From Paludibacteraceae bacterium (GTDB taxonomy: Bacteria; Bacteroidota; Bacteroidia; Bacteroidales; Paludibacteraceae): a stretch of DNA of 47,807 nucleotides. The stretch spans positions 1 to 47,807 of the forward strand of contig JAFGVL010000077.1 in assembly GCA_016938015.1 (NCBI GenBank), in the 5' to 3' direction. This document shows positions 1-47,807 of this stretch, piece after piece (the stretch's first letter is position 1; every line of letters starts with the position of its first letter). Under the pieces are notes generated by a model. It did no database searches. It had not been told where the DNA came from and saw nothing but the letters and a program-made list of their open reading frames with translations. The translations under genes were made by a program, and so were the position numbers.

Positions 1-875
1 CAATTAAAATTGCTACCGATTTGGATGTTGACTTTTTAGCCAAACAAACGCCCGGTTTTTCGGGTGCCGATATTGCCAATGTGTGTAACGAGTCGGCACT
101 TATAGCTGCCAGAAAAAATAAAAAGTTAGTAGATAAACAAGATTTCTTAGATGCAGTAGACCGTATTGTAGGCGGATTGGAACGTAAAACCAAAATTATT
201 ACGCAAAGTGAGAAAAAAGCCATTGCTTATCACGAAGCCGGACATGCCACTATTAGTTGGATGGTAGAGCATGCAGCACCGCTTGTAAAAGTAACTATTG
301 TGCCAAGAGGCGAAGCCTTAGGTGCAGCTTGGTATTTGCCCGAAGAAAGGGCTCTGACAACAAAAGAACACATGTTAGACGAAATGTGCTCTACGCTTGG
401 AGGTAGAGCCGCCGAAGAAGTATTTTTTAATAGTGCATCGACGGGTGCTATTAGTGATTTGGAGCGAGTAACCAAAAGAGCTTATGCTATGGTAGCTTTT
501 TATGGTATGAGCGATAAATTATCTAATCTGAGCTATTATGATTCATCGGGTTCTAATGAGTATGGTTTTACAAAACCTTATAGCGAAAAAACCGGAGAAA
601 TAATTGATAACGAAGCAAAAAGCATTGTTGAAGAACAGTACAAACGTGCCAAAAAAATTCTTACCGAAAATAAGAAAGGTCATAATGAATTAGCTGAGCT
701 TTTAATTGAAAAAGAGGTTATTTTTACTGAAGATTTAGAACGTATATTTGGTAAAAGACCATGGGCTTCTCGTACGGATGAATTAATGGAAGATAGCAAC
801 AAAAAGAAAGCTGTTGTTGCCGTAGAATTGCCACAAGAGGAAATCGATAAAGAAGAAACACAAACAAATGATTAA
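1..875 (+). CDS. ftsH: ATP-dependent zinc metalloprotease FtsH, C-terminal part (5' end outside window)
   Basis: Membrane-anchored AAA+ protease that degrades misfolded membrane proteins and regulatory proteins. Only about the last 290 codons are present; the frame is already open at base 3, so the start, membrane segments and Walker motifs lie upstream. The visible part begins in the end of the AAA domain (FSGADIANVCNESALIAAR, the sensor-2 region) and continues into the M41 peptidase, with the zinc motif HEAGH at bases 231-245 and the downstream ISDLERVTKRAYAMV segment, which in the family supplies the third metal ligand (an acidic residue). The acidic, low-complexity tail is usual for FtsH. 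It overlaps the next gene by 8 bases, so the two are probably co-transcribed. Identification is firm; only the truncation limits the entry. Confidence 0.97.
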   Translation, partial: IKIATDLDVDFLAKQTPGFSGADIANVCNESALIAARKNKKLVDKQDFLDAVDRIVGGLERKTKIITQSEKKAIAYHEAGHATISWMVEHAAPLVKVTIVPRGEALGAAWYLPEERALTTKEHMLDEMCSTLGGRAAEEVFFNSASTGAISDLERVTKRAYAMVAFYGMSDKLSNLSYYDSSGSNEYGFTKPYSEKTGEIIDNEAKSIVEEQYKRAKKILTENKKGHNELAELLIEKEVIFTEDLERIFGKRPWASRTDELMEDSNKKKAVVAVELPQEEIDKEETQTND

Positions 876-1503
876 CGCAGGCTCCAAACAAGAAATTTTA
901 AGTCGGATTAAAAATGCCAAGCGGCAGGAAATTCCCTTAGAATTGGAGTTACCCGATTTATCTTCTGCCATTTATAAAGATATTATTCCCGATGCATTGG
1001 CTTGTTTTAAAACCGAACTCGAATCGGTTGCAGGTAATTGTATACTATGCCATTCAGAAAACCAACTGGCAGATGTTTTGCGAGAAGTTTTAATAGATTA
1101 TAAAGGCGAAAAAATATTTTGCAAAGACACTGAAATCGCTCAATTTTTAGATAAAAATAACATTCCTTTTTCAACTCAAACGGCTGATTTTAATACGATG
1201 CAAGTAGGTATTACGGCTTGCGAGTTTTTAGTTGCCCGAACCGGTAGTGTGGTAGTATCTTCACACGGAGACTCAGGAAGACAAATGATTATTTTTCCCC
1301 CAATACATTTTGTGCTTGCTAAAAAAAATCAACTTGTAAATTATGTGGAAGATGCGCTGTTGTTTTTACAAAAAAAATATGCCGATGGCATGCCTAGTTT
1401 AGTTTCTTTTATAAGTGGCCCTAGTCGTACCGCAGACATCGAGAAAACACTTGTTTTAGGCGCTCACGGCCCAAAAAAATTATATGTTTTTATTTACGAA
1501 TAA
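868..1503 (+). CDS. LUD-domain protein, LutC/YkgG-like
   Basis: 211-residue protein of the LutC/YkgG (LUD) family. In Bacillus the LutABC complex oxidises L-lactate to pyruvate through iron-sulfur proteins, with LutC as the small subunit without clusters. The C-terminal half has the family signature: ACEFLVARTGSVVVSS, a Gly/Arg/Pro-rich stretch, then ISGPSRTADIEKTLVLGAHG close to the end. No signal peptide or membrane helix is visible, so it is cytosolic. The start ATG overlaps the end of ftsH. The likely partner LutB is encoded 2.2 kb downstream beyond cdsA, psd and pssA, and no LutA is seen in the window. From memory, an ftsH-LUD-cdsA order recurs in Bacteroidota, so its role may be linked to that neighbourhood rather than strictly to lactate. 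Confidence 0.85.
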   Translation: MINAGSKQEILSRIKNAKRQEIPLELELPDLSSAIYKDIIPDALACFKTELESVAGNCILCHSENQLADVLREVLIDYKGEKIFCKDTEIAQFLDKNNIPFSTQTADFNTMQVGITACEFLVARTGSVVVSSHGDSGRQMIIFPPIHFVLAKKNQLVNYVEDALLFLQKKYADGMPSLVSFISGPSRTADIEKTLVLGAHGPKKLYVFIYE

Positions 1504-1515
1504 GTATTATCTTAC

Positions 1516-2334
1516 ATGAAAAATTTAATACAACGCACCATTACCGGCTTGCTATTTATATTAGTGGTAATTGCTGCTATTGTAGTTAGTGAATTTTCGT
1601 TTGCTGCTGTTTTCCTTATCATAAGTACTTTGGCGTTGATAGAATTTCATCGTTTAATGAAAACTCATTTGGATGTCCAATTAAACCTATGGCTCACTTC
1701 AATTGCTGGTATGCTGTTATTTGTTGCTATGTTTTTGTTTGCTTCATCACAGATGGATTATAGGGTTTTTGCGCTTTATTTTATCTTTTTATGTTTGGTT
1801 TTTATTGTAGAATTGTATCGCAAAAAAGAAAACCCAATTATGAATTGGGCCATATTTTCATTAGGGCAACTGTATATTGCTTTGCCTTTTTCATTGTTAT
1901 CAGCTATTGCATACGTTCAAGCCGACTATAATTCAGTTCTTTTGCTAGCTTTTTTTGTAAGTATTTGGGTGTACGATACCGGAGCTTATGTAGTTGGTGT
2001 TGCTTTTGGTAAACATCGTTTGTTTGAGCGAATTTCGCCCAAAAAATCGTGGGAAGGATTTTTTGGCGGACTACTCTTTTCTTTAGTTTCAGCCTATGTG
2101 TTTTCTATGGTTGACACAACTTTATCCTTGTATCAATGGATTGGATTTTCTGTTATTATCGTAATTTTTGGTACCTTTGGTGATTTAAGTGAGTCGTTGC
2201 TCAAGCGTTCTATAGGAGTAAAAGATTCGGGTAAAATACTACCCGGACATGGTGGTGTTTTAGACAGGTTTGATAGTATCTTGTTTTCAACTATAGCAAT
2301 AATTGTGTATCTTCAACTAATAATGTTTAATTAA
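1516..2334 (+). CDS. cdsA: Phosphatidate cytidylyltransferase
   Basis: Makes CDP-diacylglycerol from phosphatidic acid and CTP in the inner membrane, the branch point for phosphatidylserine/ethanolamine and phosphatidylglycerol. The 272-residue protein is almost entirely hydrophobic helices and carries the family signature near the C terminus: SPKKSWEGFFGG, then GDLSESLLKRSIGVKDSGK followed by PGHGGVLDRFDS. These acidic and lysine residues form the Mg/CTP site. It lies 12 bases after the LUD gene and 12 bases before psd, so it is part of one operon with the two enzymes that use its product. The length is normal for CdsA. Confidence 0.97.
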   Translation: MKNLIQRTITGLLFILVVIAAIVVSEFSFAAVFLIISTLALIEFHRLMKTHLDVQLNLWLTSIAGMLLFVAMFLFASSQMDYRVFALYFIFLCLVFIVELYRKKENPIMNWAIFSLGQLYIALPFSLLSAIAYVQADYNSVLLLAFFVSIWVYDTGAYVVGVAFGKHRLFERISPKKSWEGFFGGLLFSLVSAYVFSMVDTTLSLYQWIGFSVIIVIFGTFGDLSESLLKRSIGVKDSGKILPGHGGVLDRFDSILFSTIAIIVYLQLIMFN

Positions 2335-2346
2335 TTTTTTAGATCA

Positions 2347-3030
2347 ATGAAAAGAATAAGAAGAATTAAAATTCATAAAGAAGGTAGAAATATCATCTTA
2401 TTTTTATTGTTATTTTTATGTGTGACAAATGTGTTAATTTATTCGCAATTCGAAAAACCTTTAGCTGTATTTAATTTATGTATCTCGGTTTTGGCATTTT
2501 CTTTTTTTCTCTATTTTTTTCGAAGTCCTTCTCGTGTTGTTGCTATCGAAGATTCTAGCTTAGTAATAGCACCTGCCGATGGAACTGTTGTTGTGATTGA
2601 ACCTACCGAAGAAAATGAATATTTTGGCGAAAAGCGCATTCAAATTTCCATTTTTATGTCAGTATTTAGTGTGCATGCAAATTGGTATCCTGTTAATGGA
2701 ATTGTGAAATTTGTAAAACATCATTCAGGAAGACATATGGCTGCGTATTTGCCCAAATCGAGTACTGAAAACGAGCGCTCAACCATTGTAATTGAATCTG
2801 AAGGAAAAACAGAAATATTAATGCGTCAAATAGCCGGTGCTTTAGCCCGACGCATAGTTACTTATGCTCATCAAGGTAAAAAGTGTTTTGTAAACGAGCA
2901 TGTAGGGTTTATTAAATTTGGTTCAAGGGTTGATGTTTTTTTGCCCCTAGATGCTGAAATTTATGTAAATATTGGCGAAAAAACGGTAGGTAATGAAACC
3001 ATTATAGCTCGTTTAAACGAAAACGAATAA
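2347..3030 (+). CDS. psd: Phosphatidylserine decarboxylase proenzyme (short, Psd-related type)
   Basis: Converts phosphatidylserine to phosphatidylethanolamine. The 227-residue form is the compact type found in Bacteroidota and archaea rather than the longer E. coli type. Two N-terminal hydrophobic segments (about residues 17-60) anchor it to the membrane. The self-cleavage site is visible as KFGSRVDVFLP, with Gly192-Ser193; the serine becomes the pyruvoyl cofactor and separates the beta and alpha chains. Upstream, SVFSVHANWYPVNG and HHSGRHMAAY match conserved catalytic-domain segments. It sits directly between cdsA and pssA, so the operon encodes phosphatidic acid to PE in order, apart from gene order of the last two steps. 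Confidence 0.95.
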   Translation: MKRIRRIKIHKEGRNIILFLLLFLCVTNVLIYSQFEKPLAVFNLCISVLAFSFFLYFFRSPSRVVAIEDSSLVIAPADGTVVVIEPTEENEYFGEKRIQISIFMSVFSVHANWYPVNGIVKFVKHHSGRHMAAYLPKSSTENERSTIVIESEGKTEILMRQIAGALARRIVTYAHQGKKCFVNEHVGFIKFGSRVDVFLPLDAEIYVNIGEKTVGNETIIARLNENE

Positions 3031-3036
3031 GGATTA

Positions 3037-3762
3037 ATGAACTTAATTACTAAACATATACCTAATGCAATTACTTGCCTTAATCTATTATCAGGATGTT
3101 TGGCTGCTGTCGCTGCTCTGTTTTTTAGATTTGAAATAAGTGCGTATCTAATTTTGTTAGCTGCTGTTTTTGATTTTTTAGATGGTTTTGCTGCCAGATT
3201 ACTTAAAGCGTATTCTCCTTTAGGAAAAGAACTCGATTCATTGGCTGATGTGGTAAGTTTTGGACTTGCTCCGGGGTTTATTCTCTTTGCATTTCTTTCT
3301 CAAAATATTGGTATTTATTGGGCAATGAGTGCGTTTCTAATTCCAATTTTTTCGGCCTTACGCTTAGCAAAATTTAATATAGACGAACGTCAAAGTTCTT
3401 CTTTTTTAGGTTTGCCTACTCCTGCGAATGCACTTTTTTGGGCGTTTCTTTTGTATGGAATTGTAAGTTATTCTTCCCTTTTATCAGTAAATCAAATTCT
3501 TTTTGCTAAAATAATTGCCTTTGCAGTTATTCCTCTTTTTAGCTTTTTGTTAGTTTCAGAAATACCTATGTTTTCGTTTAAGTTTAAAAACTTTAGCTGG
3601 CAAAATAATAAATTGCGTTTTGTATTTCTTGCTTGTAGTTGTGTGTTATTCCTTTTTTTTAAACAATATGCTTTTCCGCTTATTATAGTACTATATATTT
3701 TATTTTCACTTTTCAATTGGGTGTACCACTCCGTTTATGACAAGTCACGCCAACAAGTTTAA
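3037..3762 (+). CDS. pssA: CDP-diacylglycerol--serine O-phosphatidyltransferase
   Basis: Integral membrane CDP-alcohol phosphotransferase that makes phosphatidylserine from CDP-diacylglycerol and serine. The diagnostic motif DxxDGxxARx8GxxxDxxxD is complete: D46, D49-G50, A53-R54, G63, D67 and D71. The rest is hydrophobic, with about eight transmembrane segments. The start ATG is 6 bases after psd. The 3' end overlaps the lutB reading frame by 26 bases, an unusually long overlap that ties its expression to the next gene. The length of 241 residues is typical of the Bacillus-type PssA (type II). Confidence 0.96.
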   Translation: MNLITKHIPNAITCLNLLSGCLAAVAALFFRFEISAYLILLAAVFDFLDGFAARLLKAYSPLGKELDSLADVVSFGLAPGFILFAFLSQNIGIYWAMSAFLIPIFSALRLAKFNIDERQSSSFLGLPTPANALFWAFLLYGIVSYSSLLSVNQILFAKIIAFAVIPLFSFLLVSEIPMFSFKFKNFSWQNNKLRFVFLACSCVLFLFFKQYAFPLIIVLYILFSLFNWVYHSVYDKSRQQV

Positions 3763-5128
3763 TAAAGCTGCCGACGCAATTGCTTTTGATTTAAATCACA
3801 GGCAAACCATCCAATTCAACATTTCCAAATACAATTTGGCGGTTGAAAAAGGACGTGAACGCTATTATGACTTGTCTTTGGCAAAAACCCGTGCCGCATC
3901 TATAAAAAGATATATGTTGTCAAATTGGGATACTTTATTGTGTCAGTTTGAAGAAAATGCGCTAAAAAATGGTATGCAGGTTTTATGGGCAAAAGATACG
4001 CAACAAGCCAATGAGTATATCCGACAAATAGTGGTAGATAATCATGCGCAGTTGTTGGTAAAAAGTAAATCGATGACTACCGAAGAAATTGACTTGAATA
4101 CCGTTGTTGAAAAAATCGGATGTAAGTCGGTTGAAACGGATTTGGGCGAGTTTATTGTGCAAGTAGCCGGCGAAAAACCCTATCACATTGTTACTCCGGC
4201 TATGCATAAAAGCAAAGCAGATATTGCCAAGTTATTCAACAAAGAATTTAATACTCCAATAAATAGCACGCCCGAAGAAATGACCGATTATGTACGAGGG
4301 GTGTTACGAAAACAATTTACTACTGCCGATATTGGAGTTACAGGAGCTAATTTTTTACTGGCCGATATTGGTGGTGTTGCCGTTACCGAAAACGAAGGCA
4401 ATGCGTTGATGTCTACTTCATTTCCTAAAATTCATATAGTTATTTCGGGTATCGAAAAAATTATTCCTTCTATGGCTCATTTGGGCTTGTTTTGGCCTTT
4501 ATTGGCATCGCACGGTACCGGTCAGCAAATTACCAACTACAACAGTATTTTTACCGGGCCACGTAAAAAAAATGAAGTTGATGGCCCTGAAAAAATGGTT
4601 GTTATCTTACTCGATAACGGTCGCAGTGAGTTATTTTCGGATAACGATTGTTATGAGGCTTTGGCATGCATACGCTGTGGCGCTTGTTTAAATGCTTGCC
4701 CTGTGTATAAAACGATAGGAGGATATACTTACGATACCACTTACAGTGGACCAATTGGTTCGGTAATTACTCCTTTTTTCAGAGGTTTTAAAGATTATGG
4801 ACATTTAAGTTTTGCTTCTTCCCTTTGTGGGGCATGTGCAGAAGTCTGTCCTGTTAAAATACCCTTGCCAAAGTTGTTGTTGCAAAATAGAAAGAAGAGC
4901 GTGGAAAAAGATTTACGCCCTTTGACAGAAACCCTGGCAATGAAAATTTTTTCTTTGGCAAGTACTAACAGAATAGCTTACGATAGGGTGCTCCCTTTAT
5001 TTAAAAACCTTGCATTTGCACCATTTAACTTTATACTATGGGGTCCCAAAAGAAAAATGCCTACTTTTGCAAGCAAATCATTTTCAAAACGATATAGAAA
5101 AGATAAAAAAAATGAAGAAAAGAAATAG
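3737..5128 (+). CDS. lutB: Iron-sulfur lactate/organic-acid utilization protein LutB
   Basis: 463-residue LutB-type protein: an N-terminal LUD domain (residues about 60-290, with VKSKSMTTEEIDLN, TGANFLLADIGGVAVTENEGN and the SHGTGQQITNYNSI segment) followed by two [4Fe-4S] ferredoxin motifs, CIRCGACLNACP and CGACAEVCP. In Bacillus LutB passes electrons within the LutABC L-lactate dehydrogenase. Its start lies 26 bases inside pssA, implying translational coupling. The LutC-like partner is four genes upstream. No LutA (CCG-domain) gene is visible, so the complex is either completed elsewhere in the genome or these two proteins have another redox role. The C terminus, rich in lysine and arginine, is unremarkable. 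The family is firm, the substrate is not. Confidence 0.88.
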   Translation: MTSHANKFNKAADAIAFDLNHRQTIQFNISKYNLAVEKGRERYYDLSLAKTRAASIKRYMLSNWDTLLCQFEENALKNGMQVLWAKDTQQANEYIRQIVVDNHAQLLVKSKSMTTEEIDLNTVVEKIGCKSVETDLGEFIVQVAGEKPYHIVTPAMHKSKADIAKLFNKEFNTPINSTPEEMTDYVRGVLRKQFTTADIGVTGANFLLADIGGVAVTENEGNALMSTSFPKIHIVISGIEKIIPSMAHLGLFWPLLASHGTGQQITNYNSIFTGPRKKNEVDGPEKMVVILLDNGRSELFSDNDCYEALACIRCGACLNACPVYKTIGGYTYDTTYSGPIGSVITPFFRGFKDYGHLSFASSLCGACAEVCPVKIPLPKLLLQNRKKSVEKDLRPLTETLAMKIFSLASTNRIAYDRVLPLFKNLAFAPFNFILWGPKRKMPTFASKSFSKRYRKDKKNEEKK

Positions 5129-5702
5129 TTTATTACTTATTATAGCTTGTATTATTACTGTTTTTGCAAGTTGTAGCGACGATTATGCCGATACCAAAAA
5201 AGCAGGCGAAGATTACTTGGCTGATTTACAAAAAAAAGGAAATGTAGATTTGTATCAAACAGTTTACGATACAACTATTATTGCTAACGATTCTATTGTT
5301 GCTATTAATTCGCAACAAGTTTTTTATAAAAATGTGCCAATCAATACCTTGCCAAATAACTTAAATTATGCCGTTTTTTGGAATAATACTAACGGAATTT
5401 ATCCTGTGTTTGCCGATGCATCGGATTTAATTGTTGAAGTAAAATATACTGTTTATTTTATCGATGGTTCCATCTATAAAGCTGAAAATAGAGACCCAAT
5501 ACTTATTACTATCTCTAATCAAACCGAAAGTCTTTGGAAAGAAGTAATACCGAAAATGCGTATCGGTTCAAAATGGAGAGTGTGGGCTCCTTATGATAAA
5601 GCTTTTAAAGTAGCAGGCTTTAACGAAAAATCCGATGGCTCTTTTGATATTGACCCCTACACCTTGTTAATTTACGATATTGAATTACTAAATGTTTATT
5701 AA
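5112..5702 (+). CDS. FKBP-like lipoprotein, probable peptidyl-prolyl isomerase
   Basis: 196-residue lipoprotein. The signal sequence ends in the lipobox VFASC at about residue 19. An upstream in-frame start at 5010 would destroy this signal, so the ATG at 5112, 17 bases inside lutB, is chosen. The C-terminal half resembles an FKBP domain: VEVKYTVYFIDGSIYKAE, then WKEVIPKMRIGSKWRVWAP, then DPYTLLIYDIELL, matching the VxYxGxLxDG, hydrophobic-W-GsKw and fDxELl strands of FKBPs. Expected to act as a periplasmic or outer-membrane-attached folding factor. Several active-site aromatics of FKBP12 cannot be assigned by eye, so it could be a non-catalytic FKBP-fold chaperone. Confidence 0.72.
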   Translation: MKKRNSLLLIIACIITVFASCSDDYADTKKAGEDYLADLQKKGNVDLYQTVYDTTIIANDSIVAINSQQVFYKNVPINTLPNNLNYAVFWNNTNGIYPVFADASDLIVEVKYTVYFIDGSIYKAENRDPILITISNQTESLWKEVIPKMRIGSKWRVWAPYDKAFKVAGFNEKSDGSFDIDPYTLLIYDIELLNVY

Positions 5703-5787
5703 TTTTTTTACGAACAAGCCATACGTTGAAGTTTTAGTGTAATAATGGCTGTTGCAACTACTATCTTATTAATTAAAATTTATTTGG

Positions 5788-6489
5788 ATGAAAAAATTAC
5801 ATATTTATGTTGGCATATTTTTACTCTTGTGTTTTAGCACATCTATTAATGCACAGCGTATTGGCTTTCAAGTAGGAGGCGCATTAACTGGTCTTCAGCA
5901 ATCTACCGCAGCCACAAAAGGCGATTTTAATGTGTTGAGTGGAGCTCTTGCCGGACCCGAAATGGAATTTAGATTGAACGAAAGCCTTGGCTTAAACCTA
6001 GCCGCTTTGTTTGAGTTTAGAGCCGGAAAGTATGATATCGGTTGGTATAAAACAGGCACTACCTTTACCGGTAAACTGTATTATGCGCAAGTGCCTTTGC
6101 AGCTAACGTACAGAAAAGCTACCGGCAAAAATAAAAAATTAAATATGCTGTATTCTATCGGGCCTCGATTAAATGTAGGCTTGTTTGGTACTACTAACGA
6201 ACATTATTATTTGGCATCTCGCACTCAGGTTAACGATAGTACTTGTTTTGCAGGAGCTAATGCTATGCATAGAATGGATGTTGGGCTCGACCTAGGTATC
6301 GGCTTGGAGGTACAGCGTTTTCAATTTAAACTCAATTACGCTTTCCCTCTAACCAATAGTGCCAATGTTTCTGAACTTACACTGTTAAAACAACATCAGT
6401 TGCAATTAACTATTGGATACACAATTAAAAAATTTAATAAGAAAAAAATACGTTCGCAAGAACCAACACAACCTGCAGTTTCTCAATAA
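5788..6489 (+). CDS. Outer-membrane beta-barrel protein (PorT-like fold)
   Basis: 233-residue secreted protein. The signal peptide [23 protein letters not shown] ends with an A-x-A-type site before QRIGF. The mature part starts with the typical small-barrel opening [15 protein letters not shown] and continues in alternating polar/hydrophobic strands separated by Gly/Asn turns ([77 protein letters not shown]). This architecture matches the PorT-like outer-membrane beta-barrel families common in Bacteroidota; whether it belongs to the type IX secretion machinery cannot be told. The basic tail after the last strand is unusual for a barrel. It ends one base before metG. Confidence 0.68.
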
Positions 6490-6490
6490 C

Positions 6491-8527
6491 ATGACAAATT
6501 TCAAACGTACTACTGTTACTTCTGCATTACCTTATGCTAACGGCCCTGTACATATTGGTCATTTGGCCGGAGTATATATTCCTGCTGATATTTATGTACG
6601 CTATCTTCGTTTAAAAGGCGAAGAGGTTTTGTTTATAGGCGGGTCTGATGAGCATGGAGTTCCTATTACTATTAAAGCAAAAAAAGAGGGTGTTACCCCT
6701 CAAGATATTGTGGATAGGTATCATGGCATCATCAAAAAATCGTTCGAAGAATTTGGTATTACTTTCGATATATATTCCCGAACAACTTCAAAAACGCATC
6801 ATCAAGTTGCTTCCGATTTTTTCAAAAAGCTTTACGATAAGGGAGAATTTATAGAACAAAGCTCTGAACAATACTACGACGAAGAAGCAAAACAATTTTT
6901 AGCCGATAGGTACATTACTGGAACTTGTCCGCATTGCAAAAACGAACACGCTTATGGTGATCAATGTGAGGCTTGTGGCACTTCCCTTAGCCCCTTGGAT
7001 TTGATTCAGCCTAAATCGGCAATTAGTGGCAATACTCCTGTGTTGAAAGAAACTAAGCATTGGTATTTACCTCTCGATAAACACGAAGCATGGTTACGAA
7101 AATGGATATTGGAAGAGCATAAAGAATGGAAACCGAATGTGTACGGTCAATGTAAAAGTTGGCTCGATATGGGTTTGCAACCACGTGCCGTAAGTCGGGA
7201 TTTGGATTGGGGCATATCTGTTCCCGTAGCCGGTGCCGAAGGAAAAGTGCTGTATGTGTGGTTCGATGCTCCAATAGGCTATATCTCTAACACCAAAGAA
7301 TTATTGCCCGACTCTTGGGAAAAATGGTGGAAAGACCCCGAAACTCGTTTATTGCATTTTATTGGGAAAGATAATATCGTTTTTCATTGCATCGTTTTTC
7401 CGGCTATGTTAAAAGCCGAAGGTAGTTATATCTTGCCCGAGAATGTGCCTGCTAATGAGTTTTTAAATTTAGAGGGCGATAAAATATCTACTTCACGTAA
7501 CTGGGCAGTGTGGTTACATGAGTATTTGCACGATTTTCCCGGCAAACAAGATATTCTTCGTTATGTATTAACCGCTAATGCCCCCGAAACAAAGGATAAC
7601 GATTTTACCTGGAAAGATTTTCAGGCACGAAATAACAACGAATTGGTAGCTGTTTTTGGCAATTTTGTAAACCGCACTTTGGTGCTGACTCAAAAATACT
7701 TTGAAGGAAAAGTGCCTGCTAGAGGCGAATTAAACGATTACGACAACCAAACCTTGAGCGAATTTGCCGATGTAAAAAGAGAAGTGGAGAAATTATTGGA
7801 TATATTTCGTTTTCGCGATGCTCAAAAAGAAGCCATGAATTTAGCACGCATCGGAAACAAGTATTTAGCCGATACCGAACCTTGGAAATTAGCAAAGACC
7901 GACATGCAGAGAGTGGCAACTATTATGAATATAAGTTTGCAAATAACAGCGAACTTAGCCATTGCTTTTGAACCTTTCTTGCCTTTTTCTGCGGCAAAAT
8001 TACGTGGTTTTATCAATCGTCCAAACTTCAATTGGTCTGAGTTGGGCAGTATCGATTTATTGCCTGCAGGTCATCAAACAAATACACCGGAACTTCTTTT
8101 TGAAAAAATAGAAGACGATGTAATTGAAGCCCAAGTACAAAAATTACTAGCTACCAAAAAAGCGAATGATATGGAAAATCAATCAACTAATCCTATACGA
8201 GAAAACATTGTTTTTGACGATTTTACCAAGTTAGATATTCGTGTAGGAACTGTGCTCACATGCGAAAAAGTACCTAAAGCCGATAAATTGCTTGTGTTTA
8301 AAATTGACGACGGATTAGGTGGGCGCACTATTGTTTCAGGTATAGCACAGCACTATAAACCGGAAGACTTAATAGGCAAACAAGTGTGCTTTATAGCCAA
8401 TTTGGCGCCACGCATGCTTAAAGGCATAGCTTCTCAAGGCATGATTCTTTCTGCCGAGGATGCAGATGGTCGTTTGGTGGTGGTTAGTCCAAGTTCACAA
8501 GTGAAAGCTGGTTCGGAAGTAAAATAA
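6491..8527 (+). CDS. metG: Methionyl-tRNA synthetase
   Basis: 678-residue class I synthetase that charges tRNA-Met. The class I HIGH box is [16 protein letters not shown] at the N terminus; the zinc knuckle has two CxxC pairs ([17 protein letters not shown]); the KMSKS loop is the variant [10 protein letters not shown]-terminal tRNA-binding (EMAP-II/Trbp111-like) domain is fused, from about residue 575, with [20 protein letters not shown] and [20 protein letters not shown], which mediates dimerisation in the E. coli enzyme. The start is taken at 6491, one base after the preceding stop; an earlier in-frame ATG at 6413 would overlap the barrel gene and add non-conserved residues. Confidence 0.98.
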
Positions 8528-8556
8528 TTAGATAGTAAGAAAATAAATATACAATT

Positions 8557-9024
8557 ATGAGTAAGGTAATCATTAAAAGTTTTTCAGAGCTGGAGGCGCT
8601 GATAGGTCATGAGTTAGGTATTTCAAATTGGCACGAATTTACACAAGAACAAATTAACCTTTTTGCCGATGCTACGCTCGACCATCAGTGGATACATATA
8701 GATGTAGACAAATGTAAAACAGAATCTCCTTTTGGTGGTCCTATTGCCCATGGTTATTTAACGCTTTCAATTCTTCCTTATTTGTGGGAGCAAATTGTAG
8801 AAGTTCAAAACTTAAAGCTTCAAGTTAATTATGGCATCGAAAAATTTAAGTTTAACCAACCGGTGCTGGTAAATAACAAGGTGCGTTTGGTGGCCAAAGT
8901 GATTAATGCCGTAAATTTACGCGGAATAACTAGAGCTAATATTGGTGTTAAACTCGAAATTGAGGGCAATGCAAAACCTGCTTACGAAGGCGAAATAGTT
9001 TTTATCTATCATTTCAACAATTAA
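8557..9024 (+). CDS. MaoC-like hot-dog-fold dehydratase
   Basis: 155-residue member of the MaoC/(R)-specific enoyl-CoA hydratase family. The catalytic signature is present: a DATxDHQWIH stretch (Asp and His of the hydratase dyad) followed by SPFGGPIAHGYLTLSILP. The family hydrates enoyl-CoA or removes water from hydroxyacyl-CoA, linked to fatty-acid oxidation or storage polymers. The protein is compact and cytosolic with no extra domains. A wobble-tolerant terminator follows at 9048-9080. Its neighbours give no pathway clue, so the substrate is unknown; assignment to the family is good. Confidence 0.85.
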   Translation: MSKVIIKSFSELEALIGHELGISNWHEFTQEQINLFADATLDHQWIHIDVDKCKTESPFGGPIAHGYLTLSILPYLWEQIVEVQNLKLQVNYGIEKFKFNQPVLVNNKVRLVAKVINAVNLRGITRANIGVKLEIEGNAKPAYEGEIVFIYHFNN

Positions 9025-9047
9025 TTTTATCTTTAATAAATTTAGTT

Positions 9048-9080
9048 ATCCTCGCTTATTAAAAGTGGGGATTTCTTATT
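9048..9080 (+). terminator. Rho-independent terminator after the MaoC-like gene
   Basis: Stem ATCCTCGCTT pairs with AAGTGGGGAT through ten pairs, two of them G-U, around a five-base loop, followed by a T-rich run. It lies 23 bases after the MaoC-like stop and before the TcdA start, so tcdA is a separate transcription unit or is expressed by read-through. Confidence 0.7.
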
Positions 9081-9102
9081 TTTACAAAAATTTTTAAGAT
9101 AA

Positions 9103-9876
9103 ATGCATAATTCGGAAAAGGGCATATTTCAGCGTACAACGCTCTTGTTTGGTGAGGATAAAATGCAACTGCTGGCACAAAAAAAAGTAATTGTTTTTGG
9201 CGTAGGAGGTGTGGGTAGTTGGTGTGCCGAAAGTTTGGTACGTAGCGGAATAGTACATCTTACCCTGGTAGATTTTGATAAAGTTTGCGAAAGCAACGTA
9301 AACCGTCAGTTGCATGCTACTACTAAAACTATTGGTCAATTTAAAGTGGAAGTGCTAAAAAGCCGTTTACTCGAAATAAATCCGAATGCTCTAATTACTG
9401 CTATCCAACAAGTATATAATGCCGATACGCACGATTATTTTAATATGGAGTCCTACGATTTTATTGTGGATGCCATTGATAGTTTAGTAAGCAAAATGCA
9501 TTTAATTCGCATGGCAACAAAAACCGATGCAATCTTTATTTCGTCAATGGGAGCGGCTTTAAAGTTAGATCCCTCTAAAATTAAAGTGGCTGAGTTTTGG
9601 AAAGTGCGCGGTTGTCCATTAGCCTATATAATCAGAAAACGAATTCGTAAAGGCGATTTACCGGCAAAACCTTTTTTATGTATTTATAGCGAAGAGTTGC
9701 TCGAGAATAAGGGTCAACCGTTTTCTGTTGAATCGGACTTGCCCACTGTAGATGAATACGGTATTCGTAAAGCCGTAACAAATGGTACTGTGGCGCATAT
9801 TACAGCTATTTTCGGATTTACAATAGCCGGACTTATCATTCAAGCTGTTTATAATGAAACCAACCAACAGGAGTAG
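9103..9876 (+). CDS. tcdA: tRNA threonylcarbamoyladenosine dehydratase TcdA
   Basis: 257-residue E1-like (ThiF/MoeB superfamily) enzyme that converts t6A at position 37 of tRNA to its cyclic form ct6A using ATP. The Rossmann nucleotide-binding motif GVGGVGSWCAESLVRSGI starts near residue 33, the VDFDKVCESNVNRQLHA segment supplies the adenylation residues, and the DAIDSLVSKMHLI and ISSMGAALKLDPS segments are typical of TcdA/CsdL. There are no CxxC zinc pairs, which separates it from MoeB and ThiF. The C-terminal GLIIQAVY segment matches the hydrophobic end of the family. Length and motifs agree with TcdA. Confidence 0.9.
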   Translation: MHNSEKGIFQRTTLLFGEDKMQLLAQKKVIVFGVGGVGSWCAESLVRSGIVHLTLVDFDKVCESNVNRQLHATTKTIGQFKVEVLKSRLLEINPNALITAIQQVYNADTHDYFNMESYDFIVDAIDSLVSKMHLIRMATKTDAIFISSMGAALKLDPSKIKVAEFWKVRGCPLAYIIRKRIRKGDLPAKPFLCIYSEELLENKGQPFSVESDLPTVDEYGIRKAVTNGTVAHITAIFGFTIAGLIIQAVYNETNQQE

Positions 9877-9955
9877 AATCTTCGCCGCCGATTTTATTCC
9901 TAGTGAGTAACCGTCATCAATCACTAAAAATAGTTTTTCAGATGAAAATAATTAA

Positions 9956-9963
9956 TATATTTG
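9956..9963 (+). promoter_or_regulatory. Predicted -7 promoter element for the secreted-protein gene at 10049
   Basis: TATATTTG matches the Bacteroidota -7 consensus TAnnTTTG. The predicted start of transcription is near 9969, leaving a leader of about 80 bases that contains a short GCCC/GGGC hairpin at 9998-10014. No clear -33 element is visible. Confidence 0.5.
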
Positions 9964-10048
9964 TGTTCAAAATAACCATTCTAATTTTTAAAATTTAGCC
10001 CGATATTTTGGGGCGTGTTTTATGCAACATTATTTAAATAACATACAG

Positions 10049-10621
10049 ATGAAAAAACTTATTCTTTCTTTACTGGTAGTAGTTTCTTTTTCAGCTATGC
10101 AAGCTCAAATAACCGACGACGATTACAAAAGTTTATTGCCCTATTTGAAAGCCGAAAATTGGAAAGGAGCTTATAAAAAATCGACTAAAATGCTGAAAAA
10201 TGTTGATGATGACAGTTCAGAAAACGCAGCACTTGTTCGTTTTGTTAATTTTTATTCGGCTGCCGGTATGGTTAAACAAGGTAAAATGGAGTTCGAGAAA
10301 ATGAAGCAAATAGCTCAACAATGGAAAGGAAAAAATATGTTGTCGGCCGATTTTGTGGCATCTATGAATCCTCAAAATACACTTAATAAAACATTTTTCT
10401 CTAATTTTGACGGAGCAAACAAAGGATTTACAACAGTAACCGATAAATTTGGAAAAATTATTCTTTTCTTAGAATACGATTTTGTAAAAAGTATCGATCC
10501 AAAAGCTTTGCATGGAACAATTGTAAGCTGTGGAGGAGTAATGAACGATATTGAAGTAAATCCTCAAATGAAAACCGATTGGATAATAAAAATTAAGGTG
10601 TCTAACGCATTTATCCGTTAA
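10049..10621 (+). CDS. Secreted protein of unknown function
   Basis: 190-residue protein I do not recognise. A signal peptide is clear: MKKLILSLLVVVSFSAMQAQ, with cleavage after AQA/MQA-type residues. An upstream in-frame ATG at 10022 would place nine residues before this signal and is rejected. The first half of the mature chain (about residues 20-110) is helical and resembles tetratricopeptide-like packing (YLKAENWKGAYKKSTKMLKNV, LVRFVNFYSAAGMVKQGKMEFEKMKQIA). The second half is beta-rich, ending in DWIIKIKVSNAFIR. No lipobox and no catalytic motif. A strong terminator lies 21 bases downstream. It is probably periplasmic. Confidence 0.75.
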   Translation: MKKLILSLLVVVSFSAMQAQITDDDYKSLLPYLKAENWKGAYKKSTKMLKNVDDDSSENAALVRFVNFYSAAGMVKQGKMEFEKMKQIAQQWKGKNMLSADFVASMNPQNTLNKTFFSNFDGANKGFTTVTDKFGKIILFLEYDFVKSIDPKALHGTIVSCGGVMNDIEVNPQMKTDWIIKIKVSNAFIR

Positions 10622-10641
10622 CTATAACAAACTAACAATAG

Positions 10642-10687
10642 GCCCTTAAGTTTTATTATTCAACCTAATAAACTTAAGGGCTTTTTT
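10642..10687 (+). terminator. Strong rho-independent terminator immediately before the PatB-like start codon
   Basis: Twelve-base perfect stem GCCCTTAAGTTT / AAACTTAAGGGC with a 16-base loop, then TTTTTTATT. It closes the secreted-protein transcript, yet the next start codon is only six bases after the T run (10694), leaving no room for a separate promoter downstream of the hairpin. Confidence 0.85.
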
Positions 10688-10693
10688 ATTATT

Positions 10694-11869
10694 ATGACCT
10701 ATAATTATGATGAAATAATTGATAGACGTGGTACCTCGTCGTACAAAATAGACCTTTGTAAGTCACGTTTTGGCACCGACGATTTATTACCGCTTTGGGT
10801 GGCCGATATGGATTTTCGCACACCCGATTTTGTGATGAACGCCATCCGCGAACGATGCATGCATGAAGTATTGGGATACACCATTCGCAACAAAGATTTC
10901 AACCAGCCATTTATCGATTGGGTTTATTACAAACACAATTGGCAAGTGCAAAACGAATGGATAGGCTTTGTGCCGGGAGTGGTTATGGGTATGTCTACAG
11001 CCGTATTGGCATATACTAATCAAGGCGATAAAATAATTATTCAGCCTCCAGTTTATCCTCCTTTTTTTAGCGTAGTAAAAAATCATAAACGGGAACTGGT
11101 GCTCAACCAACTTATTTTTGAAAACGGGCAGTACCGCATGAATTTTGACGAACTGAAAAAGCAGGCTGCCGACCCAAAAGTAAAAATGATGTTGCTTTGC
11201 AGTCCCCACAATCCCGGAGGAAGAGTTTGGAGCAAAGAGGAGCTACAGGAGCTTGCCGAAATATGTGCCCAACACCATGTGCTGGTATTATCTGATGAAA
11301 TTCATGCCGACCTTGTATTGCCCGGATATACCCATACCCCCTTTGCTATGGTAAGCGAAACGGCCAAACAAAACAGCATTACCTTAATGGCTCCAAGTAA
11401 AACCTTTAATATTCCGGGTTTGGGTAGTTCGTCGTATATTATTCCTAACAAAAATCTGTTTAATCTGTACGACACACAAATACACCATTTAGAAATTGGA
11501 GCAGGTTCTCTTTTTGCTTATACAGCTACTACTGCTGCATACAACTACGGCGCCGATTGGTTAAAGCAGCTTATCAGCTACATACAAGGCAATATCGATT
11601 TTGTAAGTATGTACATACAAAAGCATATCCCTAAAGTAAAAATTGTTGTTCCTCAAGCCTCATTTTTAATTTGGTTAGACTTTTCTGCTTTAAATATGAC
11701 AGATGCTGAAGTACAAGATATATTGGTAAACAAAGCCAAACTTGGTTTTAATCCCGGAACAACATTTGGTCCCGGAGGTAGCGGTTTTCATCGCATGAAT
11801 GTGGGATGTTCTCGTTTAGTAGTGCAAGAAGCTATGCAACGCTTACATACAGCTTTAGAGAAACTATAA
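10694..11869 (+). CDS. PatB/MalY-type aminotransferase fold cystathionine beta-lyase
   Basis: 391-residue pyridoxal-phosphate enzyme of the PatB/MalY C-S lyase group, which cleaves cystathionine or cysteine conjugates to homocysteine/thiols, ammonia and pyruvate. The N-terminal FGTDDLLPLWVADMDFRTP is the hallmark of this group, CSPHNPGGRVW carries the conserved Asn, SDEIHADLVLPG the PLP-binding Asp, and the Schiff-base lysine is Lys236 in MAPSKTFNIPG. The C-terminal GSGFHRMNVGCSR matches the Arg that binds the substrate carboxylate. Its start lies just behind a strong terminator, and the LuxR-type regulator begins two bases after its stop, so the pair is co-translated. Confidence 0.9.
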   Translation: MTYNYDEIIDRRGTSSYKIDLCKSRFGTDDLLPLWVADMDFRTPDFVMNAIRERCMHEVLGYTIRNKDFNQPFIDWVYYKHNWQVQNEWIGFVPGVVMGMSTAVLAYTNQGDKIIIQPPVYPPFFSVVKNHKRELVLNQLIFENGQYRMNFDELKKQAADPKVKMMLLCSPHNPGGRVWSKEELQELAEICAQHHVLVLSDEIHADLVLPGYTHTPFAMVSETAKQNSITLMAPSKTFNIPGLGSSSYIIPNKNLFNLYDTQIHHLEIGAGSLFAYTATTAAYNYGADWLKQLISYIQGNIDFVSMYIQKHIPKVKIVVPQASFLIWLDFSALNMTDAEVQDILVNKAKLGFNPGTTFGPGGSGFHRMNVGCSRLVVQEAMQRLHTALEKL

Positions 11870-11871
11870 AA

Positions 11872-12531
11872 ATGAATACAACGAATTACCTCCTTGCAGA
11901 TAACCAAGACTTAAGTTGTTTAGGCTTTATGTATCTTATAGAGCAACAAAATAAACAACAAAAAGTTGTTTGCGTAAAAACAAAAGCCGAACTTCAAGGG
12001 CGACTTCAAACTCAGCCCGAATCCTTGGTTATTTTTGATTTCTTTTCGTTTGATTGGGATACAGTGGAAGAAGTAAGTTTAATTTCAAAGGCTTTTCCTG
12101 CTTCAAAATGGCTGTGCATAATAGAGGTAGTAGATGAAAAATTTATACATCAACTTACAAAATTACTCCCCGAAGTAAATATAGAACTTAAAACCGGCAG
12201 CAAAGAAGAATTATTGGCCGCAATTAATGCGAGTACCCAAGGCAAAAAATACTATTGCAGCGAAGCACTGGAAATTTTATTAGGAAACAAAAAACAACAC
12301 ACAGAAGATAAGCGGATTACACAACTTACACCTACCGAAAGAGAAATTGTACAGCTTTTAGCGCAAGGAAAAACAACCAAAGATATTGCAAACGAAAGGC
12401 ATTTAAGTTACCACACGGTAATAACCCACCGCAAAAACATCTTTCGGAAACTAGAAATTAATACCGTACACGAATTAACCAAATATGCCCTAAAAAATGG
12501 TTTGGTCGATTTAACGGAATATTATATTTAA
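11872..12531 (+). CDS. LuxR-family response regulator with degenerate receiver
   Basis: 219-residue transcription factor. The C-terminal 65 residues form a LuxR/FixJ-type helix-turn-helix: LTPTEREIVQLLAQGKTTKDIANERHLS, then YHTVITHRKNIFRKLEINTV. The N-terminal half looks like a receiver domain: an acidic pocket at ADNQDL, a candidate phospho-acceptor Asp in VIFDF, and a Lys in IELKTGSKEELLAA, but the glycine/threonine switch residues are poorly preserved and no sensor kinase is nearby. The frame extends upstream to 11806, but ATG 11872 is two bases after the C-S lyase gene and gives a sensible receiver start. It probably responds to something other than classical phosphorylation, or uses a distant kinase. 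Confidence 0.85.
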   Translation: MNTTNYLLADNQDLSCLGFMYLIEQQNKQQKVVCVKTKAELQGRLQTQPESLVIFDFFSFDWDTVEEVSLISKAFPASKWLCIIEVVDEKFIHQLTKLLPEVNIELKTGSKEELLAAINASTQGKKYYCSEALEILLGNKKQHTEDKRITQLTPTEREIVQLLAQGKTTKDIANERHLSYHTVITHRKNIFRKLEINTVHELTKYALKNGLVDLTEYYI

Positions 12532-12621
12532 CTCTTTAAAATTCCACAAAAGGAAATAACTCAATCAATACGATAATAAATTTCAATAAAAAATCAAGAA
12601 AGTTAATTTTCTCATACCAAC

Positions 12622-12654
12622 TTGATACTAAATAGAAAACTTATTTTAAATTTG
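12622..12654 (+). promoter_or_regulatory. Predicted promoter of the first restriction-modification operon
   Basis: A -7 element TAAATTTG at 12647-12654 preceded by TTG at 12622-12624 (22-base spacer) matches the Bacteroidota TTTG-N~20-TAnnTTTG layout. Predicted start about 12660, a leader of about 34 bases. The leader contains an inverted repeat (next entry). Confidence 0.6.
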
Positions 12655-12665
12655 CAAAAAAAAGG

Positions 12666-12683
12666 TCAAATCATTTTTTGATT
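12666..12683. promoter_or_regulatory. Candidate operator in the XRE-regulator leader
   Basis: An AT-rich inverted repeat AATCA-N5-TGATT (12669-12683) with a nested alternative TCAAA-N6-TTTGA (12666-12681). It sits between the predicted transcription start and the XRE start codon, where a bound regulator would block transcription. Arms are only five bases and the region is AT-rich, so this could be chance. Confidence 0.3.
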
Positions 12684-12693
12684 AAATTACAAA

Positions 12694-13017
12694 ATGGCAA
12701 GTTTCGGACAATTTATTAAGACAGAAAGAGAGAAACGAGAATGGACTCAAACAGAGTTTGGTGCAAAAATTGGCATTAACACAAGTGCTATAAGTCGTAT
12801 TGAGAATGGAAGTCAAAAATTCAGTAAATCTAAATTGAAAAAATTGGCAGAATTATTTCAAATAGAAAACCAGAAAATTGTAGACTTGTTTTTTGCAGAT
12901 AAGTTTGCTAACGAAGCTTTCAAATACAAATGTTCAGATTCAATTTTCATTGTTGCTGAAAATGCTTCAAATTACATTAAGAATAAAAATGTGAAACAAG
13001 GAGAGTTAGAACTATGA
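12694..13017 (+). CDS. XRE-family regulator of the restriction-modification operon
   Basis: 107-residue DNA-binding protein. Residues about 3-62 are a Cro/C1-type helix-turn-helix: FGQFIKTEREKREWTQTEFG, then AKIGINTSAISRIENG, then a LKKLAELFQIE helix. The last 40 residues are an extension that may dimerise. Its position as first gene, with a 4-base ATGA overlap to the cytosine methyltransferase, points to a controller that times modification before restriction, although it is longer than classical C proteins (about 80-100 residues). The upstream DNA has a possible operator but not the double GACT/AGTC C-box seen at the second system. Base composition is more AT-rich than the flanking genes. 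Confidence 0.85.
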   Translation: MASFGQFIKTEREKREWTQTEFGAKIGINTSAISRIENGSQKFSKSKLKKLAELFQIENQKIVDLFFADKFANEAFKYKCSDSIFIVAENASNYIKNKNVKQGELEL

Positions 13018-14012
13018 ATAACAAATTAAAATACATTGACTTGTTTTCAGGTTCAGGTGGTTTTTCATTAGGCTTTGACAATAAAGGATTTCAAAATGTT
13101 TTTTCTATTGATATTGAGTCAAGTTTTTGCGAAACTTATAAATTTAATTTTCCTAAACACCAATTAATTGAAAAAGACATTTGCGACTTATCTGATTCTG
13201 AAATTTTATATTTAAAAGAGTTTAATGAAATTGAGGTTGTAATTGGCGGTCCACCTTGTCAAGGTTTTAGTATGGCTGGAAATATTGGGCGGAAGTTTAT
13301 TGACGACCCCAGAAATAAATTGTTTAAAGAATTTGTAAGGGTTGTAAAAGTTGTTAAACCAAAGTTTTTTGTAATGGAAAATGTTGCAAGGCTTTACAAT
13401 CACAATAAAGGAGAAACAAGAAAAGAAATCATTACGGATTTTCAAAAAATTGGGTATAAAGTTGAATGCAAAATTCTTAATTCAGCAGATTTTGGTGTAC
13501 CTCAAGTTAGAAAGAGAGTAATATTTATTGGCACAAATCAAAATAAAGAAATCATTTTTCCAAGAAAGACTGTGCAAAAATATTTAACTGTTAAAGAAGT
13601 TCTTGATAGTTATCCGGCTCTAGAATCAGGAGAAGAATCAACAATTCCAAACCATATTGCAATGAATCATTCTAACCAAATGCTTGAAAAGATGAAATAT
13701 GTAAAAAATGGCGGAAATAGAGAAGAAATTCCAGTAAATATTAGACCAAAATCAGGAGATATAAGAAAATACATTCGCTATAAAAGTGATGAACCTTCGG
13801 TTTGCGTTACAGGTGATATGCGAAAAATATTTCATTATGAACAAAACCGAGCTTTAACAGTAAGAGAACTAGCAAAACTTCAATCATATCCTGATGATTT
13901 TGTATTTAAAGGATCGAAAATATCACAACAACAACAAGTGGGTAATTCTGTACCACCAAAAATGGCAGAAGCAATTGCAGAGGTAATAATTAAAATGTCT
14001 GAAAATGTTTAA
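13014..14012 (+). CDS. C5-cytosine DNA methyltransferase
   Basis: 332-residue m5C methyltransferase with the conserved motifs in order: I (DLFSGSGGFSLGF, SAM binding), IV (GGPPCQGFS, catalytic Cys), VI (FFVMENV), VIII (PQVRKRVIFIG), and IX-X at the end (RALTVRELAKLQSYPDDF, QVGNSVPPKMAEAIAEVI). The target-recognition region between VIII and IX is short (about residues 185-260), so the target is probably a small site. The gene overlaps both neighbours (4 and 8 bases). Together with the adenine methyltransferase and HNH protein it forms one RM unit in which different bases are methylated, most likely on the two strands of an asymmetric site. The sequence recognised is not deducible by eye. Confidence 0.95.
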   Translation: MNNKLKYIDLFSGSGGFSLGFDNKGFQNVFSIDIESSFCETYKFNFPKHQLIEKDICDLSDSEILYLKEFNEIEVVIGGPPCQGFSMAGNIGRKFIDDPRNKLFKEFVRVVKVVKPKFFVMENVARLYNHNKGETRKEIITDFQKIGYKVECKILNSADFGVPQVRKRVIFIGTNQNKEIIFPRKTVQKYLTVKEVLDSYPALESGEESTIPNHIAMNHSNQMLEKMKYVKNGGNREEIPVNIRPKSGDIRKYIRYKSDEPSVCVTGDMRKIFHYEQNRALTVRELAKLQSYPDDFVFKGSKISQQQQVGNSVPPKMAEAIAEVIIKMSENV

Positions 14013-15054
14013 ATATCCAAAGGTTAATTATATAGGTAATAAAGATAAAATCGCAAAATGGATTTGCGACCAATTTCCCGCTGACGCTAAAACTTTATTT
14101 GATGCTTTTTCTGGTGGTTGTTCTTTAAGTTATGAAGCAAAGTGTAGAGGATTTGAAGTTTATACGAATGACATTTTAAAAATCAATTATCATATTGCCA
14201 ATGCTTTAATACAAAATAATTCATCTGTTTTATCCAAAGAAGATATTGAAATCATTTTTTCAGGCGAACCATTTGAAGGTTTTATGTTTGAAAATTATTC
14301 AGAGGTTTTTTTCTTCCCTGAAGAATGCAAAGAACTTGATTTGTATAGAAAGAATATTGAAAAATTAGATTCGGAAACTAAAAAATCACTCGCTTTTGCA
14401 TTAATGCGTAGAACTATGATTCGTAAAATGCCTTACTCACGTTTCAATATAAATTGGGACAAGATAAAGCAACTAAGAGATGAAGAATATAGTTATGAAA
14501 AATATAAACGCAAAAGAGCATATCACAATAAGTCATTCAAATATCATTTCTTACAAAATGTAAATGAATATAATAATGCTGTTTTTAATAATTCTAAAAA
14601 TAATGTTGCGTACAATGATGATGTCTTTAACTTATTAGACAATATTAAAGCAGACATTATTTATTTAGACCCGCCATACACAGGCACAATGAATAATTAT
14701 TTTGGTTTTTATGGTCTAATTGATGATTTTATTGAAACATCAAAAACAGTCCCATTTGAAAATAATTTTGTTGACAGAAAAACAGTAGGCTTATTATTTG
14801 ATAGATTATTTTCAAAATTATCAAATTTTAAATATTGGATATTGAGTTATAACAATTCATCATTTCCAACAAAAAATGAGTTGTTATTTATACTTAATAA
14901 ATATTCAAATAATGTTCAAGTAATTGAGCGAAAACACAACTACAAAATTACAGGAAAGGAAAAAAAAGAAGTGAATAAAGAATATTTATTCATAGTAAAA
15001 AATGAACTTTATCAAGAAAATACTAAGGAAAATTATGCAACAGCAGAATTATGA
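14005..15054 (+). CDS. N6-adenine DNA methyltransferase (alpha class, D12-type)
   Basis: 349-residue adenine methyltransferase. Motif X (NYIGNKDKIAKWI) is at the very N terminus, motif I (LFDAFSGGCSLSYEAKCRG) follows, and the catalytic motif IV (DIIYLDPPYTG) is near residue 225, giving the X-I-(TRD)-IV order of the alpha group to which Dam and the FokI/HphI-type enzymes belong. The target-recognition domain lies between I and IV. It overlaps the cytosine methyltransferase by 8 bases and the nuclease by 20. It is distinct from generic orphan Dam because it is embedded in an RM operon. Confidence 0.93.
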   Translation: MFKYPKVNYIGNKDKIAKWICDQFPADAKTLFDAFSGGCSLSYEAKCRGFEVYTNDILKINYHIANALIQNNSSVLSKEDIEIIFSGEPFEGFMFENYSEVFFFPEECKELDLYRKNIEKLDSETKKSLAFALMRRTMIRKMPYSRFNINWDKIKQLRDEEYSYEKYKRKRAYHNKSFKYHFLQNVNEYNNAVFNNSKNNVAYNDDVFNLLDNIKADIIYLDPPYTGTMNNYFGFYGLIDDFIETSKTVPFENNFVDRKTVGLLFDRLFSKLSNFKYWILSYNNSSFPTKNELLFILNKYSNNVQVIERKHNYKITGKEKKEVNKEYLFIVKNELYQENTKENYATAEL

Positions 15055-16108
15055 ATCATATTGGGCATTAACTAATGCGTTTACAAATTATAAATTAAAT
15101 GGTAAGTTTTACAAAACAGTAAAGATTTGTGTTGATTTTATTGATAAATATTCTAACGAAAAATACAGTTCAGAAAAATATGTAAGATTGCAAAAACTTA
15201 TTAAACAATCTTTGCCAAAAGATGAATTATCAATACGTAAGTCAATAAATCAGTTAGTGAAAATGGGGGTTATAAATCCCTTTCTAGTGTCTTACAATCA
15301 TTTAACAAAAGATTATCTAAATTCAAAAACAGAAAAAAAAGCCAAAACAATATTATCAAAAATTGTTTATTCTAATTTTAGTGCAAATAAGGCTGTTAAT
15401 GAAGAAAATAACATAAACCATTTAAGTTTTCTAGTAAGGACTTTAGTGGAGTTTGGTAATCTTTCAAAAGAGCAAGTTACAGGATTAATGTTAGTTGATT
15501 TAAATACATATAATGGCACTTTTATTTCACAGGATGATATTTTATACTATCAAAATTTAGCAATTGAAATTGATTTTGCAGGCAGAAAGTACAATCAAAT
15601 TGACCATTTTTGGAATCTTTTAGGCAAATTAGACGATTTGAAAATTGTAAATAATAGGCTATATTTTGAAGAAGATGCAAAACGTATTTTTGGTGAAGAT
15701 TTAAAGGTAGTAACAAAAGTGAGAGACCCATATTTACACCGATTATATAAAAATCAACTTCAAGAAGAATGTGAAGAATTATATGGTAATCCAGTTTGTG
15801 TTTTAGAGAAATTAACTTATCCAGTTTTAATAGCAAGTCATATTAAGCCCTTTATTGAATCGAATGAAATAGAAGCTTATGACCCAAATAATGGACTGCT
15901 TTTAAGCCGAACAATTGATTCACTTTTTGACTTAAAGTATATTTCATTCACAGACGAAGGGAAAATTATTTTTTCAAAACGATTATCAGGTGATGTGGTT
16001 GAATTTTGGAAAAATTATACATTAGATAAGCATATATTAAACGAACAAAGACGTAAATACTTAGAATATCATAGACAATTATTGACAAAAATTGATGCAG
16101 TAGCTTAA
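15035..16108 (+). CDS. HNH restriction endonuclease of the first RM system
   Basis: 357-residue protein whose C terminus is an HNH_2-type nuclease: LIASHIKPFIES (catalytic His about 269), YDPNNGLLLSRTIDSLFD (Asn about 285-286; Asp about 295 where the third residue of the classical HNH sits), then ISFTDEGKIIFS. These features are typical of the HNH restriction enzymes. The first ~250 residues have no recognisable motif and presumably recognise DNA. The longest frame starts at 15002, but ATG 15035 follows an AAGGAA stretch and keeps a normal overlap of 20 bases with the methyltransferase. The likely function is cleavage of unmethylated DNA at the site methylated by the two upstream enzymes. Confidence 0.85.
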   Translation: MQQQNYESYWALTNAFTNYKLNGKFYKTVKICVDFIDKYSNEKYSSEKYVRLQKLIKQSLPKDELSIRKSINQLVKMGVINPFLVSYNHLTKDYLNSKTEKKAKTILSKIVYSNFSANKAVNEENNINHLSFLVRTLVEFGNLSKEQVTGLMLVDLNTYNGTFISQDDILYYQNLAIEIDFAGRKYNQIDHFWNLLGKLDDLKIVNNRLYFEEDAKRIFGEDLKVVTKVRDPYLHRLYKNQLQEECEELYGNPVCVLEKLTYPVLIASHIKPFIESNEIEAYDPNNGLLLSRTIDSLFDLKYISFTDEGKIIFSKRLSGDVVEFWKNYTLDKHILNEQRRKYLEYHRQLLTKIDAVA

Positions 16109-16153
16109 AGCTATAATTTACTAACAAAGAGAACTTTGCAACAAGAAAATACA

Positions 16154-16197
16154 TTAAGCTGGATTTAATCAAAAGATTAAGCTTAAGTGCTTTTTTG
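16154..16197 (+). terminator. Terminator of the first restriction-modification operon
   Basis: Interrupted stem: TTAAGC pairs with GCTTAA and TTAATC with GATTAA, with a five-base bulge on the left arm and an AAAA loop, followed by GTGCTTTTTT. It lies 45 bases after the endonuclease stop, before the convergent aroA. A second short hairpin (CAAAG-AGAA-CTTTG, 16125-16138) precedes it. Confidence 0.6.
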
Positions 16198-16255
16198 GCA
16201 TAGATGTCAGAAATAGTTGTCTCACAGAGAGTAAAGTTCCTCTTTTTTTGCGAAT

Positions 16256-17482
16256 TTAGGAGACTATTTCTTCAATACCAAATCCCATCATTTTTAAATC
16301 TTCCCAAAAGTTCGGATACGATTTGCTTACCACCTGTGGGTTATTGATGGTGATTTTGTGATTAAATGCTATTGGTGCAAACGCCATAGCCATACGGTGA
16401 TCGTCGTAGGTATCTATTTCAATTTTTTTAGCAGGGTTACAGCGCTCTCCGTTCCATTCCATTACACCGGGTTTTGTTTCGCATACAACATACCCTACTT
16501 TTTTCAATTCGTTGATTAAAGCGGCAATTCTATCTGTTTCTTTAATTTTTAAACTTTGTAAACCCGAAAAACGAAACGGTACTTGCAACATACAGCAAGT
16601 CACCACAAAAGTTTGTGCCATATCGGGTTGGTTCACAAAGTTGTACAACAGTTTTTTTGGAGTAGCTCCGTTTAAAGTAAGCAATATACCCTCTTTTTTA
16701 TACCTTGTTTTTACGCCCAATTTTTGAAACAAAGAAGCTATTTTAGCATCGCCCTGAGCACTGTTTTTACGCAAGCCTTCTAAAAAAACCTCGCCTTTGC
16801 CACACAAAAGCAACAATTGGTACCAATACGAAGCAGCTGACCAATCGCTCTCTACCGTATAGGCTATGGGCTTGTATATTTGTGGTGCAATGCTAATGGT
16901 ATTTTTATGCCACAGTACCTTTACGCCAAATTCTTCCATCATACTTGCTGTAAGCTGTATATAAGGTACTGAAATAACGGTTCCGGTAAGGGTTATTGTT
17001 AAGCCTTTTTTCATGGTAGGAGCTATCATCATTAAGGCAGAAATATACTGACTGCTTACCCCTCCGCTCAAGGCTATTTCTCCTCCTTCTAAGGCACTAC
17101 CGTAAATGCGCAAAGGAGGATAACCTTCTTTTTCAACATACTCTATTTTTGCTCCCAACGAATTCAACGCATCAACCAATAATTTGATAGGCCGTTGCTT
17201 CATTCGTTCGCTACCGGTAATGGTCCATTCGCCAATAATTTTCGATAAAAAAGCGGTTAAAAAACGCATGGCAGTTCCTGCTGCGCCAATATCAAAAATT
17301 GTATCGTCAGAGCTTAACGCTTTAATCATTACACGGGTATCGTCGCAATCGGAAACATTTGCAATTTCCAAATCGCTATACGAAAGCGCATGTAAAATTA
17401 AAGCACGATTACTGATGCTTTTAGAGGAAGGCAATTTGATGCTGCCTTTTATTTCGTTTGGGGGAGTTAAAAAATAGTTCAT
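16256..17482 (-). CDS. aroA: 3-phosphoshikimate 1-carboxyvinyltransferase (EPSP synthase)
   Basis: 408-residue enzyme transferring the enolpyruvyl group from PEP to shikimate-3-phosphate in aromatic amino acid synthesis. Signatures: LPSSKSISNRALILHALS near the N terminus, then FDIGAAGTAMRFLTAFL, the ISALMMIAPTM segment, and the C-terminal LKIKETDRIAALINELKK and YDDHRMAMAFAP. All match the family, including the DHRMAM substrate-binding loop. The ATG at 17482 is used; a TTG three codons upstream falls inside the -7 promoter element, so it cannot be the start of the same transcript. It converges on the RM operon. Confidence 0.96.
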   Translation of the reverse strand: MNYFLTPPNEIKGSIKLPSSKSISNRALILHALSYSDLEIANVSDCDDTRVMIKALSSDDTIFDIGAAGTAMRFLTAFLSKIIGEWTITGSERMKQRPIKLLVDALNSLGAKIEYVEKEGYPPLRIYGSALEGGEIALSGGVSSQYISALMMIAPTMKKGLTITLTGTVISVPYIQLTASMMEEFGVKVLWHKNTISIAPQIYKPIAYTVESDWSAASYWYQLLLLCGKGEVFLEGLRKNSAQGDAKIASLFQKLGVKTRYKKEGILLTLNGATPKKLLYNFVNQPDMAQTFVVTCCMLQVPFRFSGLQSLKIKETDRIAALINELKKVGYVVCETKPGVMEWNGERCNPAKKIEIDTYDDHRMAMAFAPIAFNHKITINNPQVVSKSYPNFWEDLKMMGFGIEEIVS

Positions 17483-17488
17483 TGGCTG

Positions 17489-17517
17489 CAAAGATAAGCA
17501 TTTACTATTTATACAAA
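17489..17517 (-). promoter_or_regulatory. Predicted aroA promoter
   Basis: On the minus strand, TATCTTTG (17489-17496) with an upstream TTTG (17514-17517), 17-base spacer. The last G of the -7 element is only six bases from the ATG, so the mRNA is predicted to have a leader of zero to three bases. Confidence 0.6.
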
Positions 17518-17581
17518 TAATGCTTAGTATTTTTTTCGGACTGAAGTAAAAATCAATCTAAACTTTTCTTAGATCTCAAAA

Positions 17582-17692
17582 AATCACAGATTACACCGAT
17601 TAACACACAGAGCAAAGTTTAAAGTTAAAAAGTTATTGGAACGAAAAATCTATCTTTTATCTTTATTCTTTTGTCTTTACTCTTATATCTAC
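17582..17692. repeat. Degenerate intergenic micro-repeats
   Basis: Two kinds of low-grade repeat lie between aroA and murF. 17582-17612 is an imperfect tandem of CACAGATTA-like units. 17647-17692 is almost free of G and built of ATCTTT/ATCTAT-like pyrimidine units. Neither codes and neither resembles an insertion sequence. Similar spacer repeats occur, to my knowledge, in other Bacteroidota genomes; function unknown. Confidence 0.5.
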
Positions 17693-17709
17693 TAAATAGA
17701 TATATTTAA

Positions 17710-17717
17710 TATCTTTG
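17710..17717 (+). promoter_or_regulatory. Predicted -7 promoter element of murF
   Basis: TATCTTTG, 13 bases before the murF ATG, which implies a very short leader. A partial second match (TATATTTA) lies just upstream, so the exact start is uncertain. Confidence 0.5.
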
Positions 17718-17730
17718 CAAAAAAACGGCT

Positions 17731-19023
17731 ATGAACACCGAACTACTGTACCAACTGTATCTTCAACACCCTACAATTACTACCGATAGTCGAACCTGTC
17801 CTTCCGGCTCTTTATTTTTTGCACTCAAAGGAACAAATTTTAATGGCAATGCCTATGCAGCATCAGCTTTAAAAATGGGTTGTGCATTTGCCGTGGTAGA
17901 TGAAAAAGAATATGCTGTAGACGAGCGTTATATTGTAGTGCGAGATGTGTTGCAAAGTTTGCAAGAGTTGGCTCATCATCATCGTATTGCTTTGGGATTA
18001 CCTGTAATTGGGATTACCGGAACCAACGGAAAAACCACTACCAAAGAATTGATTGCTGCTGTACTGAAACAAAAATTTTCTATTTATTATACCCAAGGAA
18101 ACCTGAATAACCATATAGGAGTGCCTTTAACTTTGTTGAGCTTAACCAAAGCGCATCAACTTGCTGTAATTGAAATGGGTGCCAATCACCCCGGAGAAAT
18201 TAAAACCTTGGTAGATATTGCTTGCCCGAATGTAGGCCTGATAACCAATGTAGGTAAAGCTCATTTAGAGGGGTTTGGTTCGTTCGAAGGTGTGATAAAA
18301 ACCAAAAGTGAGCTATACGATTTTTTACGGGAAACGGGCGGACAAGCTTTTGTGAATTTGGACAATCCCATTTTATACGAAAAATCGGAAGGCATTAATC
18401 GTATAGGCTATGGTATTGAAAAAAACAACGGACAAGTACAAGGAGAAATTACTGCCAATGCTCCCTTTTTAGCTATGCGTTGGCATAACTTTGGCGATAC
18501 TGCTGAGTATCAAATAGAAACAAAATTGATAGGAGCATATAATGCCGAAAATGTGTTGGCAGCCGTTTGTGTAGGTCGCTATTTTGATGTTGATTCATCG
18601 TTAATTTGCGAAGCAATAAACAAGTATACGCCTCAAAACAACCGTTCGCAATTAACTGAAACAGCTCACAACAAATTGGTAGTCGATGCGTATAATGCCA
18701 ACCCTACCAGCATGCGCGCTGCTATACAAAATTTTGCAGCAATGGAGGCACCTAAAAAAGCCCTTATTTTGGGCGATATGCTCGAATTAGGCAATGACAG
18801 TGGGACAGAACACCAATGCATTGTTGATTTATTGGTCGAAAATAAATTTGACAAAGTGTTTTTGGTGGGCGAGTGTTTTAGTAAGACCAACACAAATTAT
18901 CCTGTTTTTTCAGATGTAATTGCTTTGATAAGCGAAATTCCAAAACAGAAATTCCAAAATTATTACATTTTGATAAAGGGCTCGCGAGGCATTAAACTGG
19001 AAAAGACACTTTCTTATTTATAA
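17731..19023 (+). CDS. murF: UDP-N-acetylmuramoyl-tripeptide--D-alanyl-D-alanine ligase
   Basis: 430-residue Mur ligase that adds D-Ala-D-Ala to the peptidoglycan precursor in the cytoplasm. The N-terminal domain has TTDSRTCPSGSLFFALKG, typical of MurE/MurF substrate binding; the ATP loop is GITGTNGKTTTKEL at residues 94-107; then VIEMGANHPGEIKTL and ITNVGKAHLEGFGS of the central domain, and VVDAYNANPTSMRAAI and LILGDMLELG of the C-terminal domain. The EMGANHPGEI and DMLELG motifs favour MurF over MurE. It stands alone and is not in a mur cluster. The next gene starts 8 bases after its stop. Confidence 0.95.
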   Translation: MNTELLYQLYLQHPTITTDSRTCPSGSLFFALKGTNFNGNAYAASALKMGCAFAVVDEKEYAVDERYIVVRDVLQSLQELAHHHRIALGLPVIGITGTNGKTTTKELIAAVLKQKFSIYYTQGNLNNHIGVPLTLLSLTKAHQLAVIEMGANHPGEIKTLVDIACPNVGLITNVGKAHLEGFGSFEGVIKTKSELYDFLRETGGQAFVNLDNPILYEKSEGINRIGYGIEKNNGQVQGEITANAPFLAMRWHNFGDTAEYQIETKLIGAYNAENVLAAVCVGRYFDVDSSLICEAINKYTPQNNRSQLTETAHNKLVVDAYNANPTSMRAAIQNFAAMEAPKKALILGDMLELGNDSGTEHQCIVDLLVENKFDKVFLVGECFSKTNTNYPVFSDVIALISEIPKQKFQNYYILIKGSRGIKLEKTLSYL

Positions 19024-19031
19024 TTAATCGA

Positions 19032-20276
19032 ATGAAAAAAGACATCCTTTTATTGTTTTTTACTGCAGTTTCTTTTATTGCTTTTGCACAAAAAAACGAT
19101 AGTATAGCATATTCCCCCACAAAACTAAAACTGTTTTTAGAATGTACCGATTGTGATCATGCTTATTACATGAATCAGCTCCCTTTTGTTGGTTTTGTAC
19201 GCGATGTGAAAGATGCTGATTTACATGTATATATTACCAAACAAAAAAATGCCAGCGAAGGCTTTCGTTATTACCTTAATTTTGTTGGGAAAAACAGCTT
19301 CGCTGATATCAACTATAAACTACAAACAGACTCTCCCGATTCTGAAAGTCGTTTAAAACGAAACGACCGGATATTAAAAACCTTAAAAATGGGACTAACA
19401 CCTTATGTAAGCAGAACCGATGTGTCGGAGAGGGTGTTTTTAACTTGCAACGACAGTATCAAAATTAGCGACCCTACCATTAAAGACCCATGGAATTTTT
19501 GGGTGTTTGTGTTAGATTTAGGAGGTAATCTTGAAGCGGAAGAATCGTATTACAATTACCAAGCAAAAGGCAACCTCAATTGCAAGCGTATTACTGAAGA
19601 ATGGAAACACCGTTTTGTATTTACTTATGCTTACGAAAACGAAACCTACGATTATAAAACAACCAACATCAAACAAAGCATACAAAATGCCTTTACGTTT
19701 CATACCCGTTCGGTGTATGCCATTAACAGACACTGGTCTGCTCAATATTCAGCTGCGATTAAACAAGACACTTATTACAACTACGGTTTTTATTGGGATT
19801 TGGGTCCGGGTGTAGAATACAATTTTTTTCCTTGGGATAAATCGGACAGAAAAGTGTTTGCCCTCAGGTACGAATTCAAAGCACGCTATTACGACTACAT
19901 TCAACCCACAATAAACGATTTGACGGAAGATTTAATTTGGAATCATTTTGTTGCATTGGAATTAATTCTTCGTCAGCCTTGGGGTGATATAGAATCGGAA
20001 GCCAAATACAGCACCTATATTCCGGATTGGAATCAGTATAATTTGTCGTTAAAAACACAACTCTCGGTAAAAGTAGCGCGTGGTTTTTCAGTATTTTTAA
20101 AAGCCGAAGGCGCTTTAATTAACGACCAGCACTATTTGCCAAAAGTATCGAGTTCTTTAACAGATAGACTTTTACAAGCTCGAAAAGAAAAAACGCCCTT
20201 TGAGTTAAATGGCGAAATAGGCATTCGTTACGCTTTTGGTTCTATTTATAACAGCGTAGTGAATCACCGATTCTAA
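19032..20276 (+). CDS. Predicted outer-membrane beta-barrel protein, function unknown
   Basis: 414-residue protein with a signal peptide ending at about residue 19 (FIAFAQ). Residues 25-115 form a soluble domain with a CTDCD motif and the segment PFVGFVRDVKDADLHVYIT, which I do not recognise by name. From about residue 195 the chain alternates short amphipathic strands and Asn/Asp turns (FVFTYAYENETYDYK, AINRHWSAQYSAAI, FYWDLGPGVEYNFFPW, KVFALRYEFKARYYDY, YNLSLKTQLSVKVARG) and ends in Phe, all as expected for an outer-membrane barrel. It starts 8 bases after murF. A DUF481-like barrel is a possibility. Confidence 0.75.
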   Translation: MKKDILLLFFTAVSFIAFAQKNDSIAYSPTKLKLFLECTDCDHAYYMNQLPFVGFVRDVKDADLHVYITKQKNASEGFRYYLNFVGKNSFADINYKLQTDSPDSESRLKRNDRILKTLKMGLTPYVSRTDVSERVFLTCNDSIKISDPTIKDPWNFWVFVLDLGGNLEAEESYYNYQAKGNLNCKRITEEWKHRFVFTYAYENETYDYKTTNIKQSIQNAFTFHTRSVYAINRHWSAQYSAAIKQDTYYNYGFYWDLGPGVEYNFFPWDKSDRKVFALRYEFKARYYDYIQPTINDLTEDLIWNHFVALELILRQPWGDIESEAKYSTYIPDWNQYNLSLKTQLSVKVARGFSVFLKAEGALINDQHYLPKVSSSLTDRLLQARKEKTPFELNGEIGIRYAFGSIYNSVVNHRF

Positions 20277-20281
20277 AGCGT

Positions 20282-21370
20282 ATGTTTTTAGTTTTTTTAT
20301 TTATAGCAATTTCATTTGCGTATTTCTTTTTGCTGATGAATTATTCTTCAGGATGGAAAAATATGCCTGAAACTAAGTTGAGCGACATTCCAAGCACGCT
20401 TTTTCTTTCTGTTATTGTTCCTTTCCAAAACGAGGAAAAAAACTTAGCACCACTTATTCAACAGCTTATTACGCAAACCCACACTAACTTCGAATTGATT
20501 TTGGTAAACGATCATTCTACCGACCATTCGATACAAGTGCTTGAAACCTGCTTGCCTCAGCTAAAAAACGTACAATTAATTCAGGCACAAGGTTTTGGTA
20601 AAAAAAATGCCCTCAAAGAGGGAATAGCACGAGCCAAAGGAGAACTTATTGTGTGCACCGATGCCGATTGTGTACCTACTCAAAATTGGCTTCAATCAAT
20701 TGCACAATACCAAGAAAAAGAAAACTGCGATTTGCTTTGTTGCCCTGTAAAAATGACTTACGACAGCTCTTTTTTCAGCAAACTGCAAACGCTTGAATTT
20801 ACAAGTTTAATAGCTACGGGAGCTGCTTCTGCTGCCATACAACGACCAATACTTTGCAATGGTGCAAACCTTGCTTTTACACCTGAAACCTGGCGAAAAA
20901 GTGTTGCCGAATTGAAAGAAGATGAGGTTTCGGGCGATGATATGTTTCTTTTAATCAGTGTGAAAAAACGCAAGGAGAAAATACGGTTTTTAAAATCGAC
21001 TCATGCAATGGTGCAAACGGCTTCTTGTAAAACACTATCAGATTTTTATAATCAACGCAAACGCTGGACTTCAAAAAGTAAATCGTACACCGATAGTGAA
21101 ATAATTTTGGTTGCTCTATTGGTTTTTTTAGTTTGTGCCGCTTTTATTGTTTGTCTGTTTGTTGGCTTTTTTAACCCGCTTTTTTGGAAAGCTGCATTAT
21201 TTATTATTTGCTTAAAAACACTCGCCGATGTTTCATTGCTTATGCCTTCGGCGAAGTTTTTCACGATTGAAAAATTGTTGATGTATATTCCTCTTTTAGA
21301 AATAATATATCCTTTTTATGTAGTGATAGTTGCAATTGGAGGATTGTTTGGAAAGTTTAAATGGAAGTGA
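20282..21370 (+). CDS. Family 2 glycosyltransferase, membrane-bound
   Basis: 362-residue inverting glycosyltransferase. An N-terminal membrane segment (residues 2-20) precedes the GT-A domain: LSVIVPFQNEEKNLAPLIQQL, then LVNDHSTDHSIQVL, a CTDADCVP motif (the DxD that holds the metal and nucleotide sugar), and later the EDEVSGDDMFLL and QRKRWTSK segments (the Q/RxxRW motif). The C-terminal 90 residues form further membrane helices. These features match the processive-like GT2 enzymes of polysaccharide or glycolipid synthesis. The acceptor and sugar are unknown. It begins five bases after the outer-membrane protein, suggesting joint expression. Confidence 0.9.
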   Translation: MFLVFLFIAISFAYFFLLMNYSSGWKNMPETKLSDIPSTLFLSVIVPFQNEEKNLAPLIQQLITQTHTNFELILVNDHSTDHSIQVLETCLPQLKNVQLIQAQGFGKKNALKEGIARAKGELIVCTDADCVPTQNWLQSIAQYQEKENCDLLCCPVKMTYDSSFFSKLQTLEFTSLIATGAASAAIQRPILCNGANLAFTPETWRKSVAELKEDEVSGDDMFLLISVKKRKEKIRFLKSTHAMVQTASCKTLSDFYNQRKRWTSKSKSYTDSEIILVALLVFLVCAAFIVCLFVGFFNPLFWKAALFIICLKTLADVSLLMPSAKFFTIEKLLMYIPLLEIIYPFYVVIVAIGGLFGKFKWK

Positions 21371-21429
21371 TGTTGTAATTTCAATTTTATTTAGCTCAGC
21401 TCCGAAAAGTCCCCTGAGCAGAGTTGAAA

Positions 21430-21882
21430 CTATCTGGTTACTTGAATTATTCTTCCCGAAACACTTTCGTAAGAACTTACCTGATATTTTCGTAGCCCTT
21501 CTTTTGCCGGCCCCGATAATCTGTTGCCGGAGCCATAGCCAATAGAAAAAACAGAACCGCAAGAGCTGCAAACTGCTTGTCCGGAATTATCAGGAACAAC
21601 ACGTACCGACGATTTTAATTCATTGGGACAGGCTAAATCAAAGGCATAATACGTTTGGTCAAAACCATAAATTACTAACAGCCCGCCATAGCCCAACGCA
21701 TCGCCATATTGTTCGGCAACTGTATAGGTTTTGTAACCGCCTATTGTGCGGAGTTCAAGAGCTTGTGTGTTTAAGTTTCGTTCCAAATAAACCGAACGCT
21801 CCGGTATGGATGATTCTTTGTAATTACAACTCCCTAAAACGAGCGTTAAGGCAAGTAAAAAAATATGATTTTTTGTTTTCAA
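21430..21882 (-). CDS. Rieske-fold-like lipoprotein lacking the histidine ligands
   Basis: 150-residue lipoprotein; the signal peptide ends in the lipobox LGSC with Cys19. The C-terminal half follows the Rieske layout: a YAFDLACPNE segment, then CSSCGSVFSIGYGSGN and a LSGPAKEGLRKYQV tail like the G-P-A-hydrophobic end of Rieske domains. However, the ligand positions read C85-x-N87-x17-C105-xx-C108, whereas a [2Fe-2S] Rieske centre needs C-x-H and C-xx-H. Both histidines are therefore replaced (by Asn and Cys). It may bind another metal, form a disulfide, or be structural. No redox partner is nearby. It converges with the glycosyltransferase. Confidence 0.7.
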   Translation of the reverse strand: MKTKNHIFLLALTLVLGSCNYKESSIPERSVYLERNLNTQALELRTIGGYKTYTVAEQYGDALGYGGLLVIYGFDQTYYAFDLACPNELKSSVRVVPDNSGQAVCSSCGSVFSIGYGSGNRLSGPAKEGLRKYQVSSYESVSGRIIQVTR

Positions 21883-21905
21883 CTGATGCTACTTTTATAC
21901 AAAAA

Positions 21906-21913
21906 CAAAAGTA
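21906..21913 (-). promoter_or_regulatory. Predicted -7 promoter element of the Rieske-like lipoprotein gene
   Basis: Minus-strand TACTTTTG, about 24 bases before the start codon, on the opposite strand to the gyrB promoter region. Predicted leader about 15-20 bases. Confidence 0.45.
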
Positions 21914-21977
21914 AGCAAAAAACCTAATTAAGCCCCTTTTTAGTTGATAAATTGTGCCCTTTTTTAGCGGGTATTTT

Positions 21978-22009
21978 TTTGGTGTAGTGATTATATTCTT
22001 GTATATTTG
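21978..22009 (+). promoter_or_regulatory. Predicted gyrB promoter
   Basis: TTTG (21978-21981) and TATATTTG (22002-22009) with a 20-base spacer, a full match to the Bacteroidota -33/-7 layout. Predicted start near 22015, leader about 50 bases. Confidence 0.65.
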
Positions 22010-22053
22010 TTTGCTTTAAAAAAGTTTGGAAAAAAGATAATTCAGTTAAATAA

Positions 22054-24021
<1,968 letters not shown>

Positions 24022-24023
24022 TT

Positions 24024-24560
24024 ATGCAAATAGCTGTTTTTTGTTCATCGAGCAATAAATTGGCTCCGATCTATTACCAAGAAGCTGAAGCTTTAGGTTC
24101 TTATATTGGTAAAAATAACCATACATTAGTATATGGTGCATCAAATAACGGACTTATGGAAAGTTTGGCCAAAGGGGTAAAGTCTGAAAACGGATATGTA
24201 CTAGGAATACTCCCGTCGTATATGCGTAAGCAAGCCAGTGAATTAACCGATGAATTATTTTTTGTCGAAAATTTATCCCAACGCAAGGATATGATGATGG
24301 AATATGCAGATATTTTTATCGCTCTTCCGGGTGGGTTTGGTACATTAGACGAACTATTTGAAGTAATTGCAAGTGCTCAAGTGGGTGCTCATAACAAAAA
24401 AATAGTGCTGGTTAATACCAACCATTTTTTCAATCCCTTAATTGAACTTTTTGAGGCTATTTTTGCTCAAAAATTTTGTGATGAGTCGAATAAAAACAAC
24501 TATGTTGTTGTGAATAATGCAGCCGAATGTGCAAAATACCTGAATGACATTGCTGTGTAA
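24024..24560 (+). CDS. LOG-family nucleotide 5'-monophosphate phosphoribohydrolase
   Basis: 178-residue Rossmann-fold protein of the LOG/TIGR00730 family, which releases the base from cytokinin riboside monophosphates or, in bacteria, from nucleoside monophosphates such as AMP. The hallmark PGGFGTLDELFEV is at about residues 97-109 and QRKDMMMEYADIFIALPGG matches the conserved arginine-lysine region (MxxRK-type). It starts two bases after gyrB and is expected to share its transcript. The in vivo substrate is uncertain. Confidence 0.9.
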   Translation: MQIAVFCSSSNKLAPIYYQEAEALGSYIGKNNHTLVYGASNNGLMESLAKGVKSENGYVLGILPSYMRKQASELTDELFFVENLSQRKDMMMEYADIFIALPGGFGTLDELFEVIASAQVGAHNKKIVLVNTNHFFNPLIELFEAIFAQKFCDESNKNNYVVVNNAAECAKYLNDIAV

Positions 24561-24574
24561 ATAAAAAAATGTTT

Positions 24575-24582
24575 TACTTTTG
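24575..24582 (+). promoter_or_regulatory. Predicted -7 promoter element of the GH16-fold protein
   Basis: TACTTTTG, matching TAnnTTTG, with a predicted start near 24589 and a leader of about 50 bases. It marks the GH16-fold gene as separate from gyrB. Confidence 0.4.
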
Positions 24583-24639
24583 AACTTTCAGACTAATTTT
24601 TTACTAGATTTTTAGATACTAATCTAATTTATTAAACAC

Positions 24640-25974
24640 ATGAATCTATTTTGGAAAAAGACTTTTGGAGGATTAACTCCTACCGAAAAGCTAGAGAAAG
24701 AAGAAGTTGAATTGTTGTTAGCGTATAAACGCTATTGCGACATTGAAACATCTGAACAATTGAAAGAATATACGCAATTGTTTCACGTTGTAAAATCAGC
24801 CGCTTTCAAAGAAAAAAAGAAAACATTGCAAAATCGTAAGTACAAAGATACCGAAGAGTATCGCGATTTTACAAAGTATGAAAAACTGCACAACAGTTCT
24901 AAGCTAAAACTCTACTATCAGGAGGCTGAAAGTGAACAACTAAAAGAGTTTTTAGCCTTTAAAGCAACTGCTGATTACGAAAAATTAGGAAAACCAAAAT
25001 TGGTAAAACAAGATCCCCTTCTAAAGAAAATGAGGGATTATGAAAAATCAACATCGTATAAAAATTATCTTCGTTTTCATAATTCATTTGTAGTAACAGA
25101 GTACGAAAAATTAAAAATTCTCGTTGCCAAAGAAGAATTTCAAAAAAGTAAAGCTTGGTGGGAAGACAATAACCGTTGGTTAAAAACAGATGAATACAAG
25201 CAAGAACAACGCTATTATGAACTTCAAAAAACAGACGATATTTCTTTCTACGAATCTACCGATCCAAAATCGTTTGCTAAAATAGGAGAATGGACTTTAA
25301 CTTTTGAAGACACCTTTGAAGGATCTGCTTTAGATGCCAAAAAATGGCAAAACGGCTATTACAATCGTGCTGAAAAGTTGAAAAAAGTATATTCGTTTGT
25401 TAATGAGAAACAAGCGAATACAGATGGTAAAAATATCGTTGTAGGCAATAAACTGTTGAAGATTGTTACTATGAACGAGAAACAAGAATCTGCTGCTTGG
25501 GATGCTACAAAAGGTTTTATTTCAAAAGAATTTAATTTTACATCGGGCATTATTAACTGTGGTGAAGCATTTCAACAAAAATACGGATTGGTAAAAATCA
25601 AATTGCGTATTGCCGGTTCAAAAGATATTAGTCATGCTTGTTGGTTAGGTACCGAAGGTAAGTTGCCGCATGTAAATATTTTTCATTTTAACGGAAAGAA
25701 TATTGTGGTAAATAACTATGCTCCCGAAGGCAATTCTGTTTCTGTGGTAAAAGAAGTGGTAAAAGGTATAAGCCCCAACGATTTTTATATTTACTCGCTC
25801 GAATGGACTCCAAAAGAACTAATTTGGAGCATAAATAATATCGAAGTGTTTAGATCAAGCAAGTCTGTACCTCAAGAATCGATGTTTGTAGCGTTGAATT
25901 CATTTATAAGTGAAAAACAACAAGGAGGACAAGGTAGTATGGATGTTGATTGGATAAGATTTTACAAAAAATAA
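24640..25974 (+). CDS. GH16-fold protein without catalytic residues, with helical repeats at the N terminus
   Basis: 444-residue cytosolic-looking protein (no signal peptide or lipobox). Residues about 20-205 are rich in Lys, Glu and aromatics and contain five imperfect copies of a [ST]-x-x-[LY]-[KR]-x-aromatic-like segment (starts near residues 38, 71, 98, 137, 183), predicted to be helical. Residues about 216-444 resemble a family 16 glycosidase/ConA-like sandwich: WTLTFEDTFEGSALDAKKW at the start, KYGLVKIKLRIAG, ACWLGTEGKLP, then YSLEWTPKELIWSINN and MDVDWIRFYKK. The catalytic E-x-D-x-x-E of GH16 aligns with H344-x-N346-x-x-H349, so it is not an active hydrolase of that mechanism. It may be a sugar-binding or structural protein. 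Confidence 0.65.
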   Translation: MNLFWKKTFGGLTPTEKLEKEEVELLLAYKRYCDIETSEQLKEYTQLFHVVKSAAFKEKKKTLQNRKYKDTEEYRDFTKYEKLHNSSKLKLYYQEAESEQLKEFLAFKATADYEKLGKPKLVKQDPLLKKMRDYEKSTSYKNYLRFHNSFVVTEYEKLKILVAKEEFQKSKAWWEDNNRWLKTDEYKQEQRYYELQKTDDISFYESTDPKSFAKIGEWTLTFEDTFEGSALDAKKWQNGYYNRAEKLKKVYSFVNEKQANTDGKNIVVGNKLLKIVTMNEKQESAAWDATKGFISKEFNFTSGIINCGEAFQQKYGLVKIKLRIAGSKDISHACWLGTEGKLPHVNIFHFNGKNIVVNNYAPEGNSVSVVKEVVKGISPNDFYIYSLEWTPKELIWSINNIEVFRSSKSVPQESMFVALNSFISEKQQGGQGSMDVDWIRFYKK

Positions 25975-25981
25975 ATAACTT

Positions 25982-26016
25982 AACGAGAGCTGCTTTTTAA
26001 GTGGCTCTCGTTTTTT
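25982..26016 (+). terminator. Rho-independent terminator after the GH16-fold gene
   Basis: Nine-base perfect stem AACGAGAGC / GCTCTCGTT, 13-base loop, then a T run. It is 8 bases after the GH16-fold stop and 15 before the next start. Confidence 0.8.
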
Positions 26017-26030
26017 AAATTTTATAGTAA

Positions 26031-26636
26031 ATGACAAGTGACGATATTAAAACGCTACTTAAGCAAGAATCTGATGCCATATTAAATATTCCTATTACTG
26101 ATGAATTTGACAAAGCAATACAGCTTATTGTTCAACAAATTCACCTCAAAAAGGGTAAGTTAGTAACCAGTGGAATGGGAAAAGCCGGTCAGATAGCGAT
26201 GAATATAGCAACTACTTTTAGCTCTACAGGTACTCCTTCGGTTTTCCTTCATCCTAGCGAAGCACAACATGGTGACCTTGGTTTGTTGCAACAAAACGAT
26301 TTATTGTTATTACTTTCTAATTCCGGAAAAACAAGAGAAATTATTGAGTTGGTGCAATTAGCTCGTAGTTTGTATCCGGATATTTTATACCTTATTATTA
26401 CTGCTAATACCGAAACAGAATTGGCTAAAAATGCTTCGGCAAAGCTTTTTACCGGTAATCCCTCAGAGGTTTGCGTATTGGGGTTATCTCCAACTACTTC
26501 TACTACAATGATGACTGTTATTGGTGATATTTTAGTTGTTGGAACGATGAAAGCAATAGGTTTTTCGGCCGAAGAATATGCCAAAAGACATCATGGAGGA
26601 TACCTCGGTAAAAAATCACGATTACTATTTGAATAA
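26031..26636 (+). CDS. Single-domain SIS sugar-phosphate isomerase, KdsD-like
   Basis: 201-residue SIS protein resembling arabinose-5-phosphate isomerase (KdsD/GutQ), which supplies arabinose-5-phosphate for KDO and lipopolysaccharide core. Conserved segments: TSGMGKAGQIAMNIATTFSSTG, SVFLHPSEAQHGDLGLLQQND (the family's HGDLG), LLSNSGKTREIIELVQLA and CVLGLSPTTSTTMMTVIGD. It lacks the C-terminal pair of CBS domains of E. coli KdsD (about 330 residues), so it is the short type known from some Bacteroidota. The KDO pathway is an inference from homology. It begins 15 bases after a terminator and is followed by the exporter gene. Confidence 0.85.
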   Translation: MTSDDIKTLLKQESDAILNIPITDEFDKAIQLIVQQIHLKKGKLVTSGMGKAGQIAMNIATTFSSTGTPSVFLHPSEAQHGDLGLLQQNDLLLLLSNSGKTREIIELVQLARSLYPDILYLIITANTETELAKNASAKLFTGNPSEVCVLGLSPTTSTTMMTVIGDILVVGTMKAIGFSAEEYAKRHHGGYLGKKSRLLFE

Positions 26637-26656
26637 TTTTAAAGAACGGCTGCTGA

Positions 26657-27544
26657 ATGAAGAACTTTAAAAGCTATTTAGCGCCTATTCTTGCCGCTTT
26701 TTGTTGGTCTTTGTCTTACATAATGACCAATATTGCATTTGAATCTTTTCGACCAATTACCATTGTTTTTTTTAGGGTTATTATTGCTAGTGTTTTCATG
26801 CTTGCCATCGGATTCAGTTTTTCTAAGCTGGAAAAGATAAAAAAAGCAGATTGGAAATGGTTCCTATTACTTGGTTTCATAGAACCTTTTTCTTATTTTT
26901 TGTGTGAAACTTACGGCTTAACAATGATTTCGTCAACATTAGCGGCAGTAATTTTAGCTACAATTCCTTTGTTTACACCCCTTTTCTCAAGCATTTTTTT
27001 GAAAGAAAAGATAACTTTTTTTCATATACTGGGCTTATTTATTTCAATAAGCGGAGTAGGTATGATAATTTTTGATGGAAGTGCTGATTTTACGTACAAA
27101 GTAGAGGGGCTTTTACTTCTTTTCGGAGCGGTAATTATTGCTATAACGTATTCCTTATTTGTTCGGCGAATGACAGAGAAATACTCCGAAATTACCATTG
27201 TAACCACTCAAAATATGGTAGGAGCTATGTTGTTTTTACCGCTATTTTTAATTGTAGATATGAGTTACCTTGGAGACCTTCCTATTTATTCTGAATCAAT
27301 AATTGCAGTCATCTTACTTGGAATTGTTGCTTCTGCTTTAGCATTTATTTTTTATGCCTATTCGCTCAAACACAATGGAATTGTAAAAACAAATGCCTTT
27401 CTTAATTTATTGCCGGCTATTACGGCTGTACTTGCTTATTTTGTGTTGGGCGATAAAATTTCTTTACAAATGTTGATGGGTATAGCTGTTGTAATTGTAG
27501 GCTTGTATATCAATCAATTTAGAGTTATTTGGAAGAAAAGATAA
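26657..27544 (+). CDS. EamA-family (DMT) transporter
   Basis: 295-residue inner-membrane protein with about ten hydrophobic helices in two repeats of five. The N-terminal repeat begins FKSYLAPILAAFCWSLSYIM and has FFRVIIASVFML; the second repeat ends with LAYFVLGDKISLQMLMGIAVVIVG, both typical of EamA domains. Such proteins export metabolites or amino acids; the substrate is not predictable. It starts 20 bases after the isomerase and may share its transcript. Its stop codon lies inside the hairpin of the downstream terminator. Confidence 0.87.
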   Translation: MKNFKSYLAPILAAFCWSLSYIMTNIAFESFRPITIVFFRVIIASVFMLAIGFSFSKLEKIKKADWKWFLLLGFIEPFSYFLCETYGLTMISSTLAAVILATIPLFTPLFSSIFLKEKITFFHILGLFISISGVGMIIFDGSADFTYKVEGLLLLFGAVIIAITYSLFVRRMTEKYSEITIVTTQNMVGAMLFLPLFLIVDMSYLGDLPIYSESIIAVILLGIVASALAFIFYAYSLKHNGIVKTNAFLNLLPAITAVLAYFVLGDKISLQMLMGIAVVIVGLYINQFRVIWKKR

Positions 27545-27579
27545 AAGCCTTCTAAATTTTACTTATAGAAGGCTTTTAT
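27541..27579. terminator. Bidirectional terminator between the EamA gene and the peptidase
   Basis: Perfect 14-base inverted repeat ATAAAAGCCTTCTA / TAGAAGGCTTTTAT with an 11-base loop. The EamA stop codon TAA (27542-27544) is part of the left arm. A and T runs on both sides allow use in either direction, serving the convergent M23 gene too. Confidence 0.85.
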
Positions 27580-27599
27580 GTGTGTTTTATTTGTTAGTA

Positions 27600-28511
27600 T
27601 TAGTTGTAGCGTATACGTTGTCCGGGTTGTAATACTTTTTTTCTGCTAAACCCATTTAATTGACATATTTTTGATACCGAAGTACCGTATCTTTCAGCAA
27701 TATGCGAAAGTGTTTGACCACTTTTAACCTTGTGATATAACCTGTTTGAATTAGCTGTTTTGCCTTTTTGTTTGGTTTTTGTTTGATTAGACCAATCAAA
27801 AGCAATAGATTTAACCATAAAGTAACGGCATAATTTTGCTTCTCCCAATTCAAAATCGAATAGTTTTTCCGGATTAATAGGGTTTCCTAAAAAGCGAGTT
27901 TCAAAATGAAGGTGAGGCCCTGTGCTACGTCCTGTATTTCCTCCTAATCCGATAATTTCTCCGGCTCTTACTGTTTGTCCTTCTTCAACTAAAATTTTTG
28001 AAAAATGTCCGTATACTGTTTCTAATCCATTGTTATGTCTAACAACTACATATGATCCATATCCACCTCTGTCGTATTTTGTAATTCTTACTTTGCCATC
28101 AAAAGCCGCACCAACTGGGTCGCCAATATTTAATTTAATATCTATACCGTAATGATAGCGTTTCCATCGAGGTCCGAATCTTGACGTAACTTGACCCTCA
28201 ATTGGAGGAATGTATCCGGTACAATCAAAATAGATGGAATCAGGAACTTGTGCTATTTCTACCCTGCCGGCATTAACTCCTGTAGTGCCCCAAGTATCAT
28301 ATAAATCGTCGGCCGGCAATTCATCTTCAGAGCTATTTATATGTTTTGTTATAGCCGAATCTAAAGCATGACGTTGTTTACTAAACGACACGTTGTCGGC
28401 AAGAAGCGTTGAGGTAGTTCTCCGTGGAGGGCGCGGTGCGCTCATTTGAGAAAAACCTTCGGTAACTCCAAAGGTGCAACAAAGTAGTAATATGGTTATT
28501 TTTTTCTGCAT
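27600..28511 (-). CDS. M23 peptidase with C-terminal LysM domain
   Basis: 303-residue envelope protein with a signal peptide (MQKKITILLLCCTFGVTEGFSQ). The lysostaphin/M23 metallopeptidase domain spans about residues 105-225: YHYGIDIKLNIGDPVGAAFDGKV with the first zinc His and Asp, and PHLHFETR, the HxH motif supplying further ligands. A LysM peptidoglycan-binding domain follows at the C terminus (VKSGQTLSHIAERYG to GQRIRYN). It probably cleaves peptidoglycan cross-links or takes part in cell separation. It is preceded, on the same strand, by ndk 9 bases away. Confidence 0.93.
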   Translation of the reverse strand: MQKKITILLLCCTFGVTEGFSQMSAPRPPRRTTSTLLADNVSFSKQRHALDSAITKHINSSEDELPADDLYDTWGTTGVNAGRVEIAQVPDSIYFDCTGYIPPIEGQVTSRFGPRWKRYHYGIDIKLNIGDPVGAAFDGKVRITKYDRGGYGSYVVVRHNNGLETVYGHFSKILVEEGQTVRAGEIIGLGGNTGRSTGPHLHFETRFLGNPINPEKLFDFELGEAKLCRYFMVKSIAFDWSNQTKTKQKGKTANSNRLYHKVKSGQTLSHIAERYGTSVSKICQLNGFSRKKVLQPGQRIRYN

Positions 28512-28520
28512 GTTGTATTA

Positions 28521-28982
28521 TTAGATTTCATCGCTTGAGTAAATAGCTGTATCAATTGTGCGTGTATAATTGAAATAATCGTCGGCTTTAAAAAAGCGTT
28601 TTAATTCAACAGCTGCATTTTCAAGAGAATCCGATGAATGCACGATGTTTTCTTGCATACTCATGCTTAAATCGCCTCTAATTGTACCGGCATCAGCCAT
28701 TCTACTATTAGTAGTGCCACACATAGTACGTACAACATTAACACAATCAACTCCTTCCCAGCAACAAATAACTACCGGTGTTGCTTGCATAGCGGCTTTT
28801 AATTTAGGGAAAAAAGGTTTGTTTACCAGGTGGTTATAATGTTCGTGGAGAATTTCGTCGGATAGTTGTGTCATTTTCATAGCTACAAGGCGTAGCCCTT
28901 TTCTTTCAAATCGTGAAATAACTTCTCCGATTAATTGGCGATTAACTGCGCTAGGTTTTACAATTACAAATGTTCTTTCCAT
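28521..28982 (-). CDS. ndk: Nucleoside diphosphate kinase
   Basis: 153-residue kinase that transfers phosphate from ATP to nucleoside diphosphates through a phospho-histidine. The catalytic residue is His115 in the NIVHSSDS motif. FVIVKPSAV at the N terminus and the MADAGTIRGDLS segment are conserved in Ndk. It is slightly longer than the E. coli enzyme (143). It lies between recG and the M23 gene, all on the minus strand; the 92-base gap upstream has no convincing -7 element. Confidence 0.96.
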   Translation of the reverse strand: MERTFVIVKPSAVNRQLIGEVISRFERKGLRLVAMKMTQLSDEILHEHYNHLVNKPFFPKLKAAMQATPVVICCWEGVDCVNVVRTMCGTTNSRMADAGTIRGDLSMSMQENIVHSSDSLENAAVELKRFFKADDYFNYTRTIDTAIYSSDEI

Positions 28983-29074
28983 GATTAAATTTAGGTGTTT
29001 TGATTGATGTTAAAATTTCAAGGGAATCAAAGAAATAAAATAATGTTGATAAAAACAAGCGTAATTTGTATTTT

Positions 29075-31168
29075 TTAACTAATAACACTCCAATTTACCG
29101 TGTTTTTTGTCTTTTTGTTTAGTTGATAGGTTAAAATACGGTTTTCCGGCGATTCCAGCGAAGGATCTTTGTCTAAAATTTCAATGGCTTTTTTCCTTCC
29201 TAAGCTTAATAAATGACTATCATGAGCCAAATTGGCAATTTTTAATTCAAAGGGCATTCCGCTTTGGGTGGTTCCATCCATATCTCCGGGACCGCGCATT
29301 TGTAAGTCGGCTTCCGAAATTTCGAAACCATCGTTACTTTTAACCATGATTTCCATGCGTTTTTTTGTTTCGGTAGTTATTTTAAAAGGAGTTAAAAGTA
29401 TGCAGTAAGATTGTTCTGCTCCTCTTCCAACTCTACCGCGCAATTGGTGAAGTTGAGATAAGCCGAATCGTTCGGCGCTTTCTATTACCATTACAGATGC
29501 GTTTGGTACATTTACGCCCACTTCAATAACGGTGGTTGCTACCATAATTTGCGTTTCCCCCGAAACAAATTTCTTCATTTCATCGTCTTTTTTGGCTGCT
29601 TTCATTTTGCCGTGAATCATGCTAATGTTAAATTGAGGCAAGTGCTCTTTAAAATAAACATATCCTTCTTCTAAGTTACGCAAATCGATTTTTTCCGACT
29701 CTTGTATTAGCGGATAAACGATGTAAACTTGTCTGCCGGCATTAATCTGTTTGCTTAAAAACCCTAGTAGGGCAGTACGTTTGTTGTCGTAATAATGGTA
29801 TGTTTGAATGGCTTTTCTGCCGGGTGGAAGTTCGTCTATTACAGAAACCTCTAAATCTCCATACACTGTCATTGCTAAAGTTCTTGGAATGGGGGTTGCT
29901 GTCATTACCAATATATGTGGAGGCTGTATGTTTTTATTCCACAATTTTGCTCGTTGAGCTACTCCAAATCTATGTTGCTCGTCGATTATCACTAACCCTA
30001 AATTGTTAAAAACAACACTATCTTCGATTAAAGCGTGTGTTCCTATAAGTATATTGAGTTCACCGGAAAGCAGTTGAGTGTGTATTTTTTCTCTGTTTTT
30101 TTTCTTTGTAGAGCCTGTTAGCAAAGCTGTAGAGATGCCAATAGTGCCTAATAATTGGTTAATGGTGTCATAATGTTGGGTGGCTAAAATTTCCGTTGGT
30201 GCCATTATGCAAGCCTGAAAGCCGTTGTCAATAGCCATCAACATCGATAATAGTGCAACGAGCGTTTTACCGCTACCTACATCTCCTTGTAAAAGTCGGT
30301 TCATTTGTTTGCCCGAACCCAGATCTTTGCGAATTTCTTTGAGCACTTTTTTTTGAGCTCCGGTAAGTTCAAAAGGTAAAAACTCTTTATAAAAGGTGTT
30401 AAAGAAGTAATCTATTTTCGGAAAAACAAATCCCTTGTATTTTAATTCTCGGTATTTTGATTGTCTTAGAATACTTAATTGAATATAAAACAGTTCTTCA
30501 AATTTTAGTCGGTGTTGTGCCTTTTTTAAGAGTTCTGCTTGTTGAGGAAAGTGGATATTAATTAGTGCATCGTGCAATGGCATCAAATTATATTCATCTA
30601 CAAGATACTTAGGCAGCGTTTCGGCAATTGGTGTGCCGATGCTTTTTAGGGCTGTATACACTAATTTCCGTATGGCAGTAGAATTCAGAAAGTGTTTCTT
30701 CATGTTTTCTGAAGTGTTGTAGTGAGCTTGCCAGCCTAGCGTTTGTTCTTGATTTTCGCTGTTTGCAATGTCAATATCCGGATGAATAATGGTGTAATTT
30801 CCTTTAAAATAGCTTGGTTTACCAAAAACAAGGTAAACGGCATTTGTTTTAAGTTTATCTTCTACGTAACGAATGCCTTGAAACCAAACTAATTCGACTT
30901 GTCCTGTGGTGTCGTAAAGAAAAGCTGAAAGGCGTTGATTTCGACCTTCGCCTGTTTTTTTGATGTTTCGTAGTTTCCCTTTTAATTGGATGTAAGAGAT
31001 GTCTGCATTTATTTCATGAACATAATATATACGGCTTCTATCAATATATTTGTAGGGGTAGTATGAGAGTAAATCTTCTACTGTATAGATAGCTAATTCT
31101 TTTTTAAGTATATCAGCTCTTTTAGGGCCTATACCCGGCAAAAATTGTATGTCGCTCGATATATCCAT
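29075..31168 (-). CDS. recG: ATP-dependent DNA helicase RecG
   Basis: 697-residue branch-migrating helicase for replication fork reversal and Holliday junction processing. An N-terminal wedge/OB region (IQFLPGIGPKRADILKKELA, LKGKLRNIKKTG) is followed by Walker A LLQGDVGSGKTLVALL, motif II IIDEQHRFGVAQRAKLW, the TATPIPRTLAMTVYGDLEVSVI segment, motif V-VI QIMVATTVIEVGVNVPNA and HQLRGRVGRG. All agree with RecG. Its ATG directly abuts the ispD stop on the same strand, so the two are co-expressed. Confidence 0.97.
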   Translation of the reverse strand: MDISSDIQFLPGIGPKRADILKKELAIYTVEDLLSYYPYKYIDRSRIYYVHEINADISYIQLKGKLRNIKKTGEGRNQRLSAFLYDTTGQVELVWFQGIRYVEDKLKTNAVYLVFGKPSYFKGNYTIIHPDIDIANSENQEQTLGWQAHYNTSENMKKHFLNSTAIRKLVYTALKSIGTPIAETLPKYLVDEYNLMPLHDALINIHFPQQAELLKKAQHRLKFEELFYIQLSILRQSKYRELKYKGFVFPKIDYFFNTFYKEFLPFELTGAQKKVLKEIRKDLGSGKQMNRLLQGDVGSGKTLVALLSMLMAIDNGFQACIMAPTEILATQHYDTINQLLGTIGISTALLTGSTKKKNREKIHTQLLSGELNILIGTHALIEDSVVFNNLGLVIIDEQHRFGVAQRAKLWNKNIQPPHILVMTATPIPRTLAMTVYGDLEVSVIDELPPGRKAIQTYHYYDNKRTALLGFLSKQINAGRQVYIVYPLIQESEKIDLRNLEEGYVYFKEHLPQFNISMIHGKMKAAKKDDEMKKFVSGETQIMVATTVIEVGVNVPNASVMVIESAERFGLSQLHQLRGRVGRGAEQSYCILLTPFKITTETKKRMEIMVKSNDGFEISEADLQMRGPGDMDGTTQSGMPFELKIANLAHDSHLLSLGRKKAIEILDKDPSLESPENRILTYQLNKKTKNTVNWSVIS

Positions 31169-31843
31169 TTATTCAAAAAATCGAAGTAAGAAATTTTCAG
31201 CAAGTTCCAAATCGTAGGGTGTAGTAACTTTTATATTTTCTCTGTTTCCATCGACTAAATATATTTTTTCTCCTAACGATTCAACTACACCGGCATCGTC
31301 AGTAAATGCTTCAGAGAAATCTTGTTCATAGGCCTTTTTTAATAATTTGCCAGTAAATACTTGGGGTGTTTGAATCAAGTAATAGTTGTTTCTGTTTAAT
31401 GCTTTGTTTTCAGTTTCGTCGTAGTACCTTATACTGTCGATAACTGGTAAACAAGGTACGGCAGTGCCTTTTAGTTGTGCATTATTAAAACAGCGAGCAA
31501 TTGTTTTTTGGCTTACAAATGGCCGAACGCCATCATGTACAGCAATTAACCCATCACTGTGAATGGTGTTAAGTCCATTTAAAACAGAATGAAACCTGGT
31601 TTTACCTCCTTCTACAATTTTGTGTGGAATAGTGCAGTTATATTTCTGGCATAGCTCTTGCCAATAACCAATTTCAGCTGATGGAAGAACAAGTATAATT
31701 TGCAACTGGCTATCGTATTGATAAAATCTTTTTAAGGTATGAATAAGAATTGGTGTTCCTGCTAATAGCATAAACTGCTTTGGTATAGCAGATTGCATTC
31801 GAGAACCTTTTCCGCCGGCAACTATAATAGCATATTTTTGCAT
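31169..31843 (-). CDS. ispD: 2-C-methyl-D-erythritol 4-phosphate cytidylyltransferase
   Basis: 224-residue enzyme of the non-mevalonate isoprenoid pathway, making CDP-ME from MEP and CTP. Typical segments: IIVAGGKGSRMQ (nucleotide binding), VHDGVRPFVSQ, and TDDAGVVESLG, with LVDGNRENIKVTTPYDL near the end. The longest frame starts at 31891, but the ATG at 31843 gives the conserved N terminus (MQKYAIIVAGG). The stop is the base before recG's start. A promoter lies 23 bases upstream. Confidence 0.94.
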   Translation of the reverse strand: MQKYAIIVAGGKGSRMQSAIPKQFMLLAGTPILIHTLKRFYQYDSQLQIILVLPSAEIGYWQELCQKYNCTIPHKIVEGGKTRFHSVLNGLNTIHSDGLIAVHDGVRPFVSQKTIARCFNNAQLKGTAVPCLPVIDSIRYYDETENKALNRNNYYLIQTPQVFTGKLLKKAYEQDFSEAFTDDAGVVESLGEKIYLVDGNRENIKVTTPYDLELAENFLLRFFE

Positions 31844-31865
31844 GATGTACAAATGTTGTTTATAA

Positions 31866-31873
31866 CAAAGATA
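31866..31873 (-). promoter_or_regulatory. Predicted -7 promoter element of ispD-recG
   Basis: Minus-strand TATCTTTG with an upstream TTTG at a short spacing of 15. Predicted leader about 16 bases. It is divergent from the promoter of the SPOR gene 60 bases away. Confidence 0.5.
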
Positions 31874-31933
31874 AATTATTCTGTTATACAAATAAAAATC
31901 ACAATAAAATTAAGCTTTAAACTCACATTTTCA

Positions 31934-31941
31934 TACCTTTG
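31934..31941 (+). promoter_or_regulatory. Predicted -7 promoter element of the SPOR-domain gene
   Basis: TACCTTTG, a match to TAnnTTTG, giving a leader of about 15 bases before the ATG at 31963. No clear -33 element. Confidence 0.45.
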
Positions 31942-31962
31942 TAGCCTAATTTGTTTACAATT

Positions 31963-32463
31963 ATGAGTAGATTCTATATTTTATTCCTTTTCATCGCTTT
32001 ATTCAATTCTATTTGTTGTTTTTCTCAGCAACAAGACGAAGTAGAGAGTAAGCTTATAAAACCCACTATTTTTGAAACATTGACCAACAATGTGGATAGT
32101 AATGAGGGGACGGTTATTTTAACACAAGATGATCGTATTAAACAATTAGTGTTTAAAAAAAAGGAAAAGGCTCTGAATACAAAATTACTTGCAACAACAA
32201 GTGGTTTTAGAGTGCAAGTATTTTCCAGCAACGAACAAAAAACAGCAAAAGTTCAGGCCTATAAAATTGAGGAGAGAATCAAAGAAAAGTTTCCCGAAAT
32301 GGCTGTTTATGTAAGTTACTTATCTCCTTTTTGGAAAGTAAGAATTGGCGATTGTGTCACTACAGTCGAAGCTAATTCTTTAAGAGACGAGATAAAAAGA
32401 GAATTTCCTGAATATCAACAAGAAACATACATTGTTAAAGACCAAATATTAATGATGGAGTAA
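31963..32463 (+). CDS. Secreted SPOR-domain protein
   Basis: 166-residue protein with a signal peptide (MSRFYILFLFIALFNSICCFS) and a C-terminal SPOR-like domain: GFRVQVFSSNEQKTAKVQAYKI, then VYVSYLSPFWKVRIGDCVTTVEAN and REFPEYQQETYIV. SPOR domains bind glycan strands stripped of stem peptides at the division septum, so it is probably a periplasmic peptidoglycan-binding protein, perhaps linked to division. The ATG at 31963 is chosen over a TTG four codons upstream because the signal peptide starts there. folE begins 28 bases downstream. Confidence 0.8.
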   Translation: MSRFYILFLFIALFNSICCFSQQQDEVESKLIKPTIFETLTNNVDSNEGTVILTQDDRIKQLVFKKKEKALNTKLLATTSGFRVQVFSSNEQKTAKVQAYKIEERIKEKFPEMAVYVSYLSPFWKVRIGDCVTTVEANSLRDEIKREFPEYQQETYIVKDQILMME

Positions 32464-32490
32464 GTGTAGTACTTTTTAAAAATTATATAG

Positions 32491-33081
32491 ATGACTAATT
32501 TAAAGAATAATGAACAGACATTTGGTAAAAATACTGAGCAAATAGCTGAATATTATAAAAAAATTATTGAATTGCTTGGAGAAGATGTTAATCGTGAAGG
32601 ACTTTTAAGAACGCCTATACGTGTGGCAAAAGCTATGGAATTTCTTACACAAGGTTATGATATCAATCCGGAAGATATTCTCAAAAGTGCTATGTTTAAA
32701 GAAGATTATCGTCAGATGGTAATTGTTAAAGAAATTGATTTTTATTCTATGTGTGAACATCATATGTTACCATTTTTTGGGAAAGCACATATTGCTTATA
32801 TACCCAATGGATATATTACCGGCTTAAGTAAAATAGCTCGTATTGTTGATGTGTATGCTCGCAGACTTCAAATACAAGAGCGTCTTACTACTGATATAAA
32901 GAGCTGTATTCAGCGAACCCTTAATCCTTTAGGCGTTATGGTAGTTATTGAAGCACAACATATGTGTATGCAAATGCGTGGGGTTGAAAAACAAAATTCG
33001 ATTACAACTACTTCCGATTTTACCGGGGTTTTTGAGAGCCAAAAAACCCGCGAAGAATTTGTATCCTTGATTAAAAGGTAA
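32491..33081 (+). CDS. folE: GTP cyclohydrolase I
   Basis: 196-residue enzyme converting GTP to 7,8-dihydroneopterin triphosphate, the first step of tetrahydrofolate synthesis. The zinc ligands are visible: [18 protein letters not shown] carries Cys and His, and [19 protein letters not shown] the second Cys. [15 protein letters not shown] is also conserved. The length is as expected for the type IA enzyme. A terminator follows at 33199-33232. It shares the region with the SPOR gene but has no functional link to it. Confidence 0.97.
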
Positions 33082-33198
33082 CGATGCCAAAAATAGTTGG
33101 TAATATTCTTTAAAGAGGTCATTATCATTGATATATAGAGAAGTTTACTGAAATTCGTTCTATTTTTGACATTTATGCCTTTTTCTCAAATAGAACAA

Positions 33199-33232
33199 AA
33201 AAATAGCTGACAGTTAACTGTCAGCTATTTTT
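33199..33232. terminator. Bidirectional terminator between folE and secDF
   Basis: Perfect 34-base palindrome (AAAATAGCTGACAGTT mirrored as AACTGTCAGCTATTTT plus one pair each side), flanked by A and T runs, between convergent genes. A hairpin would need to open a few central pairs to form the loop. Confidence 0.8.
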
Positions 33233-33253
33233 ATATTTCTTTAAAAGAAAATG

Positions 33254-36200
33254 TTATTTTGTAACACCCAACTCTTTCTTATTTTTATATTTTTTACTTC
33301 TTATCATAGTCTCAAATACAACCGGTACTGCTAAAAACAGGGTTGAATAAGAACCGGCAACAGTACCCACTACCAAAGCAAACATAAATCCTCTAATTAC
33401 ATCGCCACCTAAGAATAAGATACACAATAACACCAATAACACAGTTAATGAAGTACTGAATGTTCTACCTAAAGTTGAGTTTAACGAGTCGTTAAGCAAC
33501 TCCCTTAACGGACGGTTAGGATATAATCCTTTGTATTCGCGAATACGGTCAAAAATAACTACGGTATCATTTACAGAGAACCCAATGATAGTTAATATTG
33601 CTGCCACAAACGATTGGTCTACTTCTAAAGCAAAAGGCATTATTTTATAAAACAAGGAATAACAAATTATAATAATAAATGCATCGTGTGCTAAAGAGAA
33701 TATAGCTCCAAGTGAGAACGCAATATTTCTAAAGCGAATAAATATATATAAACCGATACCCAAAATAGAAAGTATCATCGCCCATACGGCAGAGTTCTTT
33801 ATATCGTCGGCAATAGCAGGTCCTACTTTTTGAGAACTGATGATGTTTTTATTGATAAACTCATCTTTGCTCACACCTCCCAACACTGGTTTTAATCCAT
33901 TATAAAGCCTTGTATGTATTTCGTCGTCTATTTCTTGGCTTTGCTCGCTAATCTTAAAATTGGTAGATATACGTACTCGGTTATCTCCTTTGTCAGCTTC
34001 GTTCGATTTGATAGTTATAACACTTAAAGCTTCACCATCGAACGATTCACTCAATAAGTTTCGTAGTTCTTCTGTTTCTACTTTGTTGTTAAAGCTTACA
34101 ATGTAATTTCTACCACCACTAAAATCAATACCTTGATTTAATCCGTTTGTAAATAAAGATACTGTTCCAATTAAAATGATAGTACCCGAAATAATATACC
34201 CTAGTTTTCGCTTACCGATAAAATCGAATGTAGGATGACTAAACCAATTTTTGGTAACTTTTGTAGAGAACGTAAGCTTTTTGTTCAATTTATCCGATTT
34301 AAAAACAAAATCGTAGAAGAATCTTGACAATATAAATCCTGTAATTAAAGACGTAATTATACCTATTATCAATGTAGTAGCAAACCCTTTAATAGGACCT
34401 GTACCAAAAATAAAGAGTACAATACCCGTTAGCATAGAAGTAAGGTTGGCATCAATAATTGCAGATGCCGATTGGCTATAACCCTCTTTAATTGCATTTT
34501 GAGGGTTCTTGCCCATTCTCAGTTCTTCTCTTGCTCTTTCGTAAATAAGCACATTGGTATCTACAGCCATACCAAGGGTTAACACAATACCGGCAATGCC
34601 CGGCAAGGTAAGTACTCCTTTAAAGGAAGCTAAAATAGCCAATAACAAAAATACGTTTCCTAATAAGGCAATATTAGCAATGATTCCCGGCACTAAACCA
34701 TAATAAAGCATCATGTACAACATAATTAGTGCAAATGCAATAACAAAAGACATCAATCCTTTTTCGATTGATTCTTGTCCTAATGTTGGTCCAACCACAT
34801 CTTCTTGTACAATACGAGTAGGTGCAGGCATTCTACCCGATTTTAATACGTTAGCCAAATCTTTTGCTTCTTCAACAGTAAAGTTTCCAGTTATTTCGGA
34901 ACGTCCGCCGGGAATTTTATCGTTTACTCGAGGTGCAGAATATACATATCCGTCTAACACAATAGCAATAGATCTTCCTATATTTTGTTCTGTAAGTCTT
35001 GCCCAAATGTTCGCTCCATCTGGGTCCATTTGCATATTTACGGTAGCGTATGAAGAGTACTGACCGAAATCGCTCGAAGCATCTGTAATTACATCTCCTT
35101 CAAGTGGTGCTTTTTTCTCAGCAGTATTTGTAATTTTTATGGCATACAATTGAAATACTTGTTCTTTCTCATCAATAGCTTTTACACCCCATTTAAAAAT
35201 TAAATCAGATTTTAATAAAGCCTTTACTTGAGGAGTATTCAAATATTTATTAATTTTTGACGTGTCACCGTAATGAGCTACTCCAACTACAGCTCCATCG
35301 GCAGGCTGACCGTTTTGCGTTAAGTTTAATTGTAAAATGCTAAACAAGGGATTTTCTTTTTCACGTTGTGCTCTGGTAGCTTCATCGCTTGTTGCAGATT
35401 GTGTTTTAGTTCCTGCAGTTGATTTTAAGCTGTCAATAAGTAATTGTTGAGCCGATTTTTTTACAGGAACAGAAACAGCACTGGTATCTTCTGTTTGTAC
35501 TGTAGAGTCTATAGCAGGAGCATAAGTACTTTTTAGCAGGGTGTTAACCGCCACCAAATTGTCGGTTATTTCTTTTAATTCGTAGGTTTCCCAAAACTCC
35601 AAGTTTGCTGTTCCTTGCAATAATTTACGTACACGTTCAGGCTCTTTAATTCCCGGCAATTCTATTAAAATACGACCGGTAGTTTCTAAGCGTTGAATGT
35701 TAGGTTGAACTACCCCAAAACGGTCGATACGAGTACGCAACACATTGAATGAATTTGCTACTGCAGCTTCAACTTCGGCACGCAACACTTTCATTACATC
35801 CTCGTTAGATGCATTGAGAGGAATTTTATCTTTTAGTTCGTAAGTACTAAAAATAGTTGATAAGCGTGCATTAGGGTCAATTTCTTTGTACGCTTGTTCA
35901 AACAAAGTTAAAAAATCAGCCTGACTGCTTGCTTGTCTTTTTTGAGCAAGACTCATGGCTTTGTTAAAGTTTTCTGAACTATTATTGTTTGATAAAGCTT
36001 TTACAATATCCGGTACCGACACTTCAAGGGTAACATTCATACCCCCTTTAAGGTCGAGCCCTAAATTGATTTCTTTTTCTCTACATTCTTTTAGAGTATA
36101 ACCTAACCATACAGGATTGGCTGATAAAGAATCTAAAAAATAATATTCTTTTTGAATATCACCTTTTGCATACTCTTTCGCTTTGTTTGAGTAGTAATTA

Positions 36201-36283
36201 GTTACAAAGCTGAACGACAAATAAAATAGACACACTACTATTAAAGCGCCTGCTAACACTTTAATAAATCCTTTGTTTTGCAT
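33254..36283 (-). CDS. secDF: Fused protein translocase subunit SecDF
   Basis: 1009-residue membrane protein that uses the proton gradient to assist protein export through SecYEG. It is the fused SecD-SecF form usual in Bacteroidota. The N-terminal SecD part has LGLDLKGGMNVTLEVSVPD after the first helix, a long periplasmic region (including TTGRILIELPGIKEPERVR), and the six-helix module with GLMSFVIAFALIMLYMMLYYG and AMVDTNVLIYERAREEL-like sequences. The SecF part begins near residue 690 with GIDFSGGRNYIVSFN and ends with IIGFSVNDTVVIFDRIRE and TFSTSLTVLLVLLCILFLGG. A long insertion containing Ser/Gln/Thr-rich stretches lies in the SecD periplasmic region. Highly confident. Confidence 0.97.
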   Translation of the reverse strand: MQNKGFIKVLAGALIVVCLFYLSFSFVTNYYSNKAKEYAKGDIQKEYYFLDSLSANPVWLGYTLKECREKEINLGLDLKGGMNVTLEVSVPDIVKALSNNNSSENFNKAMSLAQKRQASSQADFLTLFEQAYKEIDPNARLSTIFSTYELKDKIPLNASNEDVMKVLRAEVEAAVANSFNVLRTRIDRFGVVQPNIQRLETTGRILIELPGIKEPERVRKLLQGTANLEFWETYELKEITDNLVAVNTLLKSTYAPAIDSTVQTEDTSAVSVPVKKSAQQLLIDSLKSTAGTKTQSATSDEATRAQREKENPLFSILQLNLTQNGQPADGAVVGVAHYGDTSKINKYLNTPQVKALLKSDLIFKWGVKAIDEKEQVFQLYAIKITNTAEKKAPLEGDVITDASSDFGQYSSYATVNMQMDPDGANIWARLTEQNIGRSIAIVLDGYVYSAPRVNDKIPGGRSEITGNFTVEEAKDLANVLKSGRMPAPTRIVQEDVVGPTLGQESIEKGLMSFVIAFALIMLYMMLYYGLVPGIIANIALLGNVFLLLAILASFKGVLTLPGIAGIVLTLGMAVDTNVLIYERAREELRMGKNPQNAIKEGYSQSASAIIDANLTSMLTGIVLFIFGTGPIKGFATTLIIGIITSLITGFILSRFFYDFVFKSDKLNKKLTFSTKVTKNWFSHPTFDFIGKRKLGYIISGTIILIGTVSLFTNGLNQGIDFSGGRNYIVSFNNKVETEELRNLLSESFDGEALSVITIKSNEADKGDNRVRISTNFKISEQSQEIDDEIHTRLYNGLKPVLGGVSKDEFINKNIISSQKVGPAIADDIKNSAVWAMILSILGIGLYIFIRFRNIAFSLGAIFSLAHDAFIIIICYSLFYKIMPFALEVDQSFVAAILTIIGFSVNDTVVIFDRIREYKGLYPNRPLRELLNDSLNSTLGRTFSTSLTVLLVLLCILFLGGDVIRGFMFALVVGTVAGSYSTLFLAVPVVFETMIRSKKYKNKKELGVTK

Positions 36284-36330
36284 GAGAAATTATTTTAAGA
36301 GTTTAACTATTAGTTTTTTAAAATGAGGTG

Positions 36331-36338
36331 CAAATATA
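36331..36338 (-). promoter_or_regulatory. Predicted -7 promoter element of secDF
   Basis: Minus-strand TATATTTG preceded by a run of A/T. Predicted leader about 40 bases. Confidence 0.45.
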
Positions 36339-36410
36339 AGTTTTTTTTTTTACAAAGTAGTTTGCAGTCATTTAAATCCGCAATTTATTGTTTATTCAAT
36401 CCTATTACAG

Positions 36411-37853
36411 TTAAATACGTTCGAGAGTAAGGAGTAAAAAATCCCAAAATTTTCCTACAGAAGGGATGTTTACTTTTTCGTCGGGCGAATGAGGAAAACA
36501 AATGGTAGGACCAAAAGACAGCATATCTAAAGTAGGATTTAACGATTTAATGATGCCACACTCTAAACCGGCATGTATTATTTTTATTTCGGGAATAACA
36601 CCCCATTTTTTGTAATAAATATTTTTCATTGTTTTTAATAATGGCGAGTCGAGTGTTGGTTGCCATTCGGGGTATCCGCTAAAAAATTGGACCTTTGCTC
36701 CGGCTAACGAAAAAACGCTTTCGTACATAGAGCATAATTCGTAAATTTTTGATTCGACCGAACTTCGCAACAAACACTTTAGCAGTATGCTATTTTGTTT
36801 TGTTTCTATTACGGCTAAATTGGTAGATGTTTGTACTACAGAAGGCATTTTAGCTACGTGATTTATAACTCCGTTAGGAGCTCCATACAATGCATTTATT
36901 ACTTTTTTTTGTACCGATTCCGGAAAAACTCCTTGTGGTATGGGCGTTTTTTCGAGGGTTATTTTAATTGTGTGCTCTATTCCTTCATACTCGTCATTAA
37001 ATAACTCTTCGGTTTCTTTGCACAAGTCATTTAGCTCATCCAACTTATCGCTTGGTATGGTAATTACTGCATTTGCTTCTCTGGGAATAGCATTGCGTAA
37101 AGAGCCTCCTGTTATACCGGCTAAACTTGCTTCATAACGAGTAACGGCTATTTTTAAAAAACGCACTAAAAGCTTGTTAGCATTAGCTCTTTCTAAGTGA
37201 ATATCAATACCGGAATGACCACCCAATAAACCACTAACACTTATTTTTAGTGCTATATCGGTTGTCGGCACACTTACCGGAGTATATCTGAAAGTAAAAT
37301 CGGCATCCAACCCTCCGGCACATCCTATTATTAGTTCTCCTTCTTGTTCAGAATCCAAGTTTAAAAAGTAATCTCCTTGAACGGCCTTTTTATCTAAACC
37401 AAAAGCACCATCCATCCCCGTTTCTTCATCAGTAGTAAAAATTGCCACTAATGCTCCGTGCTTAATTGATTTTGATTCTAAAACAGCTAAAATTGCCGCC
37501 ATCCCTATTCCGTTATCAGCTCCTAAGGTGGTATTTTTTGCTTTTATCCAATCGCCATCTATATACATTGGCAAAGGGTCCAACTCAAAATTATGCGCAA
37601 TACCCGAATTTTTTTGTGGCACCATATCCATATGGGCTTGCAAAATAACTGTTTTTGTTGAGCCGGATTTGCTATTGGCAGGTTTTCTGATAATTACATT
37701 ACCGGTCTTGTCTGTTTGCACGTGCAAGCCTTCTTTTTGTGCGAAACGAATTAAGAATTGCCTTATCCTTTCAGTATGTCCCGATGGATGAGGAAGTTGA
37801 GTTATGGCATAAAAATGTTGCCATAAAGCCTGTGGTTGTAGTGTTGAAAACAT
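36411..37853 (-). CDS. pepD: Aminoacyl-histidine dipeptidase (M20 family)
   Basis: 480-residue M20 zinc peptidase hydrolysing Xaa-His and other dipeptides. Metal-binding segments: VILQAHMDMVPQ (His, Asp), LGADNGIGMAA (bridging Asp) and FTTDEETGMDGAFGLD (Glu pair), then the LGGHSGIDIHLERANANKL dimerisation/lid region characteristic of PepD. LECGIIKSLNP and DMLSFGPTICFPHSPDEKVN near the end supply the last ligand. The protein is cytosolic. Its promoter is not obvious by the TAnnTTTG rule. Confidence 0.95.
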   Translation of the reverse strand: MFSTLQPQALWQHFYAITQLPHPSGHTERIRQFLIRFAQKEGLHVQTDKTGNVIIRKPANSKSGSTKTVILQAHMDMVPQKNSGIAHNFELDPLPMYIDGDWIKAKNTTLGADNGIGMAAILAVLESKSIKHGALVAIFTTDEETGMDGAFGLDKKAVQGDYFLNLDSEQEGELIIGCAGGLDADFTFRYTPVSVPTTDIALKISVSGLLGGHSGIDIHLERANANKLLVRFLKIAVTRYEASLAGITGGSLRNAIPREANAVITIPSDKLDELNDLCKETEELFNDEYEGIEHTIKITLEKTPIPQGVFPESVQKKVINALYGAPNGVINHVAKMPSVVQTSTNLAVIETKQNSILLKCLLRSSVESKIYELCSMYESVFSLAGAKVQFFSGYPEWQPTLDSPLLKTMKNIYYKKWGVIPEIKIIHAGLECGIIKSLNPTLDMLSFGPTICFPHSPDEKVNIPSVGKFWDFLLLTLERI

Positions 37854-37929
37854 ATGGTTGTTTGGTTGGTTAAGTATTATTTCTAAACTTTATTTAAACA
37901 GTTTATCATATTTTCTTTTTTAAGAATGA

Positions 37930-37955
37930 GACATATTGTCCGTTGTCGTATTGTC
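37930..37955 (+). promoter_or_regulatory. C-box: double operator of the second RM system
   Basis: Two 11-base operators separated by CGTT: GACATATTGTC (37930-37940) and GTCGTATTGTC (37945-37955). The first is symmetric (GACA-TAT-TGTC); the second is imperfect. This matches the layout of known C-protein boxes (two GACT-N3-AGTC-like sites with a 4-base gap; C.Esp1396I type). It lies 25 bases before the C gene and overlaps the predicted -33 element. Confidence 0.8.
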
Positions 37956-37973
37956 TGCATAAAAATATATTTG
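37943..37973 (+). promoter_or_regulatory. Predicted promoter of the C-protein gene
   Basis: TTG (37943-37945) and TATATTTG (37966-37973), 20-base spacer as in the gyrB promoter. The -33 lies in the gap and start of the right-hand operator, so a dimer on the right site should repress, and one on the left could activate. Predicted start 37977-37980, almost at the ATG (37981). Confidence 0.65.
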
Positions 37974-37980
37974 TAAAATT

Positions 37981-38199
37981 ATGGAAAAAGAATTGATTCT
38001 AAAAAGATTAGGGGAAATAGTTAAGAGTAAAAGGAATAAACTTAATATTTCTCAAGAGGAACTTGCATTTAAATGCGGTTTTGATAGGACATATATCAGT
38101 TTAGTTGAAAGAGGTTTACGAAATATAACTTTCACAAACTTATTAATACTTTCAAAAGGATTGGATACAAATATTAGTTCATTAACAAAAGATTTATAA
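37981..38199 (+). CDS. Controller (C) protein of the second RM system
   Basis: 72-residue helix-turn-helix regulator of the C-protein kind: MEKELILKRLGEIVKSKRNK, then ISQEELAFKCGFDRTYISLVERG, then FTNLLILSKGLDTN. C proteins autoregulate and delay restriction until methylation is complete. Supporting context: it is the first gene of the unit, has a C-box just upstream, and overlaps the putative endonuclease by one base (TAATG), giving coupled translation. It is at the short end for C proteins. The predicted start of transcription coincides with the ATG, suggesting a leaderless mRNA as reported for several C genes. Confidence 0.85.
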   Translation: MEKELILKRLGEIVKSKRNKLNISQEELAFKCGFDRTYISLVERGLRNITFTNLLILSKGLDTNISSLTKDL

Positions 38200-39176
38200 T
38201 GTCACTAACACCAAAGGATACTAAACATGCTCTTCAAATTCAAGCGGGAATTGCCGGCAGAATTGCAGGACATAATTTTGAAACTAATTTAGCACAATCA
38301 ATTAACAACTTATCCTGTCCGATTGAGGTTTTTCCTTTACCAAAAAATTTAATCTATGAAAAACCTGAAATTTCTATTGCAAAAAAGGCTCTTCAGGTTT
38401 TAGGTTGGGATAAATGCCATAAAGTTGAAGCTATAGCCCTTGGTGCCCTCGCAACTGCGGAGGATGGCAAAAAATGGCTTGAAGTAAATGGAATGAGAGT
38501 AAAAGCTTGTAAAAGTGATATTCTTTTAAGAATTTATAATGAAGATTTGAAGTTGACGCAGACAGTAGGAGTTTCTATAAAACAATGTAGTAATAAAAAC
38601 CCAACGAATGCCCAATTGTATTTTACTACAGCCAGAGCTTTTTGTGAATTATTGAGAAATAACGGGATTCCTGTTTCAGATAAAGCCGTCAATGCTTTAA
38701 GGCAATTTTGTGGGGATAATGGTTTTTCCCCTGTTGATAATCCATCTGATTTAGTTGGAAGAGTATCAGACCCAAGAAGATATTTTTGGGAAGAAATAAA
38801 TGAAGAAGGAAGGCTTGAACTTGAAAAAATATTTAGTGAAAAGCAGCGAGAAATTACAAAGTTATTATTGCAAAAAGCATATATTAATGATCCCTTTACT
38901 CCTGAGCTGCTTATACATCAAACTAAAAAGATGCAACCTGGACAAGCACAAGAATATGCATTATATTCAATTGATGAATTAATAAGCCTTTCTTCGAAAT
39001 ATGCTGGATTTGAAAAGAAAAAATATAGTGTAAAAAAAGGCTCATATGTTGACCCTGTTGGTATTGAACATGATGCGCCAAGATTTGGTGTAGTTCAAAT
39101 GCAAAGAGGAGGTCAACAGCAACATCCTGAGCAACTTCAATTTAATTTGCAAGCAGGGTACTTTTATAAAATATAA
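38199..39176 (+). CDS. Putative type II restriction endonuclease of the second RM system
   Basis: 325-residue protein without a name I can give. The N terminus IQAGIAGRIAGHNFETNLAQ is typical of restriction enzyme openings, and KACKSDILLRIYNEDLK followed by QTVGVSIKQCSNKNP looks like a PD-(D/E)xK-type core with D...S-x-K in place of D...E-x-K. No HNH, GIY-YIG or PLD motif is visible. Function is inferred mainly from position: coupled to a C gene and convergent, with a 13-base overlap, with a C5 methyltransferase. It could be a different effector protein. The recognition sequence is unknown. Confidence 0.65.
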   Translation: MSLTPKDTKHALQIQAGIAGRIAGHNFETNLAQSINNLSCPIEVFPLPKNLIYEKPEISIAKKALQVLGWDKCHKVEAIALGALATAEDGKKWLEVNGMRVKACKSDILLRIYNEDLKLTQTVGVSIKQCSNKNPTNAQLYFTTARAFCELLRNNGIPVSDKAVNALRQFCGDNGFSPVDNPSDLVGRVSDPRRYFWEEINEEGRLELEKIFSEKQREITKLLLQKAYINDPFTPELLIHQTKKMQPGQAQEYALYSIDELISLSSKYAGFEKKKYSVKKGSYVDPVGIEHDAPRFGVVQMQRGGQQQHPEQLQFNLQAGYFYKI

Positions 39177-40549
39177 TTATCTCTTATAAATTTTGCTAAT
39201 TCAAATCCTAATAAAGGTGGAACAGCATTTCCTATAACTGTTCTAATAGTGCCGTCATTCCCTGTAAGCTTGAATGAATCAGGAAAACTTTGTAACCTAA
39301 GAGCTTCTCTAGTCGTCAATGCCCTAGTTGCTATTGGATGGACATTCCGACAGCCTGAAATCATTCCATAAGTTGTTGCTACTGTTCCAGCAGGTTCCAT
39401 CCAAATTTGTCTCTTATATGTGGTGTTATAACCGGAAGGGGGTCTTAGTGTTGGGTCTACATTATCATGTGCACTTTTACCTTCCGGCACATCAACTAAC
39501 CATCTAATTACATGTTCAGGGTGATTTACAGCTCTATGATATTCATCGTTTATACTTTTTTCTCCTGATTCAAGATATTCTAAATCAGAAACCCCATCAC
39601 CAAATGTAAAGTATGGAGGGGTTGAATTAAAAAGGTTATTAGAATTTCCGTATGTGATTGGAGCAATAGAAGGAGTTTTTTTTAAGTCTTTTCTAACTGC
39701 AATAAAAATTACTCTTTCTCTATGTTGTGGTACTCCATAATCTTTTGCATTTACATTAAAGAATGTGCTTTTGTAACCCATTTTCTCAAAAGTGTCAAGA
39801 ATTCGTGTACGAACAAGGCTTCCATTTGGATCTTTCATCGAAGTAAGAAGACGAACATTCTCAATTAAAATAATTTTAGGATTTATTTGTGCGGCAATTT
39901 CTAAATAATACTCAAAAAGATTGTTTCTTTTGTCGTTAACATCTCTTTTCCCGGTTAAACTAAAACCTTGACAGGGTGGTCCTCCAACCATTAAATCAAT
40001 AGTTTTATGTTTTTCTAGAACTTTTGAAATATCATTTGAAGTTATTTCTTTAATGTCATTTGGTAAAAAATAGGCACTTGGAAAGTTTAGTTTATAAATT
40101 GATTTATAGTTTTCTACTAGTTCATTTGTTGCTACAATCTCAAATCCTGCAGCTTTAACTCCGTAACACAATCCTCCACATCCTGCAAAAAATGAAACTG
40201 CTTTAAGTCCGGTGTTTTGTGGATTCAAAAAATGATTTTCTAAGGTTCTTAATATTTCTAAATATTCTTTATTTCTCTCAGTTTTAATTATTTTTTTACG
40301 AGGCTTTTGGGCAATTATTGATTCAAGATGTTGACTATTCTGAAGTCTTTTCTTTTTTAATTTTTGTATAGTTTTTTCATCAATCTTTTCTAAGTGAATA
40401 GCAATCTTATTTACTTCATGAACCGTTAAATTCATTTTACCAAGCTCAAAAGCAGAAATGCGAGCTTGTTCAATGCCAGTAATGACTGCTAACTTTGATT
40501 GACTCAATCCAATATCAGTTCTTTTTTCTCTTATATTAAACCCTGTCAT
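39164..40549 (-). CDS. C5-cytosine DNA methyltransferase with N-terminal helix-turn-helix
   Basis: 461-residue m5C methyltransferase. Residues about 1-60 form an XRE-type helix-turn-helix (MTGFNIREKRTDIGLSQSK, then LAVITGIEQARISAFELGK), and residues 60-105 a basic linker. The methyltransferase core begins near residue 117: I (AVSFFAGCGGLCYGVKAAGF), IV (VGGPPCQGFSLTGKRD), VI (ILIENVRLL), VIII (PQHRERVIFIAV), IX (REALRLQSFPDSF), X (IGNAVPPLLGFELAKFI). N-terminal HTH fusions in some methyltransferases (for example M.EcoRII, M.SsoII) let them repress their own transcription. It overlaps the upstream regulator by 14 bases. Confidence 0.93.
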   Translation of the reverse strand: MTGFNIREKRTDIGLSQSKLAVITGIEQARISAFELGKMNLTVHEVNKIAIHLEKIDEKTIQKLKKKRLQNSQHLESIIAQKPRKKIIKTERNKEYLEILRTLENHFLNPQNTGLKAVSFFAGCGGLCYGVKAAGFEIVATNELVENYKSIYKLNFPSAYFLPNDIKEITSNDISKVLEKHKTIDLMVGGPPCQGFSLTGKRDVNDKRNNLFEYYLEIAAQINPKIILIENVRLLTSMKDPNGSLVRTRILDTFEKMGYKSTFFNVNAKDYGVPQHRERVIFIAVRKDLKKTPSIAPITYGNSNNLFNSTPPYFTFGDGVSDLEYLESGEKSINDEYHRAVNHPEHVIRWLVDVPEGKSAHDNVDPTLRPPSGYNTTYKRQIWMEPAGTVATTYGMISGCRNVHPIATRALTTREALRLQSFPDSFKLTGNDGTIRTVIGNAVPPLLGFELAKFIRDNYIL

Positions 40550-40856
40550 GGTTCTTGTTTTCTTTTTTGATATTATATCTTATCTTTTCTTCAGCAACTT
40601 GCATTGCAAGCAATGCAAGGTCATCATCTTGTACCTCGTAAAATAATTTATCTGAAAGCCAAGCAATAATGACTTCTTCTTTTTTGTTTTTGTAAAAATC
40701 ACCAAGAGCTTTAACCTGTTCCTTTGTAGGCATACGCTTGTCTTGTTCTATTTTGCTTAAAATAGTAGGGTCTATAGAGAGTTCTGCTCCAACTTCTCGA
40801 AGAAGTAATCCTTTTTCTTCTCTTAATTTTCTTAATGTAGTTCCAATTGTTTTCAA
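40536..40856 (-). CDS. XRE-family regulator upstream of the HTH-fused methyltransferase
   Basis: 106-residue helix-turn-helix protein: IGTTLRKLREEKGLLLREVG, then AELSIDPTILSKIEQDKR and a PTKEQVKALGDFYK helix, followed by an acidic tail of about 45 residues (YEVQDDDLALLAMQVAEEKI). It precedes the methyltransferase with a 14-base overlap. A frame extends upstream to an ATG at 40916, but a -7 promoter element (TATATTTG, 40887-40894) falls inside that stretch and the extra residues do not look like part of the HTH fold, so the TTG at 40856 is preferred; this choice is uncertain. It may regulate modification, giving the locus a second controller. Confidence 0.75.
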   Translation of the reverse strand: MKTIGTTLRKLREEKGLLLREVGAELSIDPTILSKIEQDKRMPTKEQVKALGDFYKNKKEEVIIAWLSDKLFYEVQDDDLALLAMQVAEEKIRYNIKKENKNHDRV

Positions 40857-40886
40857 TATGCCTAATTTTGACTTGACAAATAATGG

Positions 40887-40894
40887 CAAATATA
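40887..40894 (-). promoter_or_regulatory. Predicted -7 promoter element of the methyltransferase transcript
   Basis: Minus-strand TATATTTG, with a predicted start near 40880 and a leader of about 24 bases to the TTG at 40856. No clear double C-box here, unlike the opposite transcript. Confidence 0.45.
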
Positions 40895-40991
40895 CTGTAT
40901 CTTTTAATAAGAGCAAAATAAAATTACGTTCTTTATTTTTGAAGCAAAGGCTCCTTTCTAGTGCTTTTTTAACTATTCCATTTTAAAAACC

Positions 40992-42116
40992 CTACAACTG
41001 CTTTATAAAAGCACGACGTTTTTTTGTGCGAACATGTTCAAAAGAGCTCCACTGTTGGGTAATTTTATTATTTGTTTCTAATTCCGGGTTGCTTTCGCAA
41101 TGCGTATATCCATTTTTTACATAGTTGGGAAACGCATCGGCAAAAATTAGGGCAATAATTCCCTTATTTTGGTAGTCGGGATGAATGGCAATTAGCAATA
41201 GCTCCACCAAATCATTCTTTTTTAATGCCTTGAGTAAATAAATAAACCCAAAAGGCAAAAGATGTCCGTTTGCTTTGCGTAAAGCTTTTGTTAAACTGGG
41301 TATGGCTAAACCAAAAGCAATAACATTATCTTCTTTATCTACAATAACCGATAAGGTATCTAAGCGTATAAAACCCAAATACAATTTTATGTAATGGTCT
41401 ATTTGTTTTTGAGTTAAAGGAGATGCACCATACAATTCGGCATAACAAATATTCCACAAATCGAATATTTTCTGACCGTAATTTTTTATCAGCTCTTTTT
41501 TATTTTTAAAGTGTTTGGCCGATAAGCCATATTTTGTTTTAAGCAAATCTACCACCCGTGTAAAACGATTCGGAAACACTTTCGGAACCGTAATTAAATA
41601 TTCGTTCCAATCTACTTCTTTTTGGTAACCTAAAGCCTCGATATGTGTTTGGTAGTAAGGGTAATTATAAATGGTTGCCATAGTACTCATCTTGTCAAAC
41701 CCTTCAATTAGAAGTCCTTCATTATCGAGGTCGGTTAATCCCATGGGACCTACAATGGCTTTCATTCCTTTGCGCTTTACCCAATTTTCTGTCGCTTTAA
41801 AAAGAGCCGCCGAAACTTCGGCATCATCAATAAAATCGACCCAACCAAATCGACCATGTTCTACCTTGTTGTACTTGTTGGCAGCGTGATTAATTATGGC
41901 AGCAATTCTTCCCACTATTTTACCCTCTTTGTATGCTACAAAATAGGCTGTTTCGCAAAAATCAAAAGCAGGGTTTTTATCTTTTCGTAAGGTAATAAGC
42001 TCATCTGCAATAAGTGGCGGAGCTACATAAGTATTCTCCTTATACAGGTTTAGGTTAAATTTTATAAAGCTTTTTAACTCTTTTTTGGTGCTAACTTCTT
42101 TAATTTCTACAGGCAT
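40992..42116 (-). CDS. GNAT-like acyltransferase-fold protein, function unknown
   Basis: 374-residue cytosolic protein. The first ~160 residues include FVAYKEGKIVGRIAAIINHAAN, like the A/B region of a GNAT fold, and KAIVGPMGLTDLDNEGLLIEGFD. The C-terminal part has ELLLIAIHPDYQNKGIIALIFADAF, resembling the acetyl-CoA-binding Q/RxxGxG/A loop (here QNKGII). It therefore looks like a two-domain GNAT-type protein found widely in Bacteroidota and some other bacteria, with no assigned substrate. It is next to the RM locus but belongs to the chromosomal backbone by codon style. Upstream DNA shows no TAnnTTTG match. Confidence 0.75.
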   Translation of the reverse strand: MPVEIKEVSTKKELKSFIKFNLNLYKENTYVAPPLIADELITLRKDKNPAFDFCETAYFVAYKEGKIVGRIAAIINHAANKYNKVEHGRFGWVDFIDDAEVSAALFKATENWVKRKGMKAIVGPMGLTDLDNEGLLIEGFDKMSTMATIYNYPYYQTHIEALGYQKEVDWNEYLITVPKVFPNRFTRVVDLLKTKYGLSAKHFKNKKELIKNYGQKIFDLWNICYAELYGASPLTQKQIDHYIKLYLGFIRLDTLSVIVDKEDNVIAFGLAIPSLTKALRKANGHLLPFGFIYLLKALKKNDLVELLLIAIHPDYQNKGIIALIFADAFPNYVKNGYTHCESNPELETNNKITQQWSSFEHVRTKKRRAFIKQL

Positions 42117-42227
42117 ATGCGCTGAGATTAGTTGATTCTTTATGCAAAGAAAATTAAAAAAACGGATTTAAATCTTTTTCTTTAGATATTTGACATTTCT
42201 TAATTTGTATTTGATATTGATTTAATG

Positions 42228-42235
42228 TATTTTTG
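42228..42235 (+). promoter_or_regulatory. Predicted -7 promoter element of nfnA
   Basis: TATTTTTG, matching TAnnTTTG; predicted start near 42241 and a leader of about 26 bases to ATG 42267. Confidence 0.4.
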
Positions 42236-42266
42236 GGCTCATTTTCAACAAAACACTATCGATATT

Positions 42267-43082
42267 ATGAACAAAATTGTAAAAAAAGAAGTTTTTTCCG
42301 ACAAGGTAGTTCGTTTAGACATTGAAGCACCATTAATAGCAAAATCTCGTAAAGCAGGGCATTTTGTTATGGTAAAGGTTGACGAACATGGAGAAAGAAT
42401 TCCTCTAACCATTGCATCATCTGATACTGAAAAAGGAACAATAACACTTGTTGTTCAAAACGTGGGCAGGTCGTCGGCAAAATTGTGCAAGCTTAACGAA
42501 GGAGATGTAATAGAACATGTTGTTGGTCCTTTAGGAAAAGCTACTCATATAGAAAACTTCGGTACAGCCGTTTGTGCTTGCGGAGGAGTTGGTACAGCTC
42601 CGATGCTTCCAATAGTTGAAGCGCTAAAAAAAGCAGGAAATAAAGTAATTACCGTATTGGCTGCCAGAACTAAAGATTTAATCATTTTAGAAGAGCAAAT
42701 ACGCCAATATTCTGATGAAGTTATTGTAATGACCGACGATGGTTCTTATGGCAAAAAAGGTTTGGTAACCAATGGAGTAGAAGAGATAATTAACAGAGAA
42801 AAGGTAGATATTTGTGTGACTATCGGACCTGCTGTTATGATGAAATTTGTTTCTCTTTTAACTAAAAAATACAATGTGCCAACCGTAGCTTCTTTAAACA
42901 CCATAATGGTAGATGGTACCGGCATGTGTGGCGCTTGCAGAGTTACTGTTGGCGGGCAAACAAAATTTGTGTGCGTGGATGGACCTGAGTTTGATGCCCA
43001 TCAAGTAGATTTTGACCAAATGATTGCACGCTTGGGAGCTTATAAAGATATCGAAGCCGAAGATAATTGCAAAGCAATCTAA
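42267..43082 (+). CDS. nfnA: Ferredoxin-NADP oxidoreductase subunit alpha (NfnA-like)
   Basis: 271-residue small subunit of the electron-bifurcating NADH-dependent reduced ferredoxin:NADP oxidoreductase, or the close sulfide dehydrogenase/PyrK relatives. FAD-binding part: AGHFVMVKVDEHGERIPLTI; NAD-binding part: CACGGVGTAPMLPIVEALKK; a [2Fe-2S] site near the end, TGMCGACRVTVGGQTKFVCVDG, with three cysteines visible, as in NfnA where an Asp is the fourth ligand. A frame extends upstream to 42225, but ATG 42267 starts the conserved region. It lies directly before nfnB with a 90-base gap. Confidence 0.88.
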   Translation: MNKIVKKEVFSDKVVRLDIEAPLIAKSRKAGHFVMVKVDEHGERIPLTIASSDTEKGTITLVVQNVGRSSAKLCKLNEGDVIEHVVGPLGKATHIENFGTAVCACGGVGTAPMLPIVEALKKAGNKVITVLAARTKDLIILEEQIRQYSDEVIVMTDDGSYGKKGLVTNGVEEIINREKVDICVTIGPAVMMKFVSLLTKKYNVPTVASLNTIMVDGTGMCGACRVTVGGQTKFVCVDGPEFDAHQVDFDQMIARLGAYKDIEAEDNCKAI

Positions 43083-43172
43083 AAAACGATAAGAGATTAA
43101 GGATAAACGATGAAACGAAAATCTCCTCAAGCTCAAAAGATATTCAAATAGTAATTAGTAAATTAAAAAGAT
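43083..43172. repeat. Purine-rich degenerate repeat between nfnA and nfnB
   Basis: Spacer of 90 bases in an operon-like pair. 43087-43121 has overlapping AACGAT/GATAA units (AACGATAAGA, GATAAACGATGAAACG). It resembles, on the opposite strand, the G-poor ATCTTT tract before murF. No gene, no terminator; whether it stabilises or separates expression of nfnA and nfnB is unknown. Confidence 0.4.
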
Positions 43173-44624
43173 ATGTCGGAAGATAGAAATGCACCATGGC
43201 GAGATGAGTTACGCAAAACCATTAAGGCCAAAGACCGTACTGCCTTAGAGCGAGTACACATGAACGAACTTGATCCTGAATACCGCAGTCATAATAAAGA
43301 AGAAGTAAACCAAGGCTTAACTGCAGAACAAGCCATGAAAGAAGCTCAACGCTGCATCGATTGTGCTAACCCAACTTGTATGCAAGGCTGTCCGGTTTCT
43401 ATTGATATTCCCGGTTTTATAAAAAATATTGAACGTGGAGAATTTTTGCAAGCTGCAAAAGTATTGAAAAACACCAGCGCTTTACCGGCTGTTTGCGGTC
43501 GTGTTTGTCCACAAGAAGTACAATGCGAAGCGCAATGTATCCACGTTAAAATGGGCAAACAAGCTGTTGCAATTGGGCATCTTGAACGCTTCGCTGCCGA
43601 TTACGAAAGAGAAAGCGGGAAAATGGATATTCCGGTTTGCGCTCCTTCTAACGGAATTAAAGTTGGTATTATTGGCGCCGGACCTGCCGGTTTATCGTGC
43701 GCCGGCGATTTGGCAAAACTTGGCTATGATGTTACTGTTTTTGAAGCTTTGCACGAAGTGGGTGGCGTTTTAAAATATGGAATTCCGGAATTTCGTTTAC
43801 CAAACGTAATTGTTGATGTAGAGGTAGAGGTGCTTCGTAAAATGGGCGTTAAATTTATTACCGACTGCCTTGTTGGTAAAACAGTTACCTTGGAAGATTT
43901 ACAAGCAGAAGGATTTAAATGTTTCTTTGTTGCCAGTGGTGCCGGATTACCAAACTTTATGAATATTCCGGGCGAAAACCTTATCAACGTACTTTCTTCG
44001 AACGAATACTTAACCCGCGTTAATTTAATGGATGCGGCAAATCCTGAATCTGATACCCCTGTATTTTTCGGTAAAAACGTAGCTATTATTGGAGGAGGTA
44101 ATACTGCAATGGACTCAGTACGTACCGCTAAACGCTTAGGCGCAAAACGCTCTATGATTGTTTACCGTAGGTCTGAACAAGAAATGCCTGCTCGTTTAGA
44201 AGAAGTAAAACACGCCAAAGAAGAAGGGGTTGAATTTATGACCCTACACAACCCTATTGAATATATCGGTGATGAAAAAGGACGCGTAAAACAAATGCGT
44301 TTACAAAAAATGGAATTAGGCGAACCCGATGCATCAGGCAGACGCAAACCGGTAGAAATACCGGGCGCTATCGAAACCATCGATGTAGATATGGTAATTG
44401 TAGCTATCGGAGTGTCGCCAAACCCAATTGTGCCTAGCTCTATTAAGGGATTGGAAATTACTAAGTGGCATACCATTGTGGTTAACGAAAGCATGCAATC
44501 ATCTATACCGGTAGTTTTTGCCGGAGGCGATATTGTTCGTGGTGGTGCCACTGTTATTCTTGCAATGGGCGACGGACGAAGAGCTGCTGCCGGAATTGAT
44601 GCTTATTTGCAAAATAAAAAATAA
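43173..44624 (+). CDS. nfnB: Ferredoxin-NADP oxidoreductase subunit beta (NfnB-like; also annotated glutamate synthase small subunit)
   Basis: 483-residue flavoprotein. N-terminal cysteine motif for [4Fe-4S] clusters: CIDCANPTCMQGCPVSIDIP and CGRVCPQEVQCEAQCIH; FAD-binding GIIGAGPAGLSCAGDLAKLG; NADP-binding AIIGGGNTAMDSVRTAKRLG; FAGGDIVRGGATVILAMGDG near the end. Families annotated GltD/GltA and NfnB cannot be fully separated by sequence alone, but the nfnA neighbour strongly supports NfnB. The complex couples NADH and reduced ferredoxin to NADP reduction in anaerobes. A terminator follows. Confidence 0.9.
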   Translation: MSEDRNAPWRDELRKTIKAKDRTALERVHMNELDPEYRSHNKEEVNQGLTAEQAMKEAQRCIDCANPTCMQGCPVSIDIPGFIKNIERGEFLQAAKVLKNTSALPAVCGRVCPQEVQCEAQCIHVKMGKQAVAIGHLERFAADYERESGKMDIPVCAPSNGIKVGIIGAGPAGLSCAGDLAKLGYDVTVFEALHEVGGVLKYGIPEFRLPNVIVDVEVEVLRKMGVKFITDCLVGKTVTLEDLQAEGFKCFFVASGAGLPNFMNIPGENLINVLSSNEYLTRVNLMDAANPESDTPVFFGKNVAIIGGGNTAMDSVRTAKRLGAKRSMIVYRRSEQEMPARLEEVKHAKEEGVEFMTLHNPIEYIGDEKGRVKQMRLQKMELGEPDASGRRKPVEIPGAIETIDVDMVIVAIGVSPNPIVPSSIKGLEITKWHTIVVNESMQSSIPVVFAGGDIVRGGATVILAMGDGRRAAAGIDAYLQNKK

Positions 44625-44647
44625 AAAAATTACAATACCGTGAAAAG

Positions 44648-44679
44648 AACCTTCCGTAGCAAATACGGGAGGTTTTTTT
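44648..44679 (+). terminator. Rho-independent terminator after nfnB
   Basis: Eleven-pair stem AACCTTCCGTA / TACGGGAGGTT (one G-U) with a five-base loop, then a T run. It closes the nfnAB transcript 24 bases after the stop codon. Confidence 0.8.
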
Positions 44680-44745
44680 GTTGAATAACATATTCTAAAA
44701 ACAAGATAATTTTATTTAAACTAAGCTTCAAACAAACAAAATTTA

Positions 44746-44753
44746 TATCTTTG
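44746..44753 (+). promoter_or_regulatory. Predicted -7 promoter element of the surface-protein gene
   Basis: TATCTTTG about 18 bases before the ATG at 44772, with a predicted start near 44760. Confidence 0.5.
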
Positions 44754-44771
44754 TGTTTATTCCATACGCTT

Positions 44772-47700
44772 ATGAAATTAAAAACGCTACTCACTTACAG
44801 TTTCTTATGCGTTCCAATTGTTGCTTTCTCGCTCGGAGGTATTTTGCCCGGGGCAGGCACAGATGTGAATCCTTATAAAATTGAAGATTATGCCGACTTA
44901 AAAAAAGTTGGTACCACTCCTTACACCAAAGCCAAAGTATTTGAACTTGCTGCAAATATTGATGCCAACCCTTCTGCAACAGAAAACGGAGGGTTGGGCT
45001 TTACTCCTATTGGCACTAATACAGCCCCTTTTACCGGAAAATTGTACGGCAAAGGAAAAACAATCTCTAATTTAGTAATCAACCGTCCTACTTCTGATTA
45101 TGTAGGCTTATTCGGCTATTTAAATACCAATGCCGTGGTAGATAGTGTTGCTATGGTTAATTGCTATATTAAAGGTAAAAACTATGTTGGAGCCATTGCG
45201 GGTTATTGCAAAAGCAGTACTATAAGCAACTCTTATAATACCGATACTGTTATTGCAACGATAAATTATGCCGGAGGTATTGCGGGTTACGCTTTATCTG
45301 CCACCATTACAAATTGCCATAATAGTGGTATTGTTGCCTCTCAAAACTTTTATGCCGGAGGTATAGTAGCGTATACAGCTACTGTTAACGTATCTAATTG
45401 CTACAATAAGGGAATCATTGGCAGCACTGAATCGGTAGGGGGAATAGTTGGATATGGCACATCAAACACCCATATTAGTAATTGTTTTAATTACGGGGCT
45501 ATTTTTTCGTTTACCGAAGAAGCCGGCGGAATTATTGGCCGATTAAACAGTGGCTTCATTACAACTTGCTATAACACCGGCTCAATAAGCGGAGGCACTT
45601 ATTATATAGGAGGGCTGACAGGTTACTCTACATTTGCAACCATTCGTTTATCGTATAATACCGGATCTTGTAACGGAACTAGCAATGTGGGTGGTCTTAT
45701 TGGATGTGCCCACACAAATACATTTATTCACAATTCCTATAACACAGGCGATGTTACAGGAAGTACTTCTTCTATTGGTGGGCTAATTGGTCAAACTTAT
45801 ACTACTACAGGAGACAGTTGCTACAATGCGGGTTCGTTTAAAGGCAATGTTAATTCCGGAGGATTTATTGGATTTAACTACAACAGTACCTTTACAAATT
45901 CTTATTTTAACACACAAACCACCGGTACAGCTACCGATATCGGGTTTGGTGGGAATCCACCAAACATACAAGGGCTTACAACAGAATTGATGAAAAATAA
46001 TGCGTCGATGCCCTGGCTGGACTTCAACTCTATTTGGAGCATTCGTAACGACAGTATTTATCCCGCTCTTGCTAACATAAATAATGCTCCCTTTGCTTAC
46101 AACGATACGTTGTGGGTAAGTGCACGTGCCATTACAGAAGGCATCAATTTTTCTTCATTTATGGAGAATGATTTTGATTACGAAACACTTCAAGACTCAT
46201 TGGTTTACAAACTTTTATCCATCAACAACGGAACAACCGACAGCCTTTCTACCTTATTTTTTCTTGGCACACCTGTAAATGGCGAAACTATTACTATGCA
46301 GTATCGAATAGGCGAAAAAAACGCCTATTTGCCGGATACTTTATGGGGAAATACGGCTAAAGTGATAGCCATACTACAAGATAAAGCGCCGCAATTAATC
46401 AGCACTACTTTTTCTACTAATGAAGATATTGTGGCTACTTTTAACCTCGATGCAATCGATGAAGATAACGATACTATAATTTTTTCAATTCTCGATTCGG
46501 CAAAACATGCTTCTATCATTTTAAACAAAAACAGTATCACTTACTCTCCTTACCTTAATTTTAATGGTAACGATTCAATACAACTACTTATAAGCGATGG
46601 TCTACTACAACAATCGGCTTGGATAAAAATTATTGTGATGCCGATTAACGACCTACCGATTATCAGCGATACCATACTGTATTGGGTGGCAGGATTACCT
46701 GTATCAGTAAAACTTAACGTAAGCGATGTAGATGATTCCCTATTTACAAGACACATTGCATTAGCCCCAAAAAATGGAACTGTAAGTATCAGCGGAGATA
46801 GTTTAACCTACAGCTCGCAACCATTTTTTACCGGAAAAGATACGATTAGTTGGTTTGCCACCGATGCTCAAAGCGGTTCTAGTGAACCTGCCTTGGTAGT
46901 TATTAATCTAACTGCAGCGCAACTTAGTGTATCTGAAAATATAGTAAATATACCCGCAGGGGCAACACAAATAAATACTATTCAAGTAACATCAAACACT
47001 ATATGGAGCGCCAGCTCATCAGCCTCATGGCTAATGGTAACTCCGGCCTCAAGCTACGGAAACAGCACACTATTAATTGAAGCTTTAGAAAATACCGATA
47101 GCGTAGCCCGAGAAGCAACAATTACACTTACAGCATTGGGTGTTACTCCTCAACAAATTACCATTTACCAGAAAGAAAAAGTATTTATCCTTTTAAAATC
47201 GTTTTCGGGTTCCTTCGAATCGTGCAAAGAAACACCCGTAGTACTGAACTATAATATTTACTCGGGTTCTCCTACTCATTACCGTATTATATACAATTCT
47301 GAAGCGTTAGAAGCGGGATTTACACAAACTGATTACGCCATCTTACCAACTACAGGAAGCAATGGATCCATCGAAATTAATATGCCTGCACAAGCAAAAT
47401 ATGGTAGCTATACAGCAACACTTCAATTAAAAAATGAACTACTGGTAGAAAGCAATCCTTATCCGTTTACATTTTATGTGGGCTTACCCGAAAGTTACAT
47501 AGTAAACACGCTCGCTACTGTACTTAAAATTGATAGTAAAGAATATGCCATTACCAACTATCAGTGGTATAAAAACGGCGAAATGTTGCCCAATGAAAAC
47601 AGCGTAATTTATACCGACATGGAAGGGTTTAACGGTTTTTACAAAGCTAAATGTTGGACGGCAAACGGCGATTCTTTATTTACTTGCGAAAAAAATGTAT

Positions 47701-47807
47701 TCAACTATTCCAACGCTTATAAAATTGCGCGGATTTTCCCAAATCCGGTAGCCCAAAACGAACCGTTTACTATCGAGTTTAGCGATCCTATTAGTAAGGC
47801 TTTTTCA
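44772..47807 (+). CDS. Large T9SS-exported surface protein with GLUG repeats and BACON-like domain (3' end outside window)
   Basis: Open frame to the window end, 1012 codons visible. A signal peptide (MKLKTLLTYSFLCVPIVAFS) precedes a domain with DYADLKKVGTTPYTKAKVFEL. From about 45106 to 45925 there are ten GLUG-type repeats of roughly 28 residues with an xGGIxGY...ItNcYNtG pattern. Two cadherin/Ig-like regions follow: one with NEDIVATFNLDAIDEDNDTI, the next with DLPIISDTILYW. Then comes a BACON-like domain (IPAGATQINTIQVTSNTIWS to ATITLTALGVTPQQITIYQ). An Ig-like PKD/CCP-style stretch and the start of a type A sorting domain (ARIFPNPVAQNEPFTIEF) end the visible part. Expected to be exported by the type IX system; ligand unknown. 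Confidence 0.88.
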   Translation, partial: MKLKTLLTYSFLCVPIVAFSLGGILPGAGTDVNPYKIEDYADLKKVGTTPYTKAKVFELAANIDANPSATENGGLGFTPIGTNTAPFTGKLYGKGKTISNLVINRPTSDYVGLFGYLNTNAVVDSVAMVNCYIKGKNYVGAIAGYCKSSTISNSYNTDTVIATINYAGGIAGYALSATITNCHNSGIVASQNFYAGGIVAYTATVNVSNCYNKGIIGSTESVGGIVGYGTSNTHISNCFNYGAIFSFTEEAGGIIGRLNSGFITTCYNTGSISGGTYYIGGLTGYSTFATIRLSYNTGSCNGTSNVGGLIGCAHTNTFIHNSYNTGDVTGSTSSIGGLIGQTYTTTGDSCYNAGSFKGNVNSGGFIGFNYNSTFTNSYFNTQTTGTATDIGFGGNPPNIQGLTTELMKNNASMPWLDFNSIWSIRNDSIYPALANINNAPFAYNDTLWVSARAITEGINFSSFMENDFDYETLQDSLVYKLLSINNGTTDSLSTLFFLGTPVNGETITMQYRIGEKNAYLPDTLWGNTAKVIAILQDKAPQLISTTFSTNEDIVATFNLDAIDEDNDTIIFSILDSAKHASIILNKNSITYSPYLNFNGNDSIQLLISDGLLQQSAWIKIIVMPINDLPIISDTILYWVAGLPVSVKLNVSDVDDSLFTRHIALAPKNGTVSISGDSLTYSSQPFFTGKDTISWFATDAQSGSSEPALVVINLTAAQLSVSENIVNIPAGATQINTIQVTSNTIWSASSSASWLMVTPASSYGNSTLLIEALENTDSVAREATITLTALGVTPQQITIYQKEKVFILLKSFSGSFESCKETPVVLNYNIYSGSPTHYRIIYNSEALEAGFTQTDYAILPTTGSNGSIEINMPAQAKYGSYTATLQLKNELLVESNPYPFTFYVGLPESYIVNTLATVLKIDSKEYAITNYQWYKNGEMLPNENSVIYTDMEGFNGFYKAKCWTANGDSLFTCEKNVFNYSNAYKIARIFPNPVAQNEPFTIEFSDPISKAFS
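45106..45925 (+). repeat. Ten GLUG-type protein repeats
   Basis: Tandem units of about 84 bases coding for an xGGIxGY...SyNTG-like motif, diverged enough that DNA identity between copies is low. Degenerate Gly-Gly and Cys-Tyr-Asn positions are the clearest. They form a beta-rich stalk or adhesive region in comparable Bacteroidota proteins. Confidence 0.75.

Follow-up and report, generated by a model that had tools for sequence, protein, structure and literature searches.

A clade of Bacteroidales GH16-like proteins lacking the catalytic triad and carrying N-terminal helical repeats: candidate cytosolic pseudoenzymes

The window analyzed here is the whole stretch of 47,807 nucleotides from a Paludibacteraceae bacterium (contig JAFGVL010000077.1). 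In this window, gyrB, a LOG/TIGR00730 gene, the gene under study, a gene for a KdsD-like isomerase, and an EamA transporter gene follow one another in this order, all co-directionally (Table 1). The KdsD/KpsF models match the isomerase below their full-length cut-offs. The gene under study is present as a single copy in its own genome. Its product has relatives that span its length, with identities ranging from 72% (the Paludibacter jiangxiensis relative) down to ~30%. The dN/dS ratio is ~0.09–0.13 in congener pairs with computable dS, which is near saturation, and the protein is therefore kept by purifying selection. The relatives over the whole length, together with these ratios, establish that this is a real gene.

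Table 1. Features of the pseudo-GH16 gene, its product and its neighbors in the window
Feature	Residues	Position	Strand	Basis
gyrB, DNA gyrase subunit B		22066–24021	+	ORF named by sequence; usual upstream neighbor in the window's bacterial family
LOG/TIGR00730 Rossmann-fold protein		24024–24560	+	TIGR00730, E 3.4e-43
Gene of the pseudo-GH16 protein with N-terminal helical repeats		24640–25974	+	ORF, 444 aa; orthologues
N-terminal segment, MNLFWKKTFGGL	1–12	24640–24675	+	Hydrophobic/cationic, alike in kind family-wide
Helical repeat 1	38–105	24751–24954	+	69-aa repeat HMM, 61.5 bits
Helical repeat 2, degenerate	96–145	24925–25074	+	Repeat HMM, 25.7 bits
Helical repeat 3	152–214	25093–25281	+	Repeat HMM, 54.7 bits
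Putative pseudo-GH16 β-sandwich domain	213–444	25276–25971	+	PF00722, GH16 alignment, Foldseek
Family-specific insertion, W287-D-x-x-x-G292-F293	285–297	25492–25530	+	Alignment
Former catalytic strand, P343-H344-V-N346-I-F-H349	343–349	25666–25686	+	Aligned to E-x-D-x-x-E
KdsD-like arabinose-5-phosphate isomerase		26031–26636	+	PF01380; SIS domain only, without CBS domains

The C-terminal half of the protein is matched by PF00722 at residues 291–439 (E 1e-7; 32 bits, the cut-off being 22), and the same profile is found in 25 of the 27 family members searched, with a best E of 1.9e-15. Catalytic GH16s align with the protein from residue ~216 onward, and the best match among PDB sequences is a gut-bacterial GH16 (6t2n, E 4e-5). 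An AlphaFold2 (AF2) model of the full-length protein, built from three input sequences, has a mean pLDDT of 60, with values below 50 at residues 219–304 of the head. A run on the head alone was poorer still (pLDDT 47), because the alignment consists of three sequences. When this low-confidence full-length model was used as the query, Foldseek placed a Thermotoga laminarinase on top (E 8.7e-10), and all of the best 50 matches were GH16s. Since the model is weak, assignment to the GH16 fold rests mainly on sequence. Judged by the profiles, the relatedness of the C-terminal half to GH16 is beyond chance, in agreement with the fold proposed in the preliminary description. A VIA-align search with the full model gave Z 11–12 for galectins and other lectins of the jelly-roll type, with no GH16 among the best 50. 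These matches are taken as generic β-sandwich likeness, because the sequence profiles and Foldseek indicate GH16.

The residues at the former catalytic positions should be noted. We gathered 115 relatives from Bacteroidales genomes and aligned the 112 that have a readable C-terminus. Aligned column by column, H344, N346, and H349 fall in the columns of the catalytic Glu, Asp, and Glu of E-x-D-x-x-E. The intact motif occurs in none of the 112 aligned relatives. In the nearest ordinary GH16s found in a phylum-wide search, the E/D/E columns are occupied as expected in 29 of 29 (a motif search recovered the pattern in 28 of them). Among the 112, just four have Glu at the acid/base position, and the other two catalytic residues are absent in those four. 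The commonest patterns are HxNxxH (14), HxDxxK (14), QxDxxK (10), and ExDxxK (9). Position 344 is His, Gln, or Glu in 95 of the 112 (Leu, Met, and Val are also seen), position 346 is Asp or Asn in 94 (also Thr and Ser), and position 349 is Lys, Arg, or His in 84 (also Ser and others). The family-wide pattern is thus mostly [H/Q/E]-x-[D/N]-x-x-[K/H/R], of which His/Asn/His is a local form. The His/Asn/His triad of the preliminary description stands for the window protein but is not the general pattern of the family, and the homologues with an intact motif that it had named as contrary evidence do not appear among the 112. Separately, a set of divergent relatives (L142, L146, L129, L164, L165, L177, and L171) has Glu or Asp at the acid/base position with the other two catalytic positions gone; the motifs seen are MVSVVD, MISLLE, RTNLLE, QLTLVE, YISIFD, and CITLLE.

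The changes extend beyond the triad. In a column-by-column comparison of the 112 family members with the 29 ordinary GH16s, the core landmarks F226, W236, N265, T301, S302, G316, A333, W335, P343, W389, and D437 are retained. On the other hand, W331, P332, W342, H360, H383, N420, G424, and G425 (query numbering), which are 93–100% conserved in GH16, are changed in the family. From GH16 structures in general, we take these eight positions to line the cleft. The characteristic cleft set of GH16, namely the two Trp residues of the Trp-Pro motif, the His by the catalytic strand, and the Gly-rich C-terminal loop, is not retained. The alignment thus supports remodeling of the cleft. The absence of the triad throughout the family and the change of most conserved cleft residues point to an inactive protein, as had been predicted. 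The family has invariants of its own, W287, G292, F293, K321, and N399. The first three belong to an insertion (residues 285–297) that is invariant in the family, gapped in 28 of the 29 catalytic GH16s, and located just before the TSG strand. K321 stands in the place of a GH16 Arg and N399 in that of a GH16 Asp. The near-invariant polar residues are N265, T301, K321, N399, and D437, and no new conserved acidic pair was found in the family alignment. Because the former catalytic positions have not drifted at random but still favor polar residues, the site is likely to have been rebuilt rather than to be decaying.

The N-terminal half consists of helical repeats. We seeded a repeat profile with one of the long relatives (L039) and refined it by iteration across the family; this gave a unit of 69 aa with the consensus SeelkeyeeLekyvnseeFkekkkelenkkfkkteeykkekeykkLkkskdikkYfkfkkskkfkeylk, each unit comprising about four to five short helices. 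The number of units per protein ranges from one to nine, three being the commonest (66 of 115 proteins); five of the 115 show zero units at the profile threshold. In the AF2 model of the window protein, the N-terminal half forms about a dozen short helices, mostly with pLDDT 70–90. Repeat 1 contains helices 39–51, 54–65, 72–84, 87–96, and 99–108 (pLDDT mostly 71–90). Repeat 2, the edge of which overlaps repeat 1, contains helices 111–117, 126–135, and 138–147, and repeat 3 contains helices 150–163, 165–175, and 184–196. The preliminary description had counted five imperfect repeats. The helical repeats are indeed present, but the repeat HMM resolves three 69-aa units, not five. The N-terminal region gave no match to Pfam, PHROG, or PDB sequences. 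Of 295 Bacteroidales genomes, 73 contain the repeat region; in 390 phylum-wide genomes, the window's own copy was recovered with one doubtful match (E 5e-6). In these samples, the repeats are all but restricted to Bacteroidales. Every complete repeat protein carries the pseudo-GH16 head. Two candidates for free-standing repeat proteins (G148:C112 and G301:C137) both end at contig ends, and none was found.

Ahead of the repeats lies a short hydrophobic and cationic segment, for which MNLFWKKLFGG and MASLKLLLGLIP are further examples in the family. The mean hydrophobicity of residues 2–13 is 0.63 over 113 relatives versus 0.13 for internal windows, and AF2 places a helix at residues 3–9 with low confidence. 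The segment may be a membrane-touching or capping helix. By hydropathy, no export signal is recognizable in the protein, the top 19-aa Kyte-Doolittle mean being 0.46, in line with its reported absence. In most of the ordinary GH16 outgroups, a signal or lipoprotein peptide is visible at the N-terminus.

Of 61 genomes from the window's own bacterial family, 40 contain a strong match to the protein; among the 295 Bacteroidales genomes sampled, 76 contain one (E 1e-20 or better). Since about one-third of the former and three-quarters of the latter have no strong match, the function is dispensable or replaceable. A maximum-likelihood tree was built from 50 family members and 29 GH16s; in it, a single branch separates the two groups with support of 100/100 and is present in all 200 bootstrap trees, indicating that the pseudo-GH16 family is one clade. 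No description of the family was found in the open-access literature; it is widespread in Bacteroidales and apparently undescribed. A mobile-element origin is not suggested: no relative was found in viral contigs or phage records, and the plasmid matches cover the C-terminal half only and are GH16s. As for a defense role, PADLOC gave only a JAB match (E 0.015), outside any sensible domain.

Of 22 loci in the window's own bacterial family, 16 have gyrB or LOG immediately 5′ of the gene and 16 have kdsA-kdsC or kdsD immediately 3′ of it. About 20 bp separate gyrB from kdsD in genome G027, where no pseudo-GH16 gene lies between the two. Other bacterial families have different neighbors, such as fmt, and an operon partner conserved across families was sought without success. 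The context hints at a link to Kdo synthesis in this one bacterial family and points to no other partner pathway.

The family shares the β-jelly-roll and the core landmarks with the laminarinase-like GH16s (PF00722; Thermotoga maritima laminarinase, 3azx). It differs from them in lacking E/D/E, in its changed cleft residues and its own insertion, in having no recognizable signal peptide, in being joined to helical repeats, and in forming a separate clade. Likewise, secreted Bacteroidetes GH16s (the gut O-glycanase 6t2n and the mixed-linkage glucanases 5nbo and 7kr6) come from the same phylum and have the same fold but are catalytically active and have no helical repeats. The nearest functional parallel is the inactive GH16 domain of the insect proteins GNBP/βGRP, which also lacks the catalytic residues and has a non-enzymatic role (PMC3981738, PMC7915573, PMC6827312). 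GNBP/βGRP are immune proteins secreted by animals, and their N-terminal domain binds glucan. The present family is bacterial, has lost the residues clade-wide, has no recognizable export signal, and carries attached helical repeats; its N-terminal half gave no Pfam match of the βGRP glucan-binding type. In a survey of ~23,000 GH16 sequences, the catalytic residues were lost in ~1% overall and in 9% of animal and fungal GH16_4 members, the GH16_4 losses not being monophyletic (PMC6827312). The present family is a whole bacterial clade without the catalytic residues, off the export route by all sequence signs, that has gained expandable repeats. It would show that a secreted carbohydrate-degrading fold can be reused for an intracellular task. 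In many Bacteroidales genomes, genes annotated as “glycoside hydrolase family 16” on the basis of PF00722 alone would thus be mistaken for enzymes.

The lost triad, the changed cleft, the apparent absence of an export signal, the selection, and the repeat arm of variable length lead us to propose a cytosolic binding or scaffold protein. We consider it most likely, with moderate confidence, that the protein is a cytosolic pseudoenzyme acting as an adaptor or scaffold that binds a partner or a small ligand. A GH16 endo-glucanase-type domain, secreted in relatives, would have been recruited once, in an ancestor of Bacteroidales, and would have lost its signal peptide. It would have come to lie behind the short hydrophobic segment and a solenoid of 69-aa repeats that is able to expand, and its catalytic triad and glycan cleft would have been rebuilt. 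The one to nine repeats would form an arm of adjustable length, and the β-sandwich head may grip a partner or a small ligand through a remodeled surface including W287, G292, F293, K321, and N399. The cytosolic location, the scaffold function, the use of the remodeled site for binding, and the membrane contact of the N-terminus are all presumed here.

The preliminary description had offered sugar sensing and scaffolding as alternatives. The scaffold half fits the variable repeat number, although this is inferential; the sugar-sensing half has found no direct support. A sensor of cytosolic glycans or sugar phosphates, in which a lectin-like head still holds a carbohydrate in the former cleft and the repeats pass the signal on or display it, is distinctly less probable than the adaptor or scaffold. 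In its favor, the head is related to a fold that binds glycans, and the VIA-align matches to galectins and L-type lectins (Z ~11–12) superpose with rmsd ~3–4 over 125–157 residues. Inactive GH16 domains occur in the animal recognition proteins GNBP/βGRP (PMC7915573, PMC3981738), and the gene frequently lies directly upstream of genes for sugar-phosphate enzymes, the 16 of 22 kds loci given above. However, most conserved cleft residues are changed along with the triad. No glycan site of the GH16 type is thus apparent, and this loss weakens the sensor reading. Moreover, it is the N-terminal domain of GNBP3 that holds the glucan, rather than the dead glucanase domain (PMC7915573), and the Kdo neighborhood does not persist outside the window's bacterial family.

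A further reading, which we regard as unlikely, is a cytoplasmic “ruler” in which the N-terminus touches the membrane, the one to nine repeats set the reach, and the dead GH16 head holds an intracellular partner or envelope precursor. This would mean, if true, that bacteria have brought the fold of a secreted polysaccharidase into the cytoplasm to serve as a structural or regulatory module.

An accessory role in Kdo/LPS-core synthesis, as a scaffold for KdsD or KdsA-KdsC from the same operon, seems rather improbable. In 16 of the 22 loci, the gene runs in the same direction as kdsA-kdsC or kdsD and lies near them, the gaps in 15 of these loci being between −4 and 104 bp. Proximity to kds genes is also seen in some loci whose upstream neighbor is not gyrB (L101, L104, L108, and L112). 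Against this, gyrB and kdsD keep their synteny without the gene in G027, and other bacterial families place it beside fmt or unrelated genes. Still less probable is an enzyme of changed chemistry, in which the H/Q/E-x-D/N-x-x-K/H/R set or other residues act on a cytosolic substrate. The polar pattern at the former catalytic positions and the new invariant residues would accord with it, but no identical polar set is retained at 344, 346, and 349; of the near-invariant polar residues, N265, T301, and D437 are landmarks common to ordinary GH16 cores, and K321 and N399 are replacements of Arg and Asp. Unconventional export of a glycan-binding protein that acts extracellularly is scarcely credible: the relatives are secreted enzymes, but no signal peptide or lipobox is seen, the N-terminus is Lys-rich and helical, and it is shifted away from signal peptides family-wide.

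Some minor observations were made in the window and at related loci. The ORFs at 10022–10621 (+, 199 aa) and 38199–39176 (+, 325 aa) have no Pfam match at E 0.001. Adjoining gyrB, the gene at 21430–21882 (−) encodes a possible lipoprotein of 150 aa with a C...CxxC pattern (CPNELKSS...CSSCGSVFSIGYGSGNRLSGPA), which gave only a weak zinc-ribbon match in Pfam and none in NCBIfam. By eye, its product resembles a Rieske-type fold in which the His ligands are replaced, and the gene also adjoins gyrB in close relatives (three loci; cluster c14). At locus L111 (cluster c4), KdsA appears, by eye in the translation, to be fused to a KdsC-type HAD phosphatase; this fusion adjoins a KdsD without CBS domains, giving a compact Kdo pathway in that bacterial family.
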